Position numbers and translations under genes: made by a program. Below are positions 1 through 36,153 of a stretch of 36,153 nucleotides of DNA, one piece after another (position 1 is the first letter of the stretch; every line of letters starts with the position of its first letter). The notes below the pieces were generated by a model. The model saw only the letters and a list, made by a program, of their open reading frames with translations. It was not told where the DNA came from and made no database searches. Source of the DNA: a virus; the IMG/VR virus record IMGVR_UViG_3300046460_000055, positions 1 to 36,153 of that record, one strand, 5' to 3'.

Positions 1-402
1 TACGACGCGCTGGCGGTCAAGGCGGTGCCCGGCGTGCCGGAATGGGCCGCCCTGGACAACGACTACCCGAACGCGACCCTGACGCTGTACCCGGTTCCGT
101 ACCAGGCCGGCACGCTGACCGTCACCCAGCGCCAGCAGTTCACGCGCGCAAGCGCCCTGACCGACACCTTCGACATGCCACCGGGCTATCGCCGCCTGAT
201 CCGCCTGATGCTGGCGTGGGAACTGCGCACCGACTACCCGGGCATGGGCGCGCAGGAGTTGCAGAACCTGAAGGACGATCTGGCCGGTGCGCTGGGCAGC
301 GTCAAGCGCGCCAACATCGAACCGGTGCTCATGCGCAGCGAGGTCGCCGACCTGTCCGCCGGTGGCGGCAGCGGATACGTCAACTGGCGCGACGGCGCCT
401 AA
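1..402 (+). CDS. Head-tail connector, P22 gp4-like (3' part of a gene split by the circular junction)
   Basis: This is the C-terminal part of a 239-residue protein whose start lies at 35709; joining base 36026 to base 1 keeps the reading frame. In P22, gp4 binds under the portal after packaging and carries the rest of the tail machine. Support here is the gene order (after coat, before ejection proteins) and the organisation: a helical N-terminal stretch, a beta-rich middle, and a C-terminal helical block with FDMPPGYRRLIRLMLAWEL followed by an Asn/Lys-rich helix, as in gp4-like connectors. At 239 residues it is longer than P22 gp4 (166). The stop is TAA at 400-402. The family call rests on position and overall pattern, so it is moderate. 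Confidence 0.7.
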   Translation, partial: YDALAVKAVPGVPEWAALDNDYPNATLTLYPVPYQAGTLTVTQRQQFTRASALTDTFDMPPGYRRLIRLMLAWELRTDYPGMGAQELQNLKDDLAGALGSVKRANIEPVLMRSEVADLSAGGGSGYVNWRDGA

Positions 403-427
403 CCCGATTACACAAGGACACCACCAC

Positions 428-997
428 ATGAAGAACTTCCTGCGCCTTTCTGGCGGTCTCGACGTCACCCGCCTGCTGCTGGCCATCCAGCGCCGGCCCG
501 AGCTGTGGAAGGAAGACACCTATTTGCGCGACTACCCGCAGGGCCCATTCGCCGCGATCGAGTCGATCATGCTGCGCTTCCCGGTCAAGACCGTGCACGA
601 AACCGAAGAGGCCCTGCAGCAGCACCTGGCCACCTACGACCAGCACGAAAACGTGGACTATCCGGCCTACAAGCTGCTGCCCGAGGCGCGCCCGCTGGTG
701 ATGGACCTGATGACCTACACCGGCGGCGAACGCCTGGGCCGCGTGATGATCAACAAGATCGCCCCGGGCGGCGTGATCTATCCGCACCGCGACACCCCTG
801 CGCATGCCGAGTACTACGACCGCTTCCACATCGTCCTGCAGAGCAAGCCGGGCGTGGTCTTCCGCGCCGGTGATGAGCAGGTCTACATGGCGCCGGGTGA
901 GGTCTGGTGGTTCGACAACAGCGAGGAACACGAAGTTATCAACAACAGCGCTGAAGACCGGATCCACATGATTGTCGATATTCGGACGTCGAAATGA
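428..997 (+). CDS. 2-oxoglutarate/Fe(II) oxygenase, aspartyl/asparaginyl beta-hydroxylase-like
   Basis: A 189-residue protein. The double-stranded beta-helix metal site is visible: HRD at residues 120-122 (HxD), distal His168 in EEHEV, and Arg178 in DRIHMIVD, expected to hold 2-oxoglutarate. These are the marks of the aspartyl/asparaginyl beta-hydroxylase family (PF05118-type), which hydroxylates protein side chains in cellular enzymes. ATG 428 was chosen because residues from here on match the family; the frame is open further upstream but overlaps the previous gene. The stop overlaps the next start (ATGA, 994-997), so it is translationally coupled to the GNAT gene. It sits between head-completion and ejection genes, so a virion protein is a plausible but unproven substrate. 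Confidence 0.85.
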   Translation: MKNFLRLSGGLDVTRLLLAIQRRPELWKEDTYLRDYPQGPFAAIESIMLRFPVKTVHETEEALQQHLATYDQHENVDYPAYKLLPEARPLVMDLMTYTGGERLGRVMINKIAPGGVIYPHRDTPAHAEYYDRFHIVLQSKPGVVFRAGDEQVYMAPGEVWWFDNSEEHEVINNSAEDRIHMIVDIRTSK

Positions 998-1449
998 TCA
1001 CCTGTCACGTCGAATCGTTCGAAGAGCGCCTCGAGGAATTGCAGGCGCTGCTGCCGCTGCACTACCAGGAACTGGCACTGAACCAGGACAAGGTGCCGCT
1101 GTCGCCGCGCTATGGCGATTACATCGACCGCGAGCGTGCCGGCGGCCTGCTGTTCGTCACCCTGCGCGATGCCGGCCAGCTGGTCGGCTACTTCATCGGC
1201 TTCATCGCCCCGGGCCTGCATTACAGCACCTGCCTGACCTGCACGATGGACATTTTCTATGTTCATCCAGACAAGCGCACCGGCAGCGCTGGCGTGCGCA
1301 TGTTCCGTTTCGTAGAGACCGAATTGCGCCGCCGCGGCGTGCAGCGCTGGTTCATGGGTTCGAAGATCCAGGCCGACGCCAGCGCGCTATTCAAGAGGAT
1401 CGGCGCCCAGCCGGTCGAAACCTATTACAGCAAATGGATCGGAGAATGA
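994..1449 (+). CDS. GNAT-family N-acetyltransferase
   Basis: A 151-residue protein with GNAT layout: N-terminal helices, a central strand (FVTLRDAGQLVGYFIGFI), then MDIFYVHPDKRTGSAGVRMF around residues 90-109, which is the acetyl-CoA-binding motif A (strand, V/P turn, R-x-x-G/A-x-G/A-like loop, helix). It ends with a C-terminal motif B-like segment (ALFKRIGAQPVETYYSKW). The start overlaps the stop of the oxygenase gene by 4 bases and the next gene starts 1 base after its stop, so it belongs to the late operon. The acceptor substrate is unknown; protein, peptide or small amine are all possible. Similar GNAT genes occur in the structural operons of other podoviruses. Confidence 0.8.
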   Translation: MITCHVESFEERLEELQALLPLHYQELALNQDKVPLSPRYGDYIDRERAGGLLFVTLRDAGQLVGYFIGFIAPGLHYSTCLTCTMDIFYVHPDKRTGSAGVRMFRFVETELRRRGVQRWFMGSKIQADASALFKRIGAQPVETYYSKWIGE

Positions 1450-1450
1450 C

Positions 1451-2176
1451 ATGGTTGCTGCCGCAGTAGTAGCTGGTTCGATCGGGGGCGCCCTGATCAG
1501 TTCCAGCGCATCCAAGAGCGCCGCCGGCACGCAGGCCGCCGCAGCAGATCGTGCTGGTGACCTGTCGTATCAGCAGTATCTGCAGACCCGCGAAGACCAG
1601 GCGCCATGGCGCGCCGCAGGCACCACCGCGCTGTCGTCCCTGACCGGTGGCCTGGCGCCAGGTGGCGAGTTCACCAAGCCATTCAGCATGGCCGACTACC
1701 AGGCCGACCCGGGCTACCAGTTCCGCGTGGGCGAAGGGCAGAAAGGCATCAACGCGGCGGCCACCGCTGCCGGCTCGCGCTATTCCGGCGCCACCCTGAA
1801 GGCACTGGCGCGCTTCAACAGCGACCAGGCAAGCCAGGAATACGGCAAGGCCTATGACCGCTATAACAACGACGTCAGCACCAGGTTCAACCGCCTGGCA
1901 AGCATCGCCGGTGTCGGCCAGACCGCCACGAACCTGACCAGCGCCGCCGGCCAGACCTACGCCGGGCAGGCTGGCCAGGCGATCCAAGACGCCGGCACCG
2001 CGCGCGCGTCCGGATACGTCGGTACCGCCAACGCCGTGAACGGCGCCGTGGGCCAGATCGGCAACTATTACATGCTGAATTCCCTGCTGCCGAAGACTGG
2101 CGCCGCTGCTGGCGCTGCCTACGATCCAGTCGCCGCCGGCACGTCGCCGGGTGCGGTCTCCAACGTCCTGTATTGA
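1451..2176 (+). CDS. DNA ejection (transfer) protein, P22 gp7-like
   Basis: A 241-residue protein. The N-terminus is a small-residue/hydrophobic segment (about residues 2-18), followed by a helical region and the hallmark block DPGYQFRVGEGQKGINAAA, then SRYSGATLKALARF and ASQEYGKAYDRYN. This block is found in the short 'DNA transfer' proteins of P22-like podoviruses. In P22, gp7, gp20 and gp16 leave the capsid during infection and form a conduit across the cell envelope. Ribosome site GGAG lies at 1441-1444, 6 bases before ATG 1451. It is followed by two more proteins sized like gp20 and gp16, as expected for an ejection cassette. Confidence 0.82.
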   Translation: MVAAAVVAGSIGGALISSSASKSAAGTQAAAADRAGDLSYQQYLQTREDQAPWRAAGTTALSSLTGGLAPGGEFTKPFSMADYQADPGYQFRVGEGQKGINAAATAAGSRYSGATLKALARFNSDQASQEYGKAYDRYNNDVSTRFNRLASIAGVGQTATNLTSAAGQTYAGQAGQAIQDAGTARASGYVGTANAVNGAVGQIGNYYMLNSLLPKTGAAAGAAYDPVAAGTSPGAVSNVLY

Positions 2177-2187
2177 GAGGGAACCCC

Positions 2188-3606
2188 ATGCCGCAACCAC
2201 TCGTAGCACTTCAGACCACGGCGCCGCAGTTCGAAGATCCGGTGACCCTTCAAACCAAGGCATACAGCCTGCGCGACCTGGCCGCAAAAGCGCAGGCCGC
2301 CGACCAGTCGCGCACCGATGACCAGGCCGCGCGCGCTGCCTTCGCCGCGAATCCGACCGATTCAGCGGCCCGCCTGAACGCCCTGGCCGGCGTGTCGCCG
2401 AAGGCCTACGGCGATGAAGCGAAGCGCCAGGCGGATCTGGCCAAGGCCGACGCCGAGACCCGCGCCAAGACTATCGAGACCGCCCACAAGCAGATCGACC
2501 TGGCTGGCCAGGCCTTCGGCTACGTGCGCCAGTTCCCGACCAAGGAAAACGCGGTCGCGGCCGTGACCTGGCTGGGCCAGAACGGCGTGCTGACGCCTGA
2601 TCACGTCGCCGACCACCTAGCCAAGATCGACGCCGCGACGCCCGAACAGATCCAGGGCCTGGCCACGCAGGCATTCCAGTCGGCGGTGGCCGCGAAAGAT
2701 CAGCTGATGAAGATCGAAACCAAGGACACCGGCGGCAGTGTGCAGACCGTCGGCACCGACCCGATCACCGGAAAGACCACCACGCTGTCGACCCTGGCCA
2801 AGACCCAGAGCCCCGACAATAAGGCCACGAACGACCGCATTGCCGAGGAAGGGCGCCAGAACCGCGCCACGCAGATCAAGGTGCAGACCATGATCGGCGA
2901 ACGCCAGGACGGCAAGGACGACGATGGCACCGGCCTGTCGGACAAGTCGAAAGCATTTATTGCGCAGCAGGCGGTGGATGCTGGCGATTATTCCGGCCTG
3001 AAGAACGTGGGCCGTGGAAAGCAAGGTGCCGCCGACCTGCGCGCGATCAGGAACGCGATCACCGACTACGCCGCCAGCAAGGGATTGAGCCCCACGCAGG
3101 TATCGGCGAAGCTGGCCGAGTTCGAAGGCATGAAGGCCGGCATGCGCACGTCGGCCAATATCAGCGCCAAGGTCGAAAACGCCGCCGAAGAGGCCGCGCA
3201 GCTGGCGCCGCTGGCGATCGAGGCCGGGCGCAACGTCGCGCGGTCTGGCTTCCTGCCGTTCGGCCGCGCGCAGGTTCTCTTCAACAACCAGACCAACGAC
3301 GAGAACATGAACAAGTTCGCAACCGCGAACATTGGCCTGGCCACTGCCTACGCTGGTGCCATGGCCCGCGGCGGCAAGGCCACCGTGACCGATAACGAAC
3401 ACGCCCGCGACCTTCTGACCACCGCGAAGAGCCAGCAGGCCTATGAAGCGATCGTGAACCAGATGCTGCAGGAGATCGAAGCGGCCAAGCGTGCGCCGAA
3501 AGCCGTGCGCGACAGTCTCAGCAATGAGATCAGCGGCAAGGGTGGCCATGGTGCACCAGCACCGGCTGGCGCCGGCAAGGTGGTCGACTTTGGGAGCCTC
3601 AAATAA
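2188..3606 (+). CDS. Probable DNA ejection protein, P22 gp20 position and size
   Basis: A 472-residue, Ala/Gln/Lys-rich, mostly helical protein without clear catalytic motifs. P22 gp20 is 471 residues and lies directly after gp7, as here. The central part (about residues 200-240) is hydrophilic and likely flexible. The C-terminus ends VVDFGSLK, a short hydrophobic tail also seen on internal virion proteins of related phages. ATG 2188 was preferred over an in-frame TTG at 2173 because GAGAGGGAA at 2174-2182 makes a good ribosome site for it. The stop TAA overlaps the next ATG by one base. Assignment is by size, composition and context rather than by clear sequence identity. Confidence 0.65.
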   Translation: MPQPLVALQTTAPQFEDPVTLQTKAYSLRDLAAKAQAADQSRTDDQAARAAFAANPTDSAARLNALAGVSPKAYGDEAKRQADLAKADAETRAKTIETAHKQIDLAGQAFGYVRQFPTKENAVAAVTWLGQNGVLTPDHVADHLAKIDAATPEQIQGLATQAFQSAVAAKDQLMKIETKDTGGSVQTVGTDPITGKTTTLSTLAKTQSPDNKATNDRIAEEGRQNRATQIKVQTMIGERQDGKDDDGTGLSDKSKAFIAQQAVDAGDYSGLKNVGRGKQGAADLRAIRNAITDYAASKGLSPTQVSAKLAEFEGMKAGMRTSANISAKVENAAEEAAQLAPLAIEAGRNVARSGFLPFGRAQVLFNNQTNDENMNKFATANIGLATAYAGAMARGGKATVTDNEHARDLLTTAKSQQAYEAIVNQMLQEIEAAKRAPKAVRDSLSNEISGKGGHGAPAPAGAGKVVDFGSLK

Positions 3607-5615
3607 TGGACGTTCGACTGCCTGATGGCACCGTAATCCGCGGCGTGCCCGACAACATCACGAAAGCCGAGCTGACCGACAAGCTGGCGCGCAACGGTTA
3701 CGACGTGTCGAAGCTGGGCGGCGAGGCCGCACCGAACCCGCAGCTGGCCGGCGTGCCCGGCTACGACGGCCAGGGCCGGCCAGAGAAACCGCGCACGCCA
3801 GTGAAGGAAGAGCGTCCGATTAACGGCGTCGACGTCCTGACCGGGAAAAAAGGCCTGGCCGGCGACGTGTTCGACAAGGTGCTGGGCGTGGTCGAAGTGC
3901 CGGTCACCATGGCCACCGGCGCGATCAGCAGCCTGGCCGGCGCCGCGGCCGGCGCTGCCAAGACCATCACCGGCGGCAAGTTCGGCACCCAGCAGGGGAT
4001 CAACGAAGGCGAAGAACTGGCCGGGAAGATCGCGCAGGCCGGCACCTACCGGCCGCGCACGCAGACCGGCGCGAACCTGACCCAGCTGGTCGGCGAAGCT
4101 GCCGAGCGTTCCGGCGTGGCCGGCCTGGCGCTGCCTGAACTGAACGCCGCGGCCAATGCCGCCGGCAACGCGACGCGCGCCGTGCGCGGTGCTGCAGCGG
4201 CCAGCGCAGCGGTCCAGGATGCCGCCGACGCCGCTGCTGTGGCCACCAAGGGCCCGAGCCTTCGTGACCTGGTGCGCGCGCCGTCGCAGCTGTCCGGTGT
4301 CGGTGCAGCCGAGACGTCGCAAGCGGCCCAGCGTGCCGCGCGTGCGCAGGCGCTGCCGGCGCCCATCAAGCTGACGCGCGGCCAGCTGACTCGCGACCGC
4401 ACGCAGGTTGCCTTCGAACGCGAGACCGCGAAGCAGAAGGAGGGCGCGCCGCTGGCATCGCACTACGAAGACCAGAACGCCACCTTCGGCCAGAACCTGG
4501 ACGCCTACGCCGACCAGACCGGCGCCGAAGCCTATAGCGCGCGCCAGGTCGGCAAATCTGTCGTGTCGGCCCTGGAAGCGAAGGATGCGACCAAGAAGGC
4601 CGAGATCCGCAACCTGTACGACCAGGCGCGCCAGGCCGGCGAAATGCAGGGCCAGGTGGACGTGTCGGCCCTGTCCGATTGGGTCGCGAAGAACAAGGGG
4701 AAGGACAAGCTGGCGCCGATCGTGACCGCCATTGAAAACGAATTGAAGCAGAACGCGAAGGTGGAAGGCGGCGGCCTGGATAACCTGACGCTGACCCCGA
4801 AGCCGGCGCGCACGGTGATGACGCTGGACGCATCCGAAGACCTGCGCCAGGCGATCAACAAGCTGGCCGAACCTGGCACCCCGAACGTCGTGTTCGGCAA
4901 GGAAGCCAAGGCCCTGATCGACGCCGCGCAGGAAGGCAAGGGCGGCGACCTGTTCAAACAAGCGCGCCGGGCCTATGAGAACTACAGCAACGAATTCACG
5001 AACCGCGACGTGATCGACAAGGCCCTGCGCACGAAGCCGGGCACGAAGGACCGCGCCGTGGCCTATGAGGACGTGTTCAAGCACAGCATCCTGAACGGCA
5101 GCACCGACGACGTGCGCCACGTCTTCCGCGTGCTGGAAGCGCACCCGGTCGGCGCGGATCCGGCAGTCGTGCAGGCCGGCCAGCAGGCCGCGAAAGACCT
5201 GCGCGGCGCCGTGGTCAACCACATCAAGGACGAGATGCAGAAGAACCTGAATGTGGATAGCACTGGCGCACGCACCGGATCGCCGGCCAAGATCGACGCG
5301 ATCGTTCGGGAATTGGACAAGGACGGCAAGCTGGACGTGATCTTCGGGAAGAAGGACGCCGAAAAGATCCGCGACCTGCGCGACGTGGCGATCGACATTT
5401 ACACCAGCCCGACCGGCACGGTGAACAGTTCGAACACCGCCAGCGCCCTGATGCGCAAGCTGGACGACGTGGCCGCCTATGCGAAGGGCACCCCGATTAT
5501 CGGCAAGGCGGTGAACTACAGCGCGCAGGCGATCAAGTCGGCCAACACCCGCCGCAAGGTGCGCGACGCGATCAATCCGAACCTGAAAGACCTGGCAGGG
5601 AAAGGGGGCAACTGA
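3606..5615 (+). CDS. DNA ejection/internal virion protein, P22 gp16-like
   Basis: A 669-residue protein. The N-terminus LPDGTVIRGVPDNITKAEL is a short domain repeatedly found at the start of large podovirus ejection proteins. A small-residue hydrophobic segment at about residues 97-120 (VTMATGAISSLAGAAAGAAK) could insert into membranes. The rest is long alpha-helical, Lys/Glu/Asp-rich. P22 gp16 (609 residues) is the largest ejected protein and needs membrane-active segments. The gene overlaps its neighbours by one base at each end (3606 and 5615), so the three ejection genes and the gp10-like gene form one translationally linked block. The role is inferred from position, size and the N-terminal motif. 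Confidence 0.75.
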   Translation: MDVRLPDGTVIRGVPDNITKAELTDKLARNGYDVSKLGGEAAPNPQLAGVPGYDGQGRPEKPRTPVKEERPINGVDVLTGKKGLAGDVFDKVLGVVEVPVTMATGAISSLAGAAAGAAKTITGGKFGTQQGINEGEELAGKIAQAGTYRPRTQTGANLTQLVGEAAERSGVAGLALPELNAAANAAGNATRAVRGAAAASAAVQDAADAAAVATKGPSLRDLVRAPSQLSGVGAAETSQAAQRAARAQALPAPIKLTRGQLTRDRTQVAFERETAKQKEGAPLASHYEDQNATFGQNLDAYADQTGAEAYSARQVGKSVVSALEAKDATKKAEIRNLYDQARQAGEMQGQVDVSALSDWVAKNKGKDKLAPIVTAIENELKQNAKVEGGGLDNLTLTPKPARTVMTLDASEDLRQAINKLAEPGTPNVVFGKEAKALIDAAQEGKGGDLFKQARRAYENYSNEFTNRDVIDKALRTKPGTKDRAVAYEDVFKHSILNGSTDDVRHVFRVLEAHPVGADPAVVQAGQQAAKDLRGAVVNHIKDEMQKNLNVDSTGARTGSPAKIDAIVRELDKDGKLDVIFGKKDAEKIRDLRDVAIDIYTSPTGTVNSSNTASALMRKLDDVAAYAKGTPIIGKAVNYSAQAIKSANTRRKVRDAINPNLKDLAGKGGN

Positions 5616-7039
5616 TGCCGCAAATTCCATTCGTCGGCGCGTCCTACCAGGAGCGCAGCAGCAACCTGGATGCGCAGGTATGCATCAACCTGTTTCCGGT
5701 GCTGGGCGAGTCTGGCACCGCCAAAGCAGTCGCCGCCCTGTACGGTACGCCCGGCATGCGCCCGATCGTGACCCTGGACGACGCGCCGGTGCGCGGCATG
5801 CACACGCCGACCGATGGCAGCGCCGCTATCGTGGTCAGCGGCAGCAGCGTGTATCGCCTGTCCAGCGCCTTCGTCGCCACCAAGATCGGCACCGTCGACG
5901 CTCTGACCAGCCTGGTCAGCATCGCCGACAACGGCACGCAAGCGGTCATTGTCACCGGCGCGACCGGCTACGTGCTCGACCTGGCATCCAACACGGTCAG
6001 CCAGATCAGCGATGAAGCATTTTATGGCGCCAGCAGCGTCGATATCCTCAACACGTACATGATCTTCAACCGGCCCGGCACCAACCAGTTCTATCTGAGT
6101 GGTGCCAACGAGGTGACCTTCGACGCCCTGGACTTCGCCAGCGCCGAAAGCAACTACGAACCGATCGTGCGCCTGCTGGTGAATCATGACGAACTGATTT
6201 TGTTCAAGCAGACCGTTACCGAAATCTGGCGCCCCAGCAGTTCCCTAGACTTCGCCTTCGCGCGCGACACGAATGCCGCGATTGCGCAGGGTTGCGCGGC
6301 GCCGTGGTCGGTGGTCGACATGGACAACACCGTGTTCTGGCTGGGGCAGAACAAGGAAGGCGGCGGCATTGTGTGGCGCCTGAACGGCTACACGCCGCAG
6401 CGCGTATCAACTGATGCACTCGAGGCCGCGATCGCGCAGTACTCGGACATTTCGGACGCGCAGGGCTACGCCTACCAGCAAGAGGGACACACGTTCTACG
6501 TGCTGACCTTCCCGACCGGTGGCGCCACTTGGGTCTATGACGCGGCCACGCAGCTGTGGCACCAGCGTGCCTATCTGAACCCAGCAACTGGCATTCTCGG
6601 CCGGCATCGTTCGAACTGTCACCTGTACTACGCCGGGCAGCACCTGGTCGGCGACTTCAGCACTGGCACGATCAGCGCGCTGGATCTCGGATACTACCTG
6701 GACGGCGCTGACCCGCTGCCGGCGATTCGCGCTGCTGCACACATCGCCGGGCCGGATTACACCTGGCTGGTGCACAACCGGCTGCAGGTCGACATGGAAA
6801 CCGGCGTAGGCCAGAACGACGGCCAGGGCGCCGCGCCTGTGGTTCTGCTGGACTGGTCCGACGATGGCGGCTACACCTGGAGCAACCAGCGGGCGGCATC
6901 CATTGGACGAATCGGGCAACGTCGCGCGCGCGTGCGCTGGAACCGGTTGGGCCGCGCGCGCGATCGGGTCTACCGCATCACCATCACCGACCCGGTGCGC
7001 CGCGTGATCCTGGGCGCGGCCCTGAACCCAGAGGAATGA
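5615..7039 (+). CDS. Packaged-DNA stabilisation / tail hub protein, P22 gp10-like
   Basis: A 474-residue, beta-rich protein; P22 gp10 is 472. It opens with NLDAQVCINLFPVLGESGTAKA (about residues 18-39), followed by a series of beta-strand blades in the manner of gp10 (for example VRGMHTPTDGSAAIVVSGS). Later come WRPSSSLDFAFARDTNAAIA and an AAPWSVVDMDNTVFWL blade. The end, RARVRWNRLGRARDRVYRI, corresponds to the conserved basic end of gp10. In P22, gp10 hexamers attach below gp4 and help keep the packaged DNA in. In P22 the gene directly follows gene 4; here it follows the ejection genes, a rearranged order. It starts at the ATG of TGATG at 5613-5617. Confidence 0.85.
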   Translation: MPQIPFVGASYQERSSNLDAQVCINLFPVLGESGTAKAVAALYGTPGMRPIVTLDDAPVRGMHTPTDGSAAIVVSGSSVYRLSSAFVATKIGTVDALTSLVSIADNGTQAVIVTGATGYVLDLASNTVSQISDEAFYGASSVDILNTYMIFNRPGTNQFYLSGANEVTFDALDFASAESNYEPIVRLLVNHDELILFKQTVTEIWRPSSSLDFAFARDTNAAIAQGCAAPWSVVDMDNTVFWLGQNKEGGGIVWRLNGYTPQRVSTDALEAAIAQYSDISDAQGYAYQQEGHTFYVLTFPTGGATWVYDAATQLWHQRAYLNPATGILGRHRSNCHLYYAGQHLVGDFSTGTISALDLGYYLDGADPLPAIRAAAHIAGPDYTWLVHNRLQVDMETGVGQNDGQGAAPVVLLDWSDDGGYTWSNQRAASIGRIGQRRARVRWNRLGRARDRVYRITITDPVRRVILGAALNPEE

Positions 7040-7040
7040 C

Positions 7041-7757
7041 ATGGGCCTGAATCTCTTCCCTGTCCGTGTTCCGATCGGCCGCGCTACCGGCGCCGATGGC
7101 CGCACCGTCGACGTCCTGATGACGGTCGAATTCGCGCGCGCGCTGTCCGACCTGCTGACGCGCGTGGGTGGCCCCAACGGCATCGGCACCGACGAACTGG
7201 CCAACATGGTCGGCGATCAACCTGGATACGGCGCATTGATCGCCAGCGCGATCAACAACATCGCCGAACTGTCGGCCAGGGTCGAACAACTCGGCGCGCT
7301 GCAGGCCCGCATCGGCGTGCTTGAGCAGGCATTGCGCGACCTGGCGCAACTGGCCAACATGCCGGCCGCCACGCCTGTCGATTGGGAGCACCCGGGCAAG
7401 ATCGGCGCTGCCAAGGCGAACGTCGCGTACTTCACGAAGGTGAACAACGTGACCATTCCGATCACGGCCGCCGGCTCGACCCTTTCCCTGGCCAACGGCA
7501 TCGTCTTCCAGGTCAAGAACACGCTGATTCTCAGCGGGACCGATGGCGCGGAACTCAAGATCGGCGGCGGCGGCCAGCTGGGCACGGCCGCCTTCAAGGA
7601 TGGGGGCACCACGGCCGACCCATGGGCCGCTTCGACCATGACGGTCGACGGTGGCTTCGGCTGTAACGGCAAGGCCGCACAAGGCCCGAAAGCATCCGGC
7701 GGGACGCTTGCGGGCGTGATCAGCGCCCTGGTCGCGAACGGAATCTTGGCCAGCTGA
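7041..7757 (+). CDS. Tail-associated protein with coiled coil and beta C-terminus (needle or collar candidate)
   Basis: A 238-residue protein not tied to a named family. A helical stretch at about residues 75-108 has heptad-like hydrophobic spacing (ELSARVEQLGALQARIGVLE) and could form a trimeric coiled coil. Next comes DWEHPGKIGAAK (about 115-126), a motif common in phage tail fibre and collar proteins. It then becomes beta/Gly-rich (KIGGGGQLGTAAFKDGG) and closes with FGCNGKAAQGP...LVANGILAS, an ending seen on proteins encoded just before tail fibres. It sits between the gp10-like hub and the tailspike, where P22-type phages need a plug/needle (gp26). A needle-like role is therefore possible but not shown. 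Confidence 0.5.
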   Translation: MGLNLFPVRVPIGRATGADGRTVDVLMTVEFARALSDLLTRVGGPNGIGTDELANMVGDQPGYGALIASAINNIAELSARVEQLGALQARIGVLEQALRDLAQLANMPAATPVDWEHPGKIGAAKANVAYFTKVNNVTIPITAAGSTLSLANGIVFQVKNTLILSGTDGAELKIGGGGQLGTAAFKDGGTTADPWAASTMTVDGGFGCNGKAAQGPKASGGTLAGVISALVANGILAS

Positions 7758-7791
7758 TCGGCCTTGTAACTGCAACTTAAAAAGGAAAAAC

Positions 7792-8121
7792 ATGGCAATC
7801 CAAAACTACATTTTCGACGGCGGTGTCCTGGCCGCCGCCGCGGCAGTTCAAGGCACGGCGGTGCCCGACCTGACGAAGCGCGTCATTCGTGCCGCGACCC
7901 TGACCAACACGACCGGCGCCGCGGTTGCGGCTACCGTCTACCTGGTGCCTTCGGCAGGCGCCCCAGCTGCTGGCAACACCCTGATCAGCGCGCGCACGCT
8001 GGCGCCAGGCGAGTCTTACCCCTGCCCTGAACTGATCAATCAGGGCCTGAATGCTGGCGGTTCCGTGCAGGCGCTGGGCCTGGGCGTGACCTTCAAGTAC
8101 ACCGCAACCGACTTTATCTAA
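7792..8121 (+). CDS. Small beta-rich protein preceding the tailspike, function unknown
   Basis: A 109-residue protein, almost free of charged residues and rich in Ala, Thr, Gly and Val. It has alternating beta segments (RVIRAATLTNTTGAAVAATV, then VQALGLGVTFKYTATDFI). Ribosome site AAAAAGGA lies about 5 bases before ATG 7792, and the tailspike starts 10 bases after its stop. Small proteins of this kind often lie beside tail fibre genes in podo- and siphoviruses and are probably virion components or fibre-attachment modules. No enzymatic motif is visible. I do not recognise a specific family. Confidence 0.5.
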   Translation: MAIQNYIFDGGVLAAAAAVQGTAVPDLTKRVIRAATLTNTTGAAVAATVYLVPSAGAPAAGNTLISARTLAPGESYPCPELINQGLNAGGSVQALGLGVTFKYTATDFI

Positions 8122-8130
8122 GGATCGCCG

Positions 8131-9717
8131 ATGCCAACTACGACCCTCATGCCCATGCCGAAGCAGCAGTACATCGGCGTTCTGGGCACCCCGCTTGTCG
8201 GTGGCAAGGTCTACACCTACGCCGCCGGCACGACCAACCCGAAGGCGACCTACACGGACGCCGCCGGCACCACGCCGCACGAAAACCCGATCACGCTGAA
8301 CCTGCGCGGCGAACCGCCCAGCGCGATCTTTTGGAGTGGGAACTATCGCGTGGACGTGCGCGACGCGCTCGGCAACCTGGTCTACACCGTCGACAACTAC
8401 AACACCGACCCGGCCGGGCTGTGGAACCTGGTAACCAATCTGGCGACGGCCGCCGGCTCCACCCTGATCGGCTTCATCCAGGCCGGCGTGGGCGCCGTGC
8501 TGCGCACCCTGCAGGCGAAGGCGCGCGAGGTGGTCAGCCCCGAAGACTTTGGCGCCAAGGGCGACGGCGTGACCGATGACGCGGCCGCGATCCAGGCGGC
8601 CATCAACTCGTTCCCGCAGGGCGCATCCTGTGCGGTGCGCTTCACGCCCGGGAAAACCTACCTGACCAAGAGCACAATCACCACGAATAACCGCAGCGTG
8701 GTCATTGACGGCAACAATGCGATCCTGCTGATCGGCGCGAATATGACCTACGGCCTGCAGGTCATCGGCACGAACTGCGAAGTGCGCAACCTGCAGATCA
8801 ACCGCGCGCCCGCTGCGGTGGTGACGGCCGGCGTGTTCATCACCGGCCTGCAGCATGTGCTTCGCAACGTCACCAGCCGCGCGCAGACCTGGGTGCTGTT
8901 CATGCTGTGCCAGGACATGAAGGAATCGCACATCGAAAACCTGCGCGTGGATAACGATGTGGCCAACAAGACCGGCATTGTCGTGCAGTTCGACTATTGC
9001 GTGAACAATACCGTGTCGAACTCGATGGTTGGATTCTGTGCGCAAGCGTTCTATGGCAGCACCACCGGCCAGCCGGTTAGCGGCTATCACAACGAAGGGA
9101 TCCTGTTCACCAACGTGATCACGGTCTACGCCGGCAAGGCGGTGAACTTCGACAACGGCACCTTCATCGCTATCAGTAATTGCTGTTTCGACTTCACCGA
9201 GATCATCGGCGTGTTTGTCTCCAACGGCACCGACTTGATGGTGTCGAACACCTGGATCGCCAGCAACGTCACGAACGGTTTCCTGGGCATCGGCACGCTG
9301 GCCGGCGTCGACGGTGTATCCCTGCAAAACATCACCTTTGTGCGCGGTGCTGCGGCCATCACCGGCACGGCCGGCGTGTCGCTGTCGGGCCCGAACGCGC
9401 AGGTGATCGGGTGCCGCTTCAAGTCGGGCATGAACGGCGGCGTGGTAACGCAGGCTTCCAGTGTCGTCCTGGGTAACGTAGTCACCGGCGGCGGCACGGT
9501 GATCAATACCCCGGCTGGCGCAGCGCTGGCGAAGCTGCAGGGCTCGCTGGATATCAGCCAGGCCCTGACGGTCGGCGGATCGCAGGGCATCTTCCCGACC
9601 GCCCTGGCGGGTGCAGCAAGTGCTGGCGGAAATGGCGCACCGCCGGCTCAAGTTGCAGCGTATGGCACCGTGAACGTTGGCGGGACGCCCTACAAGGTCG
9701 CGTTTTACAACCCGTAA
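8131..9717 (+). CDS. Tailspike with pectate-lyase-like beta-helix (receptor-binding depolymerase candidate)
   Basis: A 528-residue protein. Residues 1-100 form an N-terminal virion-adaptor domain with GTPLVGGKVYTYAAGTTNPK (about 19-38), typical of P22-type head-binding domains. At about 137-158 comes SPEDFGAKGDGVTDDAAAIQ, the start signature of pectate-lyase-superfamily beta-helices in phage tailspikes. The following roughly 280 residues show short repeated strands (VVIDGNNAILLIGANM, LRNVTSRAQTW, ISNCCFDF, VSLQNITF) as in parallel right-handed beta-helices. Such spikes bind and often cleave O-antigen, capsule or exopolysaccharide. Catalytic residues cannot be assigned by eye. It is the only clear host-range determinant in the genome. 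The start has an AAGGAT site 4 bases upstream. Confidence 0.88.
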   Translation: MPTTTLMPMPKQQYIGVLGTPLVGGKVYTYAAGTTNPKATYTDAAGTTPHENPITLNLRGEPPSAIFWSGNYRVDVRDALGNLVYTVDNYNTDPAGLWNLVTNLATAAGSTLIGFIQAGVGAVLRTLQAKAREVVSPEDFGAKGDGVTDDAAAIQAAINSFPQGASCAVRFTPGKTYLTKSTITTNNRSVVIDGNNAILLIGANMTYGLQVIGTNCEVRNLQINRAPAAVVTAGVFITGLQHVLRNVTSRAQTWVLFMLCQDMKESHIENLRVDNDVANKTGIVVQFDYCVNNTVSNSMVGFCAQAFYGSTTGQPVSGYHNEGILFTNVITVYAGKAVNFDNGTFIAISNCCFDFTEIIGVFVSNGTDLMVSNTWIASNVTNGFLGIGTLAGVDGVSLQNITFVRGAAAITGTAGVSLSGPNAQVIGCRFKSGMNGGVVTQASSVVLGNVVTGGGTVINTPAGAALAKLQGSLDISQALTVGGSQGIFPTALAGAASAGGNGAPPAQVAAYGTVNVGGTPYKVAFYNP

Positions 9718-9764
9718 TAGACGAGTTCCACCACCATCCAAAACTAAAACCTGAAAGAACAAAA

Positions 9765-10136
9765 ATGATTGAAAAAACCCCTTCGGGCAACCTGCCCGCT
9801 GAACTTGCCGAATTGCTGCCGTGGGCCTGGGTCGCATTCGTTTCCATGCTGGGCGGCGTGGCGTCCTTCCTGCAGAAGATGAAGACCGGGCATGTGCGCG
9901 CCTGGAACTTCACCGAGTTTGTCGGCGAGATCACCGCCGCCGGCCTGACCGGCATCATCACGGCGAACCTGTGCGACTCGATGGGCTCTTCGGCACCGCT
10001 GAAGTACGCCCTGGTCGGGATCTCGTCGCACATGGGCAGCAGGGCCTTGTTCAAGCTGGAGGCGATGTTCACGGCGAAGTTCAACCTGCCGGCCGACGTG
10101 ACCCAGCCGGCGAAGGGGGAAGACCATGCCGCCTAG
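9765..10136 (+). CDS. Holin, LydA/superfamily III type
   Basis: A 123-residue membrane protein that should open the inner membrane so the endolysin can reach the peptidoglycan. The hydrophobic segments are about 16-36 (ELLPWAWVAFVSMLGGVASF), about 50-68 (FVGEITAAGLTGIITANLC) and about 75-86 (SSAPLKYALVGI). The last is followed by SSHMGSRALFKLE, the conserved G-x-x-x-H-M-G-x-R-A ending of LydA-type phage holins (PF16083). It directly precedes, and overlaps by 11 bases, the endolysin gene, which supports the call. A 47-base gap separates it from the tailspike gene; no clear promoter is visible there. Confidence 0.82.
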   Translation: MIEKTPSGNLPAELAELLPWAWVAFVSMLGGVASFLQKMKTGHVRAWNFTEFVGEITAAGLTGIITANLCDSMGSSAPLKYALVGISSHMGSRALFKLEAMFTAKFNLPADVTQPAKGEDHAA

Positions 10137-10602
10137 CGCCTTCCTTGCCATGATGGTCGGGCCCGCGCAGGCCTGCCAGCGCGCCACTGGGATCCCCGCT
10201 TCCTTCACCCTGGCGCAGGCGGCGCTGGAATCCGGCTGGGGCGCGCGCTGCCCCGGTAACAACCTGTTCGGCATCAAGGCGGATAAGGCATGGAAGGGCC
10301 CGACCGTCGACGTGCCGACGCATGAAGTCGTGAATGGCCAGCGCATCGCCATCACCGACAAGTTCCGCGCCTATCCCAGCTGGGCCGCCTGCATGTTGGA
10401 CCACGCCGCGTTCTTCAAGGCGAACCCGCGGTACCGGGATTGCTTCAAGCAGACCACTGGCGAAGGATGGGCGCGCGCCGTGGCGGCCGCCGGCTATGCG
10501 ACCGATCCGGACTACGCCAGGCTGCTGATCGACGTCATGGGGAACCGCCAGGGCGGCCGGAACATGGCGCAGTACGACGTGCCCGCGCAGGTGCCGGCAT
10601 GA
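10126..10602 (+). CDS. Endolysin, glucosaminidase domain
   Basis: A 158-residue single-domain lysin. IPASFTLAQAALESGWGAR (residues 23-41) is the catalytic-site signature of the FlgJ/LytG-type N-acetylglucosaminidases (PF01832), with Glu35 as the likely acid catalyst. NNLFGIKAD follows, as in this family. The enzyme cleaves the glycan strands of peptidoglycan. No signal peptide or transmembrane segment is seen at the N-terminus, so release through the upstream holin is expected. There is no separate cell-wall-binding domain, as is usual for phages of Gram-negative hosts. Its stop overlaps the Rz start (ATGA at 10599-10602). Confidence 0.88.
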   Translation: MPPSAFLAMMVGPAQACQRATGIPASFTLAQAALESGWGARCPGNNLFGIKADKAWKGPTVDVPTHEVVNGQRIAITDKFRAYPSWAACMLDHAAFFKANPRYRDCFKQTTGEGWARAVAAAGYATDPDYARLLIDVMGNRQGGRNMAQYDVPAQVPA

Positions 10603-11105
10603 CGGCCGTGCAGCGGCTTCTGGCCGCCGTGATCCTGGTGCTGGTCCTGGCGCTGGGTCTGATCTTCTGGGCCCACCACTACGGCGCCGAGCAGCGCGCC
10701 GCCGGCTATGCCGCGGCGGTGGCCGCCGGCAAAGAGCAACACGACCGCGACACCGCGGCCGCCCGTAAAACCGAGTCGGACCTGCGCGCGCAGCTGCGCG
10801 GCAAGGACGCCGACGCCAAACGAAAGGAAGATGAATATGCAACGAACCTGCAAAATGCTCAGCATCGCGTGCGTGCTGGCGCTGACAGCCTGCGCTGCCC
10901 AACCGCCGGCCCCGTACAGCCCAGCGCCGCGCCCGACGATCGACCCGCTGCCGGCGGATCTGACCCTGAAGCCGAGCGACCGCGCATTGTGCCAGAGGTT
11001 GCTTCTGATCTTCTCGGCGTCGCCGCAGACCTTGCAAGAGTCGTGCGGCAGTACGATCGGATCACTGAACGGTTCGAAGAATGCCGGGCCCTGAACGCGA
11101 AGTAG
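10599..11105 (+). CDS. Rz: i-spanin, Rz-like
   Basis: A 168-residue protein with an N-terminal membrane anchor (about residues 6-24, LLAAVILVLVLALGLIFWA), then a long charged helical periplasmic region (YAAAVAAGKEQHDRDTAAAR onwards) typical of Rz. Rz pairs with the lipoprotein Rz1 to fuse inner and outer membranes in the last step of lysis. ATG 10599 overlaps the endolysin stop by 4 bases. The open frame extends upstream but lies inside the endolysin gene there, so the anchor-proximal ATG is the start. The Rz1 gene is wholly nested within this gene in another frame. Confidence 0.85.
   Translation: MTAVQRLLAAVILVLVLALGLIFWAHHYGAEQRAAGYAAAVAAGKEQHDRDTAAARKTESDLRAQLRGKDADAKRKEDEYATNLQNAQHRVRAGADSLRCPTAGPVQPSAAPDDRPAAGGSDPEAERPRIVPEVASDLLGVAADLARVVRQYDRITERFEECRALNAK
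10837..11094 (+). CDS. Rz1: o-spanin lipoprotein, Rz1-like, nested inside Rz
   Basis: An 85-residue lipoprotein encoded in a different frame within Rz. The signal sequence MLSIACVLALTAC ends in a lipobox (LTAC), so the mature protein starts at the lipidated Cys. It continues AAQPPAPYSPAPRP, the Pro-rich stretch typical of Rz1. ATG 10837 was chosen because AGGAAG lies 6 bases upstream; an in-frame ATG at 10831 is too close to that site. Full embedding of Rz1 in Rz is the lambda arrangement. Two further Cys pairs near the C-terminus could form disulfides. Confidence 0.85.
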   Translation: MQRTCKMLSIACVLALTACAAQPPAPYSPAPRPTIDPLPADLTLKPSDRALCQRLLLIFSASPQTLQESCGSTIGSLNGSKNAGP

Positions 11106-11233
11106 GCCGGGTGCTGGACCTGGCGGTGATCACGTCGCGCAGTTCCGAAGTCGTCGTGCGCGTGGTCGACGGTCGCCCGGTCATCGTTCCGCCACCTACC
11201 AGGCCGGCCACGTTGCAAAAGCCGATACCGTAG
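11081..11233 (+). CDS. Possible small protein after the spanin genes, 50 residues
   Basis: An open frame of 50 codons starting at ATG 11081 inside the 3' ends of Rz and Rz1 and ending at TAG 11231-11233, about 28 bases before the late-operon terminator. Sequence features: a Val-rich strand-like centre (SSEVVVRVVDGRPVIVPPPT) and a Pro-rich end. Codon choice resembles the phage genes (mostly G/C third positions). The ribosome site (GAAGA) is directly against the ATG, which is poor; GTG 11111 is an alternative start. It would be the last gene of the late operon. I do not recognise it, and it may be chance coding. Confidence 0.35.
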   Translation: MPGPEREVGRVLDLAVITSRSSEVVVRVVDGRPVIVPPPTRPATLQKPIP

Positions 11234-11260
11234 CGACCCGCGCGCGGCGGTCCCACCCTG

Positions 11261-11290
11261 AACGGCGCTCTTTAAACCGGCGCCGTTTTT
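11261..11290 (+). terminator. Rho-independent terminator ending the late operon
   Basis: An 8-bp perfect stem, AACGGCGC (11261-11268) with GCGCCGTT (11280-11287), an 11-base loop, and a run of T at 11286-11290. It lies just after the lysis genes in the correct orientation to stop late rightward transcription before it enters the oppositely directed early operon. Confidence 0.8.
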
Positions 11291-11416
11291 CTTTCTGGCG
11301 CCGATCGGCGCTTCGTGTCTTCCATGCTGCCGCAGCAGAATCAACGACTTCGGCTAGCTGGTAAAAGGCAAACCACATTTTTTCCCGAAAACTTACCATC
11401 ACGCGCCCCTGTAGAA

Positions 11417-11437
11417 ACGCCGGCGCAGGGCCGGCGT
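11417..11437 (-). terminator. Candidate terminator of the leftward operon
   Basis: A perfect 8-bp inverted repeat, ACGCCGGC (11417-11424) and GCCGGCGT (11430-11437), with a 5-base loop, placed about 40 bases beyond the stop of the last leftward gene. On the minus strand it is followed only by a weak T tract (TTCTACA), so it may stop transcription inefficiently. The rest of the 245-base gap 11234-11478 contains the late terminator, a second short hairpin (11298-11311), and no supported gene. Confidence 0.5.
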
Positions 11438-11478
11438 GTTCATGGTGCGCCAGGTGCGGCGCGGACTGTTGAGCCCGG

Positions 11479-12015
11479 TCAGGCGATGATTTGCCAATCC
11501 TCGGCCAGGGCGTCCGATTGCGACGGCGCCCAGCCCATCAGAATCGCGCCCTGTGCCGTCTTCAGGATGAAGTAAGGCAGCACCGTCGCGCCGCCGCCGT
11601 TCTCTTCGGCGTGTGCGCGTGCGTGTTCGTTCCAGAACTGCGACACGGCCAGGTAGTCGTTCCCCTTGCCCAGCGCGACCCACTGGCCGGCACCGTTCCA
11701 GCCGGCGCGTGCCACCTTCGCGCCGCCCTTCATCGCTTCGACTGCCAGACCGAAGTTCATGGCGTCGCACGGACGATAGGCCTTGTCGAACGCTTCGGCC
11801 GGCGTCCAGGTCACATAGCCTTCATGGGTCGGCAGATTCGGCTTGCCGCCGTCCAGGTATTCGACCAGGTAGCCGGGTTCCTCGGCCTGTTCATCGGGCG
11901 GCATGGTCCAGCCGCGGAACGCATTGTAGGCGCCGCGCGTCATCGCCTCGGCGCGGATCAACTTGGTGCCGATATAGCGGGCGACGGTCTGGGTCGGGAT
12001 GGTGGTTTTCTGCAT
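11479..12015 (-). CDS. Tad2-like anti-Thoeris protein with an extra N-terminal domain
   Basis: A 178-residue, two-part protein. Residues about 86-178 match the Thoeris anti-defence 2 domain (formerly DUF2829, PF11195): MNFGLAVEAMKGGAKVARAG, WNG at 106-108, LPYFILKTAQGAILMGW (146-162), and SQSDALAEDWQII at the end. Tad2 proteins bind the cyclic ADP-ribose isomers made by Thoeris and block its signal. Residues about 12-82 form a separate conserved phage domain (GTKLIRAEAMTRGAYNAFRG, PGYLVEYLDGG, GYVTWTPAEAFDKAYR) of unknown function. Ribosome site AAGGAAG precedes the start. It is the last gene of the leftward early operon. The domain call is from motif recognition; anti-Thoeris activity in this phage is inferred. 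Confidence 0.82.
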   Translation of the reverse strand: MQKTTIPTQTVARYIGTKLIRAEAMTRGAYNAFRGWTMPPDEQAEEPGYLVEYLDGGKPNLPTHEGYVTWTPAEAFDKAYRPCDAMNFGLAVEAMKGGAKVARAGWNGAGQWVALGKGNDYLAVSQFWNEHARAHAEENGGGATVLPYFILKTAQGAILMGWAPSQSDALAEDWQIIA

Positions 12016-12031
12016 GGTCTTCCTTCAGGGT

Positions 12032-12053
12032 GCGCGCCTCTTGCCCGGCGCGC
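12032..12053. repeat. GC-rich hairpin upstream of the Tad2-like gene
   Basis: GCGCGCC (12032-12038) and GGCGCGC (12047-12053) form a perfect 7-bp stem with an 8-base loop in the 48-base gap between two leftward genes. It lacks a T tract, so it is not a typical terminator. Its distance from the ribosome site of the Tad2-like gene (about 10 bases) would allow an effect on translation or on mRNA ends. Confidence 0.6.
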
Positions 12054-12063
12054 TTGGGCGTGT

Positions 12064-12936
12064 TTATGCGGTGGCCAGGTCGGCCAGGTTCGGCAGCGGG
12101 CCCATGTAGGTCAAACCCTCTTTCACGCAATGGCGAATGAAGGCGTCGTCGTGCAGTTCGCCGGGCAGCATGTTGATCCCGGTGCCGACCGTGCCGCCCT
12201 TCCAGGAACCTTTACGCGGTCCGACTTCGGCCGAGTAGTGGATATCCAGGCTTCGGCGGATCATCGGGCGATAGAACAGGCTCAGCCAGCTGCACCACTT
12301 TTCCCCGCGCTTCCATTCGCGCTCTTCGATATGCGTGGTCGCGATGATCTCGGCGCCGTCGTAGTCGACGCACCGGAACGCGACCTTAGGACAGGCCTTT
12401 TCCGCTTCCCAGCGCGCATCCGACCACTGGCCAGCAAGGCGGCGCGCGGCTTCATCGCGGCCCTGCGGTCGGTCTTTTTCCAGCTGGTTCCAGAAGTGGG
12501 CGCCGGCCGTGTCGTACAGGCTGAAGCGGACATGGCGCCATTGCGTCCAGGGTAGATGGGTGCACCAGCTTTTCGTGGTCACGCTGTCGTGGGTTTGAGG
12601 GCCCAGAAAAACCTGCAGGAAGCCTTCGGTGCCGCACTGGATCCCGAATTCGCGGCTGTGCACGTCCCAATATCCGCTTCCAGGTTTGCCCCATTCATAG
12701 CGCGACGTGTCGACCCATTTGCGGTATTTGTCGATCAGCGGCGGCAGTTCCAGCAGCAGCGTGCGTGCGCCCAGATAGATCCGCAGGTGGCACGAATCCT
12801 CATCATCGCCGGAATCCAGCACGATCCCATAATATCGTTCCCCGCTGCCGCGATTGCTCCATGTGAACGGCCCGAAGTGGCGATCATGGCCACTCCACCG
12901 GCGCCGCTTCCCCTTCAGCCATTTCTTGATATTCAT
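12064..12936 (-). CDS. Conserved phage protein of unknown function, 290 residues
   Basis: A basic N-terminus (MNIKKWLKGKRRRW) leads into HDRHFGPFTWSNRGSGERYY and LRIYLGARTLLLELPPLID (about residues 50-70), a pattern I know from uncharacterised proteins of several Gram-negative phages that carry matching early operons. The protein is Trp-rich and mixed alpha/beta. No catalytic motif, transmembrane segment or signal peptide is seen. ATG 12936 overlaps the stop of the upstream 53-residue gene by 4 bases (ATGA), so the two are translationally coupled. No function is assigned. Confidence 0.72.
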   Translation of the reverse strand: MNIKKWLKGKRRRWSGHDRHFGPFTWSNRGSGERYYGIVLDSGDDEDSCHLRIYLGARTLLLELPPLIDKYRKWVDTSRYEWGKPGSGYWDVHSREFGIQCGTEGFLQVFLGPQTHDSVTTKSWCTHLPWTQWRHVRFSLYDTAGAHFWNQLEKDRPQGRDEAARRLAGQWSDARWEAEKACPKVAFRCVDYDGAEIIATTHIEEREWKRGEKWCSWLSLFYRPMIRRSLDIHYSAEVGPRKGSWKGGTVGTGINMLPGELHDDAFIRHCVKEGLTYMGPLPNLADLATA

Positions 12937-13094
12937 GCGGTTATGTCCCTTTCAGTCGTGCCCACCTGGTCGCGGATGGGCGGCGCGTTTTTGTTGGTGC
13001 GGCGGTCGCGTCCAGACCGTCGTTCCCGAAGCCATCGCCACTGGAAGAATCCGCGGCGATCCTGGCCGCGTGGCGTCGGCTTCGGCTTTTGCAT
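12933..13094 (-). CDS. Small Arg-rich protein, 53 residues
   Basis: A 53-codon frame with ATG at 13094-13092 (TGATG overlap with the upstream stop) and TGA at 12935-12933 (ATGA overlap with the downstream start). The exact overlaps at both ends are the main evidence that it is a gene. It is very basic, with MQKPKPTPRGQDRRGFFQWR then WLRERRSGRDRRTNKNAPP. The RRSGxDRR element also occurs in the 50-residue protein at 13303-13455. No domain is recognised; nucleic-acid binding is conceivable from the charge only. Confidence 0.6.
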   Translation of the reverse strand: MQKPKPTPRGQDRRGFFQWRWLRERRSGRDRRTNKNAPPIRDQVGTTERDITA

Positions 13095-13306
13095 CACGGT
13101 GCCGGCAGGGCCGGCGGGTCGGGCACTTCGCGCGCCTCGACGTCGATAACGACACCGTGCAGCTTTTCATGCTGATCGCGCAGCAGGTCGAACTGGCGCT
13201 GGGCTTCGGCTGCGCGCCGGGCCTGTTCCTCTTGCTCGGCCTGCAGGCGCGCCAGGGTCTGGGCCAATTCCTGCGCGGCCAAGGCGGCGAAGTACCCGGC
13301 CATCAT
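13094..13306 (-). CDS. Small coiled-coil protein, 70 residues
   Basis: Starts at the first ATG of ATGATG (13306), overlapping the previous stop; AGGCGG lies about 8 bases upstream. Residues about 3-50 are a continuous charged helix (AQELAQTLARLQAEQEEQAR, AAEAQRQFDLLRDQHEKLH) with strong coiled-coil character. A short strand (GVVIDVEA) and a Pro-rich tail follow. A longer frame exists upstream but runs through the neighbouring gene and has low-complexity coding. The tail-end sequence contains an inverted repeat GCCGGC-AGG-GCCGGC (13101-13115). Function unknown. Confidence 0.6.
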   Translation of the reverse strand: MMAGYFAALAAQELAQTLARLQAEQEEQARRAAEAQRQFDLLRDQHEKLHGVVIDVEAREVPDPPALPAP

Positions 13307-13455
13307 TGGCGCCGCCTGTCTGTGCCGCTGCGCCGGTCGGCCATCAGCCAGCCGAACAGGCGCCAGATCCAGGAAGGGCCGAAGCGGCGATCGGCTCGGC
13401 GTGGACAGGCCCGGCCCTGGTTGCATTGCTGGTTGCAGCAGGCGTCCCGCTTCAT
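13303..13455 (-). CDS. Small Cys-rich phage protein, 50 residues
   Basis: ATG at 13455-13453 overlaps the stop of the 320-residue gene (ATGA), and its TGA (13305-13303) overlaps the next start. The N-terminus MKRDACCNQQCNQGRACPRR resembles a widespread group of tiny phage proteins beginning with C-N-Q-x-C-N-Q-G-R-x-C. Four to five Cys close together suggest metal binding or disulfides. A hydrophobic/aromatic centre (SWIWRLFGWLMAD) may touch membranes. The end RRSGTDRRRQ shares RRSGxDRR with the 53-residue protein downstream. Function unknown. Confidence 0.65.
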   Translation of the reverse strand: MKRDACCNQQCNQGRACPRRADRRFGPSWIWRLFGWLMADRRSGTDRRRQ

Positions 13456-14414
13456 TCCTGGCCGCCTCCCTTTTTCGGTACCGCATAGTCCGGATACAGC
13501 GCGTCGCGCACCATCGGCGGCGGGCTGAAGGCGACGATCTCGGCGGCCGCGCGGTTCATGGCCTGCAGGTCGACGTGTTCGGTACTGCCGTCGGAGTGCA
13601 CGCGGTACGCGCCGCTGCCGTGCACCGCCGCATCGGTCAGGGCCGCTTCGACGGCATCGGGTGCGTGCGGCTGGCGCGGCGGCAGTACCAGCGCATCCAT
13701 CAGGCCCAGATAAATGTGCGGGAAGGTCAGCTGCGGGACCGTGCTGGCGTTCTTCGCGACCGACTCGGCGATTGACTTGGCCAACTCTTCCACGCGGGCC
13801 TTCGTCCACACCTGGCCGACCAGTTCGGTGATCACGCTTTGCAGGTCGGCGGCGTCGCCGGTGGCGGCCATGTCTTCGGCCCACTCGCGATCCTTCAGCA
13901 TGCGCACCATGCGGCGCACCTGTTCGCGGAATCGGTGCAGCGCGTCATATTGGCCATACAGGGCGGCGACGTCGCGCAGTACCTGGGTGTCGTAATCCGG
14001 CGTGATGCTGTCGCCCAGCTTCCAGTAACCGATGGCCGCTGTCCCGATCGCCGCCATCTGCAGGCGATACTGTTCAATGCTGTCCAGCTTCGGCGCGGCA
14101 CCTTCCCGGTACAGATACTCGCCGTCGCGCAGCGGCTGGGCGATGCTGTCGTAGGGGTAGAACTGTTCCCACTTCTGCGCGCCTTCGCCGCCAGTGCGGA
14201 ATACGGCAACCGGGCCATCCTTGCGGCGCACGCACACGTCGACGCGCTCAAGCTCGGCGGGATGGTTCGGCCAGGTGCTGCCCAGCGGGCCGATCACGCC
14301 CGACGTCGGGCCGGTCAACAGCAGGGTCCACTGGTCAGGGCGGTCAGCCCATTGCAGCGCCACGGCAGGCCGGGCGTCATCCTTGCGGCGGTTCGGGTTT
14401 GGGTTCTCGTTCAT
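13452..14414 (-). CDS. Phage protein of unknown function, 320 residues
   Basis: The N-terminal part (residues about 18-110) is beta-like and Trp-rich (ADRPDQWTLLLTGPTSG). A conserved-looking helical segment follows (QMAAIGTAAIGYWKLGDSIT, then PDYDTQVLRDVAALYGQYDA at about 143-162), of a type seen in the C-terminal parts of many uncharacterised early phage proteins. The C-terminal third contains an amphipathic Val/Ala/Lys helix and a Pro-rich end. GAGGA lies upstream of ATG 14414. It heads the overlapping cascade of four small genes below it. No function is proposed. Confidence 0.7.
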   Translation of the reverse strand: MNENPNPNRRKDDARPAVALQWADRPDQWTLLLTGPTSGVIGPLGSTWPNHPAELERVDVCVRRKDGPVAVFRTGGEGAQKWEQFYPYDSIAQPLRDGEYLYREGAAPKLDSIEQYRLQMAAIGTAAIGYWKLGDSITPDYDTQVLRDVAALYGQYDALHRFREQVRRMVRMLKDREWAEDMAATGDAADLQSVITELVGQVWTKARVEELAKSIAESVAKNASTVPQLTFPHIYLGLMDALVLPPRQPHAPDAVEAALTDAAVHGSGAYRVHSDGSTEHVDLQAMNRAAAEIVAFSPPPMVRDALYPDYAVPKKGGGQE

Positions 14415-14440
14415 CGTCTAAATCCTCATGTGGTGAACAG

Positions 14441-14467
14441 GGCGCGCCAGCGCCTGGCCGGCGCGCC
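14441..14467. repeat. GGCGCGCC inverted/direct repeat between two leftward genes
   Basis: GGCGCGCC occurs at 14441-14448 and again at 14460-14467. As this octamer is its own reverse complement, the two copies can pair as an 8-bp stem with an 11-base loop. It lies directly after the exonuclease stop, in the 67-base gap before the next leftward gene. No T tract follows on the minus strand. Confidence 0.6.
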
Positions 14468-14481
14468 TGATTATGGCCGAG

Positions 14482-15126
14482 TTACGCGGCGGCCTGCGCG
14501 TGGTGCGCCTTGATGCCGTAATAGACCGCCTTGGCCGCGAGGACGTCGTTCATCGCGTCGTGCGCGCCTTCCAGCTTGCGGCCGGTGAAGAACTCGTAGG
14601 CTTCGCCGAGATTCGGCGACTTCGGGCCCTTGCGGCGCGCGGCCACCATCTTCGCGGTCGGCGGCAGGTTGATGATCTTCACGCTGTTGCCCTGGGTGCA
14701 GTAGGCCGGCGCCGCCTTCCAGTAGTCGGCGAACGGCACCGGCGGCGTGCCGATGGTCTGCATGCTGTAGAAGGCGTGGCGCATCAGCTTGATGCGCAGC
14801 ATGCGCATATCGAAGGATTCGTTGTGGCCGCTGCGCATGTCGGCTTCGGTCCACATGTCGATAAAGAGGCTCAGCACCGTGTCGGCAGCGACGCCTTCAG
14901 CCATGGCGCGCTCGGTGGTGATGCCGTGGATGGCGGCCACTTCGTCGGGAACCGTCCAGCCGTCGGGCAGGATGATCATATTCATCTGCTGCAGGTCTTC
15001 GCCGGTGGCTTCGTCGCACAGCAGGGCGGCCAGCTGCAGCACGCGCGGCTGTTCTGGGTGCTCGCTCGGCAGGTTCCAGAGTGGCAGGCCGGTTGTCTCG
15101 GTGTCGTAGAACAGAATGGTTTTCAT
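14482..15126 (-). CDS. DnaQ/RNase T-like 3'-5' exonuclease (DEDDh)
   Basis: A 214-residue protein. Exo I motif FYDTETTGL has Asp8 and Glu10; Exo II motif HNESFDMRML has Asp106; Exo III motif HDAMND has His189 and Asp194. All DEDDh metal-binding and general-base residues are thus present. Such enzymes remove nucleotides from the 3' ends of DNA or RNA. Being a lone domain within a recombination operon suggests DNA end trimming or proofreading, but RNA turnover is possible. ATG 15126 was chosen because the core fold begins here; the upstream extension overlaps the preceding gene. Confidence 0.88.
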   Translation of the reverse strand: MKTILFYDTETTGLPLWNLPSEHPEQPRVLQLAALLCDEATGEDLQQMNMIILPDGWTVPDEVAAIHGITTERAMAEGVAADTVLSLFIDMWTEADMRSGHNESFDMRMLRIKLMRHAFYSMQTIGTPPVPFADYWKAAPAYCTQGNSVKIINLPPTAKMVAARRKGPKSPNLGEAYEFFTGRKLEGAHDAMNDVLAAKAVYYGIKAHHAQAAA

Positions 15127-15146
15127 GGTGTCGCTTTCGTATTTGA

Positions 15147-15371
15147 TTATTGGATTTTGGAACGCGCCGCCAGCATGGCGTCCGCGAGCTTGTAGCAGTC
15201 TTCGGCGATGGTGCTGGCAACTTCGACCGGTTCGACATGTGGGCCGCACGATGCCAGATAGCCTTCCAAGGCCTTACCCGCGAACCAGTCACGCACCGAG
15301 AGGCCAGGGTCGCCGCTGTTGCATCCGTTCGCCTCGGTTGTCGGGAAGGCCGGGCCGCCGTCGCCGATCAC
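15147..15371 (-). CDS. Small conserved phage protein of the GGPAFP...LSVRDWFA type
   Basis: A 74-residue protein with IGDGGPAFPTTE at the N-terminus, LSVRDWFAGKALEGYLA in the middle and AYKLADAML-type ending (CYKLADAMLAARSKI). This short arrangement is widespread in phage early regions, function unknown. It starts with GTG at 15371 within a GTGA overlap with the ATPase stop. It is related to the 97-residue protein at 20402-20695 by the DGGPAFP and SVRDxFA elements and by the same GTG/overlap start mode. Confidence 0.72.
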   Translation of the reverse strand: MIGDGGPAFPTTEANGCNSGDPGLSVRDWFAGKALEGYLASCGPHVEPVEVASTIAEDCYKLADAMLAARSKIQ

Positions 15372-17173
15372 GCTGCCACCTGCTGGGCGTCGCCGTTGAC
15401 GGTGCTGCTGGCGCTGATGCCGCCGTTCTCGACCCAGAAGGCGGTGATGGTGTCGGCCAGGCCGGTCGGCATCGCCTTGAACGTGCCGAACAGAAGGGCG
15501 GTGTCGACCAGCCCTTCAAAGGCCAGCACGTCCATCCAGTCCAGGAGTTGGGCGCGGCCCGGCAGGTCCAGCACGTCCACGCGGTCCAGCATCAGCACCT
15601 TCAGGCCCGACAGCTCGGCGACCACCTGGGCCACCATCGCGTCGACGCGCCATTGCTCGGACTCGCTCAGCAGCTGATACGGGCGCCCGTTGGCGGTGAT
15701 CGCCATGTCGGCTTCGATTTGCGCGGTCATCCACTCGGTATCCACGGCCGCCTGTTTCAGCAGCAGGTTCACCGGCGCCAGGGCTTCCAGCAGCATTTCG
15801 TTCGGGATGCCCTGCGGCGCGAGCGCGTCGGCCACCTTCGTCCATTCCTCGACGTCGACGTGGTGGCGCTTCGCATCGGCGGTCTTGCGCACCGCCTCGT
15901 CGCGCTTTTTCTGCACCGCTTCAATGTCCTGGCGCTTGCTCTCGGCGGCCTGACGGTCTGCCTTCGCCTTGGCTACCAGCCCTTCCACTTCCGCGATCTC
16001 GGCGCTGGCGTCCACGACTTCAGCAGCAGGCGCCAGGGCGTCGAACTGGCCCTTGGCCTGGGTGGCAGCGTCCAGATCGCGCTGCAGGTTCTTCACGCGG
16101 TTCTGCAGCACCTGCAGGCCGCGTTCGTTCTCGGCCAGGGATGCCACCGCCTCGGGATCGGGCTGGCCGGCGTCCAGTTTGCCGTGTTCCTTCGTGTAGG
16201 CCGCCAGCAGCTTCGCCTGGTCGGTCGCCTTCTCGGCGGTCTTGTCTTTCCCGGTCAGCTGCAGGGTGTCGATAAACTTGGCCATGTCGTGCACCAGGCC
16301 GACCCGGGCGGTGCCGCTGGCGCGCTTGCGCAGGTCTTCCACCTTCGGCTCGTACTCGGCCAGCTCGGCGCGCGCACGTTCCAGCTGTTCGGTCAGGCCT
16401 GCCACCTTGCCGGCGCCTTCAGCCAGCGATTCGCGGCGCTGCGCCGCTTTCTGCGCCTCGATGGCCACCGACTTGATGCGGCCCAGATTTTCGTTCAGCA
16501 GCGCGATGTTTCGATCGATCCCGCCCACCTGTTCGGCCAGCGCCTTCGCATCACCCGGCGGCATGTCCGGTACCACCGCTTCCCAGCTGACCGCCTTGAC
16601 CGCGCCGTAGGTCTCGCCGGTCAGCTGGCGCCATGCGCCCTTGGCTTCGGTGGCCTTGCTCTTGGCGTGCTCGCACACGCCCGGGAACCCGGTACGCAGC
16701 AGCGGCAGCACGGCGTCCACCTTCACTTCCTGGCATCCGCGCGCCAGCATGCGCGCCTTCACGTTGTCGGCCTTCGGCTTCAGGCCGGTCAGCCCGAACA
16801 GGAAGGTGCGGCGCTCGTCGGCGGTCATCTTCGCGAAGCGCTGGCCATACAGGGCCACGCGCATCGGTTCGCTGATCTCGGGCCCGACGAATTCACCCTT
16901 GGGCATGTTGAACGCGAAGGACTCGTCGGCATCGCCGTCGATCGTGACCACGGCGCCGCCGGCCTGGGCGCCATCGTGCACCAGCATGCCGTAGGTCTTT
17001 TTGGTGCTGACGTCGCGCACGGTGTCCTGGGTGATGGCCATGCGCACAGCTTCCTGAATCGAGCTCTTGCCGCTGCCGTTGCGGCCGGCGAACAGCGCCA
17101 CCGGCGAAGGCAGGCGCACGTCGACGCTTTGCAGGCCCAGCACATTGTCAGCTTGAATACGGGTGATCTTCAT
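15368..17173 (-). CDS. SbcC/RecN-like AAA ATPase with central coiled coil
   Basis: A 601-residue protein. Walker A is AGRNGSGKSS (residues 29-38), right after an N-terminal strand pair (MKITRIQADNVLGLQSVDVR), as in SMC/RecF/SbcC proteins. The middle (about 215-450) is long, Ala/Glu/Lys-rich coiled coil. The ABC-signature counterpart is LSESEQWR (about 502-509) and the Walker B strand is KVLMLDRVDVLD (from about 525), where the usual catalytic Glu after Asp is Arg. ATG 17173 was chosen over TTG 17188, because GGAGAAC between them is the ribosome site. It is encoded with RecT and an exonuclease, so a role in phage DNA end processing is likely. Confidence 0.85.
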   Translation of the reverse strand: MKITRIQADNVLGLQSVDVRLPSPVALFAGRNGSGKSSIQEAVRMAITQDTVRDVSTKKTYGMLVHDGAQAGGAVVTIDGDADESFAFNMPKGEFVGPEISEPMRVALYGQRFAKMTADERRTFLFGLTGLKPKADNVKARMLARGCQEVKVDAVLPLLRTGFPGVCEHAKSKATEAKGAWRQLTGETYGAVKAVSWEAVVPDMPPGDAKALAEQVGGIDRNIALLNENLGRIKSVAIEAQKAAQRRESLAEGAGKVAGLTEQLERARAELAEYEPKVEDLRKRASGTARVGLVHDMAKFIDTLQLTGKDKTAEKATDQAKLLAAYTKEHGKLDAGQPDPEAVASLAENERGLQVLQNRVKNLQRDLDAATQAKGQFDALAPAAEVVDASAEIAEVEGLVAKAKADRQAAESKRQDIEAVQKKRDEAVRKTADAKRHHVDVEEWTKVADALAPQGIPNEMLLEALAPVNLLLKQAAVDTEWMTAQIEADMAITANGRPYQLLSESEQWRVDAMVAQVVAELSGLKVLMLDRVDVLDLPGRAQLLDWMDVLAFEGLVDTALLFGTFKAMPTGLADTITAFWVENGGISASSTVNGDAQQVAA

Positions 17174-17236
17174 TGTCTTGTTCTCCAATCGGTTTTTAGT
17201 TGCGGGACCACGCCCCGGCGGCCCCGCGTGTTGTTG

Positions 17237-18079
17237 TTATTCCAGGTTGCCGCCGCTGGCCGAGCGCTTCGCACCGCCGCGGCGGCCCTTGGCGATCGGC
17301 TCGACGTTGCTGGCGGCCGGTGCTTCGTCGGTCTTCAGCGGGATCGGGTCGGCGACCGGTTCGGCACCGCCTTCGCCGGGCGTGAACGTCGCGTCCACCA
17401 CGTCGTCGGGCTGGCCGGCGCCCTTCACTTCCTGGAAGTCCGGATCCCCTGCCGGCGTGGCCAGCGTCGCCGGCAGCGTGTCGACCGTCGCACTGGTTTT
17501 GCCGAATTCCTGCTCGGCCAGGCGGCGCGCATCGCTCATTGGCTGCTGGGTTTGCTTTTCCACCTGGTCGAACAGGTCGGTGCTGCCTTCGTCGTCTTCG
17601 CTGCGGCATTCCAGCGTGACCGGCACCACCTGCTGCAGCAGGCCGGACAGCGCTGCGATCGCCACCGGGTCCGGTTTGGAGAACTGCACGCGGAACTGCC
17701 AGGTGACCGTGCCGCCTTCCTTCATCGTCAACTTGATGTTGTTGGTCTTGCCGCCGCCCAGCACGACGTCGCCGCCGTCGACGTGCAGGCGCAGCAGCGT
17801 GCGCGGCACTTCCAGCTTCCAGCCGATCGTCGGATCCAGCAGCGGGAAGCGCAGGGCCGGCAGGTGGTCGCCGTCGATAAGATCGCGGTTGTCATCCTTG
17901 CGGTAAAACGTCGCGCGCAGGTCTGGGTTGAGCTTCGCCAGCAGGTTGTTCGCGCTGTCGAATTCGAACTTCAGGTCGATCGCGGCGCTGGACTCTTCGC
18001 CGTGCAGCTCGCTGCGCACGTTCATGTGGGACAGCTTGCAGCGCTCTTTTTGCAGATTGAATGCCTCAGTTTTGGACAT
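17237..18079 (-). CDS. Conserved recombination-operon protein of unknown function
   Basis: A 280-residue protein between RecT and the ATPase. The first 165 residues are beta-rich (VRSELHGEESSAAIDLKFEF, LPALRFPLLDPTIGWKLEV, VVLGGGKTNNIKLTM, VTWQFRVQFSKPDP), forming what looks like a compact domain conserved in other phages at the same place. The remainder is acidic, Pro/Ala-rich and probably disordered, ending in a basic tail (GRRGGAKRSASGG). AAGGGA precedes ATG 18079. Context suggests a DNA recombination accessory role. No motif reveals an activity. Confidence 0.7.
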   Translation of the reverse strand: MSKTEAFNLQKERCKLSHMNVRSELHGEESSAAIDLKFEFDSANNLLAKLNPDLRATFYRKDDNRDLIDGDHLPALRFPLLDPTIGWKLEVPRTLLRLHVDGGDVVLGGGKTNNIKLTMKEGGTVTWQFRVQFSKPDPVAIAALSGLLQQVVPVTLECRSEDDEGSTDLFDQVEKQTQQPMSDARRLAEQEFGKTSATVDTLPATLATPAGDPDFQEVKGAGQPDDVVDATFTPGEGGAEPVADPIPLKTDEAPAASNVEPIAKGRRGGAKRSASGGNLE

Positions 18080-18112
18080 TGGTTCCCTTTCTTGGGTGGT
18101 GGTGAAAAATCG

Positions 18113-19342
18113 TTATTCGGGCGCGGCGCCGCCGGCCTTGCCGCCGCGGGTGCGCTTCGCCGGGCCGGCCGCCGGTGCGTCGGCCTTCGGCGCCTGTTCC
18201 TTCGGCGTCATTTCGCCCAGCCGCTGCTGGTACAGCTTGTTCAGGGTGCCGCGCAGTTCGTCGTTCTGGACTTCGCCGACCAGCTCGTACACGTCAGCCA
18301 ACTGGTTCAGGTTGCCCGCGCGGTTCAGCTGGACCATAAGGCGCTCGTACTGTTCGGACGCCTCGGGCGTGAGGGCGCCCGGCTTCGGTGCCGCGCTGGC
18401 CGTACTGGTGGCCGCCTGGGCTTCGCGCACTTCGACGGTCTCGGCATCGGCGCGGCGGCGTTCGTTCGGCGTCGGCTTTTCCTCGGTGGCGGCAGCGGTC
18501 GGCGCTGGCGCGTCGGTGCGTGGGTGCTCTTCCTGCTGGTCCTGGCCGGCGTCGGCGTCTTCCTCATCAATGAACACGAAGTTGCCGTCGATCGTGTTTT
18601 CGACGTGGGCCGCCTTGCCGGATGCGTTCGCGTTCTCGGCCGCGACCGCGTTCTCGAGCTCCACCGACGTCGGCAGGTATTTGATCACCTGCAGCAGCAC
18701 GACCTTGCGGCCATAGGCTTCGAAGTTGTCGTCGTTTTTCGCGGCGTAGTGCTTGCCGCCGACCTTGTTGTATTCCTTCAGGTGCTTGTGCACCTTGGCC
18801 ACCGACCACACGACCAGGTGCGGGTACTCGGCGCCCTTCACGCGCCCGACGGCGTAGTAGTGGGTAATGTCCGCGTGCTCTTCGCTGTCGCCCGGCTTGT
18901 GTTTCAGGTACGGGCTATCGCCCAGCTGATATTCGAACTGGTCGCCCTTGCGCACCACGCCGGTCCAGGCGCTGGCGCGGCCGGTGCGGTTCACCAGGTC
19001 AATCAGGCCCTTCCAGCCCGGCACATAGGACACGTTGCCCTTGTAGGCGACCAGATAGCCCTTGCCGTTGCCCAGCCCGATCCCGCTGTTGATGGCGATG
19101 CTGACCGCCACGTAGAACGAAAGCGGCGAGGCGGCCTGCAGGTCTTTCGACTGCATCAGCATCACGGTCGCGGTGCGCATCTCGCGTTCGACCGTCATGT
19201 GGCCCGGGATGCCGGCGCCCAGCAAATCCTTGCGCTTTTCCAGGTAGTCGGTCTTCCCGGTGATCGGGTGCGCTGCGCGCCGCGCCAGTTCGTTCGTGCC
19301 GGCCTGCTGGTCGGCTGCTAGTTCTTGCAGGTTTGTTGCCAT
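18113..19342 (-). CDS. RecT-family single-strand annealing protein
   Basis: A 409-residue protein. Core blocks of the RecT family (PF03837) are visible in residues about 30-235: LQAASPLSFYVAVSIAINSG, LGNGKGYLVAYKGNVSYVPG, WKGLIDLVNRTG and YGRKVVLLQVIKYLP. RecT proteins coat single-stranded DNA and anneal complementary strands during phage recombination and end repair. The C-terminal 150 residues are an unusually long extension: acidic/Pro-rich linker (about 250-320), a helical segment (EQYERLMVQLNRAGNLNQLA), then a basic tail PAKRTRGGKAGG. AGGAGA lies 9 bases before ATG 19342. The exonuclease immediately upstream is the expected partner. Confidence 0.92.
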   Translation of the reverse strand: MATNLQELAADQQAGTNELARRAAHPITGKTDYLEKRKDLLGAGIPGHMTVEREMRTATVMLMQSKDLQAASPLSFYVAVSIAINSGIGLGNGKGYLVAYKGNVSYVPGWKGLIDLVNRTGRASAWTGVVRKGDQFEYQLGDSPYLKHKPGDSEEHADITHYYAVGRVKGAEYPHLVVWSVAKVHKHLKEYNKVGGKHYAAKNDDNFEAYGRKVVLLQVIKYLPTSVELENAVAAENANASGKAAHVENTIDGNFVFIDEEDADAGQDQQEEHPRTDAPAPTAAATEEKPTPNERRRADAETVEVREAQAATSTASAAPKPGALTPEASEQYERLMVQLNRAGNLNQLADVYELVGEVQNDELRGTLNKLYQQRLGEMTPKEQAPKADAPAAGPAKRTRGGKAGGAAPE

Positions 19343-19365
19343 GCTGCGGTTCTCCTAGTGGTGGG

Positions 19366-20169
19366 TCATTCGTGATAGGGGCAGGTATTCCAGCGCGAGC
19401 AGTATTTTTTGTCGCACAGGACTGACTGCGGGTTCGGTGGGAACAGCCCGGCCTTGAACATCTTGGCCGCCATGCTGATCAGGCCCGGCGCCTGGTCGGT
19501 GCCGACCAGCTGGCGCTTCGCGTCGAACACATGGCTGATGCCGACCTGTGTGGTGCTGGTGGTCTGCAGCGCCAGAATCTGCGCGCCGGCTGTCGGCTGG
19601 CCGTCTGTGTACTCGGACAGCAGCTGATAGGTGCCCAGCTGCGCGGCGCGGCCCTTGGTGCTGACCGTGCCTTCGCTGATCAGGCGCCCGCCGGTTTTCA
19701 GGTCGGCGATCACCTTGCCGGCGCTGGTGCGCGCCACCCGGGCCCGGTCCATGGTGCCGGTCAGGCGCACGATCACGCCGTCGCCGCAGTCGATATCCAG
19801 CGGCTTCAGGCTCATTTCCACCGACTCGTAACGCATCTGCGGCGCGATCTCAGCGCAGTAGCGGGCGTGCAGGGTCAGGCCGATGCGCTCGGCATCGCGC
19901 AGCGCCAGCTTCGGGTCTTTAAAGTCGACGTTTTCGGTCGGCTCGTACAGGGTCTGCATGAACACGTCGGCGGCATCGTTGGCGCTGATCGGTGCGCCGG
20001 CCAGTTGCGCCTGGTCGAAGGCTGCGGTGCTGGCGTGGATGCTGGTTCCCAGCCAGGCGCGCAGGCTGGTCGCGCGGTGCAGCTTCAGGAGCTGTTCACC
20101 TTCGAAACGGTAGGCGCAGTCGAACAGGCCGCCGAACGAACTGGCGCGGATGGTGTAGGTCTCGTTCAT
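19366..20169 (-). CDS. PD-(D/E)XK exonuclease, RecB/Cas4-like with probable Fe-S cluster
   Basis: A 267-residue protein. Nuclease residues: His45 in GTSIH, Asp141 in GTMDRAR, Asp156-Lys158 in IADLKTG, and the QxxxY element QLGTYQ (177-182). Cys18 near the N-terminus plus Cys252, Cys257 and Cys263 (C-x4-C-x5-C at the C-terminus) match the way Cas4/AddB nucleases clamp an iron-sulfur cluster. Such phage enzymes resect double-strand ends to give single strands for RecT, encoded next downstream. ATG 20169 overlaps the stop of the upstream membrane protein by one base; an upstream in-frame extension was rejected because it falls inside that gene. Confidence 0.9.
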   Translation of the reverse strand: MNETYTIRASSFGGLFDCAYRFEGEQLLKLHRATSLRAWLGTSIHASTAAFDQAQLAGAPISANDAADVFMQTLYEPTENVDFKDPKLALRDAERIGLTLHARYCAEIAPQMRYESVEMSLKPLDIDCGDGVIVRLTGTMDRARVARTSAGKVIADLKTGGRLISEGTVSTKGRAAQLGTYQLLSEYTDGQPTAGAQILALQTTSTTQVGISHVFDAKRQLVGTDQAPGLISMAAKMFKAGLFPPNPQSVLCDKKYCSRWNTCPYHE

Positions 20170-20405
20170 TAGCCCAGCCTCGGATCGAAGGGCGCGCCGA
20201 GCAGGATGCACAGCACTTCAGCGAAGCCCAGCGCGGCGAACAGGCCACCGAAGAACAGGATGCAAAAGCCGATCGGGTGGTCGACCAGGCGGGTGAAAAG
20301 GGACGGTTCGCGCTCTTCCTTGCGCAGGCGCGCCATCGCGTGTTCGATCTCTTCGTCTTCGGTCAGGCAGACATGGAAGAGCGTGGCCAGCAGGCGGCGG
20401 ATCAT
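20169..20405 (-). CDS. Small membrane protein, 78 residues
   Basis: The N-terminal half is charged and helical (LTEDEEIEHAMARLRKEERE). The C-terminal half holds one long or two short membrane segments (IGFCILFFGGLFAALGFAEV, then LCILLGA). It starts at ATG 20405 in an ATGA overlap with the upstream gene, with GGAG about 8 bases before. Its TAA overlaps the exonuclease start. A small inner-membrane protein in an early operon may act in exclusion or host takeover, but nothing in the sequence shows this. I do not recognise a family. Confidence 0.65.
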   Translation of the reverse strand: MIRRLLATLFHVCLTEDEEIEHAMARLRKEEREPSLFTRLVDHPIGFCILFFGGLFAALGFAEVLCILLGAPFDPRLG

Positions 20406-20695
20406 GTTGGGCTCCGTTCTGCAACCATCGTGTCCGCATATTCGCCGCGCAGCTTCGCCAGCACGGCCAGCAGCACGCACATGTCGGGCCAGTTGCCGCC
20501 GTACTTTGGGTCGGTGCGCTTCCAGTGGTTGCGGGCGTCTTCCAGGGTGATCGGCGCGTGGGCGGCAAAGTAGTCGCGCACGCTCATTCCGTTCTGCTGG
20601 ATCGTCACCGCCTGGGCCTGGCCAGCCAGTTCGACCGGCACCACCAGACCCTGCTGCATGCCCGGGAAGGCCGGGCCACCGTCGCGGCGGTTCAC
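20402..20695 (-). CDS. Small conserved phage protein of the GGPAFP...MSVRDYFA type
   Basis: A 97-residue protein with RRDGGPAFPG near the N-terminus, NGMSVRDYFAAHAPI in the middle (about 35-49) and a helical C-terminal part (MCVLLAVLAKLRGEYADTMV). It shares the DGGPAFP and SVRDxFA elements with the 74-residue gene at 15147-15371. The start is GTG 20695 in a GTGA overlap with the upstream stop, with AAGGCGG about 6 bases before it; the next in-frame ATG would remove the conserved N-terminus. Function unknown. Confidence 0.68.
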   Translation of the reverse strand: MNRRDGGPAFPGMQQGLVVPVELAGQAQAVTIQQNGMSVRDYFAAHAPITLEDARNHWKRTDPKYGGNWPDMCVLLAVLAKLRGEYADTMVAERSPT

Positions 20696-20847
20696 GCTGC
20701 ACCGCCTTGCGGCAGCTGCTGGGCTGGCTGTTGAACGGCGCTGCGCAACATGTTCAGTGCGCAGGCCAGATTGATGATCCGTTGCCTGCGGTGCAGGCTG
20801 GAAAGCTGCTGCAGCGCGAGCGCCGCGGCTTGGGAATTGTGTCCCAT
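20692..20847 (-). CDS. First gene of the leftward operon, 51-residue helical protein
   Basis: ATG 20847 has a strong ribosome site (AGGGGA) a few bases upstream. The protein is mostly helical and Gln/Leu-rich (ALALQQLSSLHRRQRIINLA, then Gln/Pro-rich end). A longer frame begins at 20880 but would read through the leader hairpin. Being the first product of the early leftward operon, it could be regulatory, yet no DNA-binding motif is clear. I do not recognise it. Confidence 0.55.
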   Translation of the reverse strand: MGHNSQAAALALQQLSSLHRRQRIINLACALNMLRSAVQQPAQQLPQGGAA

Positions 20848-20866
20848 TTGGTCCCCTTTTCTTGTC

Positions 20867-20889
20867 AGGAAGCACCCCACGCGCTTCCT
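20867..20889 (-). promoter_or_regulatory. Leader hairpin of the leftward transcript
   Basis: AGGAAGC (20867-20873) and GCTTCCT (20883-20889) form a perfect 7-bp stem with a 9-base loop. It lies between the leftward -10 element and the ribosome site of the first gene, so it would be at or very near the 5' end of the mRNA. It could protect the transcript end or bind a regulator. Confidence 0.5.
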
Positions 20890-20898
20890 ACAGACAAC

Positions 20899-20928
20899 AT
20901 CTTAACGACATGGTTTGTTGTACGTCAA
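20899..20928 (-). promoter_or_regulatory. Leftward early promoter
   Basis: On the minus strand, TTGACG (20928-20923) and TAAGAT (20904-20899) are separated by 18 bases, a good match to a sigma-70 promoter. Transcription would begin near 20892 and run into the 15-gene leftward operon. The -35 element overlaps a short inverted repeat, GTTG-N5-CAAC (20918-20930), a possible operator. Confidence 0.6.
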
Positions 20929-20949
20929 CGAAAATCTATGTCGCCAGCG

Positions 20950-20959
20950 CAAATATTTG
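20950..20959. promoter_or_regulatory. Palindromic operator candidate between divergent promoters
   Basis: CAAATATTTG is a perfect 10-base palindrome in an otherwise GC-rich genome. It is located between the leftward -35 (20923-20928) and the candidate rightward -35 (20962-20967), where one dimeric regulator could control both operons. The HTH protein encoded at 21038 is the obvious candidate. Confidence 0.4.
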
Positions 20960-20961
20960 TG

Positions 20962-20991
20962 TTGCGTCAGGGAAGTTGATTGCGGTACGAT
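20962..20991 (+). promoter_or_regulatory. Candidate rightward early promoter
   Basis: TTGCGT (20962-20967) and TACGAT (20986-20991) with an 18-base spacer. The match to consensus is modest, so the promoter may be weak or activator-dependent. It would give a leader of about 40 bases before ATG 21038. Confidence 0.35.
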
Positions 20992-21037
20992 TCGTTGCAG
21001 CATCGCCATAAAACTACTAACGAAAGGAAACATAACG

Positions 21038-21310
21038 ATGGAAACGACCCGCGAACACACGCCCCACCCACTGTTCGACGCGCTGCTGGCCGACATGCGC
21101 CGCCGCCGCGGTGACAAGGTGCGGAACAACGACGCCGCCCTGTGCCGCGAGCTGGACGTACTGCCGCCGACGCTCAGCAAGATGCGCAAGGGGAAGCTGC
21201 CGGTGTCCGACTTCGTGCGCGTGCAGGTGATGCGTAAATTCGGCTGGCCGATCAAGCGCCTGGACGAGTTGGCGCCGCCTGCGCCGGCCGAGGAAGGGCA
21301 GGCCCACTAA
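21038..21310 (+). CDS. Cro-like helix-turn-helix regulator candidate
   Basis: A 90-residue protein. NDAALCRELDVLPPTLSKMR (about residues 30-49) fits a helix-turn-helix of the lambda-repressor type, followed by KGKLPVSDFVRVQVMRKFGW and IKRLDEL, an arrangement found in short phage and bacterial DNA-binding proteins. AAAGGA lies about 8 bases before ATG 21038. Its position, first in the rightward operon beside a divergent control region, matches Cro in lambda. The C-terminus (APPAPAEEGQAH) is probably flexible. No partner CI-type repressor is found in the genome. Confidence 0.65.
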   Translation: METTREHTPHPLFDALLADMRRRRGDKVRNNDAALCRELDVLPPTLSKMRKGKLPVSDFVRVQVMRKFGWPIKRLDELAPPAPAEEGQAH

Positions 21311-21844
21311 ATGGAAATCGTGCTGGTCAAGCAGACCGACGCCCAGCTGCCAGAAGAGGACAAGGCCGCCGTGCGCCGCTTCATGTTCGCGCACTTTTCC
21401 GGCGCCACGGACAAAGACACCCGGGCCTGGAACAACTTCATCCGCGCGATGGATGCCGCCGGCAGCGGCGAGTTCTTCACCATCAAGATCGAGCGCCGCC
21501 GCCAGGGCTGGTATCACCGGAAGCACATGGCCATGATGTCGGCCGTCTTCAAAGGCCAGGAGCGCATCACCGATTTCGAAGCCTTCCGCCTGTGGGTGAA
21601 GATCGGCAGCGGCTTCGTCACCTGGATGGCTGGGCCGAAGGGCGGCGGCGCCGTCGTGCCGGTCCCGAAGTCGATCAGCTACAGCAGCTGCAGCGAAGAG
21701 GAAATGCGCGAGTTCCACGAAAACGCCGTGGCCTTCCTGTTGACCGAACACGCTGCCCATTACCTGTGGCCGAAGGCCGACCCGAAGGCGGCCCAGCAGG
21801 GCATGGACGCAATCATCGCTAAATTCGAAGGGGAGAAATTTTGA
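21311..21844 (+). CDS. DUF1367-family protein
   Basis: A 177-residue protein starting directly after the previous stop. The Phe/His-rich core FFTIKIERRRQGWYHRKHMA with FKGQERITDFEAFRLWVKI and the Ser-rich segment before EEEMREFHENAVAFLL are characteristic of DUF1367 (PF07105), a family found in many phage early regions near nin-type and replication genes. Its role is not known. AAEENA-type end helix (QQGMDAIIAKFEGEKF). The stop overlaps the TTG start of the methyltransferase gene. Confidence 0.82.
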   Translation: MEIVLVKQTDAQLPEEDKAAVRRFMFAHFSGATDKDTRAWNNFIRAMDAAGSGEFFTIKIERRRQGWYHRKHMAMMSAVFKGQERITDFEAFRLWVKIGSGFVTWMAGPKGGGAVVPVPKSISYSSCSEEEMREFHENAVAFLLTEHAAHYLWPKADPKAAQQGMDAIIAKFEGEKF

Positions 21845-23505
21845 AGCGAGACCTTATTAGCCTGCAGCTGGACCTGGGGCACGAACTCATTATCGACAAC
21901 TTTGCCGGCGGCGGTGGCACCAGTACAGGACTCGAGGCGGCATTCGGGCGCCCGGTCGATATCGCGATTAACCACGACCCCGAAGCGCTGGCCATGCACA
22001 CCATGAACCACCCGCACACGCGACACCTGTGTGAATCGGTATGGGACGTCGACCCCATCAAGGTCACGAACAACCAGCCGGTCGCGCTGGTCTGGCTGTC
22101 GCCCGACTGCAAACACTTCAGCAAGGCGAAAGGCGGAAAGCCAGTGGAAAAGCGGATCCGCGGGCTGGCCTGGGTCACGCTGCGCTGGGCGGCGAAGTGC
22201 AAGCCGCGCGTGATCATGCTGGAAAACGTCGAAGAGTTCAAAACTTGGGGCCCGCTGATCAAGGACGCCAGCGGCGAATGGAAGCCTGACCTGGCCAAGC
22301 GTGGCAAGACCTTCGACAGCTTCGTGCGCCAGTTGGAAGGCCACGGCTACAAGGTCGACCACCGCGAGCTGCGCGCCAGTGACCACGACACCCCAACGAT
22401 CCGTAAGCGGTTCTTCCTGGTCGCGCGCCGCGACGGTATCCCGATCCAGTGGCCGGCGCCGTCGCGCGGAGCGCCAGACCTGCCTGAAGTGATCGCCGGT
22501 TCTCTGCAACCCTACCGCACCGCGGCCGAGTGTATCGACTGGTCGATCCCCTGCCCTTCGATTTTCAGCCGCAAGCGCCCGCTGGCCGACAACACCCTGC
22601 GCCGCGTGGCCAAGGGCATCATGCGCTATGTGATCGAAGCGGAGAAACCGTTTATCGTCCCACACGGTCCAATGCTGGTATCGCCATTCCTGAACGAACA
22701 TGCGAACGCCAGCACGCAGCGCGTAATGCCTGCCGACGCGCCGCTGCGGACCATCTGCGCGCAGGTGAAAGGCGGCCACTTCGGGCTGGTCCAGGCCTTC
22801 CTGGCCAAGCATTACACGGGCGTCGTCGGGTCTGACCTGGACGATCCGATCGGCACCATCACCAGTTGCGACCACCACAGCCTGGTTACCGCGCACCTGA
22901 CGAAGTTTCGCACCGGGTCGACCGGCAGCGACTTGATCAACCCGATGCCGACCATTACGGCAGGCCCGAAGGAAAACCCGGCAGGCGCGCCGCATGCGCT
23001 GGGCCTGGTGACCAGCAACCTGATCAAGCTGCGCGGCACCAGCAACGCCGCCGGCCTGGACGAACCTCTGCACACGATCAGCGCGCAGGGGCAGCACCAC
23101 GCCGAAGTGCGCGCCTTCCTGATCAAGTATTACGGCGCCGACCAAGACCCGCGCCTGGACGAACCATTACACACGATCACGACCAAGCACCGCTTCGGCT
23201 TGGTGACAATCCACGGCGAGGACTACGAGATTGTCGACATTGGCCTGCGCATGCTGGCGCCGCATGAGCTCTACAAGGCGCAAGGGTTCCCGGACGGTTA
23301 TGTGATTGACGAAATCCCCGACCCGGCCCTGCTGTTCGCCAACGGACACCAGGCCGAGGGCGACCCGCTGAAACTGCCGCGCGTGAAGTTGCCGAAGTCT
23401 TCGCAGGTGCGCATGTGCGGGAACAGTGTTTGCCCACCGCTGGCCGAAGCGCTGATTCGTGCGAACTTCGCCCATGAACGCCTGATTGCCGGGATAGCAG
23501 CATGA
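21841..23505 (+). CDS. C5-cytosine DNA methyltransferase with internal repeats
   Basis: A 554-residue enzyme that transfers a methyl group from S-adenosylmethionine to cytosine. Motif I is DNFAGGGGTSTGLEAAFG (19-36). Motif IV is LSPDCKHFSKAKGG with catalytic Cys90; Asp replaces the second Pro, as in a group of phage enzymes. Motif VI is ENV (128-130), VIII TPTIRKRFFLVA (184-195), IX/X APHELYKAQGFP and GNSVCPPLAEAL. Residues 299-450 contain five repeats with a (D/E/N)-P-x-x-T-I core at 300, 335, 367, 408 and 441. TTG 21841 is the start, with GGGGAG 5 bases before it; the next in-frame ATG would delete motif I. No restriction enzyme is nearby, so self-protection or anti-restriction is likely. 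Confidence 0.92.
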   Translation: MKRDLISLQLDLGHELIIDNFAGGGGTSTGLEAAFGRPVDIAINHDPEALAMHTMNHPHTRHLCESVWDVDPIKVTNNQPVALVWLSPDCKHFSKAKGGKPVEKRIRGLAWVTLRWAAKCKPRVIMLENVEEFKTWGPLIKDASGEWKPDLAKRGKTFDSFVRQLEGHGYKVDHRELRASDHDTPTIRKRFFLVARRDGIPIQWPAPSRGAPDLPEVIAGSLQPYRTAAECIDWSIPCPSIFSRKRPLADNTLRRVAKGIMRYVIEAEKPFIVPHGPMLVSPFLNEHANASTQRVMPADAPLRTICAQVKGGHFGLVQAFLAKHYTGVVGSDLDDPIGTITSCDHHSLVTAHLTKFRTGSTGSDLINPMPTITAGPKENPAGAPHALGLVTSNLIKLRGTSNAAGLDEPLHTISAQGQHHAEVRAFLIKYYGADQDPRLDEPLHTITTKHRFGLVTIHGEDYEIVDIGLRMLAPHELYKAQGFPDGYVIDEIPDPALLFANGHQAEGDPLKLPRVKLPKSSQVRMCGNSVCPPLAEALIRANFAHERLIAGIAA

Positions 23506-23927
23506 AGCGCGGCGGACCACTCAAGCGCAAGACCCCGATGCAGCGCACCGGAACGCTGCGCACCGCCAGCGCCACTAAGACCGCCGCGCCGGCGCCGCGC
23601 AAGCGCCTGAAGGCGACACGCCCGACGATGACGCCGATTCGCCGATCGGCCAAGGGCGAAGCCTGCACCCTGATGATCCCGGGCATCTGCAACGGCGACA
23701 CCAGCACCACCGTGCTGTGCCATTCGAACCGCCTGGCCGATGGGAAGGGCATGGGCCTGAAGGCGCCCGACACCGAAGCCTGCTACGGCTGCAGCACCTG
23801 CCACGATGTTCTGGACGGTCGCCGTCCGCTGCCCAGCTGGCTGACCCGCGCCCAGCTCGAGCAGGCATTCGATCGCGCGCGGGCGACTACACAAAAAAAA
23901 CTGAAAGAGAAGGGATTGATGACATGA
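23502..23927 (+). CDS. DUF1364-family protein, probable nuclease-like Cys/His protein
   Basis: A 141-residue protein. The basic N-terminus (MKRGGPLKRKTPMQR) leads to RSAKGEACTLMIPGICNGDT, VLCHSN, KGMGLKAPDTEACYGCSTCH and DVLDGR. Paired Cys and His residues match the DUF1364 family (PF07102), suspected to have an HNH-like metal-binding fold and found beside RusA/NinG genes. It overlaps both neighbours by ATGA. Near the 3' end the gene contains eight A residues (23893-23900) that form a slippery site; a -1 shift there would read straight into RusA. DNA-junction processing is a reasonable guess from context only. Confidence 0.78.
   Translation: MKRGGPLKRKTPMQRTGTLRTASATKTAAPAPRKRLKATRPTMTPIRRSAKGEACTLMIPGICNGDTSTTVLCHSNRLADGKGMGLKAPDTEACYGCSTCHDVLDGRRPLPSWLTRAQLEQAFDRARATTQKKLKEKGLMT
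23894..23900 (+). other. Slippery heptamer A_AAA_AAA, possible -1 frameshift or transcriptional slippage site
   Basis: In the frame of the DUF1364 gene the codons are ACA CAA AAA AAA CTG, which places A_AAA_AAA exactly as in known -1 slippery sites. The -1 frame is open from before this point to the end of RusA (24409), with no stop in between. The run of eight A residues could also cause RNA polymerase slippage. Nothing besides sequence supports use of the site. Confidence 0.4.
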
Positions 23928-24409
23928 ATAAAAACGTGATCCTGGTGCTGCCGTACCCGGTGTCGGCTAACCGCTATTGGGCGACCCGCGTGGTCACGCC
24001 GAAGGGCGGCCGCGCCATGGCAATGACCTACGTGACCCCCGAGGCGAAGGAATACCAGAAGCAGGTGCTGGCCGCGGCGCGCGCGCTGGGCGTGGTGGCG
24101 CCGATCGTCGGCCGCGTACAGATCGACATTCGCCTGTACCCGCACCGCCCGCTGGACTTCGCAGCGCGCCAGCGCAAGCACGGCGCCGCCTGGTCGGACA
24201 CGGTGCAGTGCCTGGACCTGGACAACACGACGAAGGTGCTGCTGGATGCGCTGAAGGGCGTGGCCATGGAAGATGACAAGTGGGTGCGTCGCATCATCAG
24301 CGAGCGCATGGACCCCGACGAACACGGCGCCCGGGTGGTGGTGCGCGTGCTGGCGCTGGAAGTCGAACAGCCGCAGCTCGGCCTGGCCATCGAGGAAGCG
24401 ACCGCATGA
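23924..24409 (+). CDS. rusA: RusA-like Holliday junction resolvase
   Basis: A 161-residue protein. The RusA family (PF05866) cuts four-way DNA junctions with a cluster of Asp residues. Here LDLDNTTKVLLDALKG (97-112) supplies Asp98 and Asp100, and MEDDKWVRRI supplies Asp117/Asp118, the expected third site. The N-terminal LPYPVSANRYW also fits the family. ATG 23924 overlaps the previous stop by 4 bases; the frame is open further upstream, which matters for the frameshift idea. It likely clears recombination intermediates before packaging. Confidence 0.9.
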   Translation: MNKNVILVLPYPVSANRYWATRVVTPKGGRAMAMTYVTPEAKEYQKQVLAAARALGVVAPIVGRVQIDIRLYPHRPLDFAARQRKHGAAWSDTVQCLDLDNTTKVLLDALKGVAMEDDKWVRRIISERMDPDEHGARVVVRVLALEVEQPQLGLAIEEATA

Positions 24410-25371
24410 AGACCGTCACGATCGGCACCGCCACGCTGTACTGTGGCGACGCCCTGGAAATCCTGCCGACCCTGCCGAAGGTCGACGCGGTCATCACCGA
24501 CCCGCCCTACGGCGTGCTGGATGAAGAGTGGGATTCCATGTCATTCCGCGAGCTGGCGCGCTTCACGATGGGCTGGGTCTCGCAGGTCCGCGCGAAGTCG
24601 GACGTGCTGGTGTCGTTCTTCGCCGTGAACACCCGGCACGCACTGGACCCGCTGCTGCAGCTGGTCTATGAAGACTGCCGCCAACTGGTCTGGAACAAGG
24701 GCGGCGGCCGCGTCGCCGATGGTGGCCTGTTCTACGCCTTCGAACCGATCTACCTGTGCCAGCCGCGCACGACCTGGGAAGTCGTGGAACCGAAGACCCT
24801 GGCGGTCGCCCAGCTGATCACCGCCGCCCGCGAGGTTGCCGGGCTGTCGCGTGGCGCCGTCGACATGCAGGTGCGCGGGAAGAAAACCGGCCTGTGCTAC
24901 CGCTGGGAAGAGGCGGCATGCTTGCCGACCCTGGAACAGGCACACAAGCTGCGCCAGATTCTGCCGCTGGGCGACGACTTCGACCGCACCTACGCCGCCG
25001 CCGTGCTGGCGCGCGACCAGGTGGTCACCGCCGCCCGCGTCAAGACTTCGGAGAACGCCGCGCGCGCCTTGGACGTCTTCAGCTACCCGCCGACGCAGGG
25101 CGGCCCCGGGCGGCACCCGACCGAGAAGCCGGTGCCGCTGATGGGCGACCTGGTGCAGGTGGTCACCGTCCCGGGCCAGGTGGTGCTGGACCCGTTCATG
25201 GGCAGCGGCACCACCGGCGTCGCCGCGGTGCAGCTCGGGCGCCCGTTCATCGGCATCGAGCGCGACCAGGGCCACTTCGAAACCGCATGCCGGCGCATCG
25301 AACAGGCGGTGGCGCAGGGCCAGCTGTTCGCGCCCGAACAATCGAAACAAGTACAGGAATTGCTGCTATGA
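24406..25371 (+). CDS. N6-adenine/N4-cytosine DNA methyltransferase (beta class)
   Basis: A 321-residue enzyme. The catalytic motif IV TDPPYG (31-36, DPPY) comes first and the S-adenosylmethionine motif DPFMGSGTTGVAAVQLG (262-278) comes near the C-terminus: the beta-class order of PF01555. DPPY favours N6-adenine as target. HPTEKPVPLM (237-246) precedes motif I as usual. A central insert (about 131-190) with REVAGLSRGAVDMQVRGKK and RWEEAACLP is the likely target-recognition region, known from other phage orphan enzymes. It is coupled by ATGA overlaps on both sides. No endonuclease is nearby, so protection against host restriction is likely. Confidence 0.92.
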   Translation: MKTVTIGTATLYCGDALEILPTLPKVDAVITDPPYGVLDEEWDSMSFRELARFTMGWVSQVRAKSDVLVSFFAVNTRHALDPLLQLVYEDCRQLVWNKGGGRVADGGLFYAFEPIYLCQPRTTWEVVEPKTLAVAQLITAAREVAGLSRGAVDMQVRGKKTGLCYRWEEAACLPTLEQAHKLRQILPLGDDFDRTYAAAVLARDQVVTAARVKTSENAARALDVFSYPPTQGGPGRHPTEKPVPLMGDLVQVVTVPGQVVLDPFMGSGTTGVAAVQLGRPFIGIERDQGHFETACRRIEQAVAQGQLFAPEQSKQVQELLL

Positions 25372-25796
25372 ACAAACCGAAGAAAAAACGCAACAAGCCC
25401 TTCCGCCAGAAGCTGGTGGTGATGCCGCTAGGCCTGCACGACCGCCAGAAGATGGAATTCCCGGGCTACGCCGCAAGCCTGGCGCTTGGCCAGCCCTTCC
25501 TGGAAGAGCAGCACATTTACGACCTGTTGAGCAATGCCGACATGACGCGCCGGCTGGCGCCCGATGGCCACCCGCTGCTGCCGGTCGCGCAGGCCATGGT
25601 GGAAGCCGTGCGCGATATTCAGGTGCGCGCGCAGGAGCTGGGCAAGTGCGTCGTGAAGGGCGACGAACTGCGGATCCTGCGCGAGGGCGTCGGGAAAACG
25701 ATGGACTTCCTGCGCACGGTGCCGGCCGTGAAGATCGCCAGGGTGGCGCAGGAAGCTGTGGACGAATTCAACCGCACCGGCGCGCTGCGGGTTTAA
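25368..25796 (+). CDS. Conserved hypothetical early protein, 142 residues
   Basis: A very basic N-terminus (MNKPKKKRNKPFRQKLVVMP) precedes a mostly helical body (EEQHIYDLLSNADMTRRLAP, AQAMVEAVRDIQVRAQELGK, LREGVGKTMDFLRTVPAVKI). Proteins like this occur between methyltransferase and replication genes in other betaproteobacterial and gammaproteobacterial phages, without known function. It overlaps the methyltransferase stop by 4 bases and is followed by a 21-base gap with its own AGGGGA ribosome site for the initiator gene. Confidence 0.68.
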   Translation: MNKPKKKRNKPFRQKLVVMPLGLHDRQKMEFPGYAASLALGQPFLEEQHIYDLLSNADMTRRLAPDGHPLLPVAQAMVEAVRDIQVRAQELGKCVVKGDELRILREGVGKTMDFLRTVPAVKIARVAQEAVDEFNRTGALRV

Positions 25797-25817
25797 GCAA
25801 CAGGGGACCGAACAAAA

Positions 25818-26651
25818 ATGAGCATTACACTGATGACACTGGCATGGAAGACCGCTTTCCAGTCTGGCCGCAAGATGGTGCTGCTGGCGCTGTGCGACAA
25901 CGCGAGCGACGAAGGCGTGTGTTACCCGAGCGTGGCCACGCTGGTCCGGAAGTGCAGCATGGCCGAGCGCACCATTCAGGGCCACATCGCCGACCTGGAA
26001 AAGCTGGGCATTGTGCGGCGTGAATTTCGTACTGGCCGAAGCACCTACTACCACATCGACAGCAGCAAAATCTGCACCCCGCAGAATCTGCACCCCACCC
26101 CCGCAGATGCTGCACCCCCACCCCCGCAGCCATTGCACCCACCCCCTGCTGTGCTCGCACCCATAACCATCACTGAACCATCAGATGAACCACCAGTTAA
26201 CCCAACCCCTGTGGAGAAGGCGAAAAAACACCATGGGACTCCGGAAGACCACAAGGCGGCCAGCTGGATGTTCGACCTGGTGAAGCGGGTGAACCCGACC
26301 GCGCGCCCGATGAATCCCGACGTCTGGGCCAACGAAGTCCGCTTGATGCGCGAGATCGACGGCCGCACGCATGCCGAGATTTGCGAGCTGTTCCTGTGGG
26401 CTAAAAAGGATTCGTTCTGGTGCGCGAATATTCAGTCGCCCGGCAAGCTGCGCGAGAAATGGAATACCCTGGCCGAGCGCATGGCACGCAACCCGCTGGC
26501 GCCGCGGCCTGGTGGCCAGCCTGCCGCCGGCAAGTCGGTCGCCGAGCAGAACGCCGCCAACGCGGCCGAAGCGAAGCGCCTGCTGTTCGGTGGTGGCCAG
26601 GTGGACGATAATGCAGAGCAGGAAGACCCGGGAGTGATCGAACATGCGTGA
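25818..26651 (+). CDS. Replication initiator, O-like, with winged-helix N-terminus
   Basis: A 277-residue protein. The first 80 residues form a winged helix of the phage replication-initiator type (HTH_36-like): KMVLLALCDNASDEGVCYPS, TLVRKCSMAERTIQGHIADL, EKLGIVRREFRTGRSTYYHI. Next comes a Pro/His-rich linker (about 85-135) whose DNA carries the iterons listed separately, then a helical C-terminal domain (about 140-215, DHKAASWMFDLVKRVNPTAR onward). Lambda O likewise binds iterons within its own gene and recruits the helicase loader encoded next. The 3' end overlaps the following gene by 8 bases. Confidence 0.78.
   Translation: MSITLMTLAWKTAFQSGRKMVLLALCDNASDEGVCYPSVATLVRKCSMAERTIQGHIADLEKLGIVRREFRTGRSTYYHIDSSKICTPQNLHPTPADAAPPPPQPLHPPPAVLAPITITEPSDEPPVNPTPVEKAKKHHGTPEDHKAASWMFDLVKRVNPTARPMNPDVWANEVRLMREIDGRTHAEICELFLWAKKDSFWCANIQSPGKLREKWNTLAERMARNPLAPRPGGQPAAGKSVAEQNAANAAEAKRLLFGGGQVDDNAEQEDPGVIEHA
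26071..26150. repeat. Iteron cluster, putative origin of replication
   Basis: Four tandem units with core TGCACCCC: TCTGC-ACCCC-GCAGA (26071-26085), then TCTGC...GCAGA (26087-26107), GCTGC...GCAGC (26109-26130) and a degenerate TTGCACCC...CTGC (26133-26149). Three of them are bounded by 5-base inverted repeats around a C-rich centre. A less GC-rich stretch follows (26161-26210, for example CATAACCATCACTGAACC), a possible unwinding region. Placement inside the initiator gene matches lambda-type origins. Confidence 0.65.
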
Positions 26652-27459
26652 AAACGACTTTGACGAATTCGCCGCCCTGCTGCAGGCCGCCTTCGACGTG
26701 CTGGGGAAGACGCCAGCGGCCAAGGTGATCAGCCCGACCGCGCAGGCCCTGTTCTTCCAGGCGCTGGCCGAATACCCGATGCCGCAGGTCCGCGCCGCGC
26801 TGGCGGCGCACGTCAAGCGCGGCAAGTTCACGCCCACGCCGTCCGACGTCGTGGATCACATCGAGGCCAGCACCAACGGCGACGGCCGCCCCGGGCCGGA
26901 AGAGGCCTGGGCGATCGCCTTGGCCAGCCAGGACGAGCGCGACACGGTGGTGTGGACGTCGGAGACCGCGCAGGCCTGGAACATGGCGCGCCCGGTGATT
27001 GAGACCAGCGGCCCGATCACCGCCCGCAAGACCTTCACCGAGACCTACACGCGCCTGATCGCCGCAGCGCGTGCCCAGCGTCGCCCGGTGGTCTGGTCGG
27101 CCCACCTGGGCTGGGATAAGGCCCAGCAGGCGCAGGTGCTGCAGCGCGCCCAAGACCAAGGCCTGCTGCCGGCGCCCAGCGTGACCGCCTTGCTGCCGCC
27201 GCCAGAAGTGCCAGATTCGGCACTTTCCGAGGAAGGGCGCGCGCAGCTGGCCAAGGTGAAGCAGATGCTGGCCGACAGCGCTGCCGAGCGCGAACGCAAG
27301 CTGGAAGAGGCGGTCAGGACCAGGAACGAGACCGAATCCGAGTACAAGCGCAACCTGAACGAGCGAGTGCGCCAGCATCAGGCCTTCATTCGGATGACAG
27401 ACCAGGTGCAGGTGGCCCGGGCCGAAGGCGAGACCGTGCAGCAGGCCGCCGAAGGATGA
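26644..27459 (+). CDS. Replication protein, P-like helicase-loader candidate
   Basis: A 271-residue protein directly after the O-like initiator. The N-terminal 95 residues (LLQAAFDVLGKTPAAKVISP, LFFQALAEYPMPQVRAALAA, GKFTPTPSDVVDHIEAS) are of a kind seen in phage replication proteins that take the place of lambda P, which brings the host DnaB helicase to the origin. A mixed helical region follows (PGPEEAWAIALASQDERDT) and the C-terminal third is a long charged helix (EERAQL-type, then ERERKLEEAVRTRNETESEY). The assignment is mostly by position and N-terminal pattern; direct replisome-organiser function is an alternative. Confidence 0.55.
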   Translation: MRENDFDEFAALLQAAFDVLGKTPAAKVISPTAQALFFQALAEYPMPQVRAALAAHVKRGKFTPTPSDVVDHIEASTNGDGRPGPEEAWAIALASQDERDTVVWTSETAQAWNMARPVIETSGPITARKTFTETYTRLIAAARAQRRPVVWSAHLGWDKAQQAQVLQRAQDQGLLPAPSVTALLPPPEVPDSALSEEGRAQLAKVKQMLADSAAERERKLEEAVRTRNETESEYKRNLNERVRQHQAFIRMTDQVQVARAEGETVQQAAEG

Positions 27460-27668
27460 ACCGGGAACCGATACCATGCGGCGACTGTGCAAGGTTCGAC
27501 ACCGCCGCCGCCTTCTGTTCTGGTCACGATCGCCCCGAGAAGTCCGACAGCCTGCCGTGCCCCCTGTTCCTTGCGCGTGGCTCGCGTGAAGCCAGGGAGT
27601 CCGGGCGCACCAGCGCGGACCTGTTAGCCGACCTGAAGCGCCGCCACCCATCCGGCGCCCTGAAGTAG
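27456..27668 (+). CDS. Small Cys-rich protein at the end of the early operon
   Basis: A 70-residue protein. CGDCARF (Cys8, Cys11), FCSGHDRPEKS and SLPCPLF provide four Cys and a His with spacing that could bind zinc. The C-terminal half is helical and basic (SADLLADLKRRHPSG). It overlaps the previous gene by 4 bases (ATGA) and ends 10 bases before a promoter-like sequence. That is the place occupied by late regulators (Q) in lambda-like phages, though no Q family match is seen and Q is larger. Similar mini-proteins occur in other phage early operons; function unknown. Confidence 0.62.
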   Translation: MNREPIPCGDCARFDTAAAFCSGHDRPEKSDSLPCPLFLARGSREARESGRTSADLLADLKRRHPSGALK

Positions 27669-27678
27669 CACAAACCTG

Positions 27679-27708
27679 TTGACAGTAGGGAATATTCCGC
27701 CGTACATT
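27679..27708 (+). promoter_or_regulatory. Promoter-like sequence P1 upstream of a terminator
   Basis: TTGACA (27679-27684, full consensus) and TACATT (27703-27708) with an 18-base spacer. A transcript starting near 27715 would reach the terminator at 27761-27790 after only about 75 bases. Confidence 0.6.
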
Positions 27709-27760
27709 GGGCACGTCGCCGGTCCCCAGCTCTGTCGACTGTCTCCAATCCCCGCCCCCT

Positions 27761-27795
27761 AGCCCGCCCTTGCGCAAGCATCGGCGGGCTTTCTC
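27761..27795 (+). terminator. Terminator in the late leader
   Basis: Perfect 8-bp stem AGCCCGCC (27761-27768) with GGCGGGCT (27783-27790), a 14-base loop that itself holds CTTGCGCAAG, and TTTCTC after the stem. It sits after the early operon and upstream of the terminase genes. It may end early transcription, and also the short P1 transcript. Confidence 0.7.
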
Positions 27796-27822
27796 ATTCT
27801 CGGCGCAGCCGATCGCCGCATC

Positions 27823-27861
27823 TGCATAAATCGCCCTGTTTCGTGCATAAAACCCGCCCTG
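27823..27861. repeat. Two direct repeats TGCATAAA...CGCCCTG, 21 bases apart
   Basis: TGCATAAA at 27823-27830 and at 27844-27851, each followed after 1-3 bases by CGCCCTG or GCCCTG. The 21-base spacing (two helical turns) places both on the same face of the DNA, between the terminator and promoter P2. Candidate sites for a late regulator or for the small terminase. The remainder of the 296-base gap 27669-27964 shows no gene. Confidence 0.45.
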
Positions 27862-27905
27862 ATGTGTGTTTTCGCATGCTTTATCGAGGTAAACGCGCTC
27901 ATCCG

Positions 27906-27934
27906 TTGACTTTTGTTCTGGCTGGAAATACATT
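27906..27934 (+). promoter_or_regulatory. Promoter-like sequence P2 before the terminase genes
   Basis: TTGACT (27906-27911) and TACATT (27929-27934) with a 17-base spacer, ending 30 bases before ATG 27965. The -10 hexamer is identical to that of P1. It could drive the late operon directly. Confidence 0.55.
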
Positions 27935-27964
27935 CCACCGGGAATCTTGATCAGGGGAATCGAC

Positions 27965-28405
27965 ATGGGGCGCAAAACAACGTACACGGAAAAGGCAGCA
28001 AGCGAGATTTGCCGCCGCATTGCGGAAGGTGAACCGCTGCGCCAGATTTGCCGTGCTGCCCACATGCCGGCATGGCAGACCGTGTATGGATGGATAGAGG
28101 CGAACCGCACGTTTGCCGAACGCATCGCGCGTGCGCGCGAGCTGGGCTTCGACGCCATTGCCGAAGAGGCGCTCGAGATCGCCGACACGCCGCAGATCGG
28201 CGAGACCGAGGAAACCAGCGAGGACGGCAAAAAGGTCAAGCGCGAGGACATGCTGGGCCACCGCAAGCTGCAGGTAGAAACCCGCCTCAAGCTGCTGGCC
28301 AAGTGGGCGCCGAAGAAATACGGCGAGTCGATCCGCCAGGAGCTGACCGGCGCGAACGGCGGCCCGATCCAGATGCAATTCAGCGCGACGGATGCCGCCC
28401 TGTGA
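27965..28405 (+). CDS. terS: Terminase small subunit, Sf6/P22-podovirus type
   Basis: A 146-residue protein. The N-terminal helix-turn-helix (EKAASEICRRIAEGEPLRQI, CRAAHMPAWQTVYGWIEANR) is the DNA-recognition domain of this family. A helical oligomerisation region follows (FAERIARARELGFDAIAEEA) and then MLGHRKLQVETRLKLLAKWA, the conserved C-terminal pattern leading to PKKYG. It recognises the packaging start on phage DNA and regulates the large subunit. ATG 27965 has AGGGGA 7 bases upstream and is preferred over an in-frame TTG at 27947. It is coupled by GTGA to the large subunit. Confidence 0.87.
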   Translation: MGRKTTYTEKAASEICRRIAEGEPLRQICRAAHMPAWQTVYGWIEANRTFAERIARARELGFDAIAEEALEIADTPQIGETEETSEDGKKVKREDMLGHRKLQVETRLKLLAKWAPKKYGESIRQELTGANGGPIQMQFSATDAAL

Positions 28406-29808
28406 CCGTTTCCGGCTTCAACCCGACCCCGCGCCAGCTGATGGCGCAGGCAATGCTGTCCGGTGCCTGCACCTGGCTGATGCTGTTCGGCGGTGGCCGA
28501 AGCGGCAAGACCTTCCTGATCGTCCGGAACATCGTGCTGCGCGCGCTGAAGGCGCCCGGGTCGCGCCACCTGATCGTGCGGTGGCGCTTCAACCACCTGA
28601 AGGCGTCGATCATGCGCGACACCTTCCCGAAGGTGATGCGGGTTTGCTACCCCGACCTGGTGAAGGGCGACGGCTGGGACATCAACATGTCCGAGGGCTT
28701 CGCCAAGATCAGGACCGGCGTGGACGACAAGGGCCAGCCGATCTTCAGCGAAATCTGGTTTCTCGGCCTGGACGATAAGGACCGCATGGAGAAGGTGCTG
28801 GGCATGGAGTTCGCGACTATCTACGTGAACGAGGCCAGCCAAATCCAGTGGGAAGGCGTGCAGCTGCTGCTGACCCGCCTGGCGCAGCGCTGCACCCAGA
28901 TGATCAACGGCGTGGCCCAGCCCCTGAAGCTGCGGTACCTGTTCGACTGCAACCCGCCGAGCAAGATGCATTGGACCTTCAAGGTCTTCAAGCAGAAGCT
29001 GGACCCCGAAACGAAGAAGCCGCTGCCGAATCCGGACAACTACGACAGCTTCCAGATGAACCCGCGCGACAACGAAGCGAACCTGTCGCCGGAATACCTG
29101 GCCACCCTGGCTGGCCTGTCCGAGCGCATGCGCCGCCGCTTCGAACGCGGCGAGTTCGCCGAGGCCACGCCCAACGCCCTGTTCGATGAAGCGACGGTCG
29201 ACCGCTGGCGCGCCGATCCCGAGGACGTGCCCGCCCTGGTGCGCGTGGTGGTCTCCGTCGACCCGAGTGGTGCCAGCGACGACGCCCAGAACGCCGATAA
29301 CGACGAAGTGGGCATCACCGTCGAAGGCCTGGGCGTCGACGGCAATGCTTACCTGCTGGAAGACCTGACCGTGAAGGCCGGCCCGACCATCTGGGGCGGC
29401 GTCGCCGTCCAGGCGTACCAGCGGCACAGCGCCGACGCGATCGTAGGCGAGACCAACTTCGGCGGCGGCATGGTCAAGTTTGTTGTGCAGGCGGCCGCCG
29501 CGAAGCTGGGCATGCGCGTGAACTTCAAGATGGTCACCGCCAGCCGCGGCAAGGCCCAGCGCGCCGAGCCCTTCAGCGTCCTATACGACCAGGGCAAGGT
29601 GCGCCACGTCGGCCTGTTCCCGAAGCTTGAAGACGAACTCTGTGCCTTTTCCACGTCGGGCTACACCGGCCCGAAATCACCGAACCGTGCCGACGCCCAC
29701 GTGTGGGCCCTGGCCGAACTATTCCCGGCCCTGGTCAAGGCGCCGAAAAAAGAGGCGCAAGCCGACACCGAAAACGACTACATGGGAGAAAGCGCATGGA
29801 TGGGATGA
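28402..29808 (+). CDS. terL: Terminase large subunit
   Basis: A 468-residue packaging motor. The ATPase domain has Walker A GGGRSGKT (30-37) and a Walker B strand FATIYVNEAS (137-146, with Asn-Glu in place of Asp-Glu). The coupling motif region includes FDCNPPSKMHW (181-191). The nuclease domain shows VVSVDPSGA (Asp287), VGETNFGG (Glu350) and SPNRADAHVWA with Asp431, the expected acidic metal-binding set. It cuts concatemers and drives DNA into the prohead. It starts at GTG 28402 in a GTGA overlap with terS; the longer upstream frame is inside terS and rejected. Confidence 0.93.
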   Translation: MTVSGFNPTPRQLMAQAMLSGACTWLMLFGGGRSGKTFLIVRNIVLRALKAPGSRHLIVRWRFNHLKASIMRDTFPKVMRVCYPDLVKGDGWDINMSEGFAKIRTGVDDKGQPIFSEIWFLGLDDKDRMEKVLGMEFATIYVNEASQIQWEGVQLLLTRLAQRCTQMINGVAQPLKLRYLFDCNPPSKMHWTFKVFKQKLDPETKKPLPNPDNYDSFQMNPRDNEANLSPEYLATLAGLSERMRRRFERGEFAEATPNALFDEATVDRWRADPEDVPALVRVVVSVDPSGASDDAQNADNDEVGITVEGLGVDGNAYLLEDLTVKAGPTIWGGVAVQAYQRHSADAIVGETNFGGGMVKFVVQAAAAKLGMRVNFKMVTASRGKAQRAEPFSVLYDQGKVRHVGLFPKLEDELCAFSTSGYTGPKSPNRADAHVWALAELFPALVKAPKKEAQADTENDYMGESAWMG

Positions 29809-30233
29809 ACCTGAAAAAGACCGCGCTGGCCGCCGCTGCACTGGCCAGCATCACCACCGACACCCGGGCGCTGAAGCCTGGCCGGATCGTCCTAGGCGGC
29901 GCCAGCCTGGACTTGAGCTACAGCGGCATCGTGCCAATCGCCGACCGCGACCGGGTGCTGGAAATATCAAACTTGTTTACTTCCCATCAGGAAAGACGCA
30001 ATAATGCCGCTAATTCCTTGATGCAAGATGTTTGTGAGCAAGCCGACCAGGCAAACAAACTTCTGATGCTCATGCCCGAGGCATTCGACCACGGCGGCCC
30101 GACTACCGCCCAGCTGGTCGACTGGTACAGCCGCAAGTTCGGTTTTACCACCCTCCAAAGCACCCCCAAAGTCATTTTGATCCGACTGCCGCGCACCGCG
30201 GCGCAACAATGGGCTGCTACACATGGGCAATAA
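29796..30233 (+). CDS. Small GNAT-like protein between terminase and portal
   Basis: A 145-residue protein. The second half looks like a reduced GNAT fold: SHQERRNNAANSLMQDVCEQ stands where the acetyl-CoA-binding loop and helix would be, ADQANKLLMLMPEAF for the following strand, and LVDWYSRKFGFTTLQSTPKV for motif B. The Gly residues of the usual R-x-x-G-x-G/A loop are replaced (RRNNAAN), so activity is uncertain. Codon third positions in 29960-30190 are clearly less GC-biased than in neighbours, suggesting later acquisition. ATG 29796 was chosen because GGGAG lies 7 bases upstream; ATG 29805 is the alternative. It overlaps the portal start by 11 bases. Confidence 0.6.
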   Translation: MDGMNLKKTALAAAALASITTDTRALKPGRIVLGGASLDLSYSGIVPIADRDRVLEISNLFTSHQERRNNAANSLMQDVCEQADQANKLLMLMPEAFDHGGPTTAQLVDWYSRKFGFTTLQSTPKVILIRLPRTAAQQWAATHGQ

Positions 30234-32343
30234 AACCAACAGCTGGACCGACAGCGACCTGCTGAAGCGCATCCGCACGTTCACCGACACGGCGATCAAG
30301 GGCGAGAACGAAAACCGCCTGAATGCCGTGGCCGACCTGAAGTTCCTGGCCGGCGACCAGTGGGACGAGCAGGTAAAGCGCCAGCGCCAGCTTGAGGGCC
30401 GGCCGTGCCTGACCTTCAACCGCCTGCCGACCTACCTGCACCAGGTTACGAACGACCAGCGCCAGAACAAGGTAGGCATCAAGGTGCACCCGGTCGGCCA
30501 CGGCGCCGACGATGAGGGCGCCGAGCTTTACCAGGGCATGATTCGCCAGATCGAGAACGGCAGCAACGCCGACACCGCCTACGACACCGCCGTGAACAGC
30601 GCCGCTGCCATCGGCTTCGGATTCTGGCGCCTGATCACCGACTACGAGAGCCCCACCAGCTTCAACCAGGTCATCAAGTACCAGCGCATCCGCGATGCCC
30701 TGAAGGTCTATTTCGACCCGGCCAGCGTCGAAGGCGACGGCAGCGACGCGAAGGAATGCGCGATCGTGTCGGACATGCCGCGCGCCGAGTTCGACCGCAC
30801 CTACCCGGGCAAGCTGGGCGAGTGCCGCACGGCGATCAGCGCGCTGGGCAACAGCATCCAGCCGGGATGGATGACCGACAGCATGGTGCGCGTGGTCGAG
30901 TACTACTGGTTCGAATACAAGGCCGCGACCCTGTGCCTGCTGGGCGACGGCACGACCACCACCGAGACCCCGCCGGCCGGCGCCATCGTCAAGAACAAGC
31001 GCGAAACCCAGATCCCCCAGCTGAAGTGGGCGAAGGCGCACGCCGGCGGCGTCCTGGAAGAAACCGAGATCATGTGTCAGTGGATTCCGGTTTTCCCTGT
31101 ATGGGGCGAAGAACTGGACATCCAGGGCAAGGTGACCCGAAAGGGCATCATCCGCGACGCCAAAGACCCGGCGCAAATGTATAACTTCTGGATGACCAGC
31201 GCGACCGAAGAGGTCAGCCTGCGGCCTAAGACCCCGTTTATCGGTGCTGAAGGTCAGTTCGAAGGGCACGAAAAGAAGTGGGCGCAGGCGAACAAGCGCA
31301 GCTTCGCATACCTGGAATACAAGCCGGTCACGATCGACGGCGTGATGGCGCCGCCGCCGCAGCGTTCCCCGATGGCCGACGTCCCTGCCGGCATGCTGCA
31401 GATGGCGCTGCACGCCGCCGACAACATCAAGGCGGTCACCGGCCTGTTCGATTCCAGCCTGGGCGCCCGCGGCAACGCGACCAGCGGCGTGCAGGAAGCG
31501 CAGCAGCAGCGCCAGGGCGACGTGGCCAACTTCCACTTCATCGACAACCTGCACCGTTCCATTCGCCATTGCGGCCGCTGCCTGGTCGACATGATCCCGC
31601 ACTACTACGACGCCGCGCGCGTGGTCGAGATCATGCGCGAGAACGGACAGATCGAATCCAAGCCAATCAACCAGCCCGCCACCAACGAAGCCGGCCAGCC
31701 GATCGACGTGCAGGGCATGCCGATCGTAGACCCGACCGCGCAGGTCCAGAAGATCCTGAATGACGTCACCGTGGGCCGCTACGGCGTGACCTTCGACGCC
31801 GGCCCGGGTTACGCCAGCCAGCGCGAAGAGGCGCAGGCGTCAATGATCGAGCTAGGCAGCAAGTGGCCGAAGCTGCTGGACGTGGCCGGCGACAAGGTGG
31901 TCGAGAACATGGACTGGCCGGGCGCCGAAGCCATCGCGCGCCGCCTGACCGCCAGCATTCCGCAGGAGATCCGCCAGGCCGACAAGGAAAACGAGGAAGG
32001 TCAGGAAGCAGGACCGCCGCCGCTGCCGCCCGAGATCGAGCAGCACATTCAGAAGGCCGACCAGCTGATCGACCAACTGCAGCAGCAGTTGGCCGAGGCG
32101 CAAGCCGGGCATCAGGCCATGCTGGACAAGGCCCATGTGGACGCCGGAAGCCGCGAGGAAGTCGCCCGCATCAATTCGCAAGGCAAGGCCGACGCTGAAG
32201 AGATCAAGGGCCTGATCCAGCTGCTGCTGGCCAAGATGCCGCCGCCGGCCGCCCTGGTGTCCGCTGCCGCACAAACCGAAGATTCCCGCCCCGCTGCCAG
32301 CCAAGCAGCGGAACCGGCGCAAACCCTGGCCCAACCGGAGTGA
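30223..32343 (+). CDS. Portal protein, P22 gp1-like
   Basis: A 706-residue protein; P22 gp1 is 725. Conserved N-terminal blocks include LKFLAGDQWDEQVKRQRQLE, RPCLTFNRLPTYLHQVTNDQ and the acidic/aromatic segment around AAIGFGFWRLITDYESPTSF. The C-terminal 130 residues become helical and charged (LPPEIEQHIQKADQLIDQLQ, a coiled-coil barrel candidate) and end in an Ala/Pro-rich tail. The dodecameric portal is the DNA channel at the unique vertex and the docking site for terminase and the gp4-like factor. It follows the terminase genes in the expected order. Confidence 0.92.
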   Translation: MGNKTNSWTDSDLLKRIRTFTDTAIKGENENRLNAVADLKFLAGDQWDEQVKRQRQLEGRPCLTFNRLPTYLHQVTNDQRQNKVGIKVHPVGHGADDEGAELYQGMIRQIENGSNADTAYDTAVNSAAAIGFGFWRLITDYESPTSFNQVIKYQRIRDALKVYFDPASVEGDGSDAKECAIVSDMPRAEFDRTYPGKLGECRTAISALGNSIQPGWMTDSMVRVVEYYWFEYKAATLCLLGDGTTTTETPPAGAIVKNKRETQIPQLKWAKAHAGGVLEETEIMCQWIPVFPVWGEELDIQGKVTRKGIIRDAKDPAQMYNFWMTSATEEVSLRPKTPFIGAEGQFEGHEKKWAQANKRSFAYLEYKPVTIDGVMAPPPQRSPMADVPAGMLQMALHAADNIKAVTGLFDSSLGARGNATSGVQEAQQQRQGDVANFHFIDNLHRSIRHCGRCLVDMIPHYYDAARVVEIMRENGQIESKPINQPATNEAGQPIDVQGMPIVDPTAQVQKILNDVTVGRYGVTFDAGPGYASQREEAQASMIELGSKWPKLLDVAGDKVVENMDWPGAEAIARRLTASIPQEIRQADKENEEGQEAGPPPLPPEIEQHIQKADQLIDQLQQQLAEAQAGHQAMLDKAHVDAGSREEVARINSQGKADAEEIKGLIQLLLAKMPPPAALVSAAAQTEDSRPAASQAAEPAQTLAQPE

Positions 32344-32372
32344 TTCCGGGTTCTAAATTCTTGGGATGATCC

Positions 32373-33335
32373 ATGCAAACTGAAACCACCGCCCCAGCAG
32401 TCGACACTACCGCCACCGCGCCAGCCGCGCAGGCCGCGCCGACCCAGCAGACCACCACCACGCCGCCGGCCAGCGGTTCGGAAGGTGCGGCTGCAGGCCA
32501 GGCCCAGCCCGCCGGCACCGCAGCACCCGCAGCTGGCCAGAACGCCGACCAGGGCACGCAGCAGGGCCAACCCGGCCAGGCTGACGGCACCACGACCACC
32601 GAAGGCACCGAAGCAGACCGCGACGATGCCGGGCGCTTCAAGTCGAAGATTCAGAAACGGATTGATGAGCTTACCCACGCACGCCATGCTGCCGAACGAG
32701 AGGCCGCACGCTGGCGCGCGATCGCGGAGGGAACCCAGAAGGGCAACCCCGCGCCCCAAGCGCACGAATTCGCCACGGACGACGACTACGAAGCCGCCCT
32801 GCAGCAGCACCGCATTGACGAAGCTGCGCGCAAGGTCGCCGCCAACCAGGCAAGCCAGGCCGCCGAGCAGTACCAGCAGGAGGCGGCCGGCGCGGTCGAC
32901 GCCACCTACAACGAACGCGCAGCGGAGGCGGCCCGCCGCATCCCCGACTTCGTGGACGTCGTAGGCAAGGCCGATATTCAGATCACGCACGACATGCTGG
33001 CCGCCCTGAAGGCCAGCGCGCATGGTCCGGATATCGTGTACGCGCTGGCCAAGAACCCCGCCGAAGCGCAGCGCATCGCAGGCCTGCCGGCCGCGCAGAT
33101 GTTCATGGCGCTGGGCGCAATGGAAGCCAGGGCCGCCGCCGCGGCACCAGCTGCCGGCGCGACCACTTCGGCACCTGCAGCTGCCGCTGCACCTGCTGCA
33201 CGCACCACTAGCGCACCGCCGCCAGCCCGCCCGGCCGGCGCCGCGTCCGCACCGCCCAACACCGACCCCACAAACATGTCCATGGATGAATACAAGGCAT
33301 GGCGCAAGGGTCAGGGCTCGAAATACATCAGCTAA
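32373..33335 (+). CDS. Scaffolding protein
   Basis: A 320-residue protein between portal and coat, the standard scaffold position. The first 90 residues are Ala/Thr/Gln/Pro low-complexity, then DRDDAGRFKSKIQKRIDELT (about 88-107) and a long charged helical body (HAAEREAARWRAIAEGTQKG, AARKVAANQASQAAEQYQQE). A second Ala/Pro-rich linker and a short end segment (NMSMDEYKAWRKGQGSKYIS) follow. In P22 and related phages the basic C-terminal helix-turn-helix of the scaffold binds coat. Helical, hydrophilic build and the GRFKSKIQKRIDE element support the call. Confidence 0.8.
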   Translation: MQTETTAPAVDTTATAPAAQAAPTQQTTTTPPASGSEGAAAGQAQPAGTAAPAAGQNADQGTQQGQPGQADGTTTTEGTEADRDDAGRFKSKIQKRIDELTHARHAAEREAARWRAIAEGTQKGNPAPQAHEFATDDDYEAALQQHRIDEAARKVAANQASQAAEQYQQEAAGAVDATYNERAAEAARRIPDFVDVVGKADIQITHDMLAALKASAHGPDIVYALAKNPAEAQRIAGLPAAQMFMALGAMEARAAAAAPAAGATTSAPAAAAAPAARTTSAPPPARPAGAASAPPNTDPTNMSMDEYKAWRKGQGSKYIS

Positions 33336-33373
33336 CACCCATCCAACCCCACCTATTTTAGGAACCCGTAAAA

Positions 33374-34591
33374 ATGGCAAACCAACTTGCAACTTGCTCC
33401 GTCGTCGCGAAGGAATCGCTGGCGATTCTGGAAAACATGCTGACCTTCTCGGCCAACGTCAACCGCGACTATGAAGCCGAATTCAGCGAGAACATGAACC
33501 GCGGCTACGCGCCCGGCCAGACCATCCAGATCAAGAAACCGCCGCGCTACCAGTACCGCGCCGGCCGCGTCGCATCCCCGCAGGCAACCGTGGAACCGAC
33601 CATCCCGCTGACCCTGCAGCAGGGTGGTTGCGACCTGCAGTTCACCGCCGCCGAGCGCACCCTGTCGGTGACCAAGCTGGAGGACAAGATCGCCGCCGCC
33701 GTCGCCGTGGTGGCCAACGAGATCGACCGCCAGGGCCTGCAGCTGGCGCACTACGCCAGCTTCAACTGCCTGAACCCGACCGGCGCCGCACCGAACAGCC
33801 AGGCCAGCGCTATCCAGGCGATGACCGACCTGAACGCCCGCCTGGACGAAATGGGCGCGCCGCGCGTCAAGGGCCAGCGCACCTTCATCGCCGCGCCGCG
33901 CCCGCACGGCAACATGGTCCAGGGCCTGGCTGGTCTGTTCAATTCCGGCAAGACCATCAGCGAACAGAACAACAGCGGCATGCTGGTGCCGTCATTCGGC
34001 CTGAACGTGGGCATGGACCAGAACGTGGACACGCACACCAACGGCACCCAAGTCGTGACCGGCACCGCCGTGAACGGCGCAGGCCAGGCTGGCGCGTCGA
34101 TCAACGTGGCAGCGCTGGGCGGCACCATCACCCGCGGCACGGTCATCACCTGGCCGGGCGTGTTCGCCGTGAACCCGCAGTCGCGTCAGTCGACCGGCGT
34201 GCTGGCGCAGTTCGTCGTGACCGCTGACCTGGCCGCAGGTGCCACCGCCATCCCGGTGTCGCCGGCCCTGGTGACCAACGGCGCGTTCCAGAACGTGACC
34301 GCATCGCCGACCGCTGGCCAGAACTTCCTGATCGTGGGCGCCGCGTCGACCAGCTACCAGACCAACGTGGCCTATCACAAGGATGCGTTCACCCTGGCCA
34401 TGGTGCCAATGTGGGCGCCGCCGGGCGGCAAGGGCGTGATCGACGTGCACCAGGAGACCAGCAACGGCTTCACCATCAAGGTGACCGACTTCTACGACGG
34501 CACCAACGACGTCCCGATCATGCGCATGGACGTGCTGTTCGGCTGGGCGGCGCCGTATGCCGAACTGTCGGCCAAGTACTACACGACCTGA
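33374..34591 (+). CDS. Major capsid (coat) protein, P22 gp5-like
   Basis: A 405-residue protein (P22 gp5 430) with the N-terminal helix NQLATCSVVAKESLAILENM, the stretch GYAPGQTIQIKKPPRYQYRA that fits the HK97-type E-loop/N-arm area, and LQFTAAERTLSVTKLEDKIA with the following spine-helix-like segment (AAAVAVVANEIDRQGLQLAH). The middle is beta-rich and Gly/Thr-rich, where gp5 carries its inserted domain. The end (APYAELSAKYYTT) follows a DVLFGWA strand as in gp5-like coats (PF11651-type). Position after the scaffold supports it. Confidence 0.88.
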   Translation: MANQLATCSVVAKESLAILENMLTFSANVNRDYEAEFSENMNRGYAPGQTIQIKKPPRYQYRAGRVASPQATVEPTIPLTLQQGGCDLQFTAAERTLSVTKLEDKIAAAVAVVANEIDRQGLQLAHYASFNCLNPTGAAPNSQASAIQAMTDLNARLDEMGAPRVKGQRTFIAAPRPHGNMVQGLAGLFNSGKTISEQNNSGMLVPSFGLNVGMDQNVDTHTNGTQVVTGTAVNGAGQAGASINVAALGGTITRGTVITWPGVFAVNPQSRQSTGVLAQFVVTADLAAGATAIPVSPALVTNGAFQNVTASPTAGQNFLIVGAASTSYQTNVAYHKDAFTLAMVPMWAPPGGKGVIDVHQETSNGFTIKVTDFYDGTNDVPIMRMDVLFGWAAPYAELSAKYYTT

Positions 34592-34613
34592 TAACGGCGA
34601 GTAGCACGCAACC

Positions 34614-34634
34614 GTGGGGCGCCTGTCGCCCCAC
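34614..34634. promoter_or_regulatory. Perfect hairpin between coat and decoration-like genes
   Basis: GTGGGGCG (34614-34621) and CGCCCCAC (34627-34634) make an 8-bp stem with a 5-base loop. Only two T residues follow, so it is unlikely to be a full terminator. It may set the relative level or the 3' end of coat mRNA. Confidence 0.5.
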
Positions 34635-34670
34635 TTCATCGAATCCCATTCAATCGAAGGAATCAGCACC

Positions 34671-35072
34671 ATGGCAATCAACCTGAACCGCAACTATCGC
34701 GGCCTGATCGGCGGCACCGTCGTCGGCCTGTCCACCAACGTCGAAGCAAACCTGATCGCCGCCGGCATGGCGTCGGCCAACGCATCGAAGGCCAACATCA
34801 CCGCCGGTAGCATCGCCTATGACGGCATCCAGGGCACGGTGGTGATCGGCGCCGGCACTTCGTCGGTGACCATCACCAACCCGAACATCGACGCGAACAC
34901 CAAAGTGGTCGCCAACATCGCGCAAGCCGCCGCTGACGGCACCCTGACCAGCCTGCCGCGCGTGGTGCCGGCCGCTGGTTCCGTGACCATCTACGGCAAC
35001 GCCAACGCGACCGCCGCCGTCGTGGTCGACTGGTCGATCGTCGCCGCCCCGGGCCTGACCGTCGCCAACTGA
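34671..35072 (+). CDS. Putative head decoration or head-fibre protein
   Basis: A 133-residue protein directly after the coat gene. It is nearly all beta/Ala/Gly/Val: RGLIGGTVVGLSTNVEANLI, GSIAYDGIQGTVVIGAGTSS, then NIAQAAADGTLTSLPRVVPA and SVTIYGNANATAAVVVDWSI. The latter is a C-terminal beta domain that recurs in small head proteins of related phages. High, independent expression would suit a decoration protein bound to every capsomer. ATG 34671, with GAAGGA about 8 bases upstream, was preferred to a longer frame from 34614 that would read through the hairpin. Confidence 0.6.
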   Translation: MAINLNRNYRGLIGGTVVGLSTNVEANLIAAGMASANASKANITAGSIAYDGIQGTVVIGAGTSSVTITNPNIDANTKVVANIAQAAADGTLTSLPRVVPAAGSVTIYGNANATAAVVVDWSIVAAPGLTVAN

Positions 35073-35076
35073 TCCA

Positions 35077-35094
35077 TTCCCGCGTAAGCGGGAA
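35077..35094. repeat. Short GUAA-loop hairpin after the decoration-like gene
   Basis: TTCCCGC-GTAA-GCGGGAA is a 7-bp stem closed by a GTAA tetraloop (a GNRA loop in RNA, unusually stable). It starts 4 bases after the gene's stop and precedes the stronger terminator-like hairpin. Confidence 0.55.
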
Positions 35095-35105
35095 CCCACC
35101 ACCCG

Positions 35106-35140
35106 GCCCGGCCCATCATCACGATGCGCCGGGCATTTTT
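35106..35140 (+). terminator. Internal terminator after the decoration-like gene
   Basis: GCCCGGC (35106-35112) pairs with GCCGGGC (35128-35134). Inside it, past one C-C mismatch, CATC pairs with GATG. ATTTTT follows at 35135-35140. This has the form of a Rho-independent terminator within the late operon. The next ribosome site (GGAG, 35141-35144) begins right after it, so read-through is needed for the genes beyond. Confidence 0.65.
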
Positions 35141-35153
35141 GGAGCAAAAGCGC

Positions 35154-35705
35154 ATGAAAACCCTGCAATTTCCGATGACCCTGACCCACCGCAGCAACCC
35201 GCACGCGCAGGTGGTGGTGGCCAACGCCGAACAGCTGGCCGAGATCCCGGCCGAATACCTGCTCGAGACCGTCGACGGCACGCCGGCCGTCGTGACCGCT
35301 GCAGCCGCTGTTCCTGGCGTGAACCTGGACACCGGCACCGGCGACAACAGCACCGCGATCGCTGACGACGCCGAGCGCCGCCAGAGCCTGGACGAAGCCG
35401 TGGACGAGTTCACCGCCCATGTGCAGGCCGAAGAAACCCGCCTCGCCGGCATGCGCGACCAGATCGAGCAGGACCGCGCCACCCTGCGCGAACAGACCGC
35501 CGCCCTGACCGAGCAGCAGGAAGCGCTGGCGCGTGAGCGTGCCGACTTTGAAGCGCAGCGCGCGGCCGTCGCAGGAACTGGCGATATCGGTGGCGACACC
35601 GGCGCCGCTTCGGCAGCTGCAGAGGGCGCCGCAACTGGCGACACCGTGACGCCGCCGGCAGCACCTGCCAAGCGCACCCGCGGCACCGCGAAAGCCGAGG
35701 GCTAA
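35154..35705 (+). CDS. Coiled-coil head-region protein of unknown function
   Basis: A 183-residue protein. The N-terminal part (LQFPMTLTHRSNPHAQVVVA, NAEQLAEIPAEYLLE) is a small mixed domain. Residues about 72-135 form one long charged helix (AEETRLAGMRDQIEQDRATL, REQTAALTEQQEALARERAD) with strong coiled-coil pattern. The end is Gly/Ala-rich with a basic tip (PAKRTRGTAKAEG). ATG 35154 was chosen over ATG 35124, because GGAG lies 9 bases before it and the longer form would start inside the terminator stem. It lies between the decoration-like and gp4-like genes, so a head-completion or internal role is plausible. Confidence 0.6.
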   Translation: MKTLQFPMTLTHRSNPHAQVVVANAEQLAEIPAEYLLETVDGTPAVVTAAAAVPGVNLDTGTGDNSTAIADDAERRQSLDEAVDEFTAHVQAEETRLAGMRDQIEQDRATLREQTAALTEQQEALARERADFEAQRAAVAGTGDIGGDTGAASAAAEGAATGDTVTPPAAPAKRTRGTAKAEG

Positions 35706-35708
35706 GAC

Positions 35709-36153
35709 ATGGCCGCGGTTCTGGACCTGATTACGGCCGCGCTGGTCACCGTCAAGGCGCTGGCGGTCGGCGAGACCCCGGGCGCCGACATGACGACGGA
35801 CGCCCTAGACAAGTTTAACGACGTGCTGGAAGCGCTTTCGATCCAGAACCTGGCCGTGTACGCCAGCATCGACACCGTGGTGCCGCTGGTGGCCAACCAG
35901 GCCGCCTATATTCTCGGCCCGGCCGGCGTCGGCCAGCGCCCGCTGTCGATGGATGCGATCGACTCGGCGCGCGTGACCTTCGGCGGCGGCGTCGACTTCC
36001 CGATCGAGATTGTCAGCGACGTGGATTACGACGCGCTGGCGGTCAAGGCGGTGCCCGGCGTGCCGGAATGGGCCGCCCTGGACAACGACTACCCGAACGC
36101 GACCCTGACGCTGTACCCGGTTCCGTACCAGGCCGGCACGCTGACCGTCACCC
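35709..36153 (+). CDS. Head-tail connector, P22 gp4-like (5' part; continues at base 1)
   Basis: The N-terminal part (about 148 codons in the window, of which the last 42 repeat bases 1-127) of the 239-residue gp4-like protein. It starts at ATG 35709, 3 bases after the previous stop. It begins LDLITAALVTVKALAVGETP (about residues 5-24) and TTDALDKFNDVLEALSIQNL (29-48). An initial helix pair with a residue ladder around D-x-L-x-x-F-N-D-x-L-E is typical of gp4-like connectors. The frame is continuous over the junction (318 bases, 106 codons, from 35709 to 36026). Confidence 0.7.
   Translation, partial: MAAVLDLITAALVTVKALAVGETPGADMTTDALDKFNDVLEALSIQNLAVYASIDTVVPLVANQAAYILGPAGVGQRPLSMDAIDSARVTFGGGVDFPIEIVSDVDYDALAVKAVPGVPEWAALDNDYPNATLTLYPVPYQAGTLTVT
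36027..36153. repeat. 127-base terminal copy of bases 1-127
   Basis: Bases 36027-36153 are identical to 1-127. The overlap falls inside a coding gene and keeps the frame when merged. The length equals a common assembler k-mer size, so I read it as the closing overlap of a circular or circularly permuted molecule rather than a biological terminal repeat. Confidence 0.9.

Follow-up and report, generated by a model that had tools for sequence, protein, structure and literature searches.

Introduction

Tad2, Tad1, and Acb4 are sponge proteins that were discovered separately and are structurally unrelated. In Tad2, the gcADPR pockets are formed by the beta1-beta2, beta3-beta4, and beta4-alpha3 loops together with strand beta4 and helix alpha3, and the binding of cyclic dinucleotides has been tied to a long beta2-beta5 insert (PMC12043709, a review). 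Acb4, the family of which is PF13876 ("Phage_gp49_66" in Pfam), is a tetrameric 3'3'-cGAMP sponge, the head of which is unrelated to Tad2, and some of its homologues bear extra extensions according to the authors (PMC11722364). The pockets lie between protomers in the tetramers of Tad2 (PMC12043709) and Acb4 (PMC11722364) and likewise in the hexamers of Tad1, which differs from Tad2 in both head and oligomer. Acb3 (PF25187) is a separate counter-defence protein, without the additional domain described below.

The protein described here combines a Tad2-like C-terminal half with an N-terminal domain (N-domain). The C-terminal half shares its family, predicted fold, and loop motifs with the known Tad2 proteins (SPO1 gp34.65, SptTad2, HgmTad2/AcrIIA7, and ModTad2), the matched solved chains of which are mostly about 88–104 aa long, with one AcrIIA7 chain of 158 aa, whereas in the fusion protein a conserved domain of 70 residues is added before the Tad2 domain. 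The closest entries are PHROG 872, in which the two domains are arranged alike and which aligns almost end to end (7.6e-58), and phage N4 gp49, a DUF2829 protein of the same architecture that is 38.6% identical. Both are annotated as being of unknown function, with no role given for the N-domain, and the two-domain gene was already known as a hypothetical one, as were Tad2, Acb4, Tad1, and Acb3 as such. What is new is the company kept by the N-domain, an unnamed module common to several sponge families.

Results

The window, which is the whole stretch of DNA analysed, is a virus record of 36,153 bases (IMGVR_UViG_3300046460_000055) that carries P22-like portal and coat genes, a RecT-type recombinase, and a PD-(D/E)XK nuclease. 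The coordinates of the fusion gene in the first-pass annotation were exact, and the gene lies on the minus strand. The features are as follows.

11479 to 12015, minus strand: coding sequence of the N-domain and Tad2 fusion, 178 aa (PHROG 872), with the ATG at 12015 and the stop ending at 11479
12019 to 12026, minus strand: Shine-Dalgarno-like sequence GAAGGAAG, just upstream of the ATG of the fusion gene, recognised by sequence
11767 to 11976, minus strand: N-domain, residues 14–83, predicted (AF2 pLDDT 96) and delimited by profile matches and fusions
11485 to 11760, minus strand: Tad2-like domain, residues 86–177 (PF11195; Z 13.6 to 8wjd)
11692 to 11703, minus strand: GWNG motif, residues 105–108, putative beta1-beta2 loop of the Tad2 pocket (conservation; PMC12043709)
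11512 to 11532, minus strand: WAPSQSD motif, residues 162–168, putative beta4-alpha3 loop and helix alpha3 of the Tad2 pocket (conservation; PMC12043709)
12064 to 12936, minus strand: Acb3-family CBASS inhibitor gene (PF25187), 290 aa, by profile match

The fusion gene is the last of a minus-strand early block, in agreement with the earlier view that the early operon ends with it, and converges on a cassette of holin, endolysin, and Rz genes on the plus strand (9765–11105). A long plus-strand ORF (11491–12555) was dismissed as a spurious frame antisense to the real genes, and PADLOC and NCBIfam gave no matches. Compared with three close relatives, dN/dS was about 0.16–0.37 for the N half and 0.08–0.18 for the C half, and both halves are under purifying selection. 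The gene adjoining it upstream, on the same strand and separated by 48 bases, belongs to the Acb3 family, being matched by PF25187 over residues 13–274 of 290 (225.6 bits against a cutoff of 27, E 1.1e-66), so that two counter-defence genes together form the last module of the early operon. At three related loci (L001, L002, and L025), the nearby genes for an exonuclease, a 320-aa protein, and lysis are retained, but no Acb3 is present at the same site, which suggests that acb3 was acquired at an accessory site. Near 168 distinct genes for the N-domain–Tad2 architecture (N-Tad2), we found 37 acb4 genes, all of them on the same strand and 28 directly adjacent. PF13876 was found neither in the fusion protein by Pfam nor in the window by a local profile, and Tad1 was not found in the window.

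The C-terminal part had been reported to carry the Tad2 pattern, and this was confirmed by sequence profile, predicted fold, and retained loop motifs. Residues 86–177 matched the Tad2-like family PF11195 in Pfam (79.1 bits against a cutoff of 25, E 3.5e-22), and a phmmer search of the PDB returned seven solved Tad2/AcrIIA7 sequences, including SptTad2, ModTad2, HgmTad2/AcrIIA7, and SPO1 Tad2, with E-values from 6e-9 to 1.5e-13. In the full-length AlphaFold2 model (mean pLDDT 92.2, alignment of 63 sequences), the C half superimposed on SptTad2 (8wjd) with a Z of 13.6 and 2.1 A over 96 residues, followed by nine further Tad2/AcrIIA7 entries at Z of at least 11.0, with the next unrelated entry at Z 5.2; residues 86–178 are therefore not unlike Tad2 in predicted fold. 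The ligand-pocket residues were also retained on alignment, as GWNG and WxPSQxDxxAxDW are both kept, and the pocket-loop regions of the model carry AGWNG (104–108) and GWAPSQSD (161–168), the assignment of motifs to loops being taken from the published description (PMC12043709) and mapped onto the predicted model. G105, W106, G108, W162, D168, and W174 are invariant in the 63 sequences, and N107, S165, and D173 are at least 90% conserved. The length of the beta2-beta5 insert is intermediate, and the structure most similar to the model is cGG-bound SptTad2 (8wjd), so that a dinucleotide ligand is possible and the C half, as modelled, may bind a cyclic dinucleotide.

Residues 1–84 searched alone matched no Pfam family but matched phrog_872, phrog_9467, and phrog_32732. 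When predicted alone, the N-domain gave a pLDDT of 96.0 and a pTM of 0.81 (47 sequences) with the order beta-alpha-beta-beta-alpha, and it is confidently predicted to be a separate folded and conserved domain. Its sequence had no match in the PDB, and Foldseek with the predicted structure gave nothing below E 2 there. The weak list of structural neighbours consists chiefly of chromodomains, all with Z of at most 3.0 and the best over 46–53 residues; this likeness, at Z of about 3, is consistent with a chromodomain but too weak for the domain to be called one. The N-domain as a degenerate second copy of Tad2 was discarded, with an hhalign probability of 0.1 between the halves and no convincing fold match, as was the N-domain as a general bacterial domain, with the one match among 398 genomes of one phylum being the seed genome itself. 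Of the 33 positions that do not vary across an alignment of 13 sequences, 19 fall in the N-domain, in which many aromatic and charged residues are invariant, and the mean pairwise identity was 57% for the N-part vs 37% for the Tad2 part. A literature search, in which subscription papers and bioRxiv were thinly covered, found no paper on the N-domain, an earlier description of which is possible, and none on the WDGH domain or Acb3.

The architecture of N-domain plus Tad2 is widespread and is no peculiarity of the phage studied here. A tblastn search with the full fusion matched 293 phage records, in 89 of which the match spanned 80% or more of the protein; at least 566 relatives were confirmed in IMG/VR by a profile-guided scan, and phage N4 gp49 carries both domains. 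One protein of 297 aa (L006:2641-3531) has a diverged N-domain-like start, about 120 other residues, and a terminal Tad2 domain.

The first-pass annotation had also associated the N-terminal domain with phage proteins lacking Tad2, and many such proteins were found, with the isolated domain recovering PHROG matches and fusions to Tad2, Tad1, Acb4, and crAss001_48. In a partner-neutral scan of 84,980 species genomes, for which the N-domain alone served as the query, 55 loci were obtained, comprising 35 N-Tad2, 13 N-crAss001_48, one N-Tad2-crAss001_48, three with Acb4 in either order, one fused to Tad1, and two without a recognised partner; 53 of the 55 proteins hence carry Tad2, Acb4, Tad1, or crAss001_48. 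Among all fetched loci, the distinct proteins were 164 N-Tad2, 42 N-domain without a recognised partner, 28 N-crAss001_48, 17 N-Tad1, and 14 N-Acb4, with small numbers of Acb4-N, Acb4-N-crAss001_48, N-Tad2-crAss001_48, and N-Acb4-Tad2; these tallies are from local profiles, with representatives verified with Pfam (PF13876 and PF21825), and the counts do not represent independent events because the Tad2 fusions, which dominate the sample, are related by descent. The N-domain is N-terminal or internal within the fusions. For the N-Tad1 representative, the Tad1 head matched solved Tad1 with E 1.6e-16 by phmmer and scored 26.0 bits with the Pfam hairpin model (cutoff 27). Since PF13876 is the Acb4 family, the N-domain is common to three structurally unrelated sponge families (Tad2, Acb4, and Tad1), and the fusions to Tad1, Acb4, and crAss001_48 favour the N-domain as a counter-defence module.

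Several of these fusions deserve description in their own right. A family of Acinetobacter phages and prophages (L129 and L236–L266) joins the N-domain to a Tad1 head, and a single protein of 284 aa (L217 and L222, 2498-3349, plus strand) contains the N-domain, Acb4, and Tad2, thus combining two sponge heads. N-Tad2-crAss001_48 occurs in L022 and L153, and Acb4-N-crAss001_48 in L203 and L223. crAss001_48 (PF21825), the second most frequent partner, is joined to the N-domain in L107, L110, L116, L123, L130, L132, L154, and others, and can by association be considered a candidate sponge or counter-defence module; its identity with the Acb2/Tad1 hairpin was rejected (hhalign probability of about 0.1 and no PDB match). 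Fusions to a WDGH domain (PF25311; L278:2501-3043) and, weakly, to a PRA-PH-like pyrophosphohydrolase domain (L214:2489-3193; 23.6 bits against a cutoff of 21.3) were also observed, each in a single protein. In the prototype crAssphage, Carjivirus communis, a short form of the N-domain lies in KP06_gp41 (BK010471.1, 27513-27680), the annotation of which as a member of the PF13876 (Acb4) family makes it a likely N-Acb4 fusion of an abundant gut phage.

We also compared the two parts of N-Tad2 proteins in pairs. Among 107 pairs with N-parts more than 88% identical, the Tad2 parts were less than 50% identical in 45, which are pairs and not 45 events because the compared proteins share ancestry, and, conversely, wherever the Tad2 parts were more than 88% identical (40 pairs), identity of the N-part never fell below 60%. 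Between Escherichia phage Kapi1 (L012) and L098, 237 of the first 240 bases of the gene agree, the Tad2 parts are only about 30% identical, and the DNA is then 95.7% identical at the gene end and beyond. Such near-identical N-domains with unrelated Tad2 heads and conserved flanks indicate that heads were exchanged, and replacement of the Tad2 head beneath a constant N-domain is what best explains the sequences.

The proteins in which the N-domain stands without a recognised partner include divergent forms of 55–116 aa (L283–L362). Local profiles found a sponge gene near none of 40 free-standing N-domains, and when 50 of their neighbours were searched with Pfam, a single Acb2/Tad1 hairpin protein turned up. 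Given that free-standing forms exist and that sponge genes were so scarce beside them in these searches, the N-domain may serve a general role that is not tied to signals.

Discussion

The fusion protein would be a two-module sponge for nucleotide signals, in which the immune signal is trapped by Tad2, with the N-domain as a shared companion, a reading to which we assign a probability of about 0.8. We infer that the Tad2 domain would most likely assemble into a Tad2-type oligomer and sequester a TIR-made nucleotide signal, either a cyclic ADP-ribose isomer or His-ADPR, and possibly cyclic dinucleotides also, so that the defence effector would stay off and an anti-Thoeris activity would result. 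The N-domain of about 70 residues would be a companion module on the unrelated heads of Tad2, Tad1, and Acb4 as well as on crAss001_48, constant while the heads change, and is most likely a binding module itself, either a second head or an adapter to a conserved partner, and not a linker.

That the N-domain binds signals as a second head, with the protein trapping two kinds of immune nucleotide, has somewhat less than an even chance in our estimation. The proteins with mixed heads (N-Acb4-Tad2 in L217, N-Tad2-crAss001_48, and Acb4-N-crAss001_48) point to it, as do the facts that the characterised partners are sponges themselves and that the domain has many invariant aromatic and charged residues and exists free-standing. 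However, an arms race would be expected to make sponge heads variable, yet the N-part is the better conserved of the two, and its fold matches no solved nucleotide binder. Its constancy while heads are swapped, its placement at the N-terminus or internally, and its very weak likeness to chromodomains, which are peptide-binding modules, are instead consistent with an adapter or targeting module that recognises some conserved macromolecule of the host or the phage and positions or stabilises the sponge; we entertain this tentatively, as no partner is known, the chromodomain likeness is below a trustworthy level, and sponges are expected to act while freely diffusing.

A domain that mainly aids the oligomerisation or folding of its head would suit all the heads, because the pockets of each form between protomers, but the symmetries of the heads differ, the characterised Tad2, Acb4, and Tad1 work without it, and it also exists without a head, which makes this role unlikely. 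It is far less probable still that the fusion protein is a Cas9 inhibitor of the AcrIIA7 type and no sponge: the AcrIIA7 chain in the PDB (8kbi) is identical in sequence to HgmTad2 (8kbj) and anti-CRISPR annotations are attached to relatives in phages Huey and Louie, but the protein retains both the Tad2 fold and the motifs of the signal pocket, and what accompanies it, by fusion or as a neighbour, is a signal sponge or a CBASS inhibitor. The bolder proposal that the N-domain itself binds nucleotide signals and forms the hub of a modular toolkit of sponges is in our view less likely than not.

The presence of one small domain on Tad2, Tad1, and Acb4, constant under the exchange of heads, suggests that these proteins are parts of one modular system. 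The N-domain offers a sequence handle for finding more such proteins, with PF21825 (crAss001_48) and the free-standing N-domain as immediate candidates, and a role is suggested for N4 gp49 and for the gene of the prototype crAssphage that combines the N-domain with PF13876. If the N-domain binds signals, crAss001_48, the WDGH domain, and the single-domain forms of 65–80 aa would be unrecognised counter-defence proteins, which would include genes of the crAss-like phages of the gut.
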